This document shows, piece by piece, positions 1-64,000 of a stretch of 64,000 bases of DNA (within the stretch, counting starts at the first letter, position 1; each line of letters begins with the position of its first letter). Made by a program: the position numbers and the translations under genes. Under the pieces are notes generated by a model. The model had not been told where the DNA came from and did no database searches. It worked only from the letters and a program-made list of their open reading frames with translations. The stretch spans positions 1,116,001 to 1,180,000 of the forward strand of contig NZ_CP155729.1 of assembly GCF_039724765.1 (NCBI RefSeq), read 5' to 3'. The stretch is from Sagittula stellata E-37 (GTDB lineage Bacteria; Pseudomonadota; Alphaproteobacteria; Rhodobacterales; Rhodobacteraceae).

Positions 1-599
1 TAGCTTGCATCGAACAGCCGCAGCACGGTGCCCCCATCGCTGGAACGGCAATCGCAACGGCGCGCGGCAGGGGATGGATCGGTGCCGAAAGGCGTTTCCC
101 AATGCAACACATCGGCCTGCGGGACAAAGCCATGCGCGGCCATGCGCATCACGCCGGTTTCATGGTCCGCGCAGTACATCGAGGGGTCGTGACGCGCATC
201 CGGTCCGGCCTTGCTCGACACAACGACCGGTCGGGCGGTGGCATCGAGGAACTCCTTGGCGTGATCGCGGCCGTGGGGGCCAAAGCTGTCGTGATTGCCC
301 GGCAGCGCGAAGAACCGCAGGCCGGGACGCGCCTCCAGCCGCGCCAGCAGGGCCGAGACGCAGCGCGCCTGCCCGTCGTCGCTGTAGTCGCCAAGCAGCA
401 CCACGTCGCGCAGACCCATGGCCTCGATCCGGTCGAGCGCGGCCTCCAGCGCGGCGGCGCTTTCGTTGAATACGCGGGTGGAAGAGCGGGTGTCTGACCA
501 GCTGCGCAGGCTCAGTCCGTCCGGCCCGCGCACGCCGTAATCCGCACCCAGCGGGTGGTAATGCGCGTCGGCGATGATGGCGAAGCGATGCTCGGTCAT
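1..599 (-). CDS. Metallophosphoesterase, C-terminus cut by window edge
   Basis: Calcineurin-like phosphoesterase; only the N-terminal 199 codons are in the window and no stop is reached before base 1. The start is the ATG at 597-599 (reverse strand), 16 bases after the stop of the upstream phosphatase gene. Metal-binding motifs are visible: D11-x-H13 near the N-terminus (IADAHYH), G70-D71, and the GNHD motif at about residues 101-104. Family members hydrolyse phosphomonoesters or phosphodiesters with a two-metal centre. There is no signal peptide, so a cytoplasmic site is likely. It is the last visible gene of an operon with an ABC importer and two other phosphatases, which suggests it processes the imported compound. 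The exact substrate cannot be read from the sequence. Confidence 0.85.
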   Translation of the reverse strand, partial: MTEHRFAIIADAHYHPLGADYGVRGPDGLSLRSWSDTRSSTRVFNESAAALEAALDRIEAMGLRDVVLLGDYSDDGQARCVSALLARLEARPGLRFFALPGNHDSFGPHGRDHAKEFLDATARPVVVSSKAGPDARHDPSMYCADHETGVMRMAAHGFVPQADVLHWETPFGTDPSPAARRCDCRSSDGGTVLRLFDAS

Positions 600-615
600 G
601 GGGTCACGCACGGTG

Positions 616-1242
616 TCATTCACTGCGCGGGGATCCCGCTGCCATCGCCTGCGCCCACGCCGCGGCTTCGCGGGCGGCCTCCAGCAACATCGGCTTGGGG
701 GTCTCGAACCACTCGTCGGGCCGCAGTTGCCGCGCCTCGCGCACATGGGCCACCGCGTCGTCCAGCGTCGGGAACCGCTCGGGTGCCTCGACATGCAGCA
801 GCAGCGATACGAGCGCCACCGACCGGCTGCGCCCGGCGCGGCAGTTGACCAGCACGTTGCCGCCGTCCTTGAACGGGTAAGTGGGGCGGTCGGGCATGGT
901 CTGCCGCAGCGCGCCCTGCAGGATCAGCAATCCCGCCAGCATCATCGCCGACGGGTTGCCGTCGCCGTCGATCATCCCGATCTTGTAATAACGCAGCGCA
1001 CCGTAACCCGCCGCGACCTTGCCGTCGCCGGGATCCATCAGCACCCGATCGACGAGGTCGAAATCGAGGTTCACTGCGCAGTTCACAAGCACGCGGATGT
1101 CATGGGTGCGCAGCAACGCCATGTCGCGCGCACCCTCCATGCCGCCAATGTAAATCGTCGCACCATGCGGGCCGATCCCCTCTGCAATGGGGCTGATAGC
1201 CGGGCGGTCGTATACCGGCGCGCTGCGGTCGTCGTCCTTCAT
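616..1242 (-). CDS. Dual-specificity/tyrosine-phosphatase-type protein
   Basis: A 208-residue protein of the cysteine-based phosphatase superfamily. The P-loop CX5R is clear: C134-RAGRS-R140 followed by S141. It is preceded by Asn where His is usual (VNCRAGRSRS). An upstream Asp-rich segment (IDGDGNP, residues 91-97) could supply the general acid. The start is ATG 1240-1242, two bases after the stop of the ABC ATPase gene, which indicates translational coupling. An in-frame extension further upstream lies inside the ATPase gene and is rejected. Its place in a transporter operon with two other phosphatases argues for a small-molecule phosphoester substrate rather than a signalling protein, but this is inference. 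Confidence 0.85.
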   Translation of the reverse strand: MKDDDRSAPVYDRPAISPIAEGIGPHGATIYIGGMEGARDMALLRTHDIRVLVNCAVNLDFDLVDRVLMDPGDGKVAAGYGALRYYKIGMIDGDGNPSAMMLAGLLILQGALRQTMPDRPTYPFKDGGNVLVNCRAGRSRSVALVSLLLHVEAPERFPTLDDAVAHVREARQLRPDEWFETPKPMLLEAAREAAAWAQAMAAGSPRSE

Positions 1243-1244
1243 GC

Positions 1245-2369
1245 TCACTCCGCCGCGATGCTGGCAGGCGCTTCGGCCCGCTGCAGGATGTTCTCGCCGC
1301 TGGCTGTGTCGAAGACCATGGCGTGCGCCGGGTCGAAATCGAGCCACACCCGGTCCTGGGGCCAGCTTTCGCGGAACTGCGCCACCAGCACCGTGACCCT
1401 CTGGTCGGGCAGGTCGAGGCTGACGATGGTTTGCGAGCCGGTCGGCTGGACCACGTCGATCTGTGCCTCGACCGCGCCATCCTTCGGGGCCGTGTGGATG
1501 CGCAGATGCTCGGGGCGGACCGCGACCCGCACCGCGCCGCCGCCGTAGCCGCCCGCCGCCATCTGGAAGCCTAAGCCCGCGCCCGAGATCCAGAGCCCGC
1601 CGTCGCGCGGCTCGGCCATGGCATCGAAGAGATTGACCTTGGGATCGCCGATGAACTCGGCAACGAAGAGGTTCGCGGGGTGGTGGTAGATCTCGTAAGG
1701 GGTGCCGGCCTGCTGGATACGCCCGTCGTTCATCACCACGATCATGTCGGACATGGTCAACGCCTCGACCTGATCGTGGGTCACGTAGACGGTTGTTGCC
1801 TTCAACTCGCGCGAAAGACGCTTCAGCTCGGCGCGCATCTCGGTGCGCAGCACGGCATCGAGGTTCGACAGCGGTTCGTCCATCAGCAGGACGCCGCTGC
1901 GTGCCGCGATCAGCCGCGCCACGGCGACACGCTGCTGCTGTCCGCCCGACAGTTCGGAGGGGTAGCGGTCCTGCAGCCCTTCGAGCTGCACCTTCTTCAA
2001 CGCCTGCGCCAGCCGCTCGGCGATCTCTGCCTTGGGCATTTTCGCCTGGTGCAGCGCGAGGGTGATGTTGCGCTCGACGGTCATGTTCGGCCAGAGCGCG
2101 TAGCTCTGGAAGATGAAACCGAGCCCGCGTTTTTCCGGCGGGACATTTTCGTGGGTGCGGTCGGAGAACATGCAGCGCCCGGACAGGTGCAGCGCGCCGC
2201 CACTGGGTGTCTCAAGCCCGGCGATGATGCGCAGTGTCGTGGTCTTGCCGCAGCCCGAGGGGCCCAAAAGGGTCACAAACTGGCCCCGCTCGATGTTCAG
2301 GTTCATCTCCGGCAGCGCGAGATAGTTGCCGTAGTATTTCGTGATGCCGTTCAGGCTGACTTCGCTCAT
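1245..2369 (-). CDS. ABC transporter ATP-binding protein (Fe3+/phosphoester type)
   Basis: A 374-residue ATPase of the FbpC/PotA-like branch. Walker A is GPSGCGKT at residues 36-43. The signature LSGGQQQRVAVAR and Walker B LLMDEPLSNLD follow. The C-terminal ~120 residues form the TOBE-like domain typical of the spermidine/iron/maltose subfamily. It should energise the fused permease encoded upstream at 3697-5514. The gene lies 57 bases downstream of the binding-protein gene and is followed almost without gap by the dual-specificity phosphatase. Automated annotation would probably call it ferric iron or 2-aminoethylphosphonate transport; the phosphatase neighbours favour a phosphorylated organic substrate. 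Confidence 0.9.
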   Translation of the reverse strand: MSEVSLNGITKYYGNYLALPEMNLNIERGQFVTLLGPSGCGKTTTLRIIAGLETPSGGALHLSGRCMFSDRTHENVPPEKRGLGFIFQSYALWPNMTVERNITLALHQAKMPKAEIAERLAQALKKVQLEGLQDRYPSELSGGQQQRVAVARLIAARSGVLLMDEPLSNLDAVLRTEMRAELKRLSRELKATTVYVTHDQVEALTMSDMIVVMNDGRIQQAGTPYEIYHHPANLFVAEFIGDPKVNLFDAMAEPRDGGLWISGAGLGFQMAAGGYGGGAVRVAVRPEHLRIHTAPKDGAVEAQIDVVQPTGSQTIVSLDLPDQRVTVLVAQFRESWPQDRVWLDFDPAHAMVFDTASGENILQRAEAPASIAAE

Positions 2370-2426
2370 GGTGTGCTCTCTCTCCCTGGCGCCCGCGCAG
2401 AGGGGGTCCCCGCGCGGGCCGATGGT

Positions 2427-3656
2427 TTACTGGCTGGTCTCGTAGATCCAGAAATCCGCGACCATGGCGACGTTGTCGCGCTGGAAGGCCGGGGTGCCCC
2501 AGAACTTGTTGACCGTGGGCCAGACGTCGGCGCCTGCGGGCGTCGGCACGTCGTCACGCGGCGAGAAGGTGCCGATCTTGAAATACGGACCCATGCCTTC
2601 GAGCAGCGCAAGGTTTTCGCCCTCGCGGAGCGGACCTTCGATCTTGGTATCTGCGGTCAGCTTGTCCGATCCCATCTGGAACGCGACGAACAGCTTGGCC
2701 GCGTTGGGATGCGGCGCCCGCCCGGCAATCGACGTGTAGGTCGAGTAGGCAAAGACACCCGAAGGCTCCACGTCGTAGAGGATGCCGTTCCTGTAACCGT
2801 CGCTGTCGTTTTTGTTGATGTAGTGCATCGACGAGAAGGTGATCGGCGGCGCTTCCTGCCCGGGCAGACCCGAGGCCGCGGCCAGTTTCGAGCCGGAGTT
2901 GTAGATCACGAGGTCGTTGCCGATGAGCCGGTGGAAGAACTCGTAAGCCCCGTTGTCGATCCCGTCGGAGTATTCCAGCGGCTTGCCCGCATGGGCTTCA
3001 TAGGCCTTGGCGAAGGCATCCCCGTGCTCGACCAGGTTGGCGATCAGCGCCAACGTGGTCAGCGAGCCGAGCGGGCTTTTCATGCCGACGCGCTTGTTCC
3101 ATTCGGGTTCGGTCAGTTCCCAGATGTTGGAGATCGGCGGACCGTCCGGGTAGGTCTCGATGTTGTAGAACAGGACCGTCGCCTCGACCATCTGGGTCAG
3201 CAGCGGCTGTTGCAGATCCTCGGGAATGTCATCGGACAGGTAGCGCGGGACGTAGTTGACGATGCTGTCCTGGGGCAGCAGTTCGTAGACCATCTGCGCC
3301 GCACCGCCCGTGGTCACCACGTCGACGTTGTAAAGCCCGGCCTGATGTTCGCGTACCAGCTTTTCGATGGTCTTCTCCGAACCGAGGTCGAAGGCGCTGA
3401 CCTCGATCCCGGGGTAGAGCTTCATGAAGTCTTCGGCGACGGCGCTGATCGACGACGACGACGCGTAGACGGTCAGCGCGCCCTCCTCCAGAGCGGCCTC
3501 CCGGATCGCGTCCCAGTCCTCGGTCTCGGGCTGGTGGTCGCCGAGCTGCGCCCATTCCTTCCAGTCGTCGACGGTCATGTCGCCGGTACTCTGGGCCATG
3601 GCGAGGGCGGGCAAGGCCGCCAGCGTCCCGGCCAGTATCATGGTCTTCATGGTCAT
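2427..3656 (-). CDS. Periplasmic substrate-binding protein of ABC importer
   Basis: A 409-residue extracellular solute-binding protein of the iron/phosphonate/sugar-phosphate type. A Sec signal peptide covers residues 1-21 and ends AMA-QS. The mature N-terminus carries an extra ~25-residue segment (DDWKEWAQLGDHQPE) before the usual first strand (ALTVYASSS). The start at ATG 3654-3656 is supported by an AGGAGG Shine-Dalgarno eight bases upstream; upstream in-frame codons overlap the permease end and are rejected. Ferric-binding relatives use paired C-terminal tyrosines. None is obvious in the usual place here, which fits an organic ligand, but this would need a structural alignment. Confidence 0.88.
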   Translation of the reverse strand: MTMKTMILAGTLAALPALAMAQSTGDMTVDDWKEWAQLGDHQPETEDWDAIREAALEEGALTVYASSSSISAVAEDFMKLYPGIEVSAFDLGSEKTIEKLVREHQAGLYNVDVVTTGGAAQMVYELLPQDSIVNYVPRYLSDDIPEDLQQPLLTQMVEATVLFYNIETYPDGPPISNIWELTEPEWNKRVGMKSPLGSLTTLALIANLVEHGDAFAKAYEAHAGKPLEYSDGIDNGAYEFFHRLIGNDLVIYNSGSKLAAASGLPGQEAPPITFSSMHYINKNDSDGYRNGILYDVEPSGVFAYSTYTSIAGRAPHPNAAKLFVAFQMGSDKLTADTKIEGPLREGENLALLEGMGPYFKIGTFSPRDDVPTPAGADVWPTVNKFWGTPAFQRDNVAMVADFWIYETSQ

Positions 3657-3696
3657 GGTTGGTTCTCCTCCTTGGATGTCGTGGGGCTGCGCCGCG

Positions 3697-5514
3697 TCAG
3701 GCGAAGCCGAGTTTCGCGTTCCGGAAGACAAGCCGGAACAGGATGTTGAAGCCGATGATCAGCAGCACCAGCAGCAGCGTGGCGGCGCCGATCAGCTGCG
3801 GCACGTCATCGGTCTGGTAGGTGTAGATCACGCTCGCCAGCACCGCCGTCGAAGGCGTCACCAGCAGGATGATCAGCGACAGCTCGCGCATGGTGCCGAT
3901 GAAGCTCAGCAGCATCCCCGACATCAGCCCGTTCGAGGCCAGCGGGATCACGATCCGCCGCACCCGTGCCACCCAGCCGATACCCTGCGTGCGCGCGGCC
4001 TCTTCCAGCGACTTGTCGATCTGAAGCAGGGCCGCGATGCCGGTGCGCGAGGTGTAGGGCAGGTTCTTGACCGCCGCGATCAGCACCAGGAGCGCGAAGG
4101 TGCCGTAGAGCGCGGGCATCGGCCCGATGGGCTTCGAGAACATGCCGATGTAGATCGCGCCGAAGGCCACCGAAGGGAAGATGTAGGGCAGGAAGGCCGC
4201 GGTCTCGAGCGTCTTCGACGCCATAGACCCACGGGTCCGCACCACGACGTAGCCGACGAGAAAGCCAAGCACCCCGGTCAGCAGCGCCACGCAAAGCGCC
4301 AGGCGGATCGAATTCCAGGCCGCGCCGAGGATCTGCGGGTTTTGGAACACCCCCGGATAAAGCGCGTTGACCTCGCCCCGCTCACCGAACCAGTAGTGCA
4401 GCGTCAGGTTCGACAGGTCGTAGTCGCCCGCGGTCCGCGACAGTGATTCCAGCAGCAGCAGGCCGATGGGCAGGATCACCGTGAAGGCGAGCAACAGCAC
4501 CACAAGCCCCAGCACCAGCCAGCGCGCAGGGCCAAGGTCGATGGTCTTCGACCGCACGCCCTTGCCCGACATGGTCACAAAGCTCTTGCGGACGCCGATC
4601 ATGCGCTGGTTGATCCAGATGAACAGCACCGCCATCACCACAAGCACCAGTGCCAGCAGGTAACCGTCACCCACATTGCGGGAACCGATGGCGGCGTAGA
4701 TCTGCGTCGGCAGGGTAAAGTAGCGCACCGGCATCCCCAGCACCGCCGGGGTCCCGAACGAGCCCACAACGCGGATGAACGTCATGACAACCGCCGAACC
4801 CAGCGCCGGCAGCACCAGCGGCAGGGTGATGGCGGTGAACTGGCGAAAGCGCGACAGGCCCGCGATGGCGCCGGCCTCTTCAAGCTGGCTGTCCACGGTG
4901 GTCAGCGCGCCCGAGAGGATCAGGTAGGCGTAGACGTAGTAATGAAACGCAAGGCAGATGACGATGGGCAGGGCGCCAAAGGCCAGCCAGTCCGGCGGCT
5001 GCATACCGAACAGGTAGACGAACACGCCCGACGATCCGCCCAGTCGGTCGTTCTTGAAGAACGTCAGCCAGGCCAGCGCCATCACCCACGACGGCAGCAT
5101 GTAGGGCACGACGATCATCGTGTTCACTGCCTCGCGGAACGGCACGTTGGTGCGCACCACCACCCAGGCCAGCGATGCGCCCAGGGTCAGGCACAAGACC
5201 GTCGCGCCGAAAGCGGTGATCAGAGAGTTGACGAAAGGCTTGTAGAACAGCGCAGCGGACATCCGCCCCGAAAACACCCTCTCGTAATGGAAGGTGGTGA
5301 AACTGCCGGCCTCCTCGCCGGGCAGATAGGCCCTGTCATAGGGCTGGACGGTGAACGTCTCGCGGATCAGCTCGGCCAGCGGTGCCAGCACGAGGAACGC
5401 CAGCAGCACCGCCAGCACCACGGCGACCAGACGTTCCGGTGTCATCATGGCGGCCCCGAAGCGGCGCAGGCGCCCGGCTCCGGCACGCGCCGTCATCTCT
5501 CCTGTAAGTGCCAT
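3697..5514 (-). CDS. Fused two-module ABC transporter permease
   Basis: A 605-residue inner-membrane permease containing two BPD_transp_1 modules in one chain, as in FbpB/ThiP-type proteins, with about twelve membrane segments. Both cytoplasmic EAA loops are recognisable: EEAGAIAGLSRFRQ in the first half and EEAARTQGIGWVARVRR in the second. These are the docking sites for the ATPase encoded at 1245-2369. The gene sits between the inositol-monophosphatase-like gene (36-base gap) and the binding-protein gene (40-base gap) in the same operon. The ATG at 5512-5514 gives the expected short cytoplasmic N-terminus ahead of the first membrane segment. Confidence 0.9.
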   Translation of the reverse strand: MALTGEMTARAGAGRLRRFGAAMMTPERLVAVVLAVLLAFLVLAPLAELIRETFTVQPYDRAYLPGEEAGSFTTFHYERVFSGRMSAALFYKPFVNSLITAFGATVLCLTLGASLAWVVVRTNVPFREAVNTMIVVPYMLPSWVMALAWLTFFKNDRLGGSSGVFVYLFGMQPPDWLAFGALPIVICLAFHYYVYAYLILSGALTTVDSQLEEAGAIAGLSRFRQFTAITLPLVLPALGSAVVMTFIRVVGSFGTPAVLGMPVRYFTLPTQIYAAIGSRNVGDGYLLALVLVVMAVLFIWINQRMIGVRKSFVTMSGKGVRSKTIDLGPARWLVLGLVVLLLAFTVILPIGLLLLESLSRTAGDYDLSNLTLHYWFGERGEVNALYPGVFQNPQILGAAWNSIRLALCVALLTGVLGFLVGYVVVRTRGSMASKTLETAAFLPYIFPSVAFGAIYIGMFSKPIGPMPALYGTFALLVLIAAVKNLPYTSRTGIAALLQIDKSLEEAARTQGIGWVARVRRIVIPLASNGLMSGMLLSFIGTMRELSLIILLVTPSTAVLASVIYTYQTDDVPQLIGAATLLLVLLIIGFNILFRLVFRNAKLGFA

Positions 5515-5550
5515 GTGTCCTCCCTTGCACGGCGAAGTGTCTTGCGGTCG

Positions 5551-6369
5551 TCAGGCGCGAATGGCCTGTTTCGGCGCGTCGATCAGCGCGGTGCGGCTGT
5601 CGAGGCTCAGTGCCTCGGCGATGCCCGGCGCCGCCGCCAGGATCCGTCCGCCCGTCCGCAGGTCGCCGGTCGACAGGAAGGGGCAGACCGCGCCCCCGGC
5701 CTCGGAGACCAGCAGCAGGCCCGGGATGCAGTCCCATGAGTTCATGTGCAGCTCGACGTACGCATCGGACCGGCCATCGGCGACCTGCGCCAGCGCGAGC
5801 GCGCCAGAGCCGCAGCGCCGCACATTGAAGCCGCGTTCCAGCAGCGCGGTCATCACCTCCAGGTACTCTTGCCGTGGCACCCGCGTCGACCAGCCCATCT
5901 CGACCGTGGAAGATTGCGGATCGTTCGCCGCCGAGACGTGCAGCGCCGTGCCGTTCAGCGTTGCGCCATGGCCCGCGCGGGCAAGGTAGATCTCGTCGCT
6001 GACCGGGTTGTAGATCCCGCCGAGCACCGGCCGCCGTCCCTCGACATAGCCGATCGAAATACAGAAGTGTTCAAGCCCGCGTGCGAAATTGGCGGTGCCG
6101 TCGATGGGGTCGACGATCCAGCACCGCTCTCCGATCTCGCCGCCGTCCTCTTCGCCGAACACGCTGTCGCCGGGGAAGCGCGACAGGATCGCCTCGCGAA
6201 TGTGGCGCTCCGAAGCGGCATCGGTCTCGGTCAGGTAATCCTGCGGGCCCTTCATCTCCCAGCTCGCCGAGGTCCGCTCCTCGAAGCCACGCTTCACGAT
6301 CCGGCCGGCAGACCGCAGGACCTCCTCAAGGAACGCCGCGCGCTCCTGCACGGCTTCATTGCTCTTCAT
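5551..6369 (-). CDS. Inositol monophosphatase family protein
   Basis: A 272-residue Mg2+-dependent sugar/inositol phosphatase. Family motifs are intact: GEE at 72-74, DPIDGTANF at 87-95, and the C-terminal WD at 212-213 followed by GLLLVSEAGG. The family removes phosphate from inositol 1-phosphate, histidinol phosphate, PAP or sugar phosphates. The start is ATG 6367-6369, preceded by a GAGGA Shine-Dalgarno; an upstream ATG at 6420 would add 17 residues containing the palindromic operator and is rejected. It is the first gene of the operon that continues into the ABC importer, so it probably dephosphorylates the imported compound. The specific substrate is unknown. Confidence 0.9.
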   Translation of the reverse strand: MKSNEAVQERAAFLEEVLRSAGRIVKRGFEERTSASWEMKGPQDYLTETDAASERHIREAILSRFPGDSVFGEEDGGEIGERCWIVDPIDGTANFARGLEHFCISIGYVEGRRPVLGGIYNPVSDEIYLARAGHGATLNGTALHVSAANDPQSSTVEMGWSTRVPRQEYLEVMTALLERGFNVRRCGSGALALAQVADGRSDAYVELHMNSWDCIPGLLLVSEAGGAVCPFLSTGDLRTGGRILAAAPGIAEALSLDSRTALIDAPKQAIRA

Positions 6370-6395
6370 GTCGTCCTCGCGTCGTTGCTTCTTGC

Positions 6396-6438
6396 TGCAA
6401 GCGTTGCACGATTTGCACACGCGATCAATAGCGTTGCA
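6396..6438 (-). promoter_or_regulatory. LacI-type operator-like palindrome and partial second copy
   Basis: An inverted repeat TGCAA-GCG-TTGCA spans 6396-6408, 27 bases upstream of the start of the inositol-monophosphatase-like gene. A second AGCGTTGCA half-site lies at 6430-6438, about three helical turns away. TGCAA-N3-TTGCA centred on CG resembles operators of LacI/GalR-family sugar regulators. No such regulator is encoded in the window. Inference: repression of the whole importer/phosphatase operon until a sugar-like ligand is present. Confidence 0.45.
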
Positions 6439-7169
6439 GAAACAGCGGAGGCGCCCATTCAGTCCCCTGAAAAATATGGCGTAAATCCGAAGGCACGGTG
6501 TTTCTTGTCCCCGGTTACGTCATCGTTCGTGCAACCATGCTTGGCTGAAACGACCAAACGCTGTGGCGCCACCCACGCCTGATGTGCCAGTGCGATTCCC
6601 ATGTTTTCCGAATATTCTAACGGACTTTCTCCGCTTCCCGACATTCAGGAGTCAGTCCAAGGCGTTCGGATCCCCAAGCGGGGATTGATCTTTTTGCACA
6701 CGTGCACAGTGCAAAATCCATCTCGAAGCAAATGCGCACGGCCCCGCCTGCGCGCCCGATCTTGTCGTTCTGTCCGGCAATCCGTCACGGGCACGCACAT
6801 TGCCACGCCCGAAACGCAGCCCACTTCCCACGAAGCCGCTTTGCGCTGCCCCCGTCTTCCACCCGTTTGCGTCCAGCGCGGCCGAGAGGGAGCGTCCGCC
6901 GCCTGCACGTGGTGCGTCAGTCACCCGGGAAACCGTTCGCAATCGGCGCAGCCGATCCGGTCGGCACCTTGTCATGTGTTCGAAACGCGACCGCCACACG
7001 GCGACCGTGCACCGCCATCGCCAGGCCGTCAGAGCCTGGTCGCCATCGCGCCAAAGGTCCGGGCAAAGGCCGCAAGCCCTCCGCCAGGCCCGGGCACGTC
7101 CCCTCCGGGGCGTACCCCGGTCGCACGGACGTCTGGCCTACGCGGCGAGGGCTGGCGCGGCCTGTGTTG
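6439..7169. other. Gene-free stretch upstream of the phosphoester operon
   Basis: About 730 bases hold no reading frame I can support. Overlapping frames of 60-220 codons exist on both strands, but none has a convincing Shine-Dalgarno, recognisable motif or consistent codon bias. The stretch is less GC-rich near 6440-6720 and contains one strong inverted repeat, listed separately. It may hold a long regulatory region or the remains of deleted genes. Confidence 0.5.
6692..6716. promoter_or_regulatory. 25-bp inverted repeat, possible operator
   Basis: TTTTGCAC and GTGCAAAA form perfect 8-base arms around a 9-base centre (ACGTGCACA), about 320 bases upstream of the operon start at 6369. The TGCAC...GTGCA arms recall NtrC-type enhancer sites, but the spacing is two bases longer than the usual one. 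There is no T-tract, so a terminator is unlikely. The regulator is unknown. Confidence 0.4.
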
Positions 7170-8141
7170 TCATCCCCATTGCCAGAGGGCAGGGACGAAG
7201 CGGTATTCGTCGCCCTCCTTCATCACGTGGCCCACGCCGGGGAAGGGGAAGTGGTAGCCCAGCACCGCCATCCGGTCGGTGGCCGCCATGTCGAGAAGCT
7301 TCTGCCGGGTCTCCACCGTCAGGTCGCCGTTCATGTCGAAGTTGTTGTACCACCCGGGGCGGGCAAAGTTCATGTAGGCGTGGGTCATGGCATCGCCGAG
7401 CGCGATCAGCTGCTTGCCGCCGGATTCCACCACGACCGACATGTGGCCGGGGGTATGGCCCGGCGTGTCGATCACGCGCACGCCGGGAACGATTTCGTCC
7501 TCGTGGTTGACCAGTTTCCATTCCGCGCCATCCACTCTGATCGAGTTGACCGCCCCGACGGCGAATTGCTGAAGGTCCTGCGGCATGCGCGTGGCCAGCC
7601 CGTCCTGCATCCAGAACTCGTGCTCTGCCGTGCCGATGAAAAGCGCCGCGTCGGGCAGGATGGCCTCGTCGAAGTCGTCGCGGATGCCCCAGATATGGTC
7701 CGGGTGTGCGTGGGTTATGACGACGTGTGTGATGGTGTCGGGTGCGATGCCCGCCTCTGACAGATTGCCCATCAGCTCTCCGGCGGTGGGCACGAAACGG
7801 TCGCCCGAGCCCACGTCGACCAGCACCACGGCATCGCCGATCTCGATCACAAGGTGATTGGTGTGGGAATAGTTGATTTCCGGCGACAGGAAGTAGCTTT
7901 CGAGGAAGGCCTTCACGTCTTCCGGGTCGGCGTTCACGCCCAGCCCGCTGGCCGGGACCTCAAGCCGCCCGTCCGAGACGACGGTCAGCTTCGCCTCGCC
8001 GAGGGTAAAGCTGAAGTGCTGCGGATTGCCGGATGCCGGGGCGCCCAGCGACTGCGCGCGGCCAACCGCAGGCAGGGTCAGCGCCGGGGCGCTGGCGGCC
8101 ATGGCCAGGATCTCACGGCGGGTGGGGCGGATGATGGACAC
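7170..8141 (-). CDS. Tat-exported MBL-fold metallo-hydrolase
   Basis: A 323-residue metallo-beta-lactamase-fold hydrolase. The zinc motif HxHxDH is at H144-A-H146-P-D148-H149; a later His in DTPGHTPGH, the Asp in GDAMTHA and the C-terminal His in GYHFPFPGVGH complete the usual ligand set. The N-terminus TRREILAMAASAPALTLPAVGRA looks like a Tat signal (RR at 8-9, then hydrophobic core and an A-x-A-like site), so the folded enzyme is probably exported to the periplasm. Relatives include organophosphate hydrolases, lactonases and quorum-quenching enzymes; the sequence alone does not choose among them. It is a single gene transcribed away from the pseudogene at 8350. Confidence 0.85.
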   Translation of the reverse strand: MSIIRPTRREILAMAASAPALTLPAVGRAQSLGAPASGNPQHFSFTLGEAKLTVVSDGRLEVPASGLGVNADPEDVKAFLESYFLSPEINYSHTNHLVIEIGDAVVLVDVGSGDRFVPTAGELMGNLSEAGIAPDTITHVVITHAHPDHIWGIRDDFDEAILPDAALFIGTAEHEFWMQDGLATRMPQDLQQFAVGAVNSIRVDGAEWKLVNHEDEIVPGVRVIDTPGHTPGHMSVVVESGGKQLIALGDAMTHAYMNFARPGWYNNFDMNGDLTVETRQKLLDMAATDRMAVLGYHFPFPGVGHVMKEGDEYRFVPALWQWG

Positions 8142-8349
8142 GGGCGGACCTCCCTATCATGCATGTCTTCGAATGTCAGAATAGCATCGGCACCGGCGAT
8201 TGCCACCGCGATCCGGCTTCCGGGAAACGACGGCGACAATCCCCGGGTGCTGTCATATTCGGACGTTCAGACAATGGGTTGCGGCCCGACGCTTGGAGGG
8301 GATCGCCGGCGGGCCGATTGCACCCCCGTGGCCATCCTGGACCTTTGAC

Positions 8350-9084
8350 ATGCCGCTGCGCTGCAGCATGCCACGGGAAGGGGGCCCGATCACCCGGTGC
8401 TGGCTGACTGCCGCATGCGCTCTCACCCTCGCCATAGACGCTGCCGCGCAGGAGGTGACGTTCCGCTTCCAGCACGTTGTCTCGCCGCACTCGGCCATCC
8501 CGAAGCACGTCATCGACCCCTGGGCCGGGAAGATCGAAAAGGAGACGGACGGCCGCATCGAGGTCGAGATCTATCCGTTCATGCAGCTCGGCGGCACCGC
8601 GCCGGAACAGTATGACCCGATCGTGGACGGGGCGATCGACGGCGGCTCGGTGATCCCCGGCTGACAGGCGGGCCGCTTCCCCGAGGCGATGTCAAACGGC
8701 GTGCTCGACGGTGGCGCCTTCACCTGAAAGATGTCGCCCTCGCTGACAGTCGACGAGGTGACCGGCAGCCACACCGACGCGGCAGGCGACAAGTCGCTCC
8801 ACAACCTTTTCTTCATCCCGGGCAGGAACAAGCATGCCTACGACAGCCTGCCCGACGACCTGAAGGCGGTGATCGACCCCACCTCTGGGCCGGAGACCGC
8901 CGCCCGGGAGGTTCGCACCCGTGACACCGGCGCCGCCGAAGGCCGCGCCGTGATGGAGGCCTAGGGCAACCGGATTTCCACACTCTCAAAGGGCGAAACC
9001 GCCAGCATCAAGCCGCTTGAGGGCGAGGTAATCGACGCATGGATCGCCGACAGGGACGCCAGGGGCTCCCCGGCCGGCAACTGA
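8350..9084 (+). pseudogene. Decayed TRAP transporter binding protein (DctP type)
   Basis: One continuous reading frame shows a signal peptide-like start (ALTLAIDAAAQEVTFRFQH) and TRAP solute-binding protein blocks, but is broken by TGA at 8662, TGA at 8725 and TAG at 8962. By comparison with the family, two stops fall where Trp is plausible (GAFT-W-KMSPSL and the G-x-QAGRF position) and one where Gln is expected (EA-Q-GNRI). Each is then a single C:G to T:A change. About 100 residues that normally lie between the GRFP block and the EAMSNGVLDGG block are missing near 8683. No DctM/DctQ genes remain nearby. It is a relic, not a functional receptor. Confidence 0.85.
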
Positions 9085-9163
9085 CGGATGAGGCCCGCGC
9101 CATGCTGGCAGGCGCCGCGGCCAGCGGAAACGGAACCGCCGCGCTCCGCTGCACCCCTTGGGT

Positions 9164-9216
9164 TTCTTTGCTTCGGAAATACTCCGGAGGGGGTCCGGGG
9201 GAGGCAGCGCCTCCCC
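9164..9216. repeat. Partial copy of dispersed palindromic repeat (family A variant)
   Basis: The stretch CTTTGCTTCGGAAATACTCC followed by GGAGGGGG, a CCGGGGG run and GGCAGCGCCTCCCC resembles one arm of the larger repeats at 23082-23215 and 59401-59531 (an AAATAC-CTCGGGGG core, then a GC palindrome). It sits between the TRAP pseudogene and the end of rsmD. The similarity is by eye and the partner arm is absent. Confidence 0.45.
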
Positions 9217-9269
9217 TGTCTGCGCGGGCAGGGCCCGCGCGGATCGTCCCGGCGCCAGCCGGGGCGACA

Positions 9270-9824
9270 TCACCGGGAGCGCAGCACCGTGACATGCGTG
9301 TCGCCGTATCTCCGCGCCTCCAGGGCCGCATAGCCCTCGGGCGCCACCTGGGGGGCGCTCTCTTCCCAGACGATCAGCGCCTCCGCCCCGATCCAGCCCT
9401 GTGTCCGCGCCACCTCCAGTGCCCGCGCGCCCAGACCCTTGCCGTAGGGCGGGTCGAGGAACACCAGCGAGCAGGGCGCACCCGCGGGCAGCCGTGTCGC
9501 ATCCGCGCCGATGACCGACGCGCGGTCCGAGCAGTCCAGCGTCTTCACGTTCTCGCGGATCAGCCGCTGCCCGACCCGGCCGTTCTCCACGAAAGTGGCG
9601 GAAAGGGCGCCGCGCGACAGCGCCTCCAGTCCCAGCGCACCGGTGCCGGCGAAGAGGTCCAGCACCACCGCGCCCTCGAAGGGATCGCCGAAGCGCCCGC
9701 CCGCCAGCATGTTGAACAGCGATTCGCGCACGCGGTCGGTCGTGGGGCGCAGATGCGCGCCCGGATCGCCCTTGCCCACGGACGCCAGCCGCCGGCCGCG
9801 CCACTCGCCCGCAATGATCCTCAC
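9270..9824 (-). CDS. rsmD: 16S rRNA (guanine(966)-N(2))-methyltransferase
   Basis: A 184-residue RsmD. The SAM-binding motif DLFAGTGALGLEALSRGA and the catalytic DPPY (FLDPPYGKG) are present. The N-terminal MRIIAGEWRGRRL block is characteristic of the family; here it begins VRIIAGEWRGRRL. The start is the GTG at 9822-9824, overlapping the TGA of the upstream flavoprotein gene (GTGA), so the two are translationally coupled. RsmD methylates G966 of 16S rRNA in the assembled 30S subunit. Longer open extension upstream overlaps the flavoprotein gene in another frame and is not coding. Confidence 0.93.
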   Translation of the reverse strand: MRIIAGEWRGRRLASVGKGDPGAHLRPTTDRVRESLFNMLAGGRFGDPFEGAVVLDLFAGTGALGLEALSRGALSATFVENGRVGQRLIRENVKTLDCSDRASVIGADATRLPAGAPCSLVFLDPPYGKGLGARALEVARTQGWIGAEALIVWEESAPQVAPEGYAALEARRYGDTHVTVLRSR

Positions 9825-11026
9825 GCCTTCAGCAGTGCCTTGAGCTGCGTTTCCGGGTCGGCCACCGCCTCCGGATCGGCGGTCTTGCCGCCCTCGATCA
9901 GCCGCTTGCCGACCATGTAGGCCTTCGGGTCGTTCATCGCGTCGACCGCCAGCAGCCTGCCGTCCTCGTAGTACCAGTGCGACAGGGCATCGCCGTCCTT
10001 GCGGACCACCACCCGGTCGTAGCCGGTGTTCAGCCCGGCGATCTGCAGCTTGACGTCGTACTGGTCGGACCAGAACCACGGTTTCGGCACATAGGCCTTC
10101 GCGGCGCCCATGATGTTCTCGGCCACCAGTTCGCCCATGTCGATGGCGTTGCCCACCGATTCCAGCCGGATGCGTCCTTCGCCATGCGGGAAGGACGCGC
10201 AGTCGCCCGCCGCCCAGATCGACGGGTCCGAGGTGCGGCCGTGGCTGTCCACCGCGATACCGTTCAGCACCTCCAGCCCGCAGGCTTCCGCCAGTTCGGA
10301 CGCGGGCGCGATGCCGACGCCGACGATCACCATGTCGACCTCGATCGTGGTCCCGTCCGCCAGTTCGGCACCGGTGACATGGCCGTCGCCCAGAAGGCGC
10401 ACCAGCCCGGTGCCTTCGCGCAGGTCGACCCCATGGCCCTTGTGCAGGTCGCGGAACCAGGCAGAGGTCTCGGGCGCGGCCACCCGTTGCAGGATCCGCT
10501 CCGCCGCCTCGACCAGCGTGACCGTCAGGCCCAGCTTGGCGCAGACCGCCGCCGCCTCCAGCCCGATGTAACCGCCGCCGACAACCAGCACCCGCTTGCC
10601 CGACACGCAGGAGGGGCACATCGCATCCACGTCCGCCAGCGTCCGCACCACGTAGACACCGTCCAGCGCACCGCCGATGGAGCCGGGCAACCTGCGCGGG
10701 ACCGAGCCTGTGCACAGCACCAGCTCGTCGTATTTCACCGCGCGTCCACCGGCCATGACTTCCTTGTTGTCGCGGTCCACGGCGATCACCTTTTCGCCCA
10801 CGTGCAGGTCGATGGCGTTTTCGGCGTAATAGGCCGCGGGCCGAAGGTAGAGCCGCTCTTCCTCCATCTCGCCCATGAGGTAGGCCTTCGACAGGGGCGG
10901 GCGCTGGTAGGGCGGCACCGGCTCCTCGCCGATCAGGGTAATGGTCCCCTCGAACCCCTTGGAACGCAGCTTCGCCACCAGCGAGGCCGCCGCCTGTCCT
11001 CCCCCAACAACAACGACGTCCGTCAT
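9821..11026 (-). CDS. Ferredoxin/rubredoxin reductase-like FAD oxidoreductase
   Basis: A 401-residue pyridine-nucleotide disulphide-type flavoprotein of the ferredoxin-NAD(+) reductase class used with class I P450s and ring-hydroxylating oxygenases. The FAD-binding motif VVGGGQAAASLVAKLR begins at residue 5, the second Rossmann motif VVGGGYIGLEAA marks NAD(P)H binding, and AAGDCASFP is the second FAD motif. There is no redox-active CxxxxC. The start at ATG 11024-11026 gives the canonical MTDVVVVGGGQA N-terminus; further upstream codons run into the promoter region of the divergent peroxiredoxin. Its ferredoxin or oxygenase partner is not in the window. Confidence 0.88.
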   Translation of the reverse strand: MTDVVVVGGGQAAASLVAKLRSKGFEGTITLIGEEPVPPYQRPPLSKAYLMGEMEEERLYLRPAAYYAENAIDLHVGEKVIAVDRDNKEVMAGGRAVKYDELVLCTGSVPRRLPGSIGGALDGVYVVRTLADVDAMCPSCVSGKRVLVVGGGYIGLEAAAVCAKLGLTVTLVEAAERILQRVAAPETSAWFRDLHKGHGVDLREGTGLVRLLGDGHVTGAELADGTTIEVDMVIVGVGIAPASELAEACGLEVLNGIAVDSHGRTSDPSIWAAGDCASFPHGEGRIRLESVGNAIDMGELVAENIMGAAKAYVPKPWFWSDQYDVKLQIAGLNTGYDRVVVRKDGDALSHWYYEDGRLLAVDAMNDPKAYMVGKRLIEGGKTADPEAVADPETQLKALLKA

Positions 11027-11107
11027 GGTCCGAGCTCCCTTTTCTCTTGTAGGCGCGACACTATCCTTGCGACACAGGGAAACGCAATTCCACGGAGGAC
11101 AGGACAA

Positions 11108-11596
11108 ATGGCGATTTCACCCGGTGACACGCTGCCGGAGGCAACTTTGTTGCGCATCGGCGCAGACGGCCCCGAGACGGTTGACCTCTCAGAGCTGGCC
11201 AAGGGGCGCAAGCTGCTCATCTTCGCGCTGCCGGGGGCCTTTACCGGCACCTGCACAAACGCCCATGTGCCCAGCTTCATCAAGACGAAGGATGCCTTCG
11301 CCGAAAAGGGCGTGGACGAGATCGTCTGCATCGCCGTCAACGATCCCTTCGTGATGGATTCCTGGAGCCGCCACACCGGTGGAGACAAGGCGGGCATCAC
11401 CTTCCTCGCCGATCCGGATGCCGCTTTCACCAAGGCGATGGGGATGAACTTCACCGCGCCGCCAGTGGGGTTCTACGACCGCTCCAAGCGCTACGCGATG
11501 GTGGTCGAGGACGGCACCGTCAAGGGGCTGAACCTGGATGACAACCCGGGCGTCTGCGAGAAGTCCTGCGGCGAGGCGATGCTGGAACTCGCCTGA
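11108..11596 (+). CDS. Peroxiredoxin, Prx5 type
   Basis: A 162-residue thioredoxin-fold peroxidase of the Prx5/AhpE-like class. The active-site motif is P42-GAF-T46-GT-C49, with C49 as the peroxidatic cysteine. It reduces H2O2 and organic peroxides in the cytoplasm. Two extra cysteines near the C-terminus (C150 and C154 in GVCEKSCGEAM) could act as resolving residues. The start is ATG 11108, preceded by a GGAGGACAGGACAA stretch that supplies the Shine-Dalgarno. It is transcribed divergently from the FAD reductase, with 81 bases between the two starts. Confidence 0.92.
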   Translation: MAISPGDTLPEATLLRIGADGPETVDLSELAKGRKLLIFALPGAFTGTCTNAHVPSFIKTKDAFAEKGVDEIVCIAVNDPFVMDSWSRHTGGDKAGITFLADPDAAFTKAMGMNFTAPPVGFYDRSKRYAMVVEDGTVKGLNLDDNPGVCEKSCGEAMLELA

Positions 11597-11981
11597 ACGA
11601 CCGGCGGCGTCCTGTCCTGATCCGGTCTGACCGGGCCTGACGGGCGCCGCCATATCCTGCCACGCGGCGGTTCCGTGCGCGATGGCAGCCCGTCTGCGCC
11701 CGCGCAGGACAGCCTCGGCACGGGCGCGCGCCTCCCGGCTACATCCCGATATATCCCTTCGGCCCGCTAGCGGACGCTTTCCCGGCACCGATTCCCTGCG
11801 GGCAAAATCCGTCGCGCGGCATTCCGCCGATCCGGATGGATCGCGGCACTGGCGTGTTTTCTTCGGGAAATAGTGGGTTCTGCGGGCCTTTCCGGGACGG
11901 GCCGGACCGAAAAGCTTGCCAGCTTCAATGCCGTCGGCCAACATCGGCCAATAACATTAATTTGAAGTTGGGAGCTGCCAT
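11597..11981. other. Intergenic region between peroxiredoxin and haloperoxidase-like gene
   Basis: About 385 bases hold no supported gene. Just after the peroxiredoxin stop, GGCGGCG (near 11605) and CGCCGCC (near 11645) enclose a nested GGTC-T-GACC palindrome, which could fold into a terminator-like structure but lacks a T-run. The last ~70 bases become AT-rich and probably contain the promoter of the gene at 11982. Confidence 0.5.
11934..11950 (+). promoter_or_regulatory. Direct repeat upstream of haloperoxidase-like gene
   Basis: TCGGCCA occurs at 11934-11940 and again at 11944-11950, exactly ten bases (one helical turn) apart, followed by AT-rich sequence and a GGGAG Shine-Dalgarno before the ATG at 11982. 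The spacing suggests tandem binding of an activator on one DNA face. No regulator is identified. Confidence 0.3.
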
Positions 11982-13370
11982 ATGACCGACTCGCAAGTGA
12001 TTACGAATTTCAGCAGACGCGCCGCACTGGGTTTATTGACCACAGCCGCAGTTGTCGCCGCCACACCGAAGGCCTTTGCCGGACAAGGTTGCGGCTCCGG
12101 CGCGTCCTACATCGAAGGTGTCGTGTCTCCGGGCAATATGACCCCGGTGATGTGGTGGTCCGACCAACTTGTGCAAAAAGTGCGTGACACCGCCACCCCG
12201 CCGCCGCCGGCCACCCGCGCCTTCGCTATCGGCCACCTCGCGGGTTTCGTCGCGGTCAACGGCCTCGCCCCGCGTTATGCAGGGCCGGTGAAGTTGCCCG
12301 AACCGCCGATGCCGGTGAATGCGGACATCGCCTACGGCACTGCCGTCGCCACCGCGATCAACGCGCTTTTCGGCTGGGACAACTGCGAACTGATGGCGTT
12401 CCTCGACGGGTTCGAGGACGGGGAGGCCAAGAACAACGCCATCGTCTGGGGCGCCAACGCGGCCCATGCCGTGCTCGACTGGCGCGGCGAGGACGGGATC
12501 GGCGGCTCGAAGGAGCTGCTCTACACCAAGCTCGACGGCCCGATGGCCTGGCAGCCGACCGGCCCGTTCTTCGGCGCCCAGAACGGCCCGACCTTCAAGC
12601 AATACGGCGGGCCGCTGCTGCCCGGTTGGGGCAGGATGAAGACCTTCGCGGTCGGCTCTGCCCGCGACTTCCGTCCGGCGCCCTTCCCGCGTCAGGACAG
12701 CAAGGAGTTCATGCGCCAACTCGAAAAGGTCTTCCAGTGGGGCGGCGCGACCAGCGATTTCCGCACCGAGGACCAGGCCGAAATCGCCTTCTTCTGGGAA
12801 GACGGCCCGCGCGGCGCGACCCCGCCGGGGCACTGGCAGATCATCGCCATGGACCTGCTGCAACGGCAGGACTTGGACCTCGTCGACCAGGCGCGGTTCA
12901 TGGCGCTCATCAGCATGGCGCAGGCCGATGCGGCCATCGTGACGTGGGATTGCAAGTTCGACATGGACGTGGTGCGCCCCGAAACGGCGATCCGCACCAC
13001 GGTCCTGCCGCAGGACAAGTTCGCGCGGTTCCATGACGCCGAGTGGAAGACGCTGATCCCGACGCCGCCGTTCCCGGCCTATACCTCGGGGCATTCGACG
13101 TTCAGCGGTGCCTCGGCACGGATGCTGGCGCATCTGCTGGGCACCGACAACGTGTCCTTCACCGGTGGTGCCCCGGATCTGGTGAACTGGCCGAAGCAGC
13201 TGACCGGCGTGCGGCGGTCGTGGACGCGACTCAGCCAGGCGGCGGAAGAGGCGGGCGCGAGCCGGGAATACGGCGGCATCCACTGGGAGGCCGACAACAC
13301 CGAAGGTCTGCGCATCGGCGGGCTGATCGCCGACACTGTCTTTGACACCTCCCTGCCGCGCCTGGGCTGA
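11982..13370 (+). CDS. Tat-exported vanadium haloperoxidase/PAP2-type protein
   Basis: A 462-residue protein of the vanadium-dependent haloperoxidase / PAP2 phosphatase superfamily. The three active-site blocks are present: KFDMDVVRP (K325, R332), the Y-T-S-G-H block (S369, G370, H371), and SREYGGIH (R428, H434). The N-terminus NFSRRAALGLLTTAAVVAATPKAFA is a Tat signal (RR at 12-13, AFA cleavage site), so the protein is exported folded. Family members oxidise halides with H2O2 or hydrolyse phosphate esters; the extended length and spacing resemble bacterial vanadium-haloperoxidase-like proteins more than short PAP2 enzymes. Halide specificity cannot be read from sequence. It stands alone and is followed by a terminator. 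Confidence 0.82.
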   Translation: MTDSQVITNFSRRAALGLLTTAAVVAATPKAFAGQGCGSGASYIEGVVSPGNMTPVMWWSDQLVQKVRDTATPPPPATRAFAIGHLAGFVAVNGLAPRYAGPVKLPEPPMPVNADIAYGTAVATAINALFGWDNCELMAFLDGFEDGEAKNNAIVWGANAAHAVLDWRGEDGIGGSKELLYTKLDGPMAWQPTGPFFGAQNGPTFKQYGGPLLPGWGRMKTFAVGSARDFRPAPFPRQDSKEFMRQLEKVFQWGGATSDFRTEDQAEIAFFWEDGPRGATPPGHWQIIAMDLLQRQDLDLVDQARFMALISMAQADAAIVTWDCKFDMDVVRPETAIRTTVLPQDKFARFHDAEWKTLIPTPPFPAYTSGHSTFSGASARMLAHLLGTDNVSFTGGAPDLVNWPKQLTGVRRSWTRLSQAAEEAGASREYGGIHWEADNTEGLRIGGLIADTVFDTSLPRLG

Positions 13371-13390
13371 CACCGCTTCGGGCATCGAAA

Positions 13391-13421
13391 CCCCCGCGGT
13401 CCGCTGCGGGGGTCTTCCTTT
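13391..13421 (+). terminator. Rho-independent terminator of haloperoxidase-like gene
   Basis: CCCCCGC and GCGGGGG form a 7-base stem around an 8-base loop, followed by the T-rich TCTTCCTTT. It begins 20 bases after the stop codon at 13370. Confidence 0.75.
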
Positions 13422-13444
13422 CCCGCCACCCCGAAACAACAGAA

Positions 13445-13466
13445 GGGCGCGCCGCACGGCACGCCC
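13445..13466 (-). terminator. Probable terminator of nucleobase permease gene
   Basis: On the minus strand, GGGCGTGCC and GGCGCGCCC pair (one mismatch) around a GTGC loop, then TTCTGTTGTTT follows. It lies 22 bases downstream of the permease stop at 13488 and abuts the convergent terminator at 13391. Confidence 0.6.
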
Positions 13467-13487
13467 TCCACTTCGTTCCGACAGCGC

Positions 13488-14888
13488 TCAGACGGCCGCC
13501 GTCTCTTCCTCCACCGGCGCCACGGTCTCGACCGGTTTGGAGGTCTCTTCGGTATCCGGGATCACCAGTGACAGAATGATCGCCGACAGGCCCGCCAGCG
13601 TGATCGGCGTGGCGACCACCTGCTTGAGGAAGACCGGCAGGTTCTGCGTGGCATCCGGCACCAGCGTCACACCAAGGCCAAGCCCGAAGGACACCGCCAT
13701 GATGTAGACCTTCTTGCGGTCGATCTCCTGCGTGGCGAGGATGCGGATGCCCGCCACCGCGATGGTCCCGAACAGCACCAGCGTCGCACCGCCCAGCACC
13801 GGCTTGGGGATCAGGAGGAAGATCTGCCCCACCACCGGCAGGAAGCCCAGCACCACCAGAATGCCCGCGATATACAGCCCCACGTGCCGCGAGGCGACGC
13901 CGGTCATCTGGATCACCCCGTTGTTCTGGCTGAAGGTCGTGTTCGGGAAGGTGTTGAACAGTGCCGCGAGGCCGGAGTTCACCCCGTCCGCAAGGATGCC
14001 GCCCTTGATCCGCTTCATGTAGAGCGGCCCCTTCACCGGCTGGCCCGCGATCACGGAGTTCGCCGTCAGGTCGCCCGACGTCTCGATCGCCGTCACGAGG
14101 AAGACGAAGGCGATGGGCAGGAAAAGCCCGATGTCGAAATCCAGCCCGTATTTCAGCGGCTGCGGGATCGCCAGCAGCTCACCCTGACCGGCGCGCGACA
14201 GATCGACCTGGCCCAGGACCATGGCGACGATGGTGCCGACGACCAGCCCGATCATGATCGCCGAAATGCGCAGCATCGGATTGCCTACGAAGGTCAGCAC
14301 AAGGATGACTGCCACGACGATGGCTCCCATCAGCAGGTTCACCGGTGCGCCAAGCGTCTCGCCCGCCTGTGCACCGCCGGCGAAATCGGTGAAGCCCACC
14401 TTGACCAGCGACAGCCCGATCACCGTGATGACGATGCCCGTCACGGTCGGCGTGATGATGCGGTCCAGCTTGTCGACGAACTGGCTCAGCACGATCTCCA
14501 CGAGGCAACCGGCAAGGCAGAGTCCGAAGATCATCGCCAGCATGTCCTCCGGCGTGCCGCCCGCGTTCTTCACCGCAAAGCCCGCCGCCAGCACCGGCCC
14601 GAGAAAGGCAAAGGAAGTGCCCTGCACGCTCAGCAGGCCAGAGCCGACCGGACCGACCCGGTAGCACTGGATGAAGGTCGCCACGCCCGACACGAACAGC
14701 GACATGGCGATGAGGTAGGGGATGTGCTCTCCCAACCCGAGGACGCCGCCGATCACCAGCGTCGGCGTCACGATCCCCACGATGGAGGCGAGGATGTGCT
14801 GCATGGCCGCCAGCGCGGCAGCGGGCGGGGCGGGGGTATCGTCCAGCCCGTAGATCAGGGTTCCCGTGTCGTTCGATGTACTCGTCAT
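13488..14888 (-). CDS. Xanthine/uracil permease (NCS2 family)
   Basis: A 466-residue nucleobase:cation symporter with about 14 membrane segments. The NCS2 signature is present as SQNNGVIQMTG. Members import uracil, xanthine or urate with protons across the inner membrane. The start is ATG 14886-14888 with a GGAGGGACAC Shine-Dalgarno; a longer upstream frame has no membrane character and is rejected. The C-terminal tail after the last segment is acidic (ETSKPVETVAPVEEE). It is monocistronic and has its own convergent terminator. Substrate choice between uracil and purines is not clear from the visible motifs. Confidence 0.9.
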   Translation of the reverse strand: MTSTSNDTGTLIYGLDDTPAPPAAALAAMQHILASIVGIVTPTLVIGGVLGLGEHIPYLIAMSLFVSGVATFIQCYRVGPVGSGLLSVQGTSFAFLGPVLAAGFAVKNAGGTPEDMLAMIFGLCLAGCLVEIVLSQFVDKLDRIITPTVTGIVITVIGLSLVKVGFTDFAGGAQAGETLGAPVNLLMGAIVVAVILVLTFVGNPMLRISAIMIGLVVGTIVAMVLGQVDLSRAGQGELLAIPQPLKYGLDFDIGLFLPIAFVFLVTAIETSGDLTANSVIAGQPVKGPLYMKRIKGGILADGVNSGLAALFNTFPNTTFSQNNGVIQMTGVASRHVGLYIAGILVVLGFLPVVGQIFLLIPKPVLGGATLVLFGTIAVAGIRILATQEIDRKKVYIMAVSFGLGLGVTLVPDATQNLPVFLKQVVATPITLAGLSAIILSLVIPDTEETSKPVETVAPVEEETAAV

Positions 14889-15118
14889 GTGTCCCTCCAT
14901 GCCTTGCAGGCATTTGTTTACCTTTGGACAAGTCTCGGGACAGGGAGCGCAATGGGCGAGTCCGCAGGCGCGCAAACACTGCTGACGCAGCGTCACATAC
15001 TTGAAACGCCCGCCGAAACGCGCCATGGCGGCGTCATTGCCTGTTTGGGAGGCAGTCGCGGCACGGCACAGAGAGCGCGGGACGCGGGCCGGGGACTCAC
15101 GTGCCCGGCCCGCGACCG

Positions 15119-15415
15119 TCAGCCGATCAGGCCGTCCATCTTTCGCGCAAGCTTTGCATCCAGCGAAGACAGCCCGCCCACGTCATGCGTGCTCAGCGTG
15201 ACCTCGACGGTGTTGTAGACATTCGACCACTCCGGGTGGTGGTTCCACTTCTCGGCGTACATCGCGGCCCGCGTCATCCAGCCGAAGGCGGCGGTGAAGT
15301 CGTCGAACTTGAACGTCTTGCGGATGGCGTCGCGGTCCTCGACCATCTCCCATCCGGTGGCGAAAAGCGGTTCCAGCACGGTCTTGCGCCCGGTGTCCGA
15401 CAGTTTCTCGGTCAT
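15119..15415 (-). CDS. phhB: Pterin-4-alpha-carbinolamine dehydratase
   Basis: A 98-residue PCD/DCoH protein, full length for the family. The signature HHPEW...Y-N-T-V-V ([20 protein letters not shown]) and [11 protein letters not shown] are intact. The enzyme dehydrates 4a-hydroxytetrahydropterin and supports aromatic amino acid hydroxylation, or acts in Moco or folate side reactions in bacteria lacking a hydroxylase. Its ATG overlaps the stop of the upstream GNAT-like gene by four bases (ATGA), so the two genes form an operon. No phenylalanine hydroxylase is in the window. Confidence 0.93.
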
Positions 15416-16611
15416 TCTTGTTCCTCGCGTCTGTCTTTTCTGAACGGCCCGTAGCTGGTCAGGATCTCGATATCCTCATCAACCGCGCGCCGCTCCGCTT
15501 CCAGATAGCGCGCAACGGCATCCGAAAAGGAGGGTTCTGCCAGCCAGTGCAGGGAATGCACCGGTTTCGGCAGATACCCGCGCGCCAGCTTGTGTTCGCC
15601 CTGCGCCCCGGCCTCGACCCGGCCAAGGCCGTGCGCGATGGCAAAGTCGATGGCCTGATAATAACAGGCCTCGAAATGCAGGCAGGGGTGGTCCTCGACG
15701 CAGCCCCAGTAGCGCCCGTACAGCACGTCGCGCCCGATGAAGTTCAGCGCGCCTGCAACATAGCGCCCCTCGCGTTCGCACATCACCAGCGCGATGTCGT
15801 CCCGCAGCGTCTCCTGCGCGATGTCGAAGAACCGGCGCGTCAGGTAGGGCGAGCCCCACTTCCGCGCCCCGGTGTCCTGATAGAAGTGCCAGAAGGCGTC
15901 CCAGTGCTCGGGCAGCAGGGCGTCGCCCGTCAGCATGTGGATCTCGCCGCCGAAGTCCTGCGCCTTCGCGCGCTCCTTGCGGATGGTCTTGCGCTTGCGC
16001 GAGGACAGCGTCGCCAGGAAGGCGTCGAAATCGGCGTATCCGTCGTTGTCCCAGTGAAACTGCTGCGTCACCCGGTGCAGCAGGCCCATCTCCGCCCCGG
16101 CCTCCGCCTCTTCCTCGGTGCAGAAGGTGGCGTGGACTGAACTCAACCCGTGGTTCGCCGCGAACTGGATCGCGCCCTGCACCAGCGCCGAACGGCCCAG
16201 CGTCTCCCAGCCCGGCTTCACCAGGAACCGCCGTCCGGTGGCGGGGGTGAAGGGCACCGCGATCTGCATCTTCGGGTAATAGCGACCGCCCGCGTTCTCC
16301 AGCGCATGGGCCCAGGAATGATCGAAGATGTATTCGCCCTGGCTGTGGCTCTTGGCGTACATCGGCGCCACCGCCACGACCTGGCCCTCCACCTCGACCG
16401 ACAGGTGGTGCGGCTCCCACCCGGTGCGTGCATCGACTGACCCGCTGTCCTCCAGCGCCTTCAGGAACCGGTGGGTGGTGAACGGATCGCCGGGCCGCTG
16501 CCCGTCCGCGGCCTCGGGACAGGCGCAGGCATCCCAGACCTCGGGCGCAATATCGCCAAGCGAGGGCAGGACGCTCACGGTCACGTCGCGCTGCGCAGTC
16601 TCTGTGTTCAT
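15412..16611 (-). CDS. GNAT/FemAB-like acyltransferase family protein
   Basis: A 399-residue protein of the DUF482/PEP-CTERM-type GNAT family, related to peptidogalycan-biosynthesis and FemAB-like enzymes. Recognisable blocks are [16 protein letters not shown] (basic acyl-acceptor region) and [15 protein letters not shown], then the C-terminal [12 protein letters not shown] block ([19 protein letters not shown]). There is no signal peptide or membrane segment, so it is cytoplasmic. The start is ATG 16609-16611; the alternative TTG nine bases upstream is less likely. It is coupled to the pterin dehydratase by a 4-base overlap. The biochemical reaction is not established for this family. Confidence 0.8.
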
Positions 16612-16642
16612 GCTTCCCAATCTGGCCCTGCCGGCGCGGCGA

Positions 16643-17395
16643 TCAAGCGGGGTAGCCCTCGAACGTCACATTATCGGCGATGCGCCGCGCCTCCGCTTCC
16701 TCGGCGGGGGTGCGGATCGTCCAGCACAGGATCGACAGGCCGCGCGCCTTCAGTTGCGCCACCCGGGGATTGTCCAGGTCGCCGTGGTGATGGCTGATGA
16801 AGTGCAGCGGCATCTCGTCCGCCAACCCGATCTCCGCCAGTTCCACACGCCGCGCGGCGGGCAGGGTCGGGTAATCCTCGGCGGTGCCCGCGCAGGTCGT
16901 CAGGCCACGCGGGCGGCGCGGACACAAACGTGCAAGCGCCGCCACGGAATGCGGGTTGAACGACATCAGCGCCGCCTCACCCGGGTAGCTCTCGATGGCC
17001 CGCGCGCAGGCCTCCTCCAGCGGACCCACGTTCGGGCCCATCTGGCCGTCCTGATCCTTGACCTCGATCAGCAGCGGCACCTGGCCCGCGACGATCCCCA
17101 GCACCTCGGTCAGTGTCGGGATGCCGTCTTCCGCGTCGCGCAAAAGAAGGCCGCCCAGTTCCGCCGCCGTGCGCTGCGCCACCGGACCGCTGGCGCCGGT
17201 CAGCCGCGCCAGGTCATAGTCGTGAAAGACCATGGCCTCGCCATCCGCCGACAGTTGCAGGTCCAGCTCGATGGGATACCCCGCCGCCACGGCGGCCCGG
17301 ATCGCGGCCCGGCTGTTCTCCGGCCGTCCGGCCGCCCGGTCATGGAAAGCCCGATGCGCGACAGGCCGGTCGAGGAAGGCGCGCGGCAGCATCAT
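16643..17395 (-). CDS. Glycerophosphodiester phosphodiesterase family protein
   Basis: A 250-residue GDPD TIM-barrel protein without signal peptide. The motifs HRAFHDRAAGRPENS (first His/Glu), IELDLQLSADG and VFHDYDLARLTG (metal/catalytic His-Asp) are present. The enzyme hydrolyses glycerophosphodiesters to glycerol 3-phosphate and an alcohol. The start is ATG 17393-17395, overlapping the TGA of the upstream RidA gene by four bases; an ATG immediately after (17390-17392) is an alternative. The C-terminal NVTFEGYPA is a normal end for this subfamily. Confidence 0.88.
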   Translation of the reverse strand: MMLPRAFLDRPVAHRAFHDRAAGRPENSRAAIRAAVAAGYPIELDLQLSADGEAMVFHDYDLARLTGASGPVAQRTAAELGGLLLRDAEDGIPTLTEVLGIVAGQVPLLIEVKDQDGQMGPNVGPLEEACARAIESYPGEAALMSFNPHSVAALARLCPRRPRGLTTCAGTAEDYPTLPAARRVELAEIGLADEMPLHFISHHHGDLDNPRVAQLKARGLSILCWTIRTPAEEAEARRIADNVTFEGYPA

Positions 17396-17856
17396 TCGAC
17401 CTCGAAGATGCCTTCGATCTCCACCGCGACGCCCAGCGGCAGCGCCGCCGCCGACACGGCAGAGCGGGCATGCCGCCCCTTGTCGCCCAGAACGGCGACC
17501 ATCAGGTCCGAGGCGCCGTTGATCACCTTCGGCTGGTCGGTGAAATTGCCCAGCGAATTGACGAAGCCCACCAGCTTCACAACGCGCTTCAGCCGGGTCA
17601 GGTCGCCGCCGCAGGCCGCCTTGACCTGTGCCAGCAGGCTCAGCGCGCAGGCCATCGCCGCCGCCGCACCTTGGTCGACGTCCAGGTCCGCGCCCACCTT
17701 GCCCTTGATCAGTTCGCCATCCATCATGCTGATCTGGCCGGACACATACAGCGTGTTGCCGGTCAGCACGTAAGGCACGTAGTTCGCAGCCGGTACAGGC
17801 GCGTCGGGAAGGGTCAGGCCAAGCGTCTGAAGGCGCTCTTCGATCTCGTTGCTCAT
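17392..17856 (-). CDS. RidA/YjgF/UK114 family protein
   Basis: A 154-residue RidA-like protein of the longer YjgF subgroup. Typical blocks are YVLTGNTLYVSGQI and the C-terminal VEIEGIFEVE. RidA proteins hydrolyse reactive enamine/imine intermediates of PLP enzymes; the longer subgroup is less well characterised. An Arg is present near the expected catalytic position (GRHARSAVS). The start is ATG 17854-17856 with AGGAGAA just upstream. It is coupled to the downstream GDPD gene by ATGA overlap, a pairing I take from the sequence only. Confidence 0.88.
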   Translation of the reverse strand: MSNEIEERLQTLGLTLPDAPVPAANYVPYVLTGNTLYVSGQISMMDGELIKGKVGADLDVDQGAAAAMACALSLLAQVKAACGGDLTRLKRVVKLVGFVNSLGNFTDQPKVINGASDLMVAVLGDKGRHARSAVSAAALPLGVAVEIEGIFEVE

Positions 17857-17940
17857 AGGGTTCTCCTTGTCGTCGTGGCGACATGCCGCGCGACGCGGCG
17901 AAGCTAAATCGCGGCCCGGGAAAGCGAAACCCCCCTGCTG

Positions 17941-17972
17941 CTTCACCTTGGCAAAAAATACCTCTGCCGCGC
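17941..17972. repeat. Half-copy of dispersed repeat family A
   Basis: CTTCACCTTGGCAAAAAATA followed by CCTCTGCCGCGC matches the right arm of the family A repeats (CTTCATCTTGGTGAAAATAC-CTCGG at 23161). It lies in the gap between the RidA gene and the secretion adaptor gene. The other arm is not visible. Confidence 0.5.
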
Positions 17973-18124
17973 CGGCGACGCGGCGCAGGTCCCGGGCAAG
18001 GGCGCCCCGTGACATCGCCCCGATGCCATCGCGCGCCCCCGGCGGCCAGTGCCGCCACCCCGTCTCAAAAGCCCAGGCCGGCAGGATATCCGTCGCCGCG
18101 CGCCCGCGCACGCCCCGCAAACCT

Positions 18125-19645
18125 TCAGCCCTCGCGGAACGCTTTCGAGAAGTAGTCCATGAACGGCTTCACCAGATAGGCCAGCGGCGTGCGGTCCTCG
18201 GTGCGGATGAAGGCCTCCACCGGCATGCCGGGGATCAGCACGGTGCCCTCGGGCAGCCGCGCGATCTCGCCCTCGTTCAGCACGATCTCCGCGCGGTAGT
18301 AGCGCACGCGCGAGGCTTCATCCTCGAAGGCGTCGGCCGAGATCTGCGTCACCTCGCCGAACAGCTCCGGCGTCCGACGCTGGTCCAGCGCCGAAAACCG
18401 CAGCGCCACCTCCTGGTCGACGAACAGCCGGTCGATGTGGATCGGCTCCACCTGCGCGGCGATCACCAGCGGGCGGTCCTGCGGCACGAGATACATCACC
18501 GGTTCCGCCGGCCGGATGACCGAGCGCGGGGTGAAAACCGTCAGCCCGTAGATCACGCCCGACACCGGGGCGCGGATGTCCAGCCGGCTCAGCCGTTCGC
18601 GCAGGCTGCGGCGTTGCTCCGCCAGTTCGCGCTCGCGGAACTGAAGGTCGCGCAGGGTGGTGATCGACTCCTCGCGGCGCCGCGTCTCCAGCCCGAGGAT
18701 CTGGATCTCCGTCTCGGTGATCCGCCCCTCTGCCTGCGCCTTCGAGGCCACCAGCTCGCCCACGGTGCCCGACAGCCGCGCCTGCTCGCGCTGGAGCGAC
18801 AGCACCCGGCTCGCCTGCGCCAGTCCGCGGTCCAGAAGTGTCTGCTGGTCGCGCAACTCCTTCTCGATCAGTTCGAGCTGGGTGGTCAGCGCGGCCTGCT
18901 GTGCCTCGATCCCGCGCACCTGGTCGGCGATCTGCTCGGACCGCTTGCGCAGTTGCTCGACCTCGCGGTTCAGCGATTCCGCCCGGGCGAAGAACAGGTT
19001 GCGCTGGCCTTCCACCAGTTCCGCGACGTCCTCGTTGTTGCGCGCAGCGGCCAGCACCTCCTCCTCGAAGACGATCTCTTCCGCGCCGTCCCGCTCCGCG
19101 ATCAGGCGCGCACGGCGGGCCGTCAGCTCGTAGAGCTGGCCCTCGACGATGTTCAGTTCGGACAACAGAAGCGTCGGGTCGAGTTGCAGCAGCAGGTCGC
19201 CCTCCGCCACCTCGTCACCCTCGTCGACCGCGATCCGCGCCACCACGCCGCCGTCCGGATGCTGGACGACCTGCCGGTTCTGATCCACCTGGATCTGCCC
19301 CGAGGCGACGATGGCGCCGGAAATGTTCGTCGTCGCGCTCCAGTAGCCGAAACCGCCCACCAGCAGTGCCACCGCCAGAAGACCCACCGTCATCGGCCCG
19401 CGCGTCGGGAAGGAGGCATGCGACGGCAGGGCGGGGGCCGCGCCGCCGCCACCCGCGTTCGGCCCAGCTGTCCGGGCCGCCGTCGCCGCCGCCAGAGGCC
19501 GCGCCTGCGCGCCAGCAGCCGGACCCGCGCCCGCAGCCGCACCGGCGGTCATCTTACCCTGAACCCGGCTGTCGCCCGCCGCGACACCGCCTTCTCCGGC
19601 GGGGGCGGGCGTCGTCCGGCTGTCGTCCTCGGTCCTGCCGCTCAT
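18125..19645 (-). CDS. HlyD-type type I secretion membrane fusion protein
   Basis: A 506-residue periplasmic adaptor. Residues 1-80 are a low-complexity Ala/Gly/Pro-rich cytoplasmic tail longer than usual. One membrane anchor lies at about 85-104, followed by a biotinyl-lipoyl-like half (VVQHPDGGVVARIAVDEGDEV), a long coiled coil (about 170-400) and the second lipoyl half and beta-barrel domain. It should link the inner-membrane ABC exporter to an outer-membrane TolC. Its ATG overlaps the exporter stop by four bases (ATGA). No tolC gene is in the window, so a shared TolC elsewhere is expected. Confidence 0.9.
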   Translation of the reverse strand: MSGRTEDDSRTTPAPAGEGGVAAGDSRVQGKMTAGAAAGAGPAAGAQARPLAAATAARTAGPNAGGGGAAPALPSHASFPTRGPMTVGLLAVALLVGGFGYWSATTNISGAIVASGQIQVDQNRQVVQHPDGGVVARIAVDEGDEVAEGDLLLQLDPTLLLSELNIVEGQLYELTARRARLIAERDGAEEIVFEEEVLAAARNNEDVAELVEGQRNLFFARAESLNREVEQLRKRSEQIADQVRGIEAQQAALTTQLELIEKELRDQQTLLDRGLAQASRVLSLQREQARLSGTVGELVASKAQAEGRITETEIQILGLETRRREESITTLRDLQFRERELAEQRRSLRERLSRLDIRAPVSGVIYGLTVFTPRSVIRPAEPVMYLVPQDRPLVIAAQVEPIHIDRLFVDQEVALRFSALDQRRTPELFGEVTQISADAFEDEASRVRYYRAEIVLNEGEIARLPEGTVLIPGMPVEAFIRTEDRTPLAYLVKPFMDYFSKAFREG

Positions 19646-21375
19646 CTCACACCTCCCGGGGTGGCCGCCTTCTGGATCTGCTGGTGGTTCTTCACCATCT
19701 GCTGCAGCACCTCGTCCTTCGGTCCGAAGGCCACGCGCTGCCCGCCTTCCAGCATCAGAAGCTTGGTGCATTCCTTGATGGCCGCCGGACGATGCGCCAT
19801 GATCAGCACCGATTTTCCTTCCGCCTTGAAGCCCGCGATCGCCTTGTTGACCGCTTCCGATCCCTCGTTGTCGAGGTTGGAGTTCGGCTCGTCCAGCACG
19901 AGGATCACCGGATCGCCGTACATCGCGCGCGCCAGCCCGATGCGCTGCATCTGCCCGCCGCTCAGCCGCCCGCCAATGGCGGTGACGCGCGTGTCATAGC
20001 CGTTCGGCAGCTTGAGGATCATCTCGTGCGCATCCGCCTTGCGCGCCGCCTCCACGATCTTCTGGGCGTCGGGTTGGGGCGACAGGCGCGCGATGTTCTC
20101 GGCGATGGTGCCATCGAACAGGGTGACGCGCTGCGGCAGGTAGCCCACGTGACGCCCCAGCACGTCCGGCCCGTACTGGTCCAGCGATGCGCCATCCAGC
20201 CGGATCTTGCCGCCCGCTGGACGCCAGATGCCGGTCAGCGCGCGGGCCAGCGTCGACTTGCCCGACCCCGAAGGCCCGATCACGCCGACCGCCTCGCCCG
20301 GGGCCACGTTGAAGCTGACCAGCCGCAGCGCCGCCTGCTGCTCGCCCGGGGCGACCACGGTCAGTTGCTGCACGTCCAGCTTCGCCTCCGGGCGGGGCAG
20401 GGCGGTGCGCGGCGCCTCCTCCGGCACCTCGGACAGAAGCTGCGCAAGGCTGGTCCAGCCCTTGCGCGCCCGGGTCACAAGCGGCCACTGGCCGATGGCC
20501 AGCTCGATGGGCGCCAGCATCCGGCCCATCAGGATGGAGCCCGCGATCATCGCGCCCGGCGACAGCTCGCCCTCCAGAACCAGGTAGGCGCCCAGCCCCA
20601 GCATCCCGGACTGCAACAGCATCCGGAAGGTCTTGGTCATGGTGGCGAAGGTGCCGGTGATGTCCGCGGTGGTGATCTGCCCCGACAGAGCCTGCCCACG
20701 CGCGCCGATCCAGCGGACAAAGGCGTCGCGCCGCATCCCCAGCGCCTGCACCATCTCCGCCTCCTGCCGGATCTGATCCGAGGTCCGCTCCGCCTGCATG
20801 ACCGCGACGTTGGATTTCAGCGTCGGATTGCGCGAGATCATCTGGTTGGCCAGTGTCACCACGATCAGGAAGCCGCCGCCCGCCAGCGCCAGATACCCCA
20901 TCCACGGGTGGAAGATGAACAGCCCAAGAAGGAAGATCGGCGACCACGGGATGTCGAAGACCGCCAGAAGCACCGGCGAGGACATCAGCCGCTGCACCGA
21001 TTCGAGGTCGCGCAGGCCGGTCTGGGCCAGCTCGTCGTTCTTGACGGTCGACCGGCGCAACACCGCGTCGAAGACCCGCAGGTCCAGCGCCGCCTGGAAG
21101 CGTGCCGCGACCCGACCCATGACGCGGCCACGGACATAATCGAGGATGCCCATCATCCCGTAGAGAAAGACGACCAGCGCGGTCAGCGCGACCAGCGTCG
21201 CCTCCGACCGCGACCCTAGCACCCGGTCGTAGACCTGCAGCATGTAAAGCGGGCCGGTGAGCATCAGCATGTTGACGAGGAAACTGAAGACCGCGACGAA
21301 CCAGTAATATGGCCGCGACTGCCGCCGCGCTGCCCTCAGCTCTTCACGGCCGGTCTCGAATTCCTGTTTGCTCAT
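19642..21375 (-). CDS. Type I secretion ABC permease/ATPase (PrtD type)
   Basis: A 577-residue exporter with an N-terminal membrane domain and a C-terminal ATPase. Walker A GPSGSGKST lies near residue 365, the signature LSGGQMQRIGLARA near 470, and Walker B VILVLDEPNSNLD follows; the H-loop is MAHRPAA. There is no N-terminal C39 peptidase, as expected for exporters of RTX proteins with C-terminal signals. The adaptor gene follows with a 4-base overlap. A natural but unproven client is the short RTX protein at 29739. The 5' end is followed upstream by a 215-base gap shared with the divergent mlaA. Confidence 0.92.
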   Translation of the reverse strand: MSKQEFETGREELRAARRQSRPYYWFVAVFSFLVNMLMLTGPLYMLQVYDRVLGSRSEATLVALTALVVFLYGMMGILDYVRGRVMGRVAARFQAALDLRVFDAVLRRSTVKNDELAQTGLRDLESVQRLMSSPVLLAVFDIPWSPIFLLGLFIFHPWMGYLALAGGGFLIVVTLANQMISRNPTLKSNVAVMQAERTSDQIRQEAEMVQALGMRRDAFVRWIGARGQALSGQITTADITGTFATMTKTFRMLLQSGMLGLGAYLVLEGELSPGAMIAGSILMGRMLAPIELAIGQWPLVTRARKGWTSLAQLLSEVPEEAPRTALPRPEAKLDVQQLTVVAPGEQQAALRLVSFNVAPGEAVGVIGPSGSGKSTLARALTGIWRPAGGKIRLDGASLDQYGPDVLGRHVGYLPQRVTLFDGTIAENIARLSPQPDAQKIVEAARKADAHEMILKLPNGYDTRVTAIGGRLSGGQMQRIGLARAMYGDPVILVLDEPNSNLDNEGSEAVNKAIAGFKAEGKSVLIMAHRPAAIKECTKLLMLEGGQRVAFGPKDEVLQQMVKNHQQIQKAATPGGVR

Positions 21376-21590
21376 GTGCCTCCTCGCGGTTGGCCGAACC
21401 GGCGTTCAGGGGGCCGGCAGCCTTCCGCCACGTCTGCGGGCCGAACCGCCGGACGCTTGCCCTTGTCGCCATTGTGCCACAAAAGTGCTGAATGCAGGTT
21501 GCTTGCTTGGGCGCCTTGTAAAATGAAACTACCTTGTCTTTTACGGAAGCCGTGAGGCGATCCAAGGACTTTCGACGGGGGGCGGTCCGA

Positions 21591-22337
21591 ATGCTCAGGA
21601 CACGTGCGGTCTTCGCACTTATCGCGGCGGCGTCTTTGGCGGCCTGTTCGGTCCCCGGCCCGGGGCAGGCGCCGGACGGCGTGTGGGACCCCTACGAGGC
21701 CCAGAACCGCCGCGTGCATGCCTTCAACCGCAAGATCGACGAACGCGTGTTGCGCGGCACGGGCGCGGGGCTGGCCGACTCCGTTCCCGACGGCAGCCGC
21801 CAGGCCGTGGCGCAGTTCGCGGACACCGTGGGCACGCCGCAAACCGTGCTCAACCAGCTTTTGCAACTGCGCCTGTGGCGCGCGACGAAGAACACGCTGC
21901 GCTTCACCATGAACGCGACGCTGGGATTGGGCATCCTCGATCCGGCGGCCGAAATCGGGCTGGTGTCGGACGAAAGCGACTTCGGCGAAACGCTGGCGGT
22001 CTGGGGCCTGCCCGAGGGCGCCTACCTCGAACTTCCGATGGTCGGCCCCTCGACCGAGCGTGACGCGGTAGGCTCTGCCGTCGATCTGGTGACCAACCCG
22101 CTGAGCTACGCTCTGCCGTCGCCCGAGAAGTACATCGGTACGGCGGCCCGGGTCGCCGACAAGGTCATCAAACGCGGAGAGTTCGGCGAAACCGTCGACT
22201 CGGTGCTCTACGACAGCGCCGACAGCTACGCACAGGCGCGGCTGATCTATCTCCAGAATCGCCGTTTCGAACTTGGCGAAGACGCGCCGGGCGCCGCCGA
22301 CATCGACCCGATGGCGCTCGACACCACCGGTTTCTGA
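21591..22337 (+). CDS. mlaA: MlaA/VacJ outer-membrane lipoprotein
   Basis: A 248-residue lipoprotein of the MlaA family. The signal peptide ends in the lipobox L16-A-A-C19. Family blocks are DPYEAQNRRVHAFNRKID and FGETLAVWGLPEGAYLELP. MlaA removes mislocalised phospholipids from the outer leaflet of the outer membrane and passes them to MlaC. The start is ATG 21591, which places the lipobox correctly; an upstream ATG at 21534 would bury the signal peptide. mlaC follows after 47 bases; the MlaFED inner-membrane complex is not in the window. Confidence 0.92.
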   Translation: MLRTRAVFALIAAASLAACSVPGPGQAPDGVWDPYEAQNRRVHAFNRKIDERVLRGTGAGLADSVPDGSRQAVAQFADTVGTPQTVLNQLLQLRLWRATKNTLRFTMNATLGLGILDPAAEIGLVSDESDFGETLAVWGLPEGAYLELPMVGPSTERDAVGSAVDLVTNPLSYALPSPEKYIGTAARVADKVIKRGEFGETVDSVLYDSADSYAQARLIYLQNRRFELGEDAPGAADIDPMALDTTGF

Positions 22338-22384
22338 CCGGCACACAGCCTGCCGGCAAACAGCTTTCCAGAGAGGCATTCGAC

Positions 22385-22990
22385 ATGGACACGACGTACA
22401 CCCGACGCACGGTGCTCACCCTCGGCGGTGCAAGCCTTCTGGCACTTGCCTTCCCGATGCCCGGCCTCGCGCTGACCGAAGGCCAGGCCAGGGGGCTGAT
22501 CGACGGCATGGTGGCCGAGATCAACAAGGTCATCGCCAGCGGCAGGTCCGAACGCGCGATGTACACCGACTTCGAACGCATCTTCCGCACCTATGGCGAC
22601 ATCCCCTACATCGCCGCCTACGCCTTGGGCAACGACGGGCGCACCGCCACGGCCGCGCAGAAGAAAGCCTTTTCGAACGCCTTCACGGGGTACATCTCGC
22701 GCAAGTATGGAAAGCGCTTCCGCGAGTTCATCGGCGGCCGGCTGGAAGTGCAGTCCGTCAAGGCCGTGAAGAACTACTATGAGGTGCGGACCACCGCGTT
22801 CCTGCGCGGCGAAAGCCCGTTCACCGTGTCTTTCCACGTCTCCGACCGCACCGGCCGGCCGTTGCTGTTCAACATGTTCATCGAAGGGGTCAACATGCTC
22901 CTGACGGAACGCACCGAAGTGGGCGCCATGTTGGACCGCCGCCGCGGCAATATCGACGCGCTGATCCAGGATCTCAAGACGGCCTCCTGA
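22385..22990 (+). CDS. mlaC: MlaC-type phospholipid-binding periplasmic protein
   Basis: A 201-residue protein of the MlaC/Ttg2D family. The N-terminus YTRRTVLTLGGASLLALAFP is a Tat signal (RR at 7-8), unlike the Sec signal of enterobacterial MlaC. Family features include the helical N-terminal region and the NYYEVRTTAFLRGESPFTVSF strand block. It shuttles phospholipids between MlaA and the inner-membrane Mla complex. It is encoded directly after mlaA in the same orientation and is followed by a repeat-rich intergenic region. Confidence 0.88.
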   Translation: MDTTYTRRTVLTLGGASLLALAFPMPGLALTEGQARGLIDGMVAEINKVIASGRSERAMYTDFERIFRTYGDIPYIAAYALGNDGRTATAAQKKAFSNAFTGYISRKYGKRFREFIGGRLEVQSVKAVKNYYEVRTTAFLRGESPFTVSFHVSDRTGRPLLFNMFIEGVNMLLTERTEVGAMLDRRRGNIDALIQDLKTAS

Positions 22991-23003
22991 CGACCACAGT
23001 CCC

Positions 23004-23027
23004 AGGGCGGCGCAAAGCCCCGCCCTA
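23004..23027. repeat. Family B palindromic unit
   Basis: AGGGCGGCGCAAAGCCCCGC followed by CCTAC, inverted relative to the identical unit at 23265-23288. The pair flanks a full family A repeat. Confidence 0.8.
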
Positions 23028-23081
23028 CACCGCGTCAGCGCCACCCCTTCCAAAGCGCATCGACCCGGGACCCGATTGATC

Positions 23082-23215
23082 GGGGCTCCGCCCCATCGCT
23101 CCTGAGGAGCGATTCCCCGAGGTATTTCGGCCAAGATGAAGGGCCGGGACCGCCTTGCGCCTTCATCTTGGTGAAAATACCTCGGGGGAGGCCGAAGGCC
23201 GGGGGCGGAGCCCCC
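23082..23215. repeat. Family A nested palindromic repeat, full copy 1
   Basis: Outer arms GGGGCTCCGCCCC (23082-23094) and GGGGGCGGAGCCCCC (23201-23215) enclose inner arms CCCCGAGGTATTT...CCAAGATGAAGG (23115-23142) and its near-complement CTTCATCTTGGTGAAAATAC-CTCGGGG (23161-23187). A small GCTCCTGAGGAGC palindrome lies between outer and inner left arms. The same arrangement recurs at 59401-59531. It fills the gap between mlaC and the convergent PBP1A gene and could act as a bidirectional terminator or as a mobile palindromic element. Confidence 0.8.
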
Positions 23216-23264
23216 TCCTGGAGGGCATGGCTCGGGCGTGCGCAAACGCTAGCGGCCCGCCTTG

Positions 23265-23288
23265 GTAGGGCGGGGCTTTGCGCCGCCC
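23265..23288. repeat. Family B palindromic unit
   Basis: GTAGGGCGGGGCTTTGCGCC followed by GCCC, the exact reverse complement of 23004-23027. It lies 15 bases from the end of the PBP1A gene. Confidence 0.8.
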
Positions 23289-23302
23289 GGCGTCGGGGTC
23301 TG

Positions 23303-25513
23303 TCAGCGGTTGCCGCCGAGGATGTCGCGAAGCACCTGTTCCAGCACGCTCTTGGGCACTTCGCGGGTGCCGCCGCCTCGGGGAACCACGACCTCCGGGG
23401 CCTGTTGCGGCACGGGTTCGGGCTCCGGCGGCGGGGCGGGGGCGACCGGCGCCTGCAGCGGGAGGGGCTTCGGGGTCACGCCGTCATGCACCCGGGCCAT
23501 CACCTCGTGCCAGATTTCGGCGGGCAGGCCGCTGCCGGTCACGCCGGAGAGCGGCGTGTTGTCGTCGTAGCCCATCCAGACCCCGGCCACGTAATCGGCT
23601 GTGAAGCCCACGAACCAGGCGTCGCGCGCCTCCTGGCTGGTGCCGGTCTTGCCCGCCACCTGCCAGCCGTCGAGCCGCGCCCGCGTGCCGGTGCCCTCGT
23701 CGACCACCTTCTGCATCATCCAGGTGAGCTGCCGCGCGGCGCTTTCCTGCACCACCCGTTCGCCGATGCCGCCGCCCGTGCCCATCAGCGCCTCGGTGTC
23801 GCCTTTCAGGCGCAGTTCCTCCAGGCCGTAAGGGGTCACGGAGGAGCCGCCGTTCAGGATGCCGGCATAGGCGCCCGTCATCTCCAGCAGCGTCGCCTCG
23901 GACGCGCCGAGCGCCAGCGACGGCGTGTCCGTCAGGTCGCGGTACAGGCCGAAGTCGCGCGCCACCCGCATCACCAGGTCGCGCCCCACCGATTCGGAGA
24001 CCTTCACCGCCGGCACGTTCAGCGACCGCTGCAGCGCTTCTGTCAGCGTCACCCGACCGTGGAAGTTATGGCTGTAGTTGTCCGGGCAGTAGTCCTTCTG
24101 CCCCCCCGGCATGTCGACGCACCACCGTTCGTCCACCACAGTGTCGAGGGGCGAATAACCCAGTTCCAGAGCCGTGGCATAGACGAAGGGCTTGAAGGCG
24201 GAGCCGGTCTGCCGCACCGCCTGGAAGGCGCGGTTGAACAGGCCAGTGGCGTCCACGTCCCGTCCGCCGACCATCGAGCGCACGGCGCCGTCGGCGCTCA
24301 TCACCACCACGGCCACCTGCGCCTTCGAGCCTTCCTTGACCTTCTCGGAAAAGACCTGCCGCACCGCGTCCTCGGTGGCGCGCTGGATGCGCGGGTCGAG
24401 TGTGGTCGAGATCACCACGTCCTCGGTCGTGTCCTGGGTGAAAAACTCCGGCCCGGACTGCATCACCCAGTCGGCGAAGTAGCCGCCGCCCATGGTGTCC
24501 GCCCCGCTGCCCAGCGTCGCGGGGTTGTTCTGGTACTGGCGCATCTCCGCTTCGGTGATGTAGCCCTGATCGGCCATCAGCCGCAGCACCGTGGCCGCGC
24601 GGGCCTGGCTGCGTTCGAGGTTCGAGGTCGGCGCCAGCGTCGAGGGGGCGGTCAGGAGACCCGCCAGCATCGCGCCTTCGGCCGGGTTCAGCTGCGCCGC
24701 GTGTTTGCCGAAGTAGCGTTGCGAGGCCGCCTCTGCCCCGTAGGCGCCGCCGCCCATGTAGGCGCGGTTCAGGTAGATCGAGAGGATCTCGTTCTTGGTG
24801 TACTTCACCTCCATCGCCATGGCGAAGATCGCTTCGTTGATCTTGCGCTCCAGCGAGGACTGGCGGCAGTCCGCGACGTATTCGGCCTCCGTCTTCCAGA
24901 CCTTGGGGTCGTAGACCTTTCCGAGGCACAGCAGTTTCGCGGTCTGCTGCGTGATGGTGGAGCCGCCATGCCCCTGCAGCGCGCCCCGGCCTTCGCTCAG
25001 GTTGATGCGCACCGCCGAGGCGACGCCCCTCGGGCTGACGCCGAAGTGGCGGTAGAAGCGTTTGTCCTCCGTGGCGACCACGGCGTTCCTGAGGTGCGGG
25101 CTGACGCTTTCGGCAGTGACCACGCCGCCGAACTGGTCGCCGCGCAGGGCAAAGACCGCGCCGTCGCGGTCGAGCAGCGTGACCGAGCCGCGCGCGCGAC
25201 CGTCGAGCAGGGTCTCCACCTCCGGCAGGGTCGATTCGACGTAGAGGACCCATGCGCCGATCGCCAGCGCCACGAGAACCGCGACCGACACCGTGATCTT
25301 GAAGACCAGCCGGAAAATCCACCCGAAGAACCCGGTTATGAGCCCCGCGATCCCGCCCCGGCGCTGCCTGGGGGCGCGCCGCCGCTTCGCGGACGCCTTC
25401 CTTGCCGGGGTCTTCTTGGCTGTTTCGGCCTTGGATTTCGCGGATGTTCTGGACGACTGACCGCCGTACCTGCGGTCCGCCACCAGCCGACCGGGCTTTC
25501 GTGTGGAACTCAT
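23303..25513 (-). CDS. mrcA: Penicillin-binding protein 1A (transglycosylase/transpeptidase)
   Basis: A 736-residue bifunctional class A PBP. A Lys/Arg-rich cytoplasmic tail (1-65) precedes a membrane anchor (about 70-92). The GT51 domain carries EDKRFYRHFGVSPRG and the transpeptidase domain carries S-x-x-K (GSAFKPF), SLN and KTGTS. It polymerises and cross-links peptidoglycan in the periplasm. The C-terminal ~50 residues are Pro-rich (APVAPAPPPEPEPVPQ). The start is ATG 25511-25513; upstream in-frame codons overlap the AT-rich control region of glnK. It is convergent with mlaC and divergent from glnK. Confidence 0.93.
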   Translation of the reverse strand: MSSTRKPGRLVADRRYGGQSSRTSAKSKAETAKKTPARKASAKRRRAPRQRRGGIAGLITGFFGWIFRLVFKITVSVAVLVALAIGAWVLYVESTLPEVETLLDGRARGSVTLLDRDGAVFALRGDQFGGVVTAESVSPHLRNAVVATEDKRFYRHFGVSPRGVASAVRINLSEGRGALQGHGGSTITQQTAKLLCLGKVYDPKVWKTEAEYVADCRQSSLERKINEAIFAMAMEVKYTKNEILSIYLNRAYMGGGAYGAEAASQRYFGKHAAQLNPAEGAMLAGLLTAPSTLAPTSNLERSQARAATVLRLMADQGYITEAEMRQYQNNPATLGSGADTMGGGYFADWVMQSGPEFFTQDTTEDVVISTTLDPRIQRATEDAVRQVFSEKVKEGSKAQVAVVVMSADGAVRSMVGGRDVDATGLFNRAFQAVRQTGSAFKPFVYATALELGYSPLDTVVDERWCVDMPGGQKDYCPDNYSHNFHGRVTLTEALQRSLNVPAVKVSESVGRDLVMRVARDFGLYRDLTDTPSLALGASEATLLEMTGAYAGILNGGSSVTPYGLEELRLKGDTEALMGTGGGIGERVVQESAARQLTWMMQKVVDEGTGTRARLDGWQVAGKTGTSQEARDAWFVGFTADYVAGVWMGYDDNTPLSGVTGSGLPAEIWHEVMARVHDGVTPKPLPLQAPVAPAPPPEPEPVPQQAPEVVVPRGGGTREVPKSVLEQVLRDILGGNR

Positions 25514-25605
25514 GAAACTGCGCCTGCTCAGGTTTGTTCGTTGCGCCGACTCTACCCGGTCCGACTCGGAATGTTGACCACTTCCCGGCGAAGGTGACGT
25601 TTTTG

Positions 25606-25617
25606 TTTTGCGCAAAA
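25606..25617. promoter_or_regulatory. Palindrome in AT-rich control region of glnK
   Basis: TTTTGCGCAAAA is a perfect 12-base palindrome within the only AT-rich stretch (about 25600-25700) between the divergent PBP1A and glnK genes. It may be an operator for glnK-amtB. A clear sigma-54 promoter is not evident by eye. Confidence 0.3.
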
Positions 25618-25769
25618 TGCAGGCAAATTCCCTATAGTGCACAATTATTATGCGTCATGCGTTGATGGAACGCCTCATTTTCCGTCAAACTCTTCAATTT
25701 GGGCGGCCTCACCCGCTTTGCTGCCAGTGCAATGCGGGGGCGGCCCCGCCAAGACCGAAGGGGAACAAG

Positions 25770-26108
25770 GTGAAACTGATCATTGCAACGATCAAGCCGT
25801 TCAAGCTCGAAGAGGTGCGCGAAGCCCTCACGGGCATCGGCGTGCGCGGCATGATGGTTACGGAAATCAAGGGCTTCGGCTCTCAGTCCGGCCATACCGA
25901 AATCTACCGCGGAGCCGAGTACGCCGTGAACTTCGTGCCGAAGATCAAGCTGGAGATCGTCGTCGGCGCAGCCATGGCGGACCAGGTGGTCGAAACCATC
26001 AAGACCACCGCGCAGACGGGCAAGATCGGCGACGGCAAGATCTTCGTTCTGGATGTGCAGCAGGCGGTGCGCGTGCGTACCGGCGAAACGGATGCAGACG
26101 CGCTCTGA
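25770..26108 (+). CDS. glnK: Nitrogen regulatory protein PII
   Basis: A 112-residue PII protein, exactly the family length. It starts at GTG 25770 (VKLIIATIKPFKLEEVREAL). The T-loop tyrosine that is uridylylated is Y51 (YRGAEY), and the C-terminal signature GKIGDGKIFVLDV...VRVRTGE is intact. PII senses 2-oxoglutarate, ATP/ADP and glutamine status and controls AmtB by inserting its T-loop. amtB follows 31 bases downstream, which marks it as GlnK rather than GlnB. Upstream in-frame ATG codons at 25650 and 25668 would add residues absent from the family and are rejected. Confidence 0.95.
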   Translation: MKLIIATIKPFKLEEVREALTGIGVRGMMVTEIKGFGSQSGHTEIYRGAEYAVNFVPKIKLEIVVGAAMADQVVETIKTTAQTGKIGDGKIFVLDVQQAVRVRTGETDADAL

Positions 26109-26139
26109 GACGCGCCACTCATAGGGGAATGACACAGAC

Positions 26140-27477
26140 ATGAAACGCTTCACCACAGTTGCCGCGGCCGCCGCGCTGGTGGCGCTGCCGACACTGGGCT
26201 TCGCTCAGGAGGCAGACGTCACGCCGCCGAACGGAGAGATCGGCTACATCTTCACCACCTTCATGTTCCTCGTCACCGGCTTCCTGGTGATGTGGATGGG
26301 CGCAGGCTTCTCCATGCTCGAAGCCGGCCTCGTGCGTCAGAAGAACGTCACCATGCAGCTCATGAAGAACATCGCGCTCTTCTCGATCGCTGCGATCATG
26401 TACTACCTCATCGGTTACAACCTGATGTACCCGGGCGACGGCTGGTCCGTGGAGGGTGTCATCGGTGCCTTCATGCCGACCACGCTGGAGCCCGTCGGCC
26501 TGGCCGATACGGAAACCGACCTCACCTACGCGTCCGTGGGCTCCGACTTCTTCTTCCAGCTGATGTTCTGCGCCACCACCGCCTCGATCGTCTCCGGCAC
26601 CCTGGCCGAGCGCATCAAGCTGTGGCCCTTCCTGATCTTCACCGTGGTCCTGACCGGCTTCATCTACCCGATCCAGGCGTCCTGGAAGTGGGGCGGCGGT
26701 TTCCTCGCGCCGGGCATCGACGGCCAGACCGACTTCCTCGACTTCGCAGGCTCCACCGTTGTGCACTCCGTCGGCGGCTGGGCAGCCCTGACCGGTGCCC
26801 TGATCCTCGGACCGCGGATCGGCAAGTACAAGGACGGCCGCACCGTGCCGATGCCGGGTTCAAACCTGACCCTGGCGACCCTCGGTACGTTCATCCTGTG
26901 GCTCGGCTGGTTCGGCTTCAACGGCGGCTCGCAGCTCTACATGGACACCGCGGGCAACGTGGCCGACATCTCCCGCATCTTCGCGAACACCAACACGGCA
27001 GCCGCCGGTGGCGCGATCGCGGCGCTGATCCTGACGCAGATCCTCTACAAGAAGCCGGACCTCACCATGGTGCTGAACGGCGCTCTGGCAGGCCTCGTGT
27101 CGATCACCGCTGAGCCGCTGACCCCCGGTCTGGGCATGGCGACCATCATCGGCATGATCGGTGGCGTGCTCTGCGTCCTCGCGGTTCCGGTCCTCGACAA
27201 GCTCAAGATCGACGACGTTGTCGGCGCCATCCCGGTGCACCTCGTCTGCGGCATCTGGGGCACCATCGCCGTGGTCCTGACCAACGGTGACGCGAACCTC
27301 GGCGTACAGCTCTACTCCATCCTCGTGGTCGGTATCTTCGTGGTCGTCACCTCCGGCGTCGTCTGGTTCATCCTGAAAATGGTCATGGGCATCCGCGTCG
27401 GCGAGGAAGAAGAGATCATGGGCCTCGACATGGCCGAACTGGGCATGGAAGCCTACCCGGAATTCTCCAAGGGCTGA
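26140..27477 (+). CDS. amtB: Ammonium transporter
   Basis: A 445-residue Amt family channel with a cleavable N-terminal signal (MKRFTTVAAAAALVALPTLGFAQ) followed by eleven membrane helices. The twin pore histidines are in STVVHSVGGW and IPVHLVCGIWG. It conducts ammonium across the inner membrane under nitrogen limitation and is gated by GlnK, encoded just upstream. The codon use is strongly biased, as in highly expressed genes. A strong terminator follows at 27506. Confidence 0.96.
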   Translation: MKRFTTVAAAAALVALPTLGFAQEADVTPPNGEIGYIFTTFMFLVTGFLVMWMGAGFSMLEAGLVRQKNVTMQLMKNIALFSIAAIMYYLIGYNLMYPGDGWSVEGVIGAFMPTTLEPVGLADTETDLTYASVGSDFFFQLMFCATTASIVSGTLAERIKLWPFLIFTVVLTGFIYPIQASWKWGGGFLAPGIDGQTDFLDFAGSTVVHSVGGWAALTGALILGPRIGKYKDGRTVPMPGSNLTLATLGTFILWLGWFGFNGGSQLYMDTAGNVADISRIFANTNTAAAGGAIAALILTQILYKKPDLTMVLNGALAGLVSITAEPLTPGLGMATIIGMIGGVLCVLAVPVLDKLKIDDVVGAIPVHLVCGIWGTIAVVLTNGDANLGVQLYSILVVGIFVVVTSGVVWFILKMVMGIRVGEEEEIMGLDMAELGMEAYPEFSKG

Positions 27478-27505
27478 GACCTCCCTCTCAACCCGATCTG
27501 GCACG

Positions 27506-27540
27506 GGCCCGGGCGCAGCGATGCGCCCGGGCCTTTCCTT
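27506..27540 (+). terminator. Rho-independent terminator of glnK-amtB
   Basis: GGCCCGGGCGCA and TGCGCCCGGGCC form a perfect 12-base stem around GCGA, followed by TTTCCTTT. The 3' part of this hairpin also belongs to a second inverted repeat (27529-27582). Confidence 0.85.
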
Positions 27541-27582
27541 TGCGCGCAGGGGCGTCCTCCTGCTGCGCGCAAAGGAAGGCCC
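27529..27582. repeat. 20-base inverted repeat overlapping the amtB terminator
   Basis: GGGCCTTTCC-TTTGCGCGCAG (27529-27549) pairs with CTGCGCGCAAAGGAAGGCCC (27563-27582) with one bulged T and a 13-base loop. Its left arm shares 27529-27533 and the T-run with the amtB terminator, so the two hairpins are mutually exclusive. On the minus strand the right hairpin also ends in a purine-to-pyrimidine tract. Confidence 0.75.
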
Positions 27583-27599
27583 GAGTAAATCCATCAGGA

Positions 27600-27628
27600 T
27601 TGACAAGTCCGACTTAATTGGTCATCTA
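27600..27628 (+). promoter_or_regulatory. Promoter-like region and palindrome upstream of bfd
   Basis: TTGACA at 27600-27605 makes a good -35 box; CATCTA after a 17-base spacer is a weak -10. The perfect palindrome AAGTC-C-GACTT (27605-27615) overlaps the spacer, where a repressor would block RNA polymerase. The flanking TTGAC...GGTCA also forms an imperfect inverted repeat. An iron-responsive regulator is plausible given the bfd-bfr genes, but the binding protein is not identified. Confidence 0.4.
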
Positions 27629-27658
27629 TTTGGCGTCAGCAAAAGGATCAAACGCGCC

Positions 27659-27898
27659 ATGATGATCTGCCACTGCAACGGACTTTCGGACAAGGACATC
27701 CACGCCGCCATGGACTGGATGCGCGCCGCCGACCCGGACACGATCATCACGCCGGGCAAGGTCTTCCGCGCTCTGGGGCGCAAGACCGATTGTGCCGGCT
27801 GCCTGCCGCTCTTTCTCGAAACAATGCAGAAGAACCCCAACCTCGAAGTGCCCGTTCTGACAAGCGTCGGCGCCCGCCGCATGCGGCAGGTGCGCTGA
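27659..27898 (+). CDS. bfd: Bacterioferritin-associated ferredoxin
   Basis: A 79-residue [2Fe-2S] protein of the Bfd family. Cluster ligands are C4, C6, C45 and C48 (CHC ... DCAGC), a CxC...CxxC pattern with a slightly longer central spacing than in E. coli Bfd. Bfd donates electrons to bacterioferritin to release stored iron. Bfr is encoded 125 bases downstream. The start is ATG 27659 (or the adjacent ATG 27662), preceded by AAAAGGA. The longer upstream frame runs through the amtB terminator and is rejected. Confidence 0.92.
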   Translation: MMICHCNGLSDKDIHAAMDWMRAADPDTIITPGKVFRALGRKTDCAGCLPLFLETMQKNPNLEVPVLTSVGARRMRQVR

Positions 27899-28023
27899 CG
27901 GTCGCACCCGTCGCGTCGACTATTGGCGCCGCCCGGAAATCTGCCGTAAGGTGATCTGACCGATCACCCAGCCAGCGCCCGCGAGGACCGCAAGCCAGGC
28001 CATTTCAGACAATGAGGGGCACC

Positions 28024-28506
28024 ATGAAGGGCGACGAAAAAGTCATCGAATATCTCAATGCGGCACTGCGCAGCGAACTGACCGCGGTCAGCCAGTACTG
28101 GCTGCACTACCGGCTTCAGGAAGACTGGGGCTTTGGCCGCGTGGCCGCCAAATCGCGCGCGGAAAGCATCGAAGAAATGCACCACGCCGACAAGCTGATC
28201 GACCGGATCATCTTCCTCGGTGGCCATCCGAACCTGCAAAAGCTCGACCCGCTGCGCATCGGCGAGACCCTGCGCGAAACGCTCGAGGCCGACCTCGCCG
28301 GCGAATACGACGCGCGCACCCTGTACATCGAGGCGCGCCAGCACTGCGATTCGGTGGGCGACTACGTGTCGAAGAACCTGTTCGAAGAACTGATCGCCGA
28401 CGAGGAAGGGCACATCGACTTCCTTGAAACGCAGCTCGATCTGGAAAAGACCCTCGGCGCCACGGCCTACGGCCAGCTCAACGCCAAGCCGACCGACGAT
28501 ATCTGA
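28024..28506 (+). CDS. bfr: Bacterioferritin
   Basis: A 160-residue ferritin-like protein with all functional residues in canonical positions: haem ligand M52, and ferroxidase ligands E18, E51, H54, E94, E127 and H130. It forms a 24-mer that oxidises and stores iron in the cytoplasm. The start is ATG 28024 ([12 protein letters not shown]), matching the family; the ATG at 28012 lacks a better ribosome-binding site and adds four residues. It follows bfd in the same direction, so the pair is probably co-regulated by iron. Confidence 0.95.
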
Positions 28507-28817
28507 GGAACGGCCAGCCCGGGGCGGGCGATTCGGGGGCGCGACGCGCGCCACCGTTGCGCCGGGCGGCATTCGCGCAAAGATATTAATAACCGGCCGG
28601 TTCAAGGGGTCGAACCGGCCGGGACTCACCCCAACAAATGGTTAACGTGGTAGGATGAACGCAGCGGACGCTGCATTCACAGTCACGGTTTCCTGCCCCA
28701 TCGGTAGCGCCCGAGACGCCCATCACACTCTATGCATGTAAAGGTCAAGCCGACGTTTACACTGGCACGCAACGCACGGTGCCCGGGATCGGGCACGTTC
28801 AGCCGACCGCGTCATGC
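28507..28817. other. Intergenic region between bfr and the FadR-type regulator
   Basis: About 310 bases between convergent genes. It holds the family C palindrome at 28591-28633; the rest is moderately AT-rich around 28660-28760 with no convincing gene or T-tailed terminator. Confidence 0.5.
28591..28633. repeat. Family C palindromic repeat, copy 1
   Basis: AACCGGCCGGTTC and GAACCGGCCGG surround an 8-base loop (AAGGGGTC), followed by GACTCACCCC. The whole unit, including the flanking GACTCACC and the AT-rich end TTAATAACC, recurs in inverse orientation at 35443-35486. Confidence 0.75.
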
Positions 28818-29585
28818 TCAGCGGCTGGTTTCCCGCTCCAGCCTCTGACGCGCGATCAGCTCGTTGCGCTCTGCCTTGCGGTCGGCGGTCAGGGCCGCCT
28901 CCACGTAATCCAGGTGCTGCTCCACCGCAGCGCGCGCGGCTTCCGCATCGCGGATCTGAAGTGCGGCGTTGATGGCCCGGTGCTGCTCCAGCAGGCTTTC
29001 GCGCGTGGTGCGCTGCTTGAACATGATCTGGCGGTTGTAGAACACGCCCTCGCGCAGCAACTGATACATGCTGCGCATCATGTGAAGCATGATAACGTTA
29101 TGGGAAGCCTCGATAATTGCGAGGTGGAAGTCGGCGTCCAGCCGAGCTTCCTCTGCCGGGTTGCGCTTGCCGTGGGCCGCTTCCATCTTGGTCATCAACT
29201 CGTCGATGACCTTCAGGTCGGTTTCGGTGCCGTTTTCCGCCGCGCGCTGCGCCGCCAGACCCTCCATATCGCGCCGGAAGGACAGGTAGTCAAAGACCGC
29301 CTCGTCGTGGTTGGCGAACAACCCCACCAGCGCCTCCGAAAACGCGGAGCCCAGAACGTCGGTCACGAAGATGCCCGCGCCAGCCCGGCTTTCCAGCAGG
29401 CCACGGGCATGGAGTTCGGCCACCGCCTCGCGCAGGGACGGGCGAGAAACCCCAAGCTTTTCAGACAGTTCGCGTTCCGAGGGCAGGCGCTCTCCGGGCC
29501 GCAGGATGCCGCGCAGGATCAGTTTCTCGATCTGCCGCACGACCGTTGCCGCCAGTTTCTCCGGTTGGACTTTCTCGAAGGGCAT
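28818..29585 (-). CDS. FadR/PdhR-type GntR-family transcriptional regulator
   Basis: A 255-residue regulator with an N-terminal winged helix-turn-helix (LPSERELSEKLGVSRPSLRE, about residues 33-52) and a C-terminal FCD domain. The FCD metal/ligand residues are seen in DADFHLAIIEASHN and EQHRAIN. PdhR/LldR-like members respond to small carboxylates. The start is ATG 29583-29585 (MPFEKVQPEKLAATVVRQIE). A 27-base inverted repeat just upstream of the start suggests autoregulation. No metabolic partner genes are adjacent, so the effector is unknown. Confidence 0.9.
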   Translation of the reverse strand: MPFEKVQPEKLAATVVRQIEKLILRGILRPGERLPSERELSEKLGVSRPSLREAVAELHARGLLESRAGAGIFVTDVLGSAFSEALVGLFANHDEAVFDYLSFRRDMEGLAAQRAAENGTETDLKVIDELMTKMEAAHGKRNPAEEARLDADFHLAIIEASHNVIMLHMMRSMYQLLREGVFYNRQIMFKQRTTRESLLEQHRAINAALQIRDAEAARAAVEQHLDYVEAALTADRKAERNELIARQRLERETSR

Positions 29586-29593
29586 GGGACCTC

Positions 29594-29620
29594 GCTTTGG
29601 TCTGTTCGTCTTACCAAAGC
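29594..29620 (-). promoter_or_regulatory. Inverted repeat, probable autoregulatory operator
   Basis: GCTTTGGT and ACCAAAGC form perfect 8-base arms with an 11-base centre, starting 9 bases upstream of the regulator start codon. TGGT...ACCA arms are typical of FadR/PdhR-type operators. Confidence 0.5.
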
Positions 29621-29738
29621 CGAAGTCACACAGGGAAGCCCCATCCGTCGGCGCTTGTAAACAATTACCCGAAATGCGGCGCATTACGGCCTTAATCCTC
29701 AACAGAATGGTTCGGGACACCGCACCACAGAGGCCCCC

Positions 29739-30755
29739 ATGCTGACCGCACTGATTGCTACCCTCCTTGGCACCATGACGCTTGCCGCCGTCGCCCAGCC
29801 GGGCGACCTGACAGAGGGCGACGACACACCCGACCTGCCGCTCGACCAGCCGGACGCGGCATCCGGCGACATTGTCCAGGCGGGGCTCTGGTCCGACCAG
29901 GTGGATGGCACCGCACAGGACGACTGGCTGGCCGGTGGACGGAGCTGCGATACACTGGAAGGTCACGAAGGTAACGACACCCTTTACGGAGAGCGCGGCC
30001 GCGACCTCCTCGAAGGCGGCACCGGCAACGATTTCCTAAACGGCAACGCCTGGCACGACGCACTGGACGGCGGCGCGGGTGACGACACGCTCCTTGGCGA
30101 CACGGGCAAGGACACGCTCCTCGGCGGCGAGGGCGACGACGAGATGTCCGGGGGCGAGTGGGACGACCTGCTGATCGGCGGCGCAGGCAGCGATGCTATG
30201 ACAGGCGACGGTGGGGACGATCTGATGTACGCGCATGTTCCCGGGCCTTCGGGCGACGACATGACGGCGCGGGCGTTCCATGAATCTCTTGAGCATGTCT
30301 TTGACCACAGGGCAGAGTTCGATGCGCTCTCCGAGCAGGACCAGCAGGCAGCGGCGGAAACCCTGTTCGACGAGATGCTGCAACGCTATCCCGGCGCCCC
30401 GGCGGGCGCGGACGGGGCCGACACTCTGGACGGCGGGGCGGGCGACGACACGCTGCACGCCGGTGACGGCGACGAGATGATCGGCGGTGCGGGGGACGAC
30501 GACTTCGTGGTGTCCGACTGGACGGCGCAGAGCGGTGGGACAGGCGCGCTTATTGACGACTTCGGCCTGGGTGACGATGAACTGATCGTGGAGTACGACG
30601 CTTCGACCGGGGCGGCGGCTCCTGAAATCGCGGTGACCACGTTCGCGAACGGAGACCAGGTTGTCACGGCTGACGGCCTGACAGTTGCAACCCTGCTGTC
30701 GCCAGCGCAAATGCTGGATGCGTCGGACGTCCTTGTGGTGGGCGTAATGGTCTGA
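29739..30755 (+). CDS. Short RTX (hemolysin-type calcium-binding) protein
   Basis: A 338-residue acidic protein. A hydrophobic N-terminus (LTALIATLLGTMTLAAVA) is followed by two blocks of GGxGxDxLx nonapeptide repeats (about residues 78-165 and 227-252) separated by a ~60-residue helical insert (ARAFHESLEHVFDHRAEFDALSEQ region). The C-terminal ~90 residues lack repeats and end in DASDVLVVGVMV, compatible with a type I secretion signal. The repeats bind Ca2+ after export. The only secretion genes in the window are the PrtD/HlyD pair at 18125-21375. No enzymatic domain is recognised. A hydrophobic N-terminus is unusual for type I clients. Confidence 0.82.
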   Translation: MLTALIATLLGTMTLAAVAQPGDLTEGDDTPDLPLDQPDAASGDIVQAGLWSDQVDGTAQDDWLAGGRSCDTLEGHEGNDTLYGERGRDLLEGGTGNDFLNGNAWHDALDGGAGDDTLLGDTGKDTLLGGEGDDEMSGGEWDDLLIGGAGSDAMTGDGGDDLMYAHVPGPSGDDMTARAFHESLEHVFDHRAEFDALSEQDQQAAAETLFDEMLQRYPGAPAGADGADTLDGGAGDDTLHAGDGDEMIGGAGDDDFVVSDWTAQSGGTGALIDDFGLGDDELIVEYDASTGAAAPEIAVTTFANGDQVVTADGLTVATLLSPAQMLDASDVLVVGVMV

Positions 30756-30821
30756 GCCGCTTGGCCAGGGGGCCCTCGGCCTGTTGGTCGCCGCTATGCG
30801 CCGCCTTTGCCCCTCAGGTAA

Positions 30822-31262
30822 CTACCAGCGGTCAAGCGCCGCCTCGTCCTCGTCCCGAGCGGCGACCCAGCCCGTTTCGTCGCCCACGAATTCCTTTTTC
30901 CAGAAGGGCGCGCGCGATTTGAGGTAGTCCATCAGGTATTCGGCCGCCTCGAAGGCGTCCTTGCGATGGCGCGCGGCGGTGGCGACCATCATGATCTGCT
31001 CGCCGGCTTCCATCCGCCCGTAGCGGTGGATAACCAGCGCATCGCCGAGGGACCAGCGGTCCATGGCCTCGGCGGCGATCTTTTCCAGCGCTTTCTCTGT
31101 CATGCCTGGATAGTGTTCGATCTCCATCGCGTTCAGCCCGCCGTCCACATCGCGGACGACGCCGGTAAACGTCACGATGGCGCCCATGTCGTGGCGTCCG
31201 GCGGCGAACCCCGCCGCCTCGGCGCCGAAGTCGAAAGGCGCGTCCTGAACGACGATCCGCAT
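30822..31262 (-). CDS. moaE: Molybdopterin synthase catalytic subunit
   Basis: A 146-residue MoaE. Family blocks are GAIVTFTGVVRD, ALVIHRYGRMEAGEQIMMV and the catalytic lysine region LKSRAPFWKKE. With MoaD it inserts sulphur into cPMP to make molybdopterin. The start is ATG 31260-31262, sharing one base with the MoaD stop (TGATG), so the subunits are translated in a coupled way. It is the last gene of pgsA-moaD-moaE, an order common in Rhodobacteraceae. Confidence 0.95.
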   Translation of the reverse strand: MRIVVQDAPFDFGAEAAGFAAGRHDMGAIVTFTGVVRDVDGGLNAMEIEHYPGMTEKALEKIAAEAMDRWSLGDALVIHRYGRMEAGEQIMMVATAARHRKDAFEAAEYLMDYLKSRAPFWKKEFVGDETGWVAARDEDEAALDRW

Positions 31263-31507
31263 CAGCCGCCCGTCATCGGCGGGAAGAAGGCCACTTCGCG
31301 CACACCGGCAAGGGGGGCATCGAATTCCGTCAGCTCCTGGTCGACGGCCACGCGCAGGGCCGAGATGTCCTCGAAGGCTGCGGCGTAGCGTTCTTCGCGG
31401 GCGCGCAGTTCCGTCACGAGGTCCATGACCGTCGCCGCGCCGGTGTCCACCGTTTCCTTGGCCAGTCCGATCCGTTCGCGGACCCAAGCGAAATAGAGTA
31501 CCTGCAT
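31262..31507 (-). CDS. moaD: Molybdopterin synthase sulphur carrier subunit
   Basis: An 81-residue ubiquitin-like MoaD ending in the required Gly-Gly (PPMTGG), which becomes the thiocarboxylate. The VREVAFFPPMTGG end is diagnostic. It overlaps moaE by one base at its 3' end and pgsA by one base at its 5' end (TGATG at both junctions). It donates sulphur to the MoaE active site. Confidence 0.94.
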   Translation of the reverse strand: MQVLYFAWVRERIGLAKETVDTGAATVMDLVTELRAREERYAAAFEDISALRVAVDQELTEFDAPLAGVREVAFFPPMTGG

Positions 31508-32172
31508 CACGTCTCCTCCTTGAGGTGCGGGATCGCCTTTCGGAAATAGTCGAGCCCGGTGATGAGCGTCAACGCCGCCGCCAGCCACAACAATGCGATC
31601 CCTGCGAGACCGGACCAGACCATGCCGTGCTGCTTCCAGCGCAGGCCCATCAGGTCTTCTGCCGTGCCATCGAGGATATTGCCCACGATTTCGTCGTTCA
31701 TACCCATGGATGACATCACCACATAGTGCTCGAACACGCCTTGGCTGAACAACACCGCGATGGCGACCATCTGGACCGTCGTCTTCCACTTCGCCAGCTT
31801 GGTCACTTTGAGCGTGCCCGATACGTCGCCGAGGAACTCCCGCAGACCGGAAACGAATACCTCGCGGAACAGGATAACCGTGGCGGGCAGGACAAGCCAC
31901 GGCGTCCAGGACGAATACCCGACGATCACCATGAGGGCGATCACCACCATGGCCTTGTCGGCGATCGGATCCAGCATCGCGCCGATCTTGGTTTCTTGGC
32001 TCCAGGCGCGGGCAAGGTGGCCGTCGAAGAAGTCCGTGATGGCCGCGCCCAGGAAGAGGATCAGTGCAAGCCAGTCCGCGAGCGGCCGCGCGAAATACAG
32101 AAACATCAGTGCCACGCCGGGGGCGGCAAGCAGGCGCAGGGCCGTCAGGATATTGGGCAAGGTCCATTTCAT
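31507..32172 (-). CDS. pgsA: CDP-diacylglycerol-glycerol-3-phosphate phosphatidyltransferase
   Basis: A 221-residue CDP-alcohol phosphatidyltransferase. The signature DGxxARx8GxxxDxxxD is complete: D50, G51, A54, R55, G64, D68, D72. Several membrane helices are visible. It makes phosphatidylglycerol phosphate, the committed step to PG and cardiolipin. The start is ATG 32170-32172; a longer upstream frame contains only basic low-complexity sequence. It leads the operon with moaD and moaE. Confidence 0.94.
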   Translation of the reverse strand: MKWTLPNILTALRLLAAPGVALMFLYFARPLADWLALILFLGAAITDFFDGHLARAWSQETKIGAMLDPIADKAMVVIALMVIVGYSSWTPWLVLPATVILFREVFVSGLREFLGDVSGTLKVTKLAKWKTTVQMVAIAVLFSQGVFEHYVVMSSMGMNDEIVGNILDGTAEDLMGLRWKQHGMVWSGLAGIALLWLAAALTLITGLDYFRKAIPHLKEET

Positions 32173-32317
32173 CGCAGCATTCCTAGCTGGTTCGAACCGG
32201 CGGGGGAAGGGGCCTCGCCTTAGTGGCAATTCGCATCTCGCGGTCACATAGCGTATCGCGTTCGCCTTTCCCGCGACCTGCGATGAAACGCCGCCCGGGC
32301 AGTGGCAGCCCGAGCGG

Positions 32318-33043
32318 TCAGCCCCTCTGGCGGATGCGCTCGATCAGCCGGGCGCGCGCTTCGGGCACCGGTTTGTCGCCCATTTGCGGTGCCAGCCGGT
32401 GTTCGAGGAAATAGCCTGTGGTGCCAAGTGCCGTGGCGACCTCGGGGTTGTCGGCGGCCCCTCGGCCCAGCATCACCTCGGGCAAAGGCAGCAGGTGATG
32501 GACCCAGTTGCCTGCGCCTTCGGCCGTCACCGCGCGCCCGCTCTTTGGTGAGACGTAGACCAGCCCCTCGGTCCGTCCGGTGACCGCGCAGCACGACAGG
32601 TCGAGGGCAAATCCCATCTCCTCCAGCAGCGCCATCTCCCACCGCAGGTAGGCGAGCGGCCAGAGATCGGGCTGGTCGAGCAGGTCCAGAAGCTGTTCGC
32701 TGAAGGTGTAGAGGTCAGGATGCGGGACCCGCTCGGGCAGGCAGAACCTGAGCAGCGCCACCACCGCATTCAAACCGGCCAGCGCCAGCCGGTCCCCCAG
32801 CGCCTGCGCGGCACGGGAGCGTTGCGGCTCGACCGTGAAAGCACCCATGTGATCTTCGAGACGCGCCCGCCAGCTCAGGTCCAGTTGCGCGCCGGGTTGC
32901 AGGTGCGGTGCCATCTTGCGCGAGGTGCCGCCCCTCAGGACGCCGGAATGACGGCCGCGTTCGGGGGTGAACACGTCGAGGATCAGCGAGGTCTCGCCGT
33001 GCCGCCGCGTCGCCAGCAGTATCCCGGTGTCCCGCCATTCCAT
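32318..33043 (-). CDS. recO: DNA repair protein RecO
   Basis: A 241-residue RecO. The N-terminal OB-fold block [26 protein letters not shown] and the helical middle ([22 protein letters not shown]) match the family. RecO loads RecA onto SSB-coated DNA with RecR. In the usual Rhodobacteraceae order it follows era and DUF1491; here a plus-strand secreted protein gene lies between them. There is no Cys4 zinc motif in the C-terminal domain, as in many alphaproteobacterial RecO. Confidence 0.93.
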
Positions 33044-33132
33044 GCCGCGACATTGGCGCTGTGGCCGGGCGGGGGCAAGGGTTTCTCAACCCCGCTGTGT
33101 CACAACGCCCCGACCTTCAGAAGGAGGACGGG

Positions 33133-33918
33133 ATGCGGCGATACCTGTGGATTCTGGTCATGGTGCTGACAGCGGACGGGGCCGCCGCGCAGGCGATTTC
33201 CATGGATGCGCGCGGCGCGCTTTTCGCCGATCGCGGGCCGATGTTCGGCGGGGCGGCGGGCGCTGTTGTGCCTGTGGTCCGCGACCGGCAGGCGCAGGTG
33301 ATCCAGGTCAGCACCGGCGGCGAAGGCGGCACCAACGGGGCGGCGGCGAGCCTGTTTGCCGGGCGGGCGGCGGCCTCCTTCTTTGCGCCGTGGCCCAGTC
33401 GGGGGGCACCGGTGGTCGACCGGATCGGACCTCGGTCCGGCGGGCCGGTCGCACAGCTTCGGGACCTGATCGCCACGGCAGAGGCGGGGCGCGCGGGCTA
33501 TGATGCCGTGCAGCACGGGGCGCGGATCAAGCCGCCCCTGCCGCCCACCCGAATGACCCTGTCGGAGATCTACGCCTGGATCGACGCGACACCCGGTCAG
33601 CCCCATGCCATCGGACGCTACCAGATCATACCGTCCACCCTTCAAGGCCTTGTCCGCAAAGCGAAATACGGCCCGAACACCCGATTTACTCCGGCGGTGC
33701 AGGACAGCCTGGCCGACATCCTGCTGGAGGAGGCGGGCCTGACCGCCTTCCGTGAAGGGGTGATGACGCGCACCGCCTTCATGAACAATATCGCCAAGAT
33801 CTGGGCCGGGCTGCCGAACTCTTCGGGCCGCTCGCATTATCATGGCTACGCGGGCAACAAGGCGACGATGACCTGGGCGCATTTCGAGTCTCAGATGGCG
33901 CGGATCTTCCCTGGCTGA
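33133..33918 (+). CDS. Secreted lysozyme-like protein
   Basis: A 261-residue protein with a Sec signal (MRRYLWILVMVLTADGAAAQA). Residues ~120-261 resemble the lysozyme-like fold of phage muraminidases: LRDLIATAEAGRAGYDAVQ carries the catalytic-type Glu, and HAIGRYQIIPSTLQGLV is the conserved substrate-groove block. The N-terminal ~100 mature residues are Gly/Ala-rich and unassigned. A GGAGG Shine-Dalgarno lies eight bases upstream of the ATG at 33133. It is a plus-strand gene inserted between recO and the DUF1491 gene. Peptidoglycan cleavage in the periplasm is the likely role. Confidence 0.7.
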   Translation: MRRYLWILVMVLTADGAAAQAISMDARGALFADRGPMFGGAAGAVVPVVRDRQAQVIQVSTGGEGGTNGAAASLFAGRAAASFFAPWPSRGAPVVDRIGPRSGGPVAQLRDLIATAEAGRAGYDAVQHGARIKPPLPPTRMTLSEIYAWIDATPGQPHAIGRYQIIPSTLQGLVRKAKYGPNTRFTPAVQDSLADILLEEAGLTAFREGVMTRTAFMNNIAKIWAGLPNSSGRSHYHGYAGNKATMTWAHFESQMARIFPG

Positions 33919-33955
33919 GGGACGTGCCCGGTGCCTGCCAAGGGCGCGCGGGACT

Positions 33956-33980
33956 GTAGGGCGGGGCTGTGCGCCGCCCC
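33956..33980. repeat. Family B palindromic unit
   Basis: GTAGGGCGGGGCTGTGCGCC followed by GCCCC, one base different in the centre from the units near 23 kb. It sits just before the end of the convergent DUF1491 gene. Confidence 0.75.
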
Positions 33981-33984
33981 GCGC

Positions 33985-34314
33985 TCAGGCCAGCCCGTCC
34001 TGATCCAGCAGGTGGCGTCCGGCACGGTCCTCGACCTCGATCACCCAGAGGTCCGGGTCGAAGCCGCGCTGGCGGGAGATGGCCGCGTCGACCTCGCGTT
34101 CGTCGCCTCCGGCGAGGTCCGACCAGACCCGTTCGCCGGTCGCCAGATCGAACCCTCGGGTGAAGGCGCGGGCCTTGCCGTCGAGTGTCGAGAGCTTGAC
34201 CAGAACGGCCCCGGCGGTGTCGTCGCCATGCGCCACGACGAAGGCCGGGATGTCGTGCAACCGCAGCCGCGCCAGGTAGGCGTCGACCCAGAAACGGGCG
34301 GTCAGGCGGGTCAT
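33985..34314 (-). CDS. DUF1491 family protein
   Basis: A 109-residue protein matching the alphaproteobacterial DUF1491 family: RLTARFWVDAYLARLRL at the start and GFDPDLWVIEVEDRAGRHLL near the end. The function is unknown. It lies downstream of era on the same strand, as in related genomes, with 85 bases between. The start is ATG 34312-34314; an upstream ATG would add 18 residues not typical of the family. Confidence 0.88.
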   Translation of the reverse strand: MTRLTARFWVDAYLARLRLHDIPAFVVAHGDDTAGAVLVKLSTLDGKARAFTRGFDLATGERVWSDLAGGDEREVDAAISRQRGFDPDLWVIEVEDRAGRHLLDQDGLA

Positions 34315-34399
34315 CGCAACTCCGGTTAATGCGCTGTTCAGGTCGGTTGACGAAAGGTTGAACCCCAATGAAACAAGGGGTCCTGTCTGCGCGGGTCGC

Positions 34400-35308
34400 T
34401 CAGGAATTGCCGTCCTTGAAGTCGAGCCCCATTTCCGAGTAACGCTCGGCCTCTTCCAGCCAGTTTTCGCGCACCTTCACCTGCAGGAACAGGTGCACCT
34501 TGCGGCCCAGGAATTCGGTCAGTTCTTCGCGCGCGGCCTTCGAGATCGCCTTGATCGTTTCGCCCTTGTGGCCCAGCACGATGCCCTTGTGACCGTCGCG
34601 GGCGACGTAGATCACCTGGTCGATCCGTGCCGTGCCGTCCTCGCGTTCCGTCCAGTGCTCCGTCTCAACCGTCAGCTGGTAGGGCAGTTCCTGGTGCAGG
34701 CGAAGCGTCAATTTCTCGCGCGTCATTTCCGCCGCGATCATGCGCATTGGCAGGTCGGCGATCTGGTCTTCGGGGTAGAGCCACGGGCCTTCCGGCACCT
34801 CGGCGGCCAGCCATTCCCGCAGGTCGTCCACGCCGTAGCCGCGTTCGGCGGAGATCATGAAGGTCTTCTCGAAGGCGTGGATTTCATTCAGCTCTTGCGA
34901 CAGCGCCAGCAGTTCCTCGGCCTTCACGCGGTCGATCTTGTTGATCGCCAGCGCCACGCGGCGGCCGCGCGGCAGTTCCGCCAGCCCTTCGAGGATGCGG
35001 TCCACGCCCGGTGTCTTGCCGCGATGCGCCTCGACCAGCAGGACCACGATGTCGGCATCGGCGGCCCCGCCCCAGGCGGCTGCGACCATCGCCCGGTCCA
35101 GCCTGCGGCGCGGCTGGAACAGCCCCGGCGTATCGACAAAGATCAACTGGCTGTCGCCCTCCATCGCCACGCCGCGAATGCGTGCACGGGTGGTCTGGAC
35201 CTTGTGCGTCACGATGGACACCTTGGCCCCGACCATGCGGTTGGTGAGGGTGGATTTGCCCGCGTTGGGCTCTCCGATCAGGGCGATGAAACCGGCGCGT
35301 GTGGTCAT
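34400..35308 (-). CDS. era: GTPase Era
   Basis: A 302-residue GTPase. G1 is GEPNAGKST (12-20), G3 is DTPG, G4 is NKID, and the C-terminal KH domain carries GIVLGHKGETIKAIS. Era binds the 3' end of 16S rRNA and acts in 30S maturation. The start is ATG 35306-35308; the extra upstream in-frame residues are not conserved. In the canonical order it directly follows rnc; here a DMT transporter gene and a repeat are inserted. Confidence 0.96.
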   Translation of the reverse strand: MTTRAGFIALIGEPNAGKSTLTNRMVGAKVSIVTHKVQTTRARIRGVAMEGDSQLIFVDTPGLFQPRRRLDRAMVAAAWGGAADADIVVLLVEAHRGKTPGVDRILEGLAELPRGRRVALAINKIDRVKAEELLALSQELNEIHAFEKTFMISAERGYGVDDLREWLAAEVPEGPWLYPEDQIADLPMRMIAAEMTREKLTLRLHQELPYQLTVETEHWTEREDGTARIDQVIYVARDGHKGIVLGHKGETIKAISKAAREELTEFLGRKVHLFLQVKVRENWLEEAERYSEMGLDFKDGNS

Positions 35309-35442
35309 GGTGGCTGTCTTGGTCCGATGGTGAAGGCGCTCCCTTAGCGGGTTTCGCGCCGTCCCGCCATAGCACAAAGGCCGAAACCCGTCCCCGCCGG
35401 AACGGGCGGTGCGTTAATCCCGGCGCGTTAAGGTTTTGTTGT

Positions 35443-35486
35443 GGTGAGTCCCGGCCGGTTCGGGGGGCTGAACCGGCCGGTTGTTA
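35443..35486. repeat. Family C palindromic repeat, copy 2
   Basis: GGTGAGTCCCGGCCGGTTC, a GGGGGGCT loop and GAACCGGCCGG-TTGTTAA repeat the unit at 28591-28633 in inverse orientation, including the GGTGAGTC flank. It lies between era and the 3' end of the DMT transporter gene. Confidence 0.75.
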
Positions 35487-35581
35487 ACCTGTTCGCCGGG
35501 GCGACGAATCGCGAACATGGCCGTTTTGCGGATCTGGCCGGGAAAACGGGCGGGTCGGTCGACTTGTTCGAACTTTCCGGT

Positions 35582-36475
35582 TCACGACTTCGCGAGCGGA
35601 GCGGTTTTGCGGCGCCGTCCGTCCCGGATCAGCGAATAGGTTCCGGCGCCGACGATCAGCGCGGCCCCGGCCAGGGTCAGTGTGTCGGGCCGTTCGCCGA
35701 AGATCGAATAGGCGAGGATCAGCGCCACGATCAGCCGGAAGTACCGGAAGGGGGCCACGACCGAGACCTCTCCGGTGCGCATGGCGAAGGTGATGGCGGT
35801 GTAGCCGATCACCCCGGCGATGGCGGTGCCGCAGAGCAGCGTGGCGGCCTGCGGCGAGGGCAGCGCGGGTGCGCCCGGCTCGAACGCCACGATGACCAGC
35901 CCGGCGAAGGTGACGACGGCAAAGCCCAGCACCCCCAGTTGCGCGGCATGAACGTGCATCGGCGCGGTGCGGGTGGCGAGGTCGCGCCCGGCGAATCCGA
36001 TCATCCCGAGGATCGCGAGGATGGCGTTGGGCTGGAAGGCGTCGGGGGTCGGACGCACGATCAGCAACACCCCGGCAAAGCCCACGGCCATGGCGGCCCA
36101 GCGGCGCGGCCCAATCTTTTCGCCCAGGATCAGCCCGGCGCCCAGCATCACCACAAGTGGTGCGGCCTGCAGGATGGCGGAGGTGGTCGAGAGCGGCGTG
36201 TAGGCCAGCGAGAGCGCAAAGAACAATCGCCCGACGATCTCGAAGGCGGTGCGGATCAAGAGGCGCGGTTTGAGGTATTCGGCGGTCCAGACCGGCACGC
36301 CCTGCTGCCTGGCGTAGAGCGCATAGAGCGCCATGGCCAGCAGCCCGAACTGAACGGTCGCCACACCTGCGCTGACCCCGCCGGTACGGGTCGCCGCCTT
36401 GAAGAACGCATCCTCGATCCCGAAGCCCAGCATCGAGAGCATCATCCAGAGGGCGCCGCGGAGGTTGTCGGTCAT
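35582..36475 (-). CDS. EamA/DMT superfamily transporter
   Basis: A 297-residue inner-membrane protein with ten predicted helices and two EamA repeats (each about 140 residues). The C-terminus is basic (RDGRRRKTAPLAKS), as expected for the cytoplasmic end. Members export metabolites or take up small solutes; substrate is not predictable. It separates rnc from era, and ~100-170-base gaps on both sides suggest an insertion with its own promoter. Confidence 0.88.
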   Translation of the reverse strand: MTDNLRGALWMMLSMLGFGIEDAFFKAATRTGGVSAGVATVQFGLLAMALYALYARQQGVPVWTAEYLKPRLLIRTAFEIVGRLFFALSLAYTPLSTTSAILQAAPLVVMLGAGLILGEKIGPRRWAAMAVGFAGVLLIVRPTPDAFQPNAILAILGMIGFAGRDLATRTAPMHVHAAQLGVLGFAVVTFAGLVIVAFEPGAPALPSPQAATLLCGTAIAGVIGYTAITFAMRTGEVSVVAPFRYFRLIVALILAYSIFGERPDTLTLAGAALIVGAGTYSLIRDGRRRKTAPLAKS

Positions 36476-36649
36476 GGGGGTCTTCTGCGCGAAAGGGACG
36501 GCCCTTTGTCTTGCACATGGGCGGCACCGAAGGGAAGGGCGGTCGTCCAGGGGGCCGTCGACCCCGTACAGCGTTCCGTGTCGCGGTGCGAACGGGCCTG
36601 TCGGGGAGATGGTTTCAGGGAATTGGCCGTGACCGATCAGGGTGACCGC

Positions 36650-37327
36650 TCAGGACAACGTGTCCAGCAGGGCGCGGGCGGCGGCCTGTTCGGCCTGGCG
36701 CTTGTTGCCGGCGGTGGCGCGGGCGGTTTCGCCGGTGGCGAGGCGGGCCTCGATGGTGAAGACGGGGGCGTGGTCGGGGCCGGAGCGTTCGACCTCGGTG
36801 TAGGAGGGCGGGGTCATGCCGCGGCCCTGCGCCCATTCCTGCAGCGTGGTCTTGGCGTCCTTGGCGTCTTCCTCGACGCTGGCGATCAGCGGGGCCCAGA
36901 GCCGCAGGATCATGTCCTGCGCCACGTCGAAACCGCCGTCGAGGTAGACCGCCGCGATCACCGCCTCCATCGCGTCGCCCAGCAGCGCCTGCTTGCGGCG
37001 GCCGCCGGACATTTGCTCGGACCGGCCGAGCTTCAGCGCGTCGCCGACGCCGATGGTGCGCGCGACCTCGGCGCAGGTTTCCTTGCGCACCAGCGCGTTG
37101 AAGCGCGGCGCCAGCAGCCCTTCGGAGGCGTTGCGGTCGTGGGCCAGCAGCGCCTCTGCCATCACGAGTCCGAGCACGCGGTCGCCAAGGAATTCCAGCC
37201 GCTGGTTGTCCTCGCGTCCGGGGCCGGACATGGAGGCGTGGGTGACGGCGCGCCGCAGGAGGGCCTTGTCCCGGAACGTGTGGCCGAGCTTGTCCTCAAG
37301 CGCCTTGATCTCTGCCGATACCTTCAT
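36650..37327 (-). CDS. rnc: Ribonuclease III
   Basis: A 225-residue RNase III. The signature [12 protein letters not shown] holds catalytic E45 and D49, and the C-terminal double-stranded RNA-binding domain ends [19 protein letters not shown]. It processes rRNA precursors and double-stranded RNA. The start is ATG 37325-37327, overlapping the stop of the upstream signal peptidase gene by four bases (ATGA). Confidence 0.95.
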
Positions 37328-38295
37328 TCGATCCTCCGCATCACCCGGCCGCCGATGCCACGGTTGTTGAACAGCACGATCCGCGCCCGGCCGGTGATGG
37401 CGCGATAGGGCACGGCACCGGGGCCGCCGGACCGGCGCGGCACACGGCTGTCGAGAGAATTGTCGCGGTTGTCGCCCAGAACGAAGACATGCCCCCCGGG
37501 TACGACAAAGGGGGGCAGGTCGTCCATGGTCTTCGCGTCGATGTCGAGCACGGTGACGGTTCGGCCATCGGGAAGGTTTTCCGTCTCGCGGCGCTTCTGG
37601 CAGGGCGCGCCCGGGGGCACGGGCGCGTTGACGCAGCGCGGGGCGGCCGTGGACAGCGGTGCCTCGGCGGGTTCGGTGAAGAGGCCGTCGGGCGCGTGCG
37701 GCAGGCGCGTGCCGTCGATCACGGGCACGCCTTTCTGAAAGGCGACGGTCTCTCCGGGGAGGGCGATGACCCGTTTGACGAAGGGGATGCCGGTGTCGGG
37801 GTGGGAGAAGATGATGACGTCGCCGCGTTCGGGGCGGCCCAGTCCGGGCGTGGCGAGGATGTAGTCGCCGGGCAGGAGCGCGGGCTTCATGCTGCCGGCG
37901 GGGATCGCGTAGGGCTCCCACAGGGCGCGGCTGGCCACGAGGAGCGCGAGCACGACGACGGCGGCGCGGGCGGTGCGGCTGAAGTCGGGTGAGGCCTTGG
38001 TCGGTTCGGGACGGCGCAGGGCGAGGAACAGCGCGAAGACCAGCGAGACGAAGGGCACCATCAGCAGCCACAGCCACCAGCCGGAGGCGCCGATGTCGCG
38101 CAGGCGGCGGCGGGCATGGCCCACGGCCAGCAGCATCGACAGGGCGGCGGCCATCCAAAGCACGGCGTGCAGAGGGCCGAAGCCGTCGACGCCCTGTGCC
38201 AGGAAGGACAGCGCCAGCCAGAGGGCCGACGCGAAGGCCACCCGGGCACGCCCGGTCAGGCCGCTCCAGTCCAGCCCGTCGCGGACGAAGCCCAT
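37324..38295 (-). CDS. DUF805-like domain fused to signal peptidase I
   Basis: A 323-residue membrane protein. Residues ~10-95 resemble DUF805/YhaH: GRAR near the start, several hydrophobic segments and [17 protein letters not shown] (62-78). A further helix (~110-125) leads into a signal peptidase I domain with catalytic S135 ([14 protein letters not shown]) and K174 ([14 protein letters not shown]), plus the [13 protein letters not shown] box. The catalytic dyad is intact, so it is probably an active second leader peptidase. It is coupled to rnc (ATGA) and lies four bases after the classic lepB. The extra membrane domain may alter substrate access. Confidence 0.85.
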
Positions 38296-38299
38296 GGGA

Positions 38300-39133
38300 T
38301 CACTGGATCTTCTTGAAGAACCGGTCGCCGCGCCACGTCCAGAAGAAGAGCATCGAACGCCCTGCGGAGGAGAACATCACCCGGTCCGCCCGGCCCACGA
38401 GGTTCTCGTAGGGTACAAAGCCCACGCCGCCGGTCATGGAGCTGACCCGGCTGTCGGAGGAGTTGTCGCGGTTGTCGCCCATGAAGAAGAAGTTGCCTTC
38501 GGGCACGGTGAAGACGCCGGTGTTGTCGGAGCCCTGCGTGCCGATGTTCAGGATCGAGTGGCTGACGCCGTTGGGCAGCGTCTCGATCAGCTTGTCCTTG
38601 ATGCAGATGCCGCCTTCGCCGACCGGGCCGTTGGCGCAGCGCGGGCGCAGGCGCTGGGGGCCTTGCGGTGCGGCGATCTCTTCGAAGGTGCCGTCGGGCT
38701 GCACCTCGACCGCCTGATCGTTGATGTAGAGGATGCCGTTGCGCATCTGGATGCGGTCGCCGGGCAGGCCGATCAGCCGCTTGATGAAGTCGCGCCCGGT
38801 GGTCGGGTGGCGGAAGACCACCACGTCGCCGCGCTTGGGCTCGGACCCGAAGAGGCGGGTGTTGTCGCCGTCGGCCCAGCCGCAGATGTCATGCGCGTCG
38901 ATGTCGATGCCGAAGCGCGGGACGATGACGGAGGGGCAGGAGGCGTAGGAATAGCCGTAGGCCATCTTGTTCACGAAGAGGAAGTCGCCGATCAGCAGCG
39001 TGTCCTTCATCGAGCCCGAGGGAATCCAGAACGGCTGGAACAGGAAAGTGCGGAAGACGCCGGCGATGAGCAACGCGTAGACGATGGTCTTGACGGTCTC
39101 GAGCAGACCACCCTTTTTCTCTTCGCTTGCCAT
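38300..39133 (-). CDS. lepB: Signal peptidase I
   Basis: A 277-residue LepB with one N-terminal membrane anchor (about residues 14-33). The catalytic Ser is S41 (IPSGSMKDTLLIGD), the general base is K118 (RDFIKRLIGLPGD), and the FFMGDNRDNSSDSR box is intact. It cleaves Sec and Tat signal peptides at the outer face of the inner membrane. It heads the lepB-lepB2-rnc run on the minus strand. Confidence 0.95.
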   Translation of the reverse strand: MASEEKKGGLLETVKTIVYALLIAGVFRTFLFQPFWIPSGSMKDTLLIGDFLFVNKMAYGYSYASCPSVIVPRFGIDIDAHDICGWADGDNTRLFGSEPKRGDVVVFRHPTTGRDFIKRLIGLPGDRIQMRNGILYINDQAVEVQPDGTFEEIAAPQGPQRLRPRCANGPVGEGGICIKDKLIETLPNGVSHSILNIGTQGSDNTGVFTVPEGNFFFMGDNRDNSSDSRVSSMTGGVGFVPYENLVGRADRVMFSSAGRSMLFFWTWRGDRFFKKIQ

Positions 39134-39281
39134 TCAATGCCCCTTACCGGAATTCCCCCGCGCTACATGAGCGGCAGGGCAGGGCGTGTCAAGGCGGCTC
39201 TCCAACCGTTGACAGATCGTGGAACGGGCGTACCGTGGGGGCATACTTCACAGGTCATATTTTCGTCGGGACGGATGGATC

Positions 39282-41765
39282 ATGTTTTTTAGGATCGCCT
39301 GCGTGGTGCTGGGCTTTGTCGTTGCCGCGATGCCGGCCCATGCGCTGGAAGACTGCAAGTTCGAATTCAAGATCGACGCGCAAAGTTCTGCCTTTCAGGC
39401 GCTGGTCGAGGGCGCGGCGACGCGTGGCGGGTTCTGGCGCCCGATCCGTGAGGCGCCGCAGGACGTGCAGGACATCGGCCGGTTCATCGGGCGGCTGGAC
39501 GTCTGCCTGATGACGCCGGATGGCAAGCCGCGCACCGTGCAGACGCCGAACGGATCGACCACGCTGAATTCGCCCTACGTGACCAATTGCACCGCCGCGC
39601 TGCTGCCCGGTAACCGGCTTTTGACCAACGTGCATTGCTTCCGCGAGCCGAGCCTTGTGGCGGCAGGCTTTACCCGGGTGCGGGAGGCGCGGATCAACTT
39701 CGGCTACACCTCGACCGACTTCACCGGAAACGTGCAGACCTTCCTTGTGGACGACCGCGAGATCGCCGCCGACGACGCCACCGACGCCATGCTGTTGCAG
39801 ATCATCGGGGCCGATGCGAACGCGGTTCTGGGCGGCAGCATCCCGATGGTGATGGAGACCGACTTCACCCCGCGCCGTGCGCTGACCATGGTGCATCACC
39901 CGCGGGGCGACGCGCAGCAGTTCTCTTCCGGCACCTGCCAGATCCATCCCGAGCAGGCCTCTTTGCCCGAGAGCGCGTCGCAGCTGCGGCACAGCTGCGA
40001 AAGCACCGGCGGGTCGTCGGGGTCGCTGCTGCTGGACGCACGGACCCTGGCGGTCATGGGGCTGCACAACCAGGGCGGACTGAACGCGCAGGGCGGCTAC
40101 AACAGCGGGCACAAGATTTCCGCCGTGGCGGCGGCGCTGGGGCTGGAATTCCAGCAGGCGGGCGCGGGTGGCACCGGCAGCTTCGATCCGGCGGCACGGG
40201 CGCAGGGGGCGCTGACCGATGCGCTGCTGATCGAGGACGACGCCGCGCGCCGCGACGCACTGGCGCAGATCGTGCAGGGATTTCCCGGCAGCCGCGCGGC
40301 GCAAAGCGCGCAGCGGGCGCTGGACCTGATGCAGGGGCCGGGTCGCGCGGACCCGGAGCAGACCGCGACCGCCGCCCTGACCGCCGCGCTTCAGGTGCAG
40401 GGCCTGTCGCGCCGCGCGCGGCTTGAGGAACTGATCGCGACCTTCCCGGAGACGGCGGCGGCCGAGAGCGCGCGCGCCATGCTGGAGCTGGTCACCGCGT
40501 CCTCCACCCAGGAGGCGATCAACCCGCGCGAACCGATCTCCGGAACGGATGTGCTGCGGGTGATGGCGGACGGGCGGGGTGACTACATCTCGCCGCAGGC
40601 GGCACTGCGCGCGGCCTCGGCCGGGGACGTGATCGAGATCTATCCGGGCCTCTACGAGGGCGGCGTGGACGTGGACGTGCCCGTGACCATCGTGGGTGTC
40701 GGCGACCGCACCAAGATCGTGTGGGAGTCGGAAGAGGACGACGTGATCTACTGGACCGCCGGGTCGGGCCGGATCGCCAACCTGACGCTGCACATGCGGG
40801 GCGGCGAATTCTACACCGTCGATTTCAACGGCGGCACGGCGGTGCTGGAGGACAGCGTCCTGTCGTCGGGCGGGCTGGCCATCGTGGGCGTCCGGTCGGG
40901 CAGCACGTCCATCGTGCGCAACAACATCATCAAGGACGGCGCGTCGACCGGGATCTATGTCTACGACAACGGGCGCGGCACGGTGGAGGGCAACGAGCTG
41001 CTGGACATGGTGGGGTCGGGGATCTCGGTCAAGACCGGGGGCGATCCGGTGATCCGGGGCAACGCGATCCACCGCAGCACGCAAAGCGGCATCTATGTCT
41101 TCGACGACGGCAAGGGCACCATCGAGGACAACGAGGTGACGGGATCGGGCAAGTCGGCCATCGCGGTGGCGACCGGGTCGGACCCGATCGTGCGGCGCAA
41201 CGTCGTGCACGACAACGAGCAGTCCGGGATGAACATCTACGACGGCGGACGCGGCACCTTCGAAGACAACGACATTTACGCGAACGCGCTGTCGGGGATC
41301 TCGGTCGGCAAGGACGGCGATCCGGTGATCCGCCGCAACACCATCCGCGACGGCGAGCAGAGCGGCATCTACGTCTACGAGGCCGCGAAAGGTCTGATCG
41401 AGAACAACGAAATCTTCGGCAACGCCAACGCCGGGATCTCGATCAGCGAGGACGGCGACCCGCTGATCCGCCGCAACACCATCCGGGACAACGAACAGAG
41501 CGGCGTGAACCTGTTCGAGGGCGGCAAGGGGACCATCGAGGACAACGAGATCACCGGCAATGGCGGGGCGGGAATTTCGGCCCGCGAAAAGAGCCATGCG
41601 GTGGTGCGGCGCAACCGGATCTCGGGCAACACCTACGAGGCGGTCTGGATCTACAAGGAAGCGGGCGGCCAGTTCGAGGACAACGACCTGCGCGGCAACG
41701 AGCGCGGCGCGTGGGACATCGAAGCCAGCGCCGGTTCCGTTGTCCGCTCGGGCAACCGGGAGTGA
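39282..41765 (+). CDS. Secreted trypsin-like protease fused to right-handed beta-helix
   Basis: An 827-residue protein with a Sec signal (MFFRIACVVLGFVVAAMPAHA). Residues ~90-290 form a trypsin/V8-like serine protease with triad H118 (TNVHCF), D168 (ATDAMLL) and S246 (TGGSSGSLLL). Residues ~310-415 are two Ala-rich helical repeats (ALTDALLIEDDAARRDALAQ and ALTAALQVQGLSRRARLEEL). From ~420 to the end there is a parallel beta-helix of about 22-residue coils with alternating types, such as PVIRRNTIRDGEQSGIYVYE and GLIENNEIFGNANAGISISE. No autotransporter barrel or RTX signal is seen. It is a plus-strand insertion between lepB and acpS. The beta-helix resembles NosD/PbH1 carbohydrate- or surface-binding repeats. 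Confidence 0.88.
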   Translation: MFFRIACVVLGFVVAAMPAHALEDCKFEFKIDAQSSAFQALVEGAATRGGFWRPIREAPQDVQDIGRFIGRLDVCLMTPDGKPRTVQTPNGSTTLNSPYVTNCTAALLPGNRLLTNVHCFREPSLVAAGFTRVREARINFGYTSTDFTGNVQTFLVDDREIAADDATDAMLLQIIGADANAVLGGSIPMVMETDFTPRRALTMVHHPRGDAQQFSSGTCQIHPEQASLPESASQLRHSCESTGGSSGSLLLDARTLAVMGLHNQGGLNAQGGYNSGHKISAVAAALGLEFQQAGAGGTGSFDPAARAQGALTDALLIEDDAARRDALAQIVQGFPGSRAAQSAQRALDLMQGPGRADPEQTATAALTAALQVQGLSRRARLEELIATFPETAAAESARAMLELVTASSTQEAINPREPISGTDVLRVMADGRGDYISPQAALRAASAGDVIEIYPGLYEGGVDVDVPVTIVGVGDRTKIVWESEEDDVIYWTAGSGRIANLTLHMRGGEFYTVDFNGGTAVLEDSVLSSGGLAIVGVRSGSTSIVRNNIIKDGASTGIYVYDNGRGTVEGNELLDMVGSGISVKTGGDPVIRGNAIHRSTQSGIYVFDDGKGTIEDNEVTGSGKSAIAVATGSDPIVRRNVVHDNEQSGMNIYDGGRGTFEDNDIYANALSGISVGKDGDPVIRRNTIRDGEQSGIYVYEAAKGLIENNEIFGNANAGISISEDGDPLIRRNTIRDNEQSGVNLFEGGKGTIEDNEITGNGGAGISAREKSHAVVRRNRISGNTYEAVWIYKEAGGQFEDNDLRGNERGAWDIEASAGSVVRSGNRE

Positions 41766-41784
41766 TCCGGCCTTTGTGACGGGG

Positions 41785-41808
41785 AGGCGGCGCATAGCCC
41801 CGCCCTAC
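41785..41808. repeat. Family B palindromic unit
   Basis: AGGCGGCGCATAGCCCCGCC followed by CTAC, 20 bases after the stop of the protease/beta-helix gene. Confidence 0.75.
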
Positions 41809-41952
41809 GTCAGGGGGGGGCGGGACCCGCAGCGTTGCGGTTGGGGCCCGGCGCGATCCTTCCCGATGGTGGCGCGGATCACGGGGCTGGCGGCGGGGTT
41901 GATCAGGGCCCCGGGGCATCCATCCGGGTCGCAGCGCGGCGGAGGCAACGGG

Positions 41953-41976
41953 AAGGCGGCGCAGAGCCCCGCCCTA
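41953..41976. repeat. Family B palindromic unit
   Basis: AAGGCGGCGCAGAGCCCCGC followed by CCTAC, a direct repeat of 41785-41808 spaced 168 bases. Confidence 0.75.
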
Positions 41977-42108
41977 CTTCGGGATGTGCCGTCGGCAAAG
42001 GCAGGCGCATTGGCCTTGTCGAACAGGCATCCGGTCGGGCCTGCACCGTGGTAGGCGCGCGGAGGCGTCTGGTTCGGAGAACACCGGCGCGCGGGGCCGG
42101 GCGGGGGA

Positions 42109-42570
42109 TCAGCCGTTGTCCGGAGACGGTGCCGGGTCCGACGACGGCGCCTGTGACTGGTCTGGAGACGGCGCCAGGGGGCGGGCCTCGATCACCACGA
42201 AGGCCTGCGCCCACGGGTGGTCGTCGGTCAGGGTGACGTGGATGATCGCTTCGTGCCCGGGCGGCGTCATGCTGTCCAGCCGCTCCTTCGCCCAGCCTGT
42301 CACGTGCATCACCGGCTGCCCGGTGCGCAGGTTCGTCACCGCCATGTCCTTCCACGCGATGCCCATGCGCAGCCCGGTGCCGAGCGCCTTGGAGCAGGCC
42401 TCTTTCGCGGCCCACCGCTTGGCGTAGGTGCCGGGCGTGTCGGCGCGGCGTTCGGCTTTGGCCTGCTCGGTCTCGGTGAAGACGCGGGTGCGGAAACGGT
42501 CGCCGAAGCGGTCGAGTGTCCGGGCGATCCGGTCGATGTTGGCCAGGTCGGTGCCGATTCCGAGGATCAT
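42109..42570 (-). CDS. acpS: Holo-[acyl-carrier-protein] synthase
   Basis: A 153-residue AcpS-type phosphopantetheinyl transferase. Motifs [12 protein letters not shown] (metal-binding Asp), [10 protein letters not shown] and [14 protein letters not shown] are intact. It attaches 4'-phosphopantetheine to ACP. The enzyme core ends near residue 128; the last ~25 residues ([20 protein letters not shown]) are a Pro/Ser/Asp-rich tail absent from most homologues. The start is ATG 42568-42570, and the next gene upstream ends five bases earlier. Confidence 0.93.
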
Positions 42571-42575
42571 GGAGG

Positions 42576-43031
42576 TCAGTTTGTCCAGTGCAGGGTGACG
42601 TCGCCGGTCGCCTGGTTGAGGACGATTCGCAGGTCGTGGACCGGGTCGCTGTCCTCGCCCGTGATGTAGGAACCCACGGGCAGGCTGAAGATCAGCCCCT
42701 GCGCCGGGTCGTAATCGGCGGTCAGCGCGGCGAAGTCCATGCGCGAAAAGCCGATCCCGCCGTTGCCGATCAGCACGCACTGGCGGCTGCCCAGTTCGTC
42801 GTAGGGCGGCGAGAGGATCAGCAGGTAGGCCCAGCCGCCCGCCGGTTCCACGGTGTCGATCATCGCCACGCGGGTCTTGCCGTTGGAGAAGGTCCGGGTG
42901 TGGGCCTCCCACGGTTCGGCGAGGTTCCATGCGCTGGACCGCCCGTCGCAGGGCATGACCTGCGGATCGAAGTCCTCAGCGAGGGCGGGGCTGGCGGCGA
43001 GAAGGCCCATCAGGGCGAGCGAACGGAACAT
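42576..43031 (-). CDS. Small secreted protein of unknown function
   Basis: A 151-residue protein with a Sec signal ([20 protein letters not shown]). The mature part is beta-rich with two visible cysteines (VMPCDGR and RQCVLIG) that could form a disulphide. I recognise no domain. It lies between the deaminase gene and acpS on the same strand, so it is probably co-transcribed with pdxJ, the deaminase and acpS. The start is ATG 43029-43031; the frame extends upstream but without a better signal peptide. Confidence 0.7.
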
Positions 43032-43101
43032 GGCGGGCACTCCGGGTGTGGGTCGCGGCGAGGCTAACACGGGGGCTGCGGCAGGGAAACGGCGGAGCGC
43101 T

Positions 43102-43572
43102 TCAGTCGTTGCCCTCGGCATAGACGTGCAGGATGCGGTCCTCTCCGACGCCGCCGAGGGTGGCCAGATCCGCGGCGCAGGCGGCTTCGAAGTCCGGCAG
43201 CTCGAGGCCGGGGAAGCCGAAATACTTGTCCGCCTGCACGCCGCCCTTCCGCGCGGCGAAGATCACCCGGCCGATGCCCGCGAAGCGGATCGCGCCCAGG
43301 CACATCTCGCAGGGTTGCAGGGTGGTCAGCAGGGTGCAGCCCGACAGGTCGGCGGTGCCGAGCGCGCGGCAGGCGGCGGAGATCGCCACGATTTCGGCAT
43401 GGCGCGAGGGATCGTGGTTCAGGTGCACTTCGTTCGCGCCGCGCGCCAGAAGCGTGTCGCCGCGCATGATCGCGGCGGCGATGGCGGCGGGGCCGCCGCT
43501 GCCCTGCCGGTCGAGCGCGGTGTCGATCAGCTCCTCCATCACCGCGCGTTCGGCGGCGGTGGCATCCGTCAT
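43102..43572 (-). CDS. Nucleoside/cytidine deaminase-family protein
   Basis: A 156-residue zinc deaminase. The motifs HAE (SRHAEIVA) and PCEMC ([16 protein letters not shown]) supply the catalytic Glu and zinc ligands. The length and PCxxC context fit guanine or small-molecule nucleoside deaminases better than TadA, which it lacks the tRNA-binding tail for. The start is ATG 43570-43572, overlapping the pdxJ stop by four bases (ATGA), so it is translationally coupled to PLP synthesis. The substrate is unknown. Confidence 0.87.
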
Positions 43573-44318
43573 GCGCGCGCCTCGTCCATCAGGCGGCGCA
43601 TCTCGGCGATGGCCGGTTTCAGGCCGAGGAAGATCGCCTCGCCGATCAGGAAGTGTCCGATGTTGAGTTCCATCACTTCCGGGAAGGCGGCGATGGGTTT
43701 CACCGTTTCGTAGGTCAGCCCGTGACCGGCGTGGACCTCCAGCCCCAGCGAATGGGCCAGGCCGGCCATCTCGCGCATGCGCTCCAGCTCGGCGTCGCGC
43801 TGGTCGAAGGCGCCCTCGGCGTGGAAGTCGCAGTAGGCGCCGGTGTGCAGCTCGATCACCTGCGCGCCGATCCGGTGGGCGGCCTCGATCTGGCGGCGGT
43901 CGGCGGCGATGAAGATCGACACGCGGCAGCCGGCCTCGCGCAAGGGCGCGATGAAATGCGCCAGCTTGTTCTCTTCGCGCGCCACTTCCAGCCCGCCCTC
44001 GGTTGTGCGCTCCTCGCGCTTTTCCGGGACGATGCAGACCGCGTGCGGCTTGTGACGCAGCGCGATGGCCTGCATTTCGGGGGTGGCGGCCATCTCGAAG
44101 TTGAGCGGCAGGGTCAGCGTGTCCATCAGCCGTTCGATGTCGCCGTCGGAGATGTGGCGGCGGTCTTCGCGCAGGTGGGCGGTGATGCCGTCGGCGCCCG
44201 CCTCCTCTGCCAGTTGAGCGGCGCGGATCGGGTCCGGGTAGGCGGAGCCGCGTGCGTTGCGGACGGTGGCGACGTGGTCGATGTTCACGCCAAGGCGCAG
44301 TTCGCCGGTGGGGGTCAT
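43569..44318 (-). CDS. pdxJ: Pyridoxine 5'-phosphate synthase
   Basis: A 249-residue PdxJ TIM barrel. Diagnostic blocks are [34 protein letters not shown] and [12 protein letters not shown], then the C-terminal [16 protein letters not shown]. It condenses 1-deoxy-D-xylulose 5-phosphate with 3-amino-2-oxopropyl phosphate to PNP. It heads the run pdxJ-deaminase-unknown-acpS on the minus strand. Confidence 0.96.
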
Positions 44319-44499
44319 GGGAGCCTCCGGAGTGGAATTTGATCAAACACTAGGGGTCCCTGCGGGAAATGCAACGCGGTTTACGGGCGCGCGGCTTGGC
44401 GGAAGGTCGCGCAGAGGGGCGGGGCCCGAAGCAGCGGCGTTTGCCGGAGGGGCCGGGGCTGATAAATCTGGCGGAGAGGATAGCGAGCAGGAGACCGGA

Positions 44500-45138
44500 A
44501 TGACGCAGAGACGTCTTGCAGGGACTTTCATCGGGCTGGCGATGATGGCGGCGCTGCCGTCGCTGGCATGGGCGGAGGGCGTCTGCGCCAACAAGCCGTC
44601 GAAACTGGCAGGCGCGGCGGCCGAGCGGGCCGGTACGGTACTGAGCGGTGCGGGCGATGTGGCCAAGAGCGGCGCCAAGGCCGCCGGGAACTACATGCTG
44701 ATGCACCCGGGCCAGAGCGTGAAGCTGGTGACCGGCGCCGCCGGAACCGTGTCGAGCGCCACGACGGCGGCGGGCGGTGTCGGCGGGCTTGCGGCCTCTG
44801 TCACGGCGGTGGTGACGGCGCCGGTGACGCTGGTGGTGGGCGCGGTCGCCTTTGCCGCCGTCGGCAGCTACGAAGGGCTGTGCTATTTCCAGGTGGAGCG
44901 GGTGACGGACCCGGACGAGGTCCGCGCGATCATCGACAGCATCACCGAGACCGACCCTCTGGTCTGGACGCGCAACACCAACAAGGGGCCGGTGATGGTG
45001 CTGGCCGGGCCAGACGGCGAGCAGGTCTATCCGATCCGCAAGCTCTATATCGCGGACGGGATGCTGAAGGTGCGGGACTGGGGGCTGAACTCCACCCTCG
45101 GGCCGGTGGCCTATGTCCAGCCGGAAGAGGAAGAGTAG
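44500..45138 (+). CDS. Exported Ala/Gly-rich protein of unknown function
   Basis: A 212-residue protein with a Sec signal (RRLAGTFIGLAMMAALPSLAWAEG). A glycine/alanine-rich, partly hydrophobic middle (about 45-130, including AASVTAVVTAPVTLVVGAVAF) is followed by a polar C-terminal domain (VERVTDPDEVRAIIDSITET) ending in Glu residues. The middle could insert in a membrane. No family is recognised. It is a plus-strand insertion between pdxJ and DUF2062, which normally lie close together. The start is ATG 44500 with GGAG upstream. Confidence 0.7.
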   Translation: MTQRRLAGTFIGLAMMAALPSLAWAEGVCANKPSKLAGAAAERAGTVLSGAGDVAKSGAKAAGNYMLMHPGQSVKLVTGAAGTVSSATTAAGGVGGLAASVTAVVTAPVTLVVGAVAFAAVGSYEGLCYFQVERVTDPDEVRAIIDSITETDPLVWTRNTNKGPVMVLAGPDGEQVYPIRKLYIADGMLKVRDWGLNSTLGPVAYVQPEEEE

Positions 45139-45308
45139 GCGCCTTGCGGCGATGACCGCGGGCCGGGGGCGGGACTGTTGCCTTCGGCAAGTGCGCCCGC
45201 CCGCCAACCCGTCATCGGCGCTGCTGATTTGCGGGGCGCCGCCGGCCGGTTGGATGCAAATCATTGAACAGCATTTTGAAATGTCGGCGGCTGGTCCGCC
45301 GTTGGCCG

Positions 45309-45950
45309 TCAGGGAGAGCGGCCTTCGGCCTTGCGCTTCTTCAGTTCGGCGAGCTTGGCCTTGATGACCCCCTTGCGGCGGTTCTGGAAGGCGGTGATCA
45401 GCGGCAGCGACACGTAGTAGGCGATGGTGCCCGCGACGATCCCGGGGATGATTCCGCCGATCATGTAGGGATAGAACACCTCGTTGTAGAAGATCTGCAG
45501 GTGCGACCAGTCCGCGGTGTCGGGCGTGAAGATGGCGTAGAAGTTGTCCCAGAGGTCCTGTCCGGCCTTCACGAACTTGCGGCCGAGGCTGCCGTCGTGG
45601 TGGTCGGGGTGGCCGCTCAGGCCCAGCAGCCAATAGCCCGTCTTCATCGCGATGACGCCGATCGGCACGTAGGTCAGGGGGTTGCCGAAGAAGGTCGACA
45701 GAAGCGCGGCGAGGATGTTGCCGCGCATGATCCAGGCCAGCGTCGCCGCCACAACGAAATGCAGCCCGTAGAATGGCGTGAAGGTGGTGAACACCCCGGC
45801 AAAGATACCGCGTGCGATCCTGTGCGGCGGGTCCGGCAGGCGATTCAGGCGCAGCCGGACATAACGCGCGGCACGACCCCAGCCGCCTTTGGGCCAGAGC
45901 GCTTCAGTCACGATCCGCCAGATCGGACGCCTGTCGCGTCGCTTGAACAC
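45309..45950 (-). CDS. DUF2062 domain membrane protein
   Basis: A 213-residue protein with about three to four membrane segments. The DUF2062 core is PHRIARGIFAGVFTTFTPFY and NILAALLSTFFGNPLTYVPIG. The C-terminus is basic (KAKLAELKKRKAEGRSP). The function is unknown; the family often sits beside spoT/rsh in alphaproteobacteria. Here it starts 16 bases after the spoT/rsh stop, in the same operon. Confidence 0.88.
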   Translation of the reverse strand: MFKRRDRRPIWRIVTEALWPKGGWGRAARYVRLRLNRLPDPPHRIARGIFAGVFTTFTPFYGLHFVVAATLAWIMRGNILAALLSTFFGNPLTYVPIGVIAMKTGYWLLGLSGHPDHHDGSLGRKFVKAGQDLWDNFYAIFTPDTADWSHLQIFYNEVFYPYMIGGIIPGIVAGTIAYYVSLPLITAFQNRRKGVIKAKLAELKKRKAEGRSP

Positions 45951-45966
45951 GTGCCGCTGCCTCGCT

Positions 45967-48105
45967 CTATTCTGCCGCTTCCGGCGCCGCCTCCAGCCCG
46001 GGATCGCGCCGGCGCGCTACCGAGGCGACCATGCTCTCTGCCTCCAGAGCGGAGACGACGGAATGCAGGTGCTCGGCATCGCGCAGATCGATATCCATCA
46101 TGATGCGGTAAAAATCGGGTTTCCTGTCAAGGAAGGTCATGTCCGAGATATTGGCCTTCCGCTCTCCGATCAATGTGCAAATCCGACCAAGTGCACCTGT
46201 GTCATTTCCGAGCACCATCTCAAGCGAGACGGTGTAGACCGCAGGGTGGATACCGTCCGCCCAGTGCAGGTCGAGCCAGCGCGAGGGCTGATCCTCGTAG
46301 GCGGCCATCGCGGCGCAGTCGATGGCGTGCACCGCCACCCCCTTGCCGCGGTGGGCGAGACCGACGATGCGTTCGCCCGGCAGGGGCTGGCAGCAGGGCG
46401 CGCGTTCGAACCCCTGGCCGTGTTCCAGGCCGACGACCGCGCGGCGCGTGTCGACCTCCACGTCCCGGACGACGGCGAGGTTGGGATAGATCGCCTCGAC
46501 CACCTCGCGGGTGGTCAGTTCGGCACTGCCGAGGCGGGCCAGCAGGGTTTCGGTGTCTTCCAGCCGCAGCGTCCTTGCCGCCTTTTCCAGCGCCTTGTCG
46601 GTGGCCTTCTTGCCATGGTTCTCGAAGGCGGCGCGGGCCAGTTCCAGGCCAAGCCGTGCAAAGCGTTCCTTGTTCGCTTCGCGCAGGGCGCGGCGGATCG
46701 CGGTCTTGGCCTTGCCGGTCGTCGCGATGTCGAGCCAGGTGGCCTGCGGGGCCTGCCCCTCGGCGGTGATGATCTCGACCGACTGGCCGTTTTTCAGCCG
46801 GGTCCAGAGCGGCACGCGGATGCCGTCGACCTTCGCGCCCACGCATTTCGACCCGATGCGGGTGTGGATCTGATAGGCGTAGTCCAGCGGCGTCGCGCCC
46901 TTCGGCAGCTTGACCACGTCGCCCTTGGGCGTGAAGCAGAACACCTTGTCGGAGTACATCTCCAGCTTCACCGCCTCCATGAAGGCGTCGTGGTCCTCCT
47001 CCGAATCGAACTGTTCGGTGACCGAGGCGATCCACTTGGCGGGATCGACGGCAAAGCGGTTCTCGGCAGGGGCACCGTCGCGGTAGGACCAGTGCGCGGC
47101 CACGCCGGTTTCGGCGACCTCGTGCATCTCGCGTGTGCGGATCTGCACTTCGACGCGCTTGCCGTCGCGGCCCGAAACGGTGGTGTGGATCGACCGGTAG
47201 CCGTTCGATTTCGGCTGGCTGATGTAATCCTTGAACCGGCCCGGCACGGCGCGCCAGCGCTGGTGGATTGCGCCGAGCGTGGCGTAACAGTCCGCCTCGG
47301 ATTGGGTGATGATGCGGAAGCCGTAGATGTCCGACAGGCGGGAGAAGCCGATCTTCTTCTCCTGCATCTTGCGCCAGATGGAGTAGGGCTTTTTCGCGCG
47401 GCCGAAGACCTCGGCGTCGACACCGGCCTTTTCCAGTTCGTGCCGCATGTCCGACGTGATCCGGTGGATCACGTCGCCGGTTTCCTTCTGAAGCGTGATG
47501 AAGCGGCGGATGATCGATTCGCGCCCCTGCGGATTGAGCACGCGGAAGGCGAGATCCTCTAGCTCCTCGCGCATGGACTGCATCCCCATGCGCCCGGCGA
47601 GCGGCGCGAAGATATCCATCGTCTCGCGCGCCTTCTGCTGCTGCTTCTCCGGCTTCATCGCCTTGATGGTGCGCATGTTGTGCAGCCGGTCGGCGAGCTT
47701 CACCAGGATGACGCGCAGGTCCTTGGACATCGCCATGAACAGCTTGCGGAAGTTCTCGGCCTGCTTGGTCTCGGAGCTGGAGAGCTGCAGGTTGGTCAGC
47801 TTGGTGACGCCATCCACCAGTTCCGCGACCTCGTGACCGAAGTTCTGCTCCACCTCGGTATAGGTGGAGCGGGTGTCCTCGATCGTGTCGTGCAGCAGGG
47901 CGGTGATGATCGTCGCATCGTCGAGCTGCTGTTCCGTCAGGATGGCGGCCACGGCGACGGGGTGGGTGAAATAGGGTTCACCCGACTTGCGGAACTGACC
48001 GTCGTGCATCTGGCGGCCATATTCATAGGCCGCCGTGATCAGTTTCTCGTTGGTTTTCGGATTGTAGTTGCGGACGAGGGCAACAAGATCCTCAGCAGCG
48101 ATCAT
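45967..48105 (-). CDS. spoT: Bifunctional (p)ppGpp synthetase/hydrolase
   Basis: A 712-residue long RSH enzyme. The N-terminal HD hydrolase is intact (H48, H72-D73 in LLHDTIEDT). The synthetase domain follows (GYRSIHTTV block), then TGS (VFCFTPKGDVVKLPKGATPLDYAY), a helical region and a C-terminal ACT domain (GRICTLIGERKANISDMTFL). It makes and degrades the stringent alarmone. As the sole long RSH in most alphaproteobacteria it is often called rsh. rpoZ lies 30 bases upstream and DUF2062 16 bases downstream, all on one strand. Confidence 0.96.
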   Translation of the reverse strand: MIAAEDLVALVRNYNPKTNEKLITAAYEYGRQMHDGQFRKSGEPYFTHPVAVAAILTEQQLDDATIITALLHDTIEDTRSTYTEVEQNFGHEVAELVDGVTKLTNLQLSSSETKQAENFRKLFMAMSKDLRVILVKLADRLHNMRTIKAMKPEKQQQKARETMDIFAPLAGRMGMQSMREELEDLAFRVLNPQGRESIIRRFITLQKETGDVIHRITSDMRHELEKAGVDAEVFGRAKKPYSIWRKMQEKKIGFSRLSDIYGFRIITQSEADCYATLGAIHQRWRAVPGRFKDYISQPKSNGYRSIHTTVSGRDGKRVEVQIRTREMHEVAETGVAAHWSYRDGAPAENRFAVDPAKWIASVTEQFDSEEDHDAFMEAVKLEMYSDKVFCFTPKGDVVKLPKGATPLDYAYQIHTRIGSKCVGAKVDGIRVPLWTRLKNGQSVEIITAEGQAPQATWLDIATTGKAKTAIRRALREANKERFARLGLELARAAFENHGKKATDKALEKAARTLRLEDTETLLARLGSAELTTREVVEAIYPNLAVVRDVEVDTRRAVVGLEHGQGFERAPCCQPLPGERIVGLAHRGKGVAVHAIDCAAMAAYEDQPSRWLDLHWADGIHPAVYTVSLEMVLGNDTGALGRICTLIGERKANISDMTFLDRKPDFYRIMMDIDLRDAEHLHSVVSALEAESMVASVARRRDPGLEAAPEAAE

Positions 48106-48135
48106 GTTGCTCCACCCCGACCCAACAGGTCCCGC

Positions 48136-48489
48136 TCAGCTTTGGCCCTGCGCTTCCATGAGCGCACGCAGAAGCTTCTCTTCGGACATGTCGTCTTCCT
48201 GCGGCTTGTCCTGTTCGGCACCCATGAGCAACGCCATGGCGTCGTCTTCGGGTTCGTCGACTTCGATCTGGGTCTGGTTCGACTCGATCAGGCGCTCGCG
48301 CAGTTCGTCGGCGGACTGGGTTTCCTCCGCGATTTCGCGCAGGGCGACCACGGGGTTCTTGTCGTTGTCGCGGTCCACGGTGATGGCCGCACCGGCGGAC
48401 ACCTCACGTGCGCGATGCGCGGCGAGCATCACCAGTTCGAACCGGTTGGGTACTTTGTCAACGCAATCTTCTACCGTCACGCGGGCCAT
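48136..48489 (-). CDS. rpoZ: RNA polymerase omega subunit
   Basis: A 117-residue omega subunit. [20 protein letters not shown] at the start is diagnostic; the conserved core covers about 75 residues and the C-terminal tail is acidic ([20 protein letters not shown]). Omega binds the beta-prime subunit and takes part in the ppGpp response. It precedes spoT/rsh, the classic arrangement. Confidence 0.96.
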
Positions 48490-48569
48490 CTGAACGCTCC
48501 AATCCTGTGGTGGATTCCTGAGAAACCACGGTTTAACGCGGCAATGCCGGATTTACAAGCGGCGTCAAG

Positions 48570-49133
48570 TCACAATGGCAACACCTCTTGCCGCATGTCG
48601 TCCGGCAGCGCATCCGTCATCGCGGCGACGGTCGTGCCCAGCACCGGGTGGCGCCAGCCGGCAGCCACGTCGCGCAGCGGGACCAACACGAAGGCGCGTT
48701 CGTGAAGCCGGGGGTGCGGCAGGACAAGCCGGTCCGGCGCGCGGCGTTTCTGGTCTTCGAGCGGCAGGGCGCGCCACGCGGCGTGGGTTTCGGCATCGGG
48801 CAGGACGGCGTCCCCCGCCGCGATCAGGTCGAGGTCGAGCGTCCGGCTGCCCCAGCGCTGCACCCGGGCACGGCCAAAGTCGGCCTCGATCGCGTGGAGC
48901 CGGGCCAGCACATCGGCCGCCCCGGCGCCGCTCAGGGCGACGGCGGCGCAGGCGTTCACGTAGTCGGGACCGGCCCCGGCGGGAAAGCACGGCGTCGCGA
49001 AAAACCGGCTGACGCGGCGAAGCCGGAAGCCCGCGTCCTTGATGGCCCTGAGCGCCGCTTTCACGGTTTCCGCAGGGGCACCGAATTCGGATCCGAGGTT
49101 CGACCCCAATGCAATCAAGTATTCTTGTCCCAT
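48570..49133 (-). CDS. folK: 2-amino-4-hydroxy-6-hydroxymethyldihydropteridine pyrophosphokinase
   Basis: A 187-residue HPPK. The motifs IALGSNLG and WGSRTLDLDLI (the ATP/Mg-binding Asp pair) and LPHPRLHERAFVL are intact. It transfers pyrophosphate from ATP to the pterin precursor of folate. It precedes rpoZ by 80 bases on the same strand and is divergent from the NYN-domain gene. Confidence 0.95.
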   Translation of the reverse strand: MGQEYLIALGSNLGSEFGAPAETVKAALRAIKDAGFRLRRVSRFFATPCFPAGAGPDYVNACAAVALSGAGAADVLARLHAIEADFGRARVQRWGSRTLDLDLIAAGDAVLPDAETHAAWRALPLEDQKRRAPDRLVLPHPRLHERAFVLVPLRDVAAGWRHPVLGTTVAAMTDALPDDMRQEVLPL

Positions 49134-49277
49134 ATTGATCGCCGTTCTATCCTAATGATGTCTTTTGCGCGCTTGATATACGTGCTGAAAGCATTAACCT
49201 TCTCTCCCAGGCTCGCCCGTTTCCAAACCACTCACACTCACGGACGTCGGCGGGCACATTGAATGAAAGGACATTTG

Positions 49278-49850
49278 ATGTTTTACAAGGACGAACGGCT
49301 TGCGCTGTTCATAGACGGCTCGAATCTCTACGCGGCTGCAAAGGCTCTCGGTTTCGATATCGACTACAAGCTGCTCCGGCAGGAATTCGCGCGTCGCGGC
49401 AAGATGGTGCGTGCGTTCTACTATACGGCACTGCTCGAAAACGACGAGTATTCGCCGATCCGCCCGCTGGTCGACTGGCTCCATTACAACGGCTTCACCA
49501 TGGTGACGAAGCCCGCGAAAGAGTACACCGACAGTCAGGGCCGCCGTAAGGTGAAGGGCAACATGGATATCGAGCTGACGGTCGATGCCATGGAACTGGC
49601 GCCGCGCGTCGATCATATCGTGCTGTTCTCCGGCGACGGTGACTTCCGCCCGCTGGTCGAATCGCTTCAGCGTCAGGGGGTGCGGGTCTCGGTCGTGTCG
49701 ACCATCCGCAGCCAGCCGCCGATGATCGCCGACGAACTGCGCCGCCAGGCCGACAACTTCATCGAGCTGGACGAACTGCGGGAGGTCATCGGCCGCCCGC
49801 CGCGCGAGCAGCAGGTGGAACGCAACTTCGAGGTCGCCTCGTCCAAGTGA
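49278..49850 (+). CDS. NYN-domain (LabA/DUF88) putative ribonuclease
   Basis: A 190-residue protein of the NYN/LabA family (PIN-like fold). Metal-binding acidic residues are seen at D13 (LFIDGSNLY), in GNMDIELTVDAME, and in LFSGDGDFRPLV. The family includes RNases and LabA-type regulators. The start is ATG 49278 because AAAGGA lies seven bases upstream; the ATG at 49263 lies before this Shine-Dalgarno and is rejected. Upstream sequence to folK (144 bases) is AT-richer and probably holds both promoters. The C-terminus after residue ~165 is polar and variable. Confidence 0.88.
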   Translation: MFYKDERLALFIDGSNLYAAAKALGFDIDYKLLRQEFARRGKMVRAFYYTALLENDEYSPIRPLVDWLHYNGFTMVTKPAKEYTDSQGRRKVKGNMDIELTVDAMELAPRVDHIVLFSGDGDFRPLVESLQRQGVRVSVVSTIRSQPPMIADELRRQADNFIELDELREVIGRPPREQQVERNFEVASSK

Positions 49851-49917
49851 CGGGGCATCCGTCCGTCGGGCGCTGTGGGGATGGCGCCGGACCGGATGGG
49901 GCACGACCTTTGAAAAG

Positions 49918-50367
49918 ATGACGGGATTGGCCGCCACATTCGTCGCAATGGGCGGCCTTTTCCTTGCCGCCTTCGGGGCGGCGACGGTGCTGCCGTTCCA
50001 GTCGGAACTGGTCTTTGCCGCGATGCAGGCAAAGGGCATCTGGCCGGTGTGGCTGCTGATCGTTGTGGCCTCGGTCGGGAACACGCTGGGATCGGTGGTG
50101 AACTACGCCATGGGCCGCGCGGCGGAGCGGTTCCGCGGATCGCGCTGGTTCCCGGCGTCGGAAGCGCAGCTTGAGCGGGCGCAACACTGGTACGCACGCT
50201 GGGGGGTGTGGACGCTGCTGCTGTCCTGGGCGCCGCTGGGCGATGCCATCACGCTGGTCGCCGGTGTCATGCGCACGCCGCTGTGGCTGTTCGTGGCGCT
50301 GGTCGGCTTTGCCAAGACGGTGCGCTATATCCTGTTCGCCTGGGCGGCGGCGGGGATCATCGGTTAG
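49918..50367 (+). CDS. YqaA-family (DedA-like) membrane protein
   Basis: A 149-residue inner-membrane protein with about four helices and the SNARE-associated/VTT-type block (GNTLGSVVNYAMGRAAERF). The sequence WVRWGVWTLLLSWAPLGDAI-like segment (YARWGVWTLLLSWAPLGDA) matches the re-entrant loop region of DedA relatives. Such proteins are thought to move lipids such as undecaprenyl phosphate; the role here is inferred. Its 3' end overlaps the convergent GT41 gene by four bases. Confidence 0.85.
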   Translation: MTGLAATFVAMGGLFLAAFGAATVLPFQSELVFAAMQAKGIWPVWLLIVVASVGNTLGSVVNYAMGRAAERFRGSRWFPASEAQLERAQHWYARWGVWTLLLSWAPLGDAITLVAGVMRTPLWLFVALVGFAKTVRYILFAWAAAGIIG

Positions 50368-52031
50368 GCCGGGTCCGTCCGCTGTGCCATCAGCCGGTCG
50401 AAGAGCGCCTCCATCGACTGGGCCATCCGCTTGCCGTCGCAGACCGGCGCGTCCTTCAGGGCGTCGCGCATGCCGTGGCGCATCTCTTTCAGGCGGGCGG
50501 GCGTTTCGGGGTCGTTGCCCATGCGGATCGCCATGTCGATCATCGCCTGCCGCGAGGGCGCGACGAAGTCCTTCAGGTGCGTGTAGCAGATCAGCGAGGC
50601 GGAGGTGCGCGATGCCCAGCGGTCGCCGTCGAAGGTCAGCACCGGCACGCCCTGCCAGATCGCTTCGACGGTGGTGGTGCCGCCGTTGTAGGGGAAGGCG
50701 TCCAGCGCGATATCCATCCGGTCGTAGTTCTTCAGGTAGTCGTAGTGCTCGGCTCCGCCGTCGAAGATCAGCCGGTCGGTGTCGATCCCGCGTTCGGCGA
50801 AGCGTTCGGTCAGCCAGACCCGGTTCTCGCCGCTTTCCAGCGCGCGGTTGGCGAGGAACAGCGTCGCGCCGGGCACGCCTTTCAGGATCTCGGACCAGGC
50901 GTCGATCACCGTGGGTGTCAGCTTGTACTGCACGCAGAGGCTGCCGAAGGTGATGTGGCCGTTTGTCAGGCAGGGCGGATCGACCACCGGGGGTGCCTTG
51001 TGGGCGACGGTGAAGGTCAGGTAGCTGGTGGGCAGGCGATACACGGTTTCGTTGAAGACCCCTTCTTCGCCGGGTTTGACCGACTGCTCGTCCCCGACGA
51101 TGCCGTGAAACCCGGGCAGGCCGGAGGGTGCGAAGTGGTTCTGCCACGCCAGGCAGATCGGGGCGACGGGCTGGGTGAAAGTGCCAAGCCGTTCGGGCGT
51201 GCTGTAGGCGTTGATGTCGATCAGGATGTCCAGTTCGGTCTTGCAGATCAGCTTGCCCAGTTGCGTGTTGTCGAGCTTGCCGGTGGCGTGGATCACGTCG
51301 GTTGGCTGCGGGTCGTAGCCGATCATTTCCGCCCCTTCCGCGCTGTCGGAAAACAGATGCACCTCCACCTTCGAACGGTCGTGGTTGTTGATCAGCGCCC
51401 AGGTCGGCCGCATGTAGTTCGGCTTTTCCAGCCAGGAGGACACGTAGCCCACGCGCAGCGGCCCGTCGGTGCGGGGGCGGGGCTTCGGCGCGCGCTTCAT
51501 CCGGTTGGCGAGCGGCGACCTTGCCAGCACCGCGGCAAAGTCCCGGCGCGCGGCAAGGATGGTTTCGGGTGTGGCAGAGGGCGCGCCGGGGATCAGCGTG
51601 GCCACGGCGAACCAAGCGGCCAGGTTGCCGGTCTCCTGCGCGGCGCTGCTGTGCATGGCCACGGCGCCGTCGACGTCGCCCAGCTTGAACAGCGCGCGGC
51701 CCATCATGTGGCGGACCTCCGGCGCTTCCTCCAGCGCCAGGCTTTGTGCGAAACAGGCGATGGCCTGGGCGTATTCCTGCTGCCGGTCCATCGCCGCGCC
51801 GATCCGCGCCCATGTGGGCGCCGAGACATTCCCGAGCGAGATCCGCGTGTTGTACGTGGCGAAGCCGTCGAGGATGCGGCCCCCGGCGATCTGCGCCTCG
51901 GCCAGTTCCTCAAGCGCGGCGCCGTCCAGCGGGTTGCGGCGGACCTTCTCCTTCAGGGCGGCGAACGGGTCCAGCGGGGCCGCGCCGCCAAAGCGGAGGA
52001 AATCGGTGAAATCGTCGCTGGAGGCGGTCAT
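50364..52031 (-). CDS. SPINDLY/OGT-type (GT41) glycosyltransferase with TPR repeats
   Basis: A 555-residue protein. Residues ~20-175 are TPR-like helices (ALEELAEAQIAGGRILDGFA, YAQAIACFAQSLALEEAPEV). The catalytic half resembles eukaryotic O-GlcNAc transferase and bacterial SPINDLY proteins: RVGYVSSW start of the first Rossmann fold, ITFGSLCVQYKLTP, and PYNGGTTTVEAIWQGVPVLTF in the nucleotide-sugar site. There is no signal peptide. It probably transfers a sugar from UDP-GlcNAc or a related donor to proteins such as flagellin or surface polymers, or to glycans. It stands alone and overlaps the convergent YqaA gene. Confidence 0.85.
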   Translation of the reverse strand: MTASSDDFTDFLRFGGAAPLDPFAALKEKVRRNPLDGAALEELAEAQIAGGRILDGFATYNTRISLGNVSAPTWARIGAAMDRQQEYAQAIACFAQSLALEEAPEVRHMMGRALFKLGDVDGAVAMHSSAAQETGNLAAWFAVATLIPGAPSATPETILAARRDFAAVLARSPLANRMKRAPKPRPRTDGPLRVGYVSSWLEKPNYMRPTWALINNHDRSKVEVHLFSDSAEGAEMIGYDPQPTDVIHATGKLDNTQLGKLICKTELDILIDINAYSTPERLGTFTQPVAPICLAWQNHFAPSGLPGFHGIVGDEQSVKPGEEGVFNETVYRLPTSYLTFTVAHKAPPVVDPPCLTNGHITFGSLCVQYKLTPTVIDAWSEILKGVPGATLFLANRALESGENRVWLTERFAERGIDTDRLIFDGGAEHYDYLKNYDRMDIALDAFPYNGGTTTVEAIWQGVPVLTFDGDRWASRTSASLICYTHLKDFVAPSRQAMIDMAIRMGNDPETPARLKEMRHGMRDALKDAPVCDGKRMAQSMEALFDRLMAQRTDPA

Positions 52032-52156
52032 GGCAATACTCTGTCTGTCAAAAAGGCGTTGCTGCCAGCCTGCTTGGTTAACGCAAGGGGATCAAGGTCC
52101 GGATTACTGGACGCGGGCGGTGCGACTGACTAGGTGAGGGGCAAGGAGACATGCGC

Positions 52157-53101
52157 ATGACCCCACTGACCCTTTACCTTGCCGCGCCGCGCGGTTTCTG
52201 TGCCGGCGTCGACCGGGCGATCAAGATCGTCGAGATGGCGCTCGAGAAATGGGGCGCGCCGGTCTACGTCCGCCACGAGATCGTGCACAACAAGTTCGTC
52301 GTCGACGACCTGCGCGCCAAGGGTGCCGTTTTCGTCGAAGAACTGGAGGAATGCCCGGACGACCGCCCGGTGATCTTCTCGGCCCATGGCGTGCCGAAGG
52401 CGGTCCCGGCCGAGGCGGCGCGGCGCGAGATGATCTATGTCGACGCGACCTGTCCGCTGGTGTCGAAGGTCCACATCGAGGCTGCCCGCCACGCGGAGAA
52501 CGGGCTTCAGATGATCATGATCGGCCATGCCGGCCATCCGGAGACCGTCGGCACCATGGGCCAGCTTCCGGCGGGCGAGGTGCTGCTGGTGGAGACGCCC
52601 GACGATGTGGCGCACGTCGAGGTCCGCGATCCGGAGAAGCTGGCCTTCGTCACCCAGACCACGCTGTCGGTCGACGACACCGCCGAGATCGTCGCGGCGC
52701 TGAAGGCGCGGTTCCCGGCCATCGTCGGGCCGCACAAGGAAGACATCTGCTATGCCACGACGAACCGGCAGGAATCGGTGAAGGCCATCGCGCCGAAGGT
52801 CGATGCGCTGCTGGTTGTGGGCGCGCCGAACTCCTCCAACTCGCGCAGGCTGGTGGAGGTCGCACGGAAGGCGGGCTGTTCCTACGCGCAACTCGTGCAG
52901 CGGGCTGCAGACATCGACTGGCGGGCGCTGGAGGGCATCGGCGCGGTGGGCATCACCGCCGGTGCGTCGGCCCCCGAAGTGCTGATCGAAGAGGTCATCG
53001 ACGCCTTCCGCGCGCGGTATGACGTGACGAAGGCGGTGGTCGAGACCGCGCAGGAGAACGTCGAGTTCAAGGTGCCCCGCGTGCTGCGCGTCCCGGCCTG
53101 A
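52157..53101 (+). CDS. ispH: 4-hydroxy-3-methylbut-2-enyl diphosphate reductase
   Basis: A 314-residue [4Fe-4S] enzyme of the MEP isoprenoid pathway. Cluster cysteines lie in [22 protein letters not shown] and [10 protein letters not shown]. The start ATG 52157 sits eight bases after AGGAG; the ATG at 52151 is only two bases from it and is less likely. The C-terminus [13 protein letters not shown] is normal. It reduces HMBPP to IPP and DMAPP. Confidence 0.94.
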
Positions 53102-53141
53102 CAACGGGGGCCCGCATCGTCGCCGTAAACCATCCTGCGCC

Positions 53142-53333
53142 GTGCAACGTAAGTTGCCGGGCGGCGCGGAACTCGTGAAGCGGCTGGGGGCTAAAGGCTT
53201 CGACCCGGGCATGCCCGCCTTCGACGACATGCTGTCGGACGCGGAGATCTGGAACATCGTCACATACATCCACGACCAGTGGCCGGAAGAGATCCGCGCG
53301 TTGCAGGCGTCGCGCAATCCGCCGCACGAATAG
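53142..53333 (+). pseudogene. C-terminal fragment of a c-type cytochrome
   Basis: An open frame from a GTG at 53142 encodes 63 residues that match the C-terminal third of a Rhodobacteraceae monohaem cytochrome c (GFDPGMPAFDDMLSDAEIWN, then TYIHDQWPEEIRALQASRNP). The methionine ligand region GMPAF is kept, but there is no CxxCH haem motif, no signal peptide and no credible start. The upstream 40 bases in the same frame are unrelated. It is a deletion remnant between ispH and the DUF3429 gene. Confidence 0.75.
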
Positions 53334-53444
53334 GGCGCGGGGTCGGTTCGGTGATGGCGGGGCTGGCCGACGGTCGTGACGGGGGCTAAACAGAGCGCAG
53401 AGCCGTGCCCGCCCGCAGCCCGACAGACACGCGACGGAGAAGCC

Positions 53445-53897
53445 ATGACCCAGATCCCCCGTTCCGCCCTGATCCTCGGCCTTGCCGGGGTTCTGCCCTT
53501 TGCGTGGGGCGCGCTGACGATGGTGTCGCCCTGGGCGGCCAACTTCGCCGCATCGACCCTCGGGCCGCGTTTTGCCGGCCCCTATGTCCAGCTGTTCTAC
53601 GGTGCGGTGATCCTGTCGTTCATGTCGGGTGTGCTTTGGGGCTTCGCCACGAAGGCGGAGGGCGGGCAGGCTGCGACGGGCTATGGGCTGTCGGTGCTGC
53701 CCGCGCTCTGGGCCTTCTTCATGACCGGCGGCGGCCCGGTGTCGGCGGGGATCTACCTGATCTTCGGCTTCCTCGGGCTGCTGGCGCTCGACTTTGCGTT
53801 CTGGCGCTGGGGGCTGGCGCCCGACTGGTGGATGAAACTGCGGGTGCTGCTGACCGTGCTGGTCCTCGCCTGCCTTGCCGTGGGGGTGGTGCTGTGA
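53445..53897 (+). CDS. DUF3429 family membrane protein
   Basis: A 150-residue protein with about five membrane helices, matching DUF3429 (PYVQLFYGAVILSFMSGVLW). The function is unknown. The start is ATG 53445, after a GGAG-type sequence (ACGGAGAAGCC). It is coupled to the downstream methyltransferase by GTGA overlap at 53894-53897. Confidence 0.83.
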   Translation: MTQIPRSALILGLAGVLPFAWGALTMVSPWAANFAASTLGPRFAGPYVQLFYGAVILSFMSGVLWGFATKAEGGQAATGYGLSVLPALWAFFMTGGGPVSAGIYLIFGFLGLLALDFAFWRWGLAPDWWMKLRVLLTVLVLACLAVGVVL

Positions 53898-54526
53898 GTG
53901 CGGATCGCGAGACGCTTGAGGTCTATAACGCCCGCGCGGGCGACTACGCGCAGACCATGGGACGGGACCCCGCCGCCATGGCCTCGCTGCGGGCCTTCGT
54001 GGCGCGGTTGCCGAAGGGCGGTCGCGTGCTCGACCTCGGCTGCGGACCGGGAAGCTGGGCGCGGGCTATGCTGGAGATGGGGTTCGAGGTCGAGGCCACG
54101 GATGCCTCCGACGCGATGGTGGCCGAAGCGTCCAAGGTCGAGGGGCTGGCCGTCCGCAAGGCCGTCTTCGAGGACATCGACGACGTGGCGCGCTTCGACG
54201 GGATCTGGGCCAACTTCTCGCTTTTGCACGCGCCGCGCGCCGCCATGCCGGACCATCTGGCGCGGCTGTATCGGGCGCTGAAACCCGGCGGCGTCCTGCA
54301 TGTCGGGCTGAAGGAGGGCACCGGCGAACGGCGCGACCGGTTGGGGCGGTTCTACACCTATTACACCGTGGCCGAACTGACCGGCCTGCTGGCGGACCTG
54401 GACATGGTGACGGACGATCTGCGCGAGGGCGCGGACAAGGGGCTTGACGGTGAGGTCGCCGGGTGGTTCACCCTGACCGCCCGGAAGATTGTCCCGGACA
54501 CCGAAGCCCGCACAGACACTGCCTGA
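53894..54526 (+). CDS. Class I SAM-dependent methyltransferase
   Basis: A 210-residue methyltransferase of the Methyltransf_11/25 type. Motif I is [15 protein letters not shown], the acidic loop is [10 protein letters not shown], and motif post-II is [13 protein letters not shown]. It starts at GTG 53894, overlapping the DUF3429 stop. The substrate is unknown. The rnhA gene follows after eleven bases, so the three form a likely operon. Confidence 0.86.
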
Positions 54527-54537
54527 CCGAACGCCTC

Positions 54538-54990
54538 ATGCCCGATCTCTACGCCTATACCGACGGAGCCTGCTCCGGAAATCCCGGCCCCGGTGGCTGG
54601 GGTGTGCTGCTGCGCGCGATGGAGGGCGACGAAGTCGTCAAACAGCGCGAGCTGAAAGGTGGCGAGCGGGTCACAACCAACAACCAGATGGAACTGATGG
54701 CGGCGATCAGCGCTTTGGAATCGCTGACGAAACCGTCGCGGATCACGGTCATCACCGACAGCCAGTACGTGAAGAACGGCGTGACCGGATGGATCTTCGG
54801 CTGGAAGAAGAACGGCTGGAAGACCGCCGCGAAGAAGCCAGTGAAGAACGTCGAACTGTGGCAGAGGCTGGACGCCGCGCAGGCCCGTCACGACGTGGTC
54901 TGGGAATGGGTCAAGGGCCACGCCGGACACCCGGAGAACGAACGCGCGGACGAACTGGCCCGCGCGGGCATGGCCCCCTTCAAGTCGTAG
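54538..54990 (+). CDS. rnhA: Ribonuclease HI
   Basis: A 150-residue RNase HI. The catalytic residues D9 ([15 protein letters not shown]), E52 (NQMEL), D74 (TDSQYV) and D138 (ENERADELA) are all present, as is the basic handle ([17 protein letters not shown]). It removes the RNA strand of RNA-DNA hybrids. The start is ATG 54538; the frame extends upstream inside the methyltransferase gene but is not family-like there. Confidence 0.95.
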
Positions 54991-55333
54991 AAGGCGGTTT
55001 GTCAGGTCCTTCGGACGGCCTGGCGCATGCCAGGCACATGGGCGCGGCCCACGGGGTGAAGAGGGGAGGACGGCATGACCGTGCAGCGCATTTGCCGGGT
55101 TCGGTACAGGCCGGTGGTTGCCGGGCGCAGGTTTCGAACCGTTGCGAGGGCAGACGCATGACCATGGGGGCCGTCGCGGGGACGCAGACCGGGGCAAGAG
55201 GCGCCTTGCGGATCCGCGCAAGTCGAACGCGCACCAAGCGGATGTCGTCGGATCGTGTCGGGCCATCGGCTGCGCCCGTCACGATCAACTGCGCGGCGCA
55301 TCCCAACGCCACGGCCAGTGAGGGGTTTGCGCC
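54991..55333. other. Gene-free gap between rnhA and TRIC-type gene
   Basis: About 340 bases with no supported gene. A perfect hairpin GCCTGGC-GCAT-GCCAGGC at 55018-55035 lies 28 bases after the rnhA stop; it has no T-run, so termination by it alone is uncertain. Frames crossing the gap are GC artefacts. Confidence 0.5.
55018..55035. terminator. Hairpin downstream of rnhA, terminator-like
   Basis: GCCTGGC and GCCAGGC form a perfect 7-base stem around GCAT. It lacks a following T-run, so it may only stabilise the 3' end of the mRNA. Confidence 0.35.
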
Positions 55334-55969
55334 ATGACCGCGCTGCAGTTGCTCGACTATGCCTCCGTCCTCGTTTTCGCGCTGACCGGGGCGCTGGTGG
55401 CCAGCCGGGCGCAGCTCGACATCGTCGGGTTTGCCTTCTTCGCCTGCCTGACGGCGACGGGCGGCGGCACGCTGCGCGACCTGATGCTGGACCGCAACCC
55501 AATCTTCTGGATGGACGACCCGCATATCCTTGGCGTGGCCTGCGCCGCCGCCGTGCTGGTGTTCTTCACCGCGCACCTGCTGGAGAGCCGCTACAAGGCG
55601 ATCGTCTGGCTGGATGCGGCGGCATTGGCGGTGGCCGTGGCCGCCGGGTCGGGCATCGCCGTGGCAGAGGGGCAGTCGCTGGGCATCGTGCTGGTGATGG
55701 GCGTGCTGACCGGCTGTGCGGGCGGGCTGATGCGCGACGTAGTGGCCAACGAGGTGCCGCTGGTCCTGAAACAGGGGGAGCTTTACGTCACCTGCGCCTT
55801 CTTTGGCGCGTTGACCACGGGGCTGGCCACCTTCCTGCCGCAGACCGTCAGCGCGGCGCAGGCGGCGCTGGCCTGTGCCGCCGTGACCTTCTGCCTGCGG
55901 GCGGGCAGCATCGCCTTCGGATGGCGCCTGCCGGTCTACAAGGGCTTTCCGCCGCGCTACAAACCCTGA
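55334..55969 (+). CDS. Trimeric intracellular cation channel (TRIC/UPF0126) family protein
   Basis: A 211-residue membrane protein with two repeated three-helix units, each containing the GGG-T-x-R-D signature: TATGGGTLRDLMLDRNPIFW and TGCAGGLMRDVVANEVPLVL. The family includes YicG/YadS and TRIC channels, which conduct K+ and other monovalent cations. The start is ATG 55334. The neighbours give no further clue. Confidence 0.88.
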   Translation: MTALQLLDYASVLVFALTGALVASRAQLDIVGFAFFACLTATGGGTLRDLMLDRNPIFWMDDPHILGVACAAAVLVFFTAHLLESRYKAIVWLDAAALAVAVAAGSGIAVAEGQSLGIVLVMGVLTGCAGGLMRDVVANEVPLVLKQGELYVTCAFFGALTTGLATFLPQTVSAAQAALACAAVTFCLRAGSIAFGWRLPVYKGFPPRYKP

Positions 55970-56015
55970 GCCGGCGCGGGCCGGGCTCTCGGGTTTCGGG
56001 TCAGGGATAGCATAC

Positions 56016-56065
56016 TCCCGCTTAGCGGGAACTCGTGCCACGCTCTCCGCAGTTTTTGCGGGGAG
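56016..56065 (+). promoter_or_regulatory. Two 5'UTR hairpins, the second masking the Shine-Dalgarno
   Basis: TCCCGC-TTA-GCGGGA (56016-56030) is a perfect hairpin. CTCTCCGC-AGTTTTT-GCGGGGAG (56043-56065) forms an 8-base stem with one G-U pair; its 3' arm contains the GGGGAG of the GGGGAGGA ribosome-binding site for the ATG at 56075. The first hairpin could be a transcription-start or anti-terminator element. Translational control by temperature, protein or small RNA is possible. Confidence 0.5.
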
Positions 56066-56074
56066 GATTGCGAC

Positions 56075-56500
56075 ATGCCGACGTTCTACAGATGGGTGCC
56101 TAAGGATCACGCAGAAGATGCGCTGGCCTCCGGGCTGGTGTCCCACAACGGGTCGGCGATGTGGATATTCTCGATGGAAAAAGGCTACCGCCCGAACATG
56201 GTGAAGGGTCGCATCCTGCTGGCCTTCGACCTGACCGATCCGGCGGCGACCAACATCACGACCAAGAAACTGCTGGATTTCGAGGACCCGGAGTTCGGCG
56301 GCGAGAACAAGCACCCGTGGAAGATCATCGTCAAGAACAACGAGCCGGGCGCCTACGGGATTGGCCGTCACCGGCAGGCGACGACCAACTTCCACACCAA
56401 GTCGCGCTACGCCACCAAGAAGGAGGTGGCGAAGGCGCTTGGTGTCTCGGAGATGGAGGTCGGCGACGCCTACCGCCCGGCAGGCGGCTGGGGACGCTGA
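56075..56500 (+). CDS. Orphan protein of unknown function
   Basis: A 141-residue basic soluble protein (MPTFYRWVPKDHAEDALASG...). I recognise no family. It has mixed strand/helix character, no signal peptide and no cysteines; the N-terminal FYRWVPKDHAEDALASGLV recalls the first strand and helix of ADP-ribosyltransferase-like or RNA 2'-phosphotransferase-like folds, but no catalytic motif is identifiable, so this is weak. The C-terminal TKKEVAKALGVSEMEVGDAY looks like a short DNA-binding-type helix pair. Its ribosome-binding site lies in a predicted hairpin. It is a single gene, convergent with patB. Confidence 0.6.
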   Translation: MPTFYRWVPKDHAEDALASGLVSHNGSAMWIFSMEKGYRPNMVKGRILLAFDLTDPAATNITTKKLLDFEDPEFGGENKHPWKIIVKNNEPGAYGIGRHRQATTNFHTKSRYATKKEVAKALGVSEMEVGDAYRPAGGWGR

Positions 56501-56534
56501 TGCCCCCAGTCGGCTTGCCGGATCTGTCCGGTGA

Positions 56535-57710
56535 TTACTGCAGGTCGGAGAAGGCCTCCTGCATCCGCCGGACGGCCTCGGCCACGCGGGCGCGCGGGGT
56601 TGCGAAGTTGAACCGCAGGAAACTTTCTCCGCCGGTGCCGAACGTCGGGCCGTGGTTGACGGCGATCTTCGCCTGCTGTTGCACGCGGTTGCCGTATTCC
56701 TCTGCCGTCATGCCGGTCCCGGCGAAGTCGACCCATGCGAGGTAGGTCGCCTGCATGTCCATGCTTTGCAGGCCGGGGATGGCGTTGATCCCCTCGTCGA
56801 AGAGCCGCCGGTTGCCGTCGAGATACTGCACCAGTTCGTCGACCCAGGCCGCGCCGTCGGGCGAATAGGCGGCCTCGGCCATGAACATCCCGAAGGAGTT
56901 GGGCGAAATCCCCAGGCCGGCCATTGTCGCCGCGAAGCGGGCGCGCAGGGCCTCGTCCGGGACGATGACGTTGCCGATGTGCGATCCCGCGATGTTGAAG
57001 GTCTTGGTGGTCGCGGACATCATCACCAGCCGGTCGTTGATACTGTCGTCGATCAGTGGCATCGGCACGTGGGTCTGGCCCGGCATCACGAGGTCGTGGT
57101 GAATCTCGTCCGACACCAGGATCAGGTCGTGCCGCTTGGCGAAGTCCGCCACCCCCTGCAGTTCCTCACGCGTCCACACCCGGCCGCCCGGATTGTGCGG
57201 CGAGCAGAGGATCACCATCTTTTCGCGTCCGGTCATCTGCGCGTCGTAGGCTTCGAAGTCCATGACATAGCGCCCGTCTTCCTGCGCCATTGGGCATTCT
57301 ACGACCTCGCGGCCCGAGGCTTTGATGACGCGGGCGAAGGCGTGGTAGACCGGCGTGAACAGGACGACGCCATCGCCCGGCTCGGTATAGGTCTGCACGC
57401 AGAGCGCGGTGCCGTTGACCAGCCCGTGGGTGGTGAAGATGGCGCCGGGCTCGACCGTCCAGCCGTGCCTTTCCCGCATCCACCAGCAGATCGCTTCCCT
57501 GTAGGCGCGGTCGTCGCCGAAATAGCCGTAGAGCCCGTGGTCGGCCATGCGCTGAACCGCGGCCTGCACGCAGTCCGGCGGGCGAAAGTCCATATCCGCC
57601 ACCCACATCGCCAGACCTTCGTCCGACGGCACGCCGTAAATGCTTTCCATCATGTCCCATTTCACCGAATGGGTTCCGTGGCGGTCGATTTCTTCGTCAA
57701 AGCGGCTCAT
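56535..57710 (-). CDS. patB: PatB/MalY-type cystathionine beta-lyase-like aminotransferase
   Basis: A 391-residue PLP enzyme of fold type I. The PLP lysine is in SATTKTFNIAGSHIGN, and the YDVVLVSDEIHHDLV-type block (LILVSDEIHHDLVMPG) supplies the cofactor Asp. PatB/MalY enzymes cleave the C-S bond of cystathionine or related thiols. The start is ATG 57708-57710 (MSRFDEEIDRHGTHSVKWDM). It is divergent from the deformylase array, with 104 bases between starts. Confidence 0.88.
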   Translation of the reverse strand: MSRFDEEIDRHGTHSVKWDMMESIYGVPSDEGLAMWVADMDFRPPDCVQAAVQRMADHGLYGYFGDDRAYREAICWWMRERHGWTVEPGAIFTTHGLVNGTALCVQTYTEPGDGVVLFTPVYHAFARVIKASGREVVECPMAQEDGRYVMDFEAYDAQMTGREKMVILCSPHNPGGRVWTREELQGVADFAKRHDLILVSDEIHHDLVMPGQTHVPMPLIDDSINDRLVMMSATTKTFNIAGSHIGNVIVPDEALRARFAATMAGLGISPNSFGMFMAEAAYSPDGAAWVDELVQYLDGNRRLFDEGINAIPGLQSMDMQATYLAWVDFAGTGMTAEEYGNRVQQQAKIAVNHGPTFGTGGESFLRFNFATPRARVAEAVRRMQEAFSDLQ

Positions 57711-57814
57711 GGCGGCGGCGTCTCCTGCAGTTTCGCGGCGGAAGCTAGACTTCTGGCCTGCAGGTGCAACCCCGATGCTTGCGCGGCGGCGCACATTTCC
57801 CTAAATCCCGGCGC

Positions 57815-58342
57815 ATGAAGCGCTCCATCATTATCCATCCCGACCCGCGCCTGAAAAAGGTCTGCGATGCCGTGCCCGACCTGTCGGACGAGCTGCACGT
57901 GCTGGCCGACGACATGCTGGAAACCATGTACGACGCGCCGGGCATCGGGCTGGCCGCGCCGCAGATCGGCGTGCTGTCCCGGCTGATCGTGCTCGACTGC
58001 GCGAAGTCCGACAACGGGGAAGACGCCCGCCCGCTGGTGATGTTCAACCCGCGCGTGATCGCCTCTTCGGACGAACAGAATGTCTACGAGGAAGGCTGCC
58101 TGTCCATCCCCGAGCAATACGCCGAGGTGGAGCGCCCCAGGGTCGTGGACGTGGAATGGCTGGATCGCGACGGGATGCTGCGGACCGAGACCTTCGACGG
58201 CCTTTGGGCGACCTGTGTCCAGCACGAGATCGACCACCTCGACGGCAAGCTCTTCATCGACTACCTCAAGCCGCTCCGGCGTCAGATGATCACCCGCAAG
58301 ATGGTCAAGCTGAAGAAGGAACGCGCGCGGGAGAAAGCGTGA
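57815..58342 (+). CDS. def: Peptide deformylase
   Basis: A 175-residue deformylase with every catalytic element: GIGLAAPQ (43-50), EGCLS with metal ligand C95, and HEIDH with H137, E138 and H141. It removes the formyl group from nascent proteins. The start is ATG 57815. It is the functional copy of a three-gene array that ends before fmt, which adds the formyl group. Confidence 0.96.
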   Translation: MKRSIIIHPDPRLKKVCDAVPDLSDELHVLADDMLETMYDAPGIGLAAPQIGVLSRLIVLDCAKSDNGEDARPLVMFNPRVIASSDEQNVYEEGCLSIPEQYAEVERPRVVDVEWLDRDGMLRTETFDGLWATCVQHEIDHLDGKLFIDYLKPLRRQMITRKMVKLKKERAREKA

Positions 58343-58836
58343 GCCTGCTGCCGATCCTCACCTGGCCGGACACCGGACTGCGCGCGGCGTCGATGCCGGT
58401 CAGGGCGCCGTCCGCGGTCGCGCGGCTGGTCGAGGACATGTTCGAGACGATGTACGCCGCCCCGGGCCGCGGCCTCGCCGCCCCGCAGGTGGGCGTGCGG
58501 TCGCGACTGTTCGTGATGGACGCGACCTGGAAGGACGGGGAAAAGACGCCGACGGTCTGCATCAACCCGGTGGTGGCGCCGCTGGACGGCCCCGAAGAGC
58601 CGGGCGAGGAAGCCTGCCTGTCGATGCCCGGCGTGTCAGTCATGGTCACGCGCCCGACGCGGATCCGCCTGCGCTACACCGATCTCGACGACAAGACGCA
58701 TGAGGTCGTGCTGACCGGCGCCGCCGCCCGCATCGCCCAGCACGAGACCGACCACCTCGACGGTGTGATGCACTTCCAGCACCTGCCGCTGGCCGAACGC
58801 GGCGTGCTGCTCGCCGAATACGAGGCCCTGCGATGA
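58339..58836 (+). CDS. Second peptide deformylase homologue
   Basis: A 165-residue deformylase paralogue starting at GTG 58339, overlapping the first def stop (GTGA). Metal ligands are kept: C93 in EACLS (Gly to Ala change in EGCLS), H135 and H139 with E136 in [13 protein letters not shown] replaces GIGLAAPQ. It is therefore probably active but divergent, and it lacks the basic C-terminal helix of the first copy. It is coupled to the third copy by ATGA overlap. Confidence 0.9.
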
Positions 58837-59324
58837 CCGTCCGCCCCTTCGTGCCCTGGCCCGACAAGCGGCTGAGGGCGGCCGCCGCGCAGGTGGATGC
58901 CATCACCGACGAGATTCGCGCGATCTGGACCGATATGATCGACACGATGGAGGCGATGCCGGGCGTGGGCTTGGCCGCGCCGCAGATCGGCGTGATGTTG
59001 CGGCTGGCCGTGGTCGATGCCTCGGACGCGCGCGGCCAGGCGGTGCGCATGGCCAACCCCGAAATCCTGCACGCGTCGGTGCAATTGCGCGACCACGAGG
59101 AAGGCAGCCCGAACCTGCCGGGTGTCTGGGCGAAGATCGCGCGCCCACGCGCGGTCACCGTTGCCTACATCGACGAAACGGGCCTGCGTGTGGAACGAGA
59201 TTTCGTCGGCCTTTGGGCGACGTCGGTACAGCACCAGGTGGACCACCTGAACGGGCGAATGTACTTCGACCGGCTGTCCAAGGTGAAACGCGACATGCTG
59301 ATCCGCAAGGCGCGCAAGATGTAA
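58833..59324 (+). CDS. Deformylase homologue with degenerate active site
   Basis: A 163-residue deformylase-fold protein. GVGLAAPQ (44-51) is intact, but the metal Cys is lost (EGSPN, S92 in place of Cys) and the catalytic Glu of HExxH is Gln (H134-Q135-V-D-H138). The two His remain. Without the Cys ligand and Glu it is unlikely to deformylate. Its frame is uninterrupted, with normal codon use and conserved overlap (ATGA) with the second copy, so selection appears to keep it. A regulatory or structural role with the active copies is possible. Confidence 0.9.
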
Positions 59325-59400
59325 GGTTCGGCGCGCCGGCCTGTCTTTTCTGCGAAAAGCCATGCGACGCGCCGACAGGCGCGCCCTTTCGGGCGCGATT

Positions 59401-59531
59401 GGGGCTCCGCCCCCGCTGCTCCGCAGCTCCCCCGAGGTATTTGGGCCAAGATGAAGGGATGAGAGGGGCTTGCGCTTCACCTTGCGACAATACCTCGGGG
59501 GGAGGCCGAAGGCCGGGGGGGCAGAGCCCCC
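59401..59531. repeat. Family A nested palindromic repeat, full copy 2
   Basis: Outer arms GGGGCTCCGCCCC (59401-59413) and GGGGGGGCAGAGCCCCC end near 59531; inner arms CCCCGAGGTATTT...CCAAGATGAAGG (from 59430) and CTTCACCTTGCGACAATACC-TCGGGG (to 59500). The layout and most bases match 23082-23215. It separates the deformylase array from fmt. Just upstream is a hairpin CGCGCCC-TTTC-GGGCGCG (59380-59397). Confidence 0.8.
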
Positions 59532-59573
59532 TTATGGCAATAGGCTTGTCACGGCGCGGGCGATGGGCCAATC

Positions 59574-59596
59574 AGGGCGGGGCTTTGCGCCGCCCT
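59574..59596. repeat. Family B palindromic unit
   Basis: AGGGCGGGGCTTTGCGCCGC followed by CCT lies 22 bases upstream of the fmt start and shortly after family A copy 2, the same A-then-B order as at 23082-23288. Confidence 0.75.
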
Positions 59597-59617
59597 TTGT
59601 CCGGAAGGAGGTTTTCG

Positions 59618-60529
59618 ATGCGGCTGGTTTTCATGGGGACCCCGGAGTTTTCGGTGCCGGTGCTCGATGCGCTCGTCGAGGCCGGGCATGACGTGGTCGG
59701 TGTCTATTGCCAGCCCCCGCGCCCGGCAGGGCGGGGCAAGAAGGATCGCCCGACGCCGGTTCATGCGCGGGCGGTGGAACTGGGTTTGCCTGTTCGTCAT
59801 CCGGTATCGTTGAAATCCGCGGAAGCGCAGGAGGCGTTTGCGGAGCTTGGCGCCGAGGTGGCGGTGGTCGTGGCCTACGGGCTGATCCTGCCGCAGGCCG
59901 TGCTCGACGCGCCGGAGCGCGGGTGTCTCAATATCCATGCCTCGCTGCTGCCGCGCTGGCGCGGGGCGGCGCCGATTCACCGGGCGATCCTGGCCGGCGA
60001 TGCGGATACCGGCGTCTGCATCATGCAGATGGAGGCGGGTCTGGACACCGGGCCCGTGCTGCTGCGCAAGGCCACCCCGATCGCGTCGGGGGAGACCGCG
60101 GGCCAGTTGCACGACCGCCTGTCGCTGATCGGTTCGGCGCTGATCGTAGAGGCGTTGGATCGGCTGCCGGAGCTCGTGCCCGTTCCGCAGCCCGAGGAGG
60201 GCGTGACCTATGCGAGCAAGATCGACAAGGCGGAAGCGGCGATCGACTGGTCCGGCGACGCCGCCTCGATTGTCCGTCAGATCAATGGGTTGTCGCCCTT
60301 TCCCGGGGCGTGGACCACTTTGAACGGAGACCGGGTGAAGCTTCTGGCCGCGCTGCCCGCCCCGGGGCAGGCGCCGGCGGGCACCACGCTCGACGACCGG
60401 TTCACGGTCGCCTGCGGCACCGGTGCCCTTCGCGTCACCGAGGCGCAGCGGGCGGGCCGGTCCGCGCAGGATGCGGAGACCTTCCTGCGAGGGTTGCCAT
60501 TGCCGAAGGGAACGGCGTTCGGCGGTTGA
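59618..60529 (+). CDS. fmt: Methionyl-tRNA formyltransferase
   Basis: A 303-residue Fmt. The N-terminal [20 protein letters not shown], the catalytic block [16 protein letters not shown], and [13 protein letters not shown] are intact. It formylates the initiator tRNA with 10-formyl-THF. AAGGAGG lies eight bases before ATG 59618. In most bacteria fmt follows def directly; here repeat elements separate them. Confidence 0.95.
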
Positions 60530-60592
60530 GGCCCGGCGGGACTTGGCAGCCGCGCGGTGCGCCCCCATAGTCACTGCAAAGGAGTCCTGCTC

Positions 60593-60859
60593 ATGTTTCC
60601 AGTCCTGATCGGCACAGTGGTGATCGCGGGCATCATCGGTTACGCCTCCGAGAAGACCGGGTTTACCCGGAACGGTATCCTGCCCTCGATCATCATCTGC
60701 ATCGGCGGCGCATTCCTGTTCTACTTCGTGCAGATCATGTTCGGCTTCGGCTTCCGCAGCCCCGGTTTGAACGCGATCGTGTCGTCCATCGGGGCCCTGC
60801 TGATCGTGCCGACGCATTACCGTGGCCGCGTCGGTCGGCGCGGCAGCCGGCGGCGGTAG
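60593..60859 (+). CDS. Small membrane protein
   Basis: An 88-residue protein with two or three hydrophobic segments (FPVLIGTVVIAGIIGY and ILPSIIICIGGAFLFYFVQI) and a very basic C-terminus (HYRGRVGRRGSRRR). AAAGGAG lies eight bases before the ATG at 60593. It resembles the small GlsB/YeaQ-type inner-membrane proteins but the match is not firm. It precedes another small membrane protein by four bases. Confidence 0.65.
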   Translation: MFPVLIGTVVIAGIIGYASEKTGFTRNGILPSIIICIGGAFLFYFVQIMFGFGFRSPGLNAIVSSIGALLIVPTHYRGRVGRRGSRRR

Positions 60860-60863
60860 GTCC

Positions 60864-61100
60864 ATGTCGCTTGTCTTTCTCGTCATCATCGGCGCCGCCG
60901 CCGGGTTCATCGCGACCCGCATCCTCGGGATGGAGACGAGCATCGTCACCACGATCAGCATCGGCATTCTCGGCGCATTGCTGGGCGGGCTGGTGCTGCG
61001 CTTCCTGCTGGTGCTGACCGGGATGGCGGCGGGGCTTGTCGGCGCGACGCTGGGTGCGCTGGTGCTGATCGGCCTCTGGCACTGGATCAGCCGACGCTGA
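60864..61100 (+). CDS. Small membrane protein, GlsB/YeaQ-like
   Basis: A 78-residue, almost entirely hydrophobic protein with three glycine-rich helices (SLVFLVIIGAAAGFIATRIL, TTISIGILGALLGGLVLRFL, and a third) and a short basic end (HWISRR). The pattern fits GlsB/YeaQ/YmgE (transglycosylase-associated) proteins, whose function is unclear. It is separated by four bases from the preceding small gene, so both are probably co-expressed after fmt. Confidence 0.7.
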   Translation: MSLVFLVIIGAAAGFIATRILGMETSIVTTISIGILGALLGGLVLRFLLVLTGMAAGLVGATLGALVLIGLWHWISRR

Positions 61101-61209
61101 GGCCGCGCGCGCCTCGTTTGTGCGGATTCGCACCGGTCTCCTGCGCAGGAAGGCGTTTCCCAAATCGCTGCACCGACCTACCTCTCCGGTAAGCGAAGAG
61201 GAGGATACC

Positions 61210-62199
61210 ATGGGCAGACTTGTCGACGGAGAATGGAAATCAGGGTGGGAGTACGGGAAGGACGCCGACGGGGCGTTCAAGCGGACCACCACCGCCTATC
61301 GCAACTGGATCACGCCGGACGGCGCGCCGGGGCCTTCGGGCGAGGGCGGCTTCGCGGCGGAGGCCGCGCGCTATCACCTTTACGTCTCATATGCCTGTCC
61401 CTGGGCGCACCGCACGCTGATCTTCCGTAAGCTCAAGGGGCTGGAGGACCTGATCACCGTCAACGTCGTGCATCCCGACATGCTGGAGGACGGTTGGACC
61501 TTCGATACGGGTTTCGCGGGGTCCACGGGTGACACGCTTTATGGCAAGCCGTTCATGCGCGACATCTACATCAAGGCCGACAGCGGGGCCAACGGCCACG
61601 TGACCGTTCCGGTGCTCTGGGACAAGCAGCGGGAGACCATAGTCTCGAACGAGAGTTCCGAGATCATCCGCATGTTCAACAGCGCCTTCGACGGCATCAC
61701 CGGCAACACCGACGACTACTGGCCCGAGCATCTGCGGGACGACATCGAACCGGTGAACCAGCGGATCTACGACACCGTCAACAACGGCGTCTACAAGGCG
61801 GGTTTCGCCACCACGCAGAGTGCCTATGACGCGGCGGTCGATCCGCTGTTCGACAGTCTCGACTGGCTGGAAGAGCGGCTGGCCGGTAAGCGCTACCTGA
61901 TGGGCGACCGCATCACCGAGGCCGACTGGCGGCTGTTCACGACGCTCGTGCGGTTCGACACGGTCTATCACGGGCACTTCAAGTGCAACCGTGCGCGGAT
62001 CGTCGACTATCCGAACCTCTGGGCCTACACGCGTGAGCTGTTCCAGTGGCCGGGGGTGTCGGACACGGTGTTCATGGACCATATCTCGCGGCATTATCAC
62101 TACAGCCACGACACGGTGAACCCGCACCGGATCATCCCGACAGGGCCGCGTCTGGACTTCGGCGCGCCGCACGGGCGGGGTCATCTCGCCGCCGCCTGA
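61210..62199 (+). CDS. Glutathionyl-hydroquinone reductase (Xi-class GST)
   Basis: A 329-residue Xi-class GST of the YqjG/PcpF type. The active-site Cys is C63 in VSYACPWAHR, and the C-terminal half carries YLMGDRITEADWRLF and RFDTVYHGHFKCN. The enzyme reduces glutathionyl-hydroquinones with GSH. The start is ATG 61210 with AGAGGAGG upstream; an upstream ATG-like start would add basic residues not in the family. It is convergent with the receiver gene (6-base gap). Confidence 0.9.
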   Translation: MGRLVDGEWKSGWEYGKDADGAFKRTTTAYRNWITPDGAPGPSGEGGFAAEAARYHLYVSYACPWAHRTLIFRKLKGLEDLITVNVVHPDMLEDGWTFDTGFAGSTGDTLYGKPFMRDIYIKADSGANGHVTVPVLWDKQRETIVSNESSEIIRMFNSAFDGITGNTDDYWPEHLRDDIEPVNQRIYDTVNNGVYKAGFATTQSAYDAAVDPLFDSLDWLEERLAGKRYLMGDRITEADWRLFTTLVRFDTVYHGHFKCNRARIVDYPNLWAYTRELFQWPGVSDTVFMDHISRHYHYSHDTVNPHRIIPTGPRLDFGAPHGRGHLAAA

Positions 62200-62205
62200 G
62201 CGCCG

Positions 62206-62571
62206 TCAGGCGCGCACGGCCGTGTAGTGTTCGACCATGTCGGCGATGTCCTTGGCGGGCGTGCCGCTGTGCAGGTAGGCGCAAGTGTTGGGGCAGATGC
62301 TGAACAACAACCCGTCCGAAAAGAAGCGCGACGCGGTAACGAAGATTACCCGCGCCTTGGGATCACGGTAGGCGGCCAGGTCGGAGACGGTCAGCGCCGC
62401 GCCGCCCGCGCACTCGATGTCGAGCAGGAGAACGTCGAACCGGCTGCCCTCCAGCGCGGCGACGGCGCTTTCCAGCCCCGTGGCGCAGGTCACTGCCGCG
62501 CCTCGGCGTTCAATGTGGCGTGACCAGAGCAGGGCGAGCTCTGCGTTGTCTTCCAGAATGAGGACGTTCAT
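62206..62571 (-). CDS. Single-domain receiver protein, degenerate
   Basis: A 121-residue CheY-like receiver. Acidic E7-D8, phospho-acceptor D51 (LLLDIE) and switch T79 (VTAS) are present, but the usual KP motif is replaced by YLHSGTP (99-105), so the conserved Lys that contacts the phosphoryl group is missing. Such proteins may signal without normal phosphorylation. There is no output domain. The cognate kinase is not in the window. Confidence 0.85.
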   Translation of the reverse strand: MNVLILEDNAELALLWSRHIERRGAAVTCATGLESAVAALEGSRFDVLLLDIECAGGAALTVSDLAAYRDPKARVIFVTASRFFSDGLLFSICPNTCAYLHSGTPAKDIADMVEHYTAVRA

Positions 62572-62749
62572 CCATATCTCCGGGATCAGGCGACCGGTTC
62601 GGCCCTTTCAGTATGCGTTCACAAAGGTGAAGATCAGGTTAATGTTTTGAGATTTCGCTGCGTTGCGGCGTGAATTGCGCGGGTGCAGCGTGCTTGCTCA
62701 TGGCGGTCCAGTTGATAATCTGCCGCGAAACGCACGCTCGGGAGGCTTC

Positions 62750-63937
62750 ATGCGACGCAACACCCTTCTTGGTCTGGTCCTTGCGGCCACGGCCCTGTCC
62801 GGCCCGGTTTCTGCACAGGACGTGCCCTGCGGTGGCAGCTTTTCGTCCTTCGTACAGGGGCTGAAGGATCAGGCGGTGGCCGAGGGGCACGACCCCGCGA
62901 CCGTCAACCGGTTCTTTTCCGGCATCTCGCAAAGCCAGTCGGTGCTGAAAGCGGACCGCCGGCAGGGGATCTTTCAGGATCCGTTCATCACGTTTTCGAG
63001 AAAGCTGATCTCTCAGAACCGTCTGGACACCGGCCTGCGGAAAGCGCGTGAATGGTCCGGTGTCTTTGACCGTATACAAAGTGAATACGGCATCTCGCCA
63101 GGTGTGCTGCTGGCCTTCTGGGCGTTCGAGACGGACTATGGCGGCTATCAGGGCGACTTCAACACCGCCAATGCGCTGGTGACTCTGGCGCACGATTGCC
63201 GCCGCCCCGAGATATTCCGGCCGCAGGTTTTCTCGGCGCTGACGCTGTTTGAGCACGGCGACTTCGACCCGGCGACCACCACCGGTGCGTGGGCCGGAGA
63301 AATCGGTATGGTCCAGATGCTGCCGAAGGACATTCTCGAAAACGGGGTGGACGGCGACGGCGACGGGCATGTGTCGCTCAAGACCTCTCCGCCGGATGCG
63401 CTGCTGTCCGGGGCAAAGATGCTGTCGCACCTCGGCTGGCGCCCGAATGAGCCTTGGCTGCAGGAGGTGACGCTGCCGGAGGACCTCGACTGGTACGAGA
63501 CCGGCCTTCAGACCACCAAGACCGTGGCCGAGTGGGAACAACTGGGCGTCCGGGCGCGCAGCGGGCAACTGGACGACGGACGGCTTGAGGCGTCGATCAT
63601 CGTGCCGCAGGGCCGCAAGGGACCGGCCTTCATCGCCTACCCGAACTTCCGCGTCTATTTCGAATGGAACCAGAGCTTTACGTATGTTCTGACGGCGGCC
63701 TACTTCGGCACCCGGCTGATGGGTGCGGCGCCCTACGACGCGGGCAACCCGGAGCAGGGACTGTCCGGCGACCAGATGAAGCTGCTGCAGCGCAAGCTGG
63801 CCGAACGGGGGTATGACGTGGGCGAGATCGACGGCATCCTTGGGAGCGGCACGCGCAACGCGGTGCGGGACGTGCAGAAGGAGCTGGGCCTGCCCGCCGA
63901 CGCATGGCCGACCGCAGCGCTCCTGAACCGGCTGTGA
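62750..63937 (+). CDS. Lytic murein transglycosylase (MltB/SltB2 type)
   Basis: A 395-residue secreted protein with a Sec signal (RRNTLLGLVLAATALSGPVSA). The SLT_2 domain contains catalytic E127 (FWAFETDYGGYQGDF) and GAWAGEIGMVQMLP. The C-terminal ~65 residues are a peptidoglycan-binding domain (LLQRKLAERGYDVGEIDG and GTRNAVRDVQ). It cleaves peptidoglycan to 1,6-anhydro-muropeptides. The start is ATG 62750, which fits the signal peptide; the upstream in-frame extension is basic and not conserved. The last 60 bases of the window after it are non-coding. Confidence 0.92.
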   Translation: MRRNTLLGLVLAATALSGPVSAQDVPCGGSFSSFVQGLKDQAVAEGHDPATVNRFFSGISQSQSVLKADRRQGIFQDPFITFSRKLISQNRLDTGLRKAREWSGVFDRIQSEYGISPGVLLAFWAFETDYGGYQGDFNTANALVTLAHDCRRPEIFRPQVFSALTLFEHGDFDPATTTGAWAGEIGMVQMLPKDILENGVDGDGDGHVSLKTSPPDALLSGAKMLSHLGWRPNEPWLQEVTLPEDLDWYETGLQTTKTVAEWEQLGVRARSGQLDDGRLEASIIVPQGRKGPAFIAYPNFRVYFEWNQSFTYVLTAAYFGTRLMGAAPYDAGNPEQGLSGDQMKLLQRKLAERGYDVGEIDGILGSGTRNAVRDVQKELGLPADAWPTAALLNRL

Positions 63938-64000
63938 CACCTTCAGCGTGCGCCGATGGGCCGGGGTCCGATCCGGCACGGCGCGCGCTTTTCGTTGCGC

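Follow-up and report, generated by a model that had tools for sequence, protein, structure and literature searches.

A candidate system for the uptake and dephosphorylation of inositol phosphates in Sagittula stellata E-37

What does an ABC importer carry when its genes are lined up with those for three phosphatases of different families? This question is raised by a gene set at the beginning of a 64,000-nucleotide stretch of DNA from Sagittula stellata E-37 (the window), for which the initial annotation had proposed the uptake and stepwise hydrolysis of a multiply phosphorylated or phosphodiester compound, with inositol phosphates and sugar phosphates as examples.

All six genes of this set were verified on the minus strand (Table 1). 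The gaps between them, in order from the IMPase gene, are 36, 40, 57, 2 and 16 bases, exactly the range of 2 to 57 bases given initially. Two further genes outside the window had escaped that account: a seventh co-oriented gene, which combines Na_Pi_cotrans and PhoU domains and lies 14 bases past the calcineurin-like gene, and a convergent LacI gene that ends beside it. The close gene spacing suggests that the seven genes form one transcript.

Table 1. Genes and predicted operators of the module; plain positions refer to the window, those with the prefix L009 to the corresponding genomic locus.
Feature	Position	Strand	Details
Calcineurin-like metallophosphoesterase (P0006)	1..599, in genome L009:9031-10599	-	522 aa; Metallophos 3.6e-9
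Dual-specificity-type CX5R phosphatase, P-loop NCRAGRSRS	616..1242	-	208 aa; DSPc 1.3e-5
ABC transporter ATPase with TOBE domain	1245..2369	-	374 aa; ABC_tran 4.7e-33, TOBE_2 2e-12
Periplasmic solute-binding protein (P0003)	2427..3656	-	409 aa; SBP_bac_1 2e-5; MctA/AfuA/FbpA fold
Fused two-domain ABC permease, FbpB/AfuB/PhnU2 type	3697..5514	-	605 aa; BPD_transp_1, two stretches, 2e-28
Inositol-monophosphatase family phosphatase (IMPase), first gene	5551..6369	-	272 aa; Inositol_P 7.4e-59
Predicted LacI-type operator TTGCACACGCGATCAA	6413..6428	.	44-59 bases before IMPase start codon; best-scoring position of 19 kb
Second predicted operator TTGCACACGTGCACAG	6694..6709	.	~325 bases upstream of IMPase start codon; second-best of 19 kb
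Na/Pi-cotransporter-PhoU gene, outside window	L009:7349-9016	-	Na_Pi_cotrans 2e-37, PhoU 4e-19
LacI gene, convergent, outside window	L009:6314-7348	+	LacI 5e-10

The importer has the FbpABC-type architecture previously assigned to it, with a fused two-domain permease, a MalK-like ATPase and a binding protein of the FbpA/AfuA fold. The binding protein scores just below the Pfam SBP_bac_1 cut-off (25.3 bits versus 26). Judged by eye, it carries a signal peptide and the three phosphatases carry none. The IMPase contains the motifs GEED, DPIDGT and WD and scores far above the Pfam Inositol_P cut-off (199.9 bits versus 27); it stays below the cut-off of the inositol-1-monophosphatase equivalog NF008027 (146 bits versus 332), and its best solved relatives are inositol-1-monophosphatases/SuhB. 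The CX5R phosphatase scores below the Pfam DSPc cut-off (25.4 bits versus 33.5), and its profile matches VHR/DUSP3 at 1e-9. Its CX5R residues and Asp92, by position the putative general acid, are invariant in 25 of 25 aligned rows. An Asn occupies the residue before the P-loop Cys, where His is usual, and we take the extra basic residues of the loop (C-R-x-G-R-S-R) to resemble those of PTEN. The calcineurin-like enzyme displays the motifs DAH, GDYSD, GNHD, SHYP and SGHLH, and the positions that presumably represent the metal ligands of its family are invariant in all 23 aligned rows, in which L016 and L017 duplicate L036 and L038. The intact catalytic motifs described in the initial annotation are visible within the window for the IMPase and the CX5R phosphatase; the window begins inside the calcineurin-like gene, whose full motif set appears only in the genome, where the gene is complete. 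The Na/Pi-PhoU protein has the domain composition of YjbB (Na_Pi_cotrans 128.6 bits, PhoU 69.3 bits), and by analogy with E. coli YjbB, whose phosphate export we assume as the basis for the direction of transport, it would export phosphate.

Relatives of the module were collected with the binding protein as query, which yielded 38 loci. Importer and IMPase occur together in 29 of them, and the CX5R phosphatase is present in 26 of those 29, being missing from L027 (contig edge), L046 and L052. LacI is encoded in 26 of the 38 loci, the calcineurin-like enzyme in 19 and the Na/Pi protein in 17. These counts show that the linkage between the genes exceeds chance, and the association of the phosphatases with the transporter, on which the initial annotation had made its proposal depend, holds in relatives. 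CX5R homologues found independently in eight other genomes likewise adjoin an Fbp-type importer in every genome and in 8 of 9 copies. Klebsiella and Erwinia encode the IMPase and the CX5R phosphatase as a single fused protein (P0014; an annotated CDS in L122), and homologues of the whole set are found on pSymB of Sinorhizobium meliloti 1021 (L129).

The loci also have a predicted LacI-type operator in common, which was detected in the promoter intervals of 32 of the 36 loci tested; the window sites were scored with a weight matrix from which L009, L010, L019 and L020 had been left out. Promoter intervals account for 2.4% of the sequence given for the 36 loci and contain 60 of the 71 sites; the p-value of the operator is descriptive, since the intervals were drawn when some of these loci had already revealed the motif and since loci from relatives do not count as independent. 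Loci left out of this test comprise L025, L042, L047, L120 and L123 (site near the operon), L048, L076-L078, L127 and L128 (no promoter site), L079 (not counted) and the duplicates L016 and L017. Among the tested loci, L036, L038, L050 and L082 are without a promoter-interval site. In L050, the best site (6929) falls within the longest permease frame, ahead of the region of similarity, and a perfect site in L021 (7214) just beyond the interval was scored as 'elsewhere'. Across the whole S. stellata genome, a stricter operator pattern was not enriched (7 places versus 7 for the reversed control). These 7 places include the site of L010, a second operon considered below, and exclude both window sites, which have two mismatches each; two of the other six were examined (L064, L065) and look like chance. 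The support for the predicted motif consists of its position and its conservation.

The neighbourhood of the module in other bacteria points to its substrate. Complete myo-inositol catabolism (iol) operons adjoin it in Alloyangia, the closest relative, and in Devosia and Pelagibacterium (loci L019, L035/L103 and L049/L100), and iolB, E, D, C and G of L019 exceed their NCBIfam cut-offs. In Alloyangia, the module operators sit in an intergenic region shared with the iol operon. An iol operon lies about 18 kb from the module on the same contig in L036/L101, and in L079 it adjoins a second, solitary CX5R gene. Among genomes with the module or a variant of it, 29 of 36 have an IolE above the cut-off, versus 23 of 190 genomes of the class, a background not matched for family. 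The seven genomes with no IolE above the cut-off are Vreelandella/Halomonas L039, L041, L042, L047 and L053, Falsirhodobacter L050 and the MAG L048; there, inositol may be put to another use or supply nothing but phosphate. In addition, three types of phytase adjoin the module: a beta-propeller enzyme in Devosia and one genome of the window's family, an AppA-like enzyme in all four Klebsiella plasmid records in which most of the block is present, and a MINPP-like enzyme in Vreelandella (L039 protein, 2.5e-39). The beta-propeller family PF02333 occurs in 6 of the 36 module or variant genomes, in four of these beside the module, once in shortened form.

Because the same gene set adjoins phytase and inositol-degradation genes in other bacteria, we consider it very likely that the module is an uptake and dephosphorylation system for inositol phosphates, most probably the lower ones (about InsP1 to InsP3) generated by phytases. 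This supports and narrows the original proposal, as the linked iol operons and phytases strongly favour an inositol phosphate. Phytate would be cut outside the cell or in the periplasm by a phytase, which would be the cell's own in some relatives and a neighbour's otherwise; InsP3 are the end products of beta-propeller phytases. The binding protein and the ABC importer would then carry lower inositol phosphates into the cytoplasm, where the CX5R phosphatase and the metallophosphoesterase would strip phosphates or hydrolyse a cyclic phosphate or phosphodiester, and the IMPase would take off the last phosphate. Free inositol would enter the iol pathway, surplus phosphate would be discharged by the Na/Pi-PhoU protein, and a LacI repressor would control the operon together with a second, AfuABC-type operon that has its own IMPase; inositol or one of its phosphates presumably acts as the inducer.

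Several findings count against this reading. In S. stellata itself, IolE (C1:1338648-1339511) is not encoded next to the module and has no operator, and a search of the genome for PF02333 and PF00328 phytases found none. Of 20 iol regions fetched, 17 have no module gene beside them. The binding protein has a fold equally near to citrate, hexose-phosphate and iron binders. Furthermore, in 4 of the 7 other genomes of the family that have the calcineurin-like gene (L085-L088), it is unaccompanied by the importer genes and the other phosphatases, and in one lineage a metallo-beta-lactamase (MBL)-fold enzyme replaces the calcineurin-like enzyme in a stretch without IMPase (L078, L082-L084, L127, L128).

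The absence of PF02333 and PF00328 phytases from S. stellata and the MBL-fold replacement would both suit an importer whose substrate is an inositol phosphodiester derived from membrane lipids, such as glycerophosphoinositol, with the calcineurin-like (or MBL) enzyme cutting the diester and the IMPase freeing inositol. The same applies to the result of a profile search, in which the calcineurin-like enzyme was closest to Lmo2642 (3.9e-19), presumably a phosphodiesterase. However, the dedicated esterase beside the module is a phytase where one is present (neighbourhoods were not systematically screened for lipases or GDPDs), and the stretches mapped in Vreelandella, Klebsiella and Erwinia yielded no copy of the metallophosphoesterase. 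We regard this alternative as unlikely; as its substrate is also an inositol phosphate ester, it overlaps with the main reading, and the likelihoods of the two need not sum to one.

Sugar phosphates (hexose or heptose phosphates), imported as by AfuABC and followed by release of the sugar by the phosphatases, are a still less probable substrate. LacI regulators usually respond to sugars, and the same genome contains an AfuABC-type operon with its own IMPase (L010), which has the LacI family (60%) and the operator in common with the module. AfuABC-type genes also adjoin the module in L019, L020, L021 (fragment only), L040 and L049. AfuABC is described as a hexose/heptose-6-phosphate importer, and the AfuA residues named are His205, Asp206 and Glu229 (PMC4546632). 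The binding protein of L010, which matches AfuA at 3e-91, has H, D and E at these positions, and all five proteins checked, that of L010 among them, show the same motifs. Through the L010 operon a link also exists to sugar phosphates, the other example of the initial annotation, but that operon has its own binding protein. A sequence search with P0003 found no AfuA chain. Moreover, iol operons and phytases indicate inositol, and a single IMPase would be enough for a sugar monophosphate.

A ferric iron or metal-citrate importer to which the phosphatases are linked for another reason is hardly credible, even though the nearest solved relative of P0003 is the Mg-citrate binder MctA and record annotations read 'iron ABC transporter permease'. 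Iron uptake would give no function to the phosphatases, the phosphate transporter, the iol genes and the phytases that are linked to the importer, and P0003 contains no consecutive Tyr pair (YY occurs in 5 of 29 aligned rows, by eye not in a single column). Import of ferric iron was rejected because this pair is missing; the conserved Tyr ligands that would have spoken against the initial proposal are not present. The ligand may be a metal-inositol-phosphate complex. Import of 2-aminoethylphosphonate (PhnSTU2) was rejected because the NCBIfam scores fall far below the cut-offs (permease 179.5 versus 593, ATPase 348.5 versus 457.7); the binding protein has no NCBIfam match.

Much of the organic phosphorus in soil and seeds is phytate, which bacterial phytases often degrade no further than to lower inositol phosphates of unclear fate. 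Searches of the open-access literature, a scope that excludes most subscription papers and all bioRxiv preprints, turned up no bacterial importer described for inositol phosphates. If true, a dedicated importer would explain bacterial use of the carbon ring in phytase products, and proteins now annotated as 'iron ABC transporter permease' or as 'dual specificity protein phosphatase' would receive new names. With less assurance than for the substrate class, we lean towards a new route for phytate carbon, in which partly dephosphorylated inositol polyphosphates would be imported intact and stripped inside by CX5R phosphatase, metallophosphoesterase and IMPase, with active discharge of phosphate. 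One LacI regulon would join the iol pathway to a periplasmic phytase, a porin, two importers and the cytoplasmic phosphatases, and the route would be present on plasmids in rhizobia, marine bacteria and enterobacteria. The proposed importer is directly testable in S. meliloti 1021.

Different from AfuABC, the module has another binding protein, three phosphatases, a Na/Pi-PhoU gene and LacI, and it adjoins phytases and iol genes in relatives. It resembles the agrocinopine acc operon, in which phosphodiester import is followed by a cytoplasmic phosphodiesterase and an IMPase-family phosphatase, but that operon uses another transporter class and is not known to include a CX5R enzyme or a phosphate exporter. 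Phytases (beta-propeller, PF02333; AppA-like and MINPP-like histidine phosphatases, PF00328) adjoin the module in several lineages and would share its substrate class; they work outside the cytoplasm, whereas the module would import their products and complete dephosphorylation inside. The iol operons, adjacent in three genomes, represent the downstream pathway, and while known iol operons rely on uptake of free inositol, the module would import inositol in its phosphorylated form.

The initial annotation had placed an Fbp-type importer and three phosphatases in six neighboring minus-strand genes. This arrangement was borne out, with intergenic gaps of 36, 40, 57, 2 and 16 bases, and the gene names were upheld by Pfam; the binding protein (SBP_bac_1, 25.3 vs. 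26) and the CX5R phosphatase (DSPc, 25.4 vs. 33.5) score under the respective cut-offs. The calcineurin-like gene is truncated by the window start and complete in the 5.29 Mb genome (window: contig 1, 1116001-1180000), where a Na/Pi-cotransporter-PhoU gene lies 14 bases past it and a convergent LacI gene abuts the latter with its end. By eye, a signal peptide is present on the binding protein and on none of the three phosphatases, which should place hydrolysis in the cytoplasm. A phosphate-rich carbon source broken down there would yield a surplus of phosphate, in line with the Na/Pi-PhoU gene, whose transport direction we assume from E. coli YjbB. Taken together with the evidence below, we infer that the module takes up lower inositol phosphates and feeds inositol into the iol pathway.

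One pattern-based scan of the genome contig collection with the binding protein as query provided 38 loci, all of which were mapped with eight proteins. Importer and IMPase genes are found together in 29 of them; "module" refers to these loci minus L046 and L052, which contain no other module genes, i.e., to 27 loci. The CX5R gene and LacI are each present in 26/27, and the exceptions (L027 and L048, respectively) stop at a contig edge; the calcineurin-like gene is found in 19 and the Na/Pi gene in 17. In 12 module loci, which we take, partly from record titles, to be Rhodobacteraceae and Rhizobiaceae, the binding proteins are 62-90% identical, several loci being near-identical; taxon names here follow the titles of sequence records or the plasmid entries. 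Eight are more distant and contain the calcineurin-like gene (Devosia, Pelagibacterium, Wenxinia and others), and seven lack it (six Vreelandella/Halomonas, one Falsirhodobacter). In the other nine loci, either the importer genes stand alone (L030-L034, L043) or the matches are weak and partial (L054-L056). Among them, the Chloroflexota/Leptolinea MAG loci L031 and L034 encode importers of this class with permeases 43-49% identical, in two copies in L031, and the phosphatases are absent from their mapped stretches.

The module is rare. At E ≤ 1e-30, CX5R homologues occur in 4/385 genomes of the class and 6/398 of the phylum, and the calcineurin-like protein in 8/295 family genomes, own genome included in each case; in the class of genome G809, 1/369 genomes has a CX5R homologue. 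An Fbp-type importer adjoins the CX5R gene in all eight other genomes from the class and phylum searches (8/9 gene copies). In PLSDB, the CX5R gene is present in 85 plasmid records, and all ten regions inspected (L120-L129, two from S. meliloti) have an importer clustered with it. Strict linkage is contradicted by four of the seven other family genomes (L085-L088), in which the calcineurin-like gene has no CX5R, IMPase or importer gene of this type within 19.5 kb. Homologues of the whole module are present on pSymB of the model symbiont S. meliloti 1021 (Table), in a stretch for which the PLSDB table gives no features; in S. meliloti strain ABS7 (L120), the matches to Na/Pi, LacI and one binding-protein gene spread across several frames.

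Coordinates of predicted operators and gene clusters
Feature	Coordinates	Content
Predicted operator, window's locus	6413-6428	upstream of IMPase gene; one of the two top weight-matrix scores in 19 kb
Predicted operator, window's locus	6694-6709	as above
Genes past LacI, outside the window	L009:57-5944	SMP-30-like, alpha-hydroxyacid dehydrogenase-like, amidohydrolase-like, TctA/TctC-like tricarboxylate transporter genes (by eye)
AfuABC-type operon, own genome	L010:2241-7404 (C1:1447001-1462000)	operon with IMPase under LacI
Opposite strand, same locus	L010:7415-14493	Ugp-like ABC transporter, HAD phosphatase (P0012), PhnE-like genes (Ugp and PhnE by eye)
S. meliloti 1021 pSymB (L129)	158000-186000	IMPase, CX5R, calcineurin-like, Na/Pi, LacI, permease, ATPase, two binding proteins, second IMPase, second CX5R
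Variant cluster	L084:3881-14332	ATPase, binding protein, permease, MBL-fold hydrolase, CX5R
iolCDEB operon (L150)	G467:C2:364000-383500	beta-propeller phytase match ~1.7 kb behind iolB; module genes absent from this stretch

A fusion of IMPase and CX5R phosphatase into a single polypeptide occurs in Klebsiella (P0014) and Erwinia and suggests consecutive steps. All 25 aligned rows keep the CX5R P-loop residues. A likeness to the basic P-loop of PTEN is no more than a hint, since a profile comparison places VHR nearest among solved structures. For the calcineurin-like enzyme, the sole match among solved structures is Lmo2642; its substrates may be diesters, cyclic phosphates or monoesters. It is replaced by an MBL-fold hydrolase in L078, L082-L084, L127 and L128, variant clusters of the L084 type (Table) in which LacI is mostly present. 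L083 and L084 contain a perfect operator, and, by eye, Gfo/Idh, mannonate-dehydratase-like and mannitol-dehydrogenase-like genes after the cluster.

A connection to inositol catabolism is seen in several genomes. In Alloyangia pacifica (L019), whose eight proteins are 81-95% identical to those of the window, iolG, iolC-aldolase, iolD, iolE and iolB are divergent from the module, and the common intergenic region contains two operator sites. The iol operon is also divergent from the module in Devosia sp. Root635 (L035/L103), with a phytase gene in between, follows the calcineurin-like gene in Pelagibacterium lacus (L049/L100), and lies ~18 kb from the Na/Pi gene on the same 289-kb contig in Wenxinia marina (L036/L101). 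The iolG-B-E-D-C genes of G809 (L079) have a second CX5R gene beside them. IolE exceeds its cut-off in 29/36 module or variant genomes vs. 23/190 of a class sample (Fisher 4e-16, ignoring kinship and with a background unmatched for family). No module gene was seen beside iol in 17 of the 20 iol regions fetched (one per genome), including that of the own genome, where the iol operon is unlinked to the module. An iol operon near a phytase match was also observed in L150 (Table).

Phytases point to the same group of substrates. The beta-propeller phytase family PF02333 is found in 6/36 module or variant genomes vs. 9/190 class genomes, and adjoins the module in four of the six (L035, L051, L081, L036; all confirmed by Pfam). 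L035 and L051 are both Devosia, and the L036 copy is shortened; in L081, from the window's family, the phytase is divergent from the permease with one small gene between. On a Klebsiella plasmid, the importer is preceded by genes for a KdgM-type porin and for a phosphatase of the histidine type. The nearest solved relative of this phosphatase is the 3-phytase 2wnh (8e-82), and its score is under the AppA equivalog cut-off (241.7 vs. 585); it is fully covered in all 4 Klebsiella records that include the bulk of the block, and megablast matched 0/20,395 E. coli records. In Vreelandella, PF00328 matches map by coordinates directly behind LacI in L039, L041, L042, L045 and L053, and an open reading frame belonging to the same cluster is located there in L039, L041, L042, L047 and L053 (the L045 frame was not called), followed by a gene that is porin-like by eye. 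Among solved structures, the L039 protein, the one compared, is closest to multiple inositol polyphosphate phosphatases (2.5e-39). Thus, phytases of three types and two folds were recruited to the vicinity of this importer across lineages, and the Vreelandella enzymes partly meet the objection raised by the lack of IolE in five of these genomes. Neither phytase family searched was found in the own genome. Since its iol operon is also unlinked, the exact ester used by this organism may be one that other organisms release, or an inositol phosphodiester derived from lipids.

A palindrome spotted in the promoters of several loci points to regulation by LacI. The pattern TTGnAC-N4-GTnCAA (≤1 mismatch), counted in the 36 loci given with other module or variant loci left out, occurs 71 times, 60 of them within promoter intervals (18,016 of 740,952 bases), and 32/36 loci have at least one promoter-interval site. 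For the window's locus, a weight matrix was built without L009, L010, L019 and L020 (Table). Over the whole own genome, the motif count is no higher than in the reversed control (7 vs. 7).

In the other own-genome locus, L010, this motif recurs between LacI and an operon of the AfuABC type, a hexose/heptose-6-phosphate importer (PMC4546632). Its LacI is 60% identical to the module LacI, its binding protein matches AfuA (3e-91), and the operon carries its own IMPase. The module has an operon of this type next to it in L019, L020, L040 and L049; in L021, only a binding-protein fragment matches. On R. leguminosarum WSM1325 pR132504 (L123), AfuABC-like genes, a HAD phosphatase, LacI, two NUDIX hydrolases and a YvcK-family gene were observed alongside IMPase and CX5R; possible substrates of NUDIX enzymes include diphosphoinositol phosphates.

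A search of the open-access literature at title and abstract level found no published description of the gene combination or of its inferred function, the import of inositol phosphates and their intracellular dephosphorylation. Every part of the module is a member of a known family, and we count the module among the organophosphate importer operons, in which the proposed function would bridge the gap between phytases and inositol catabolism.
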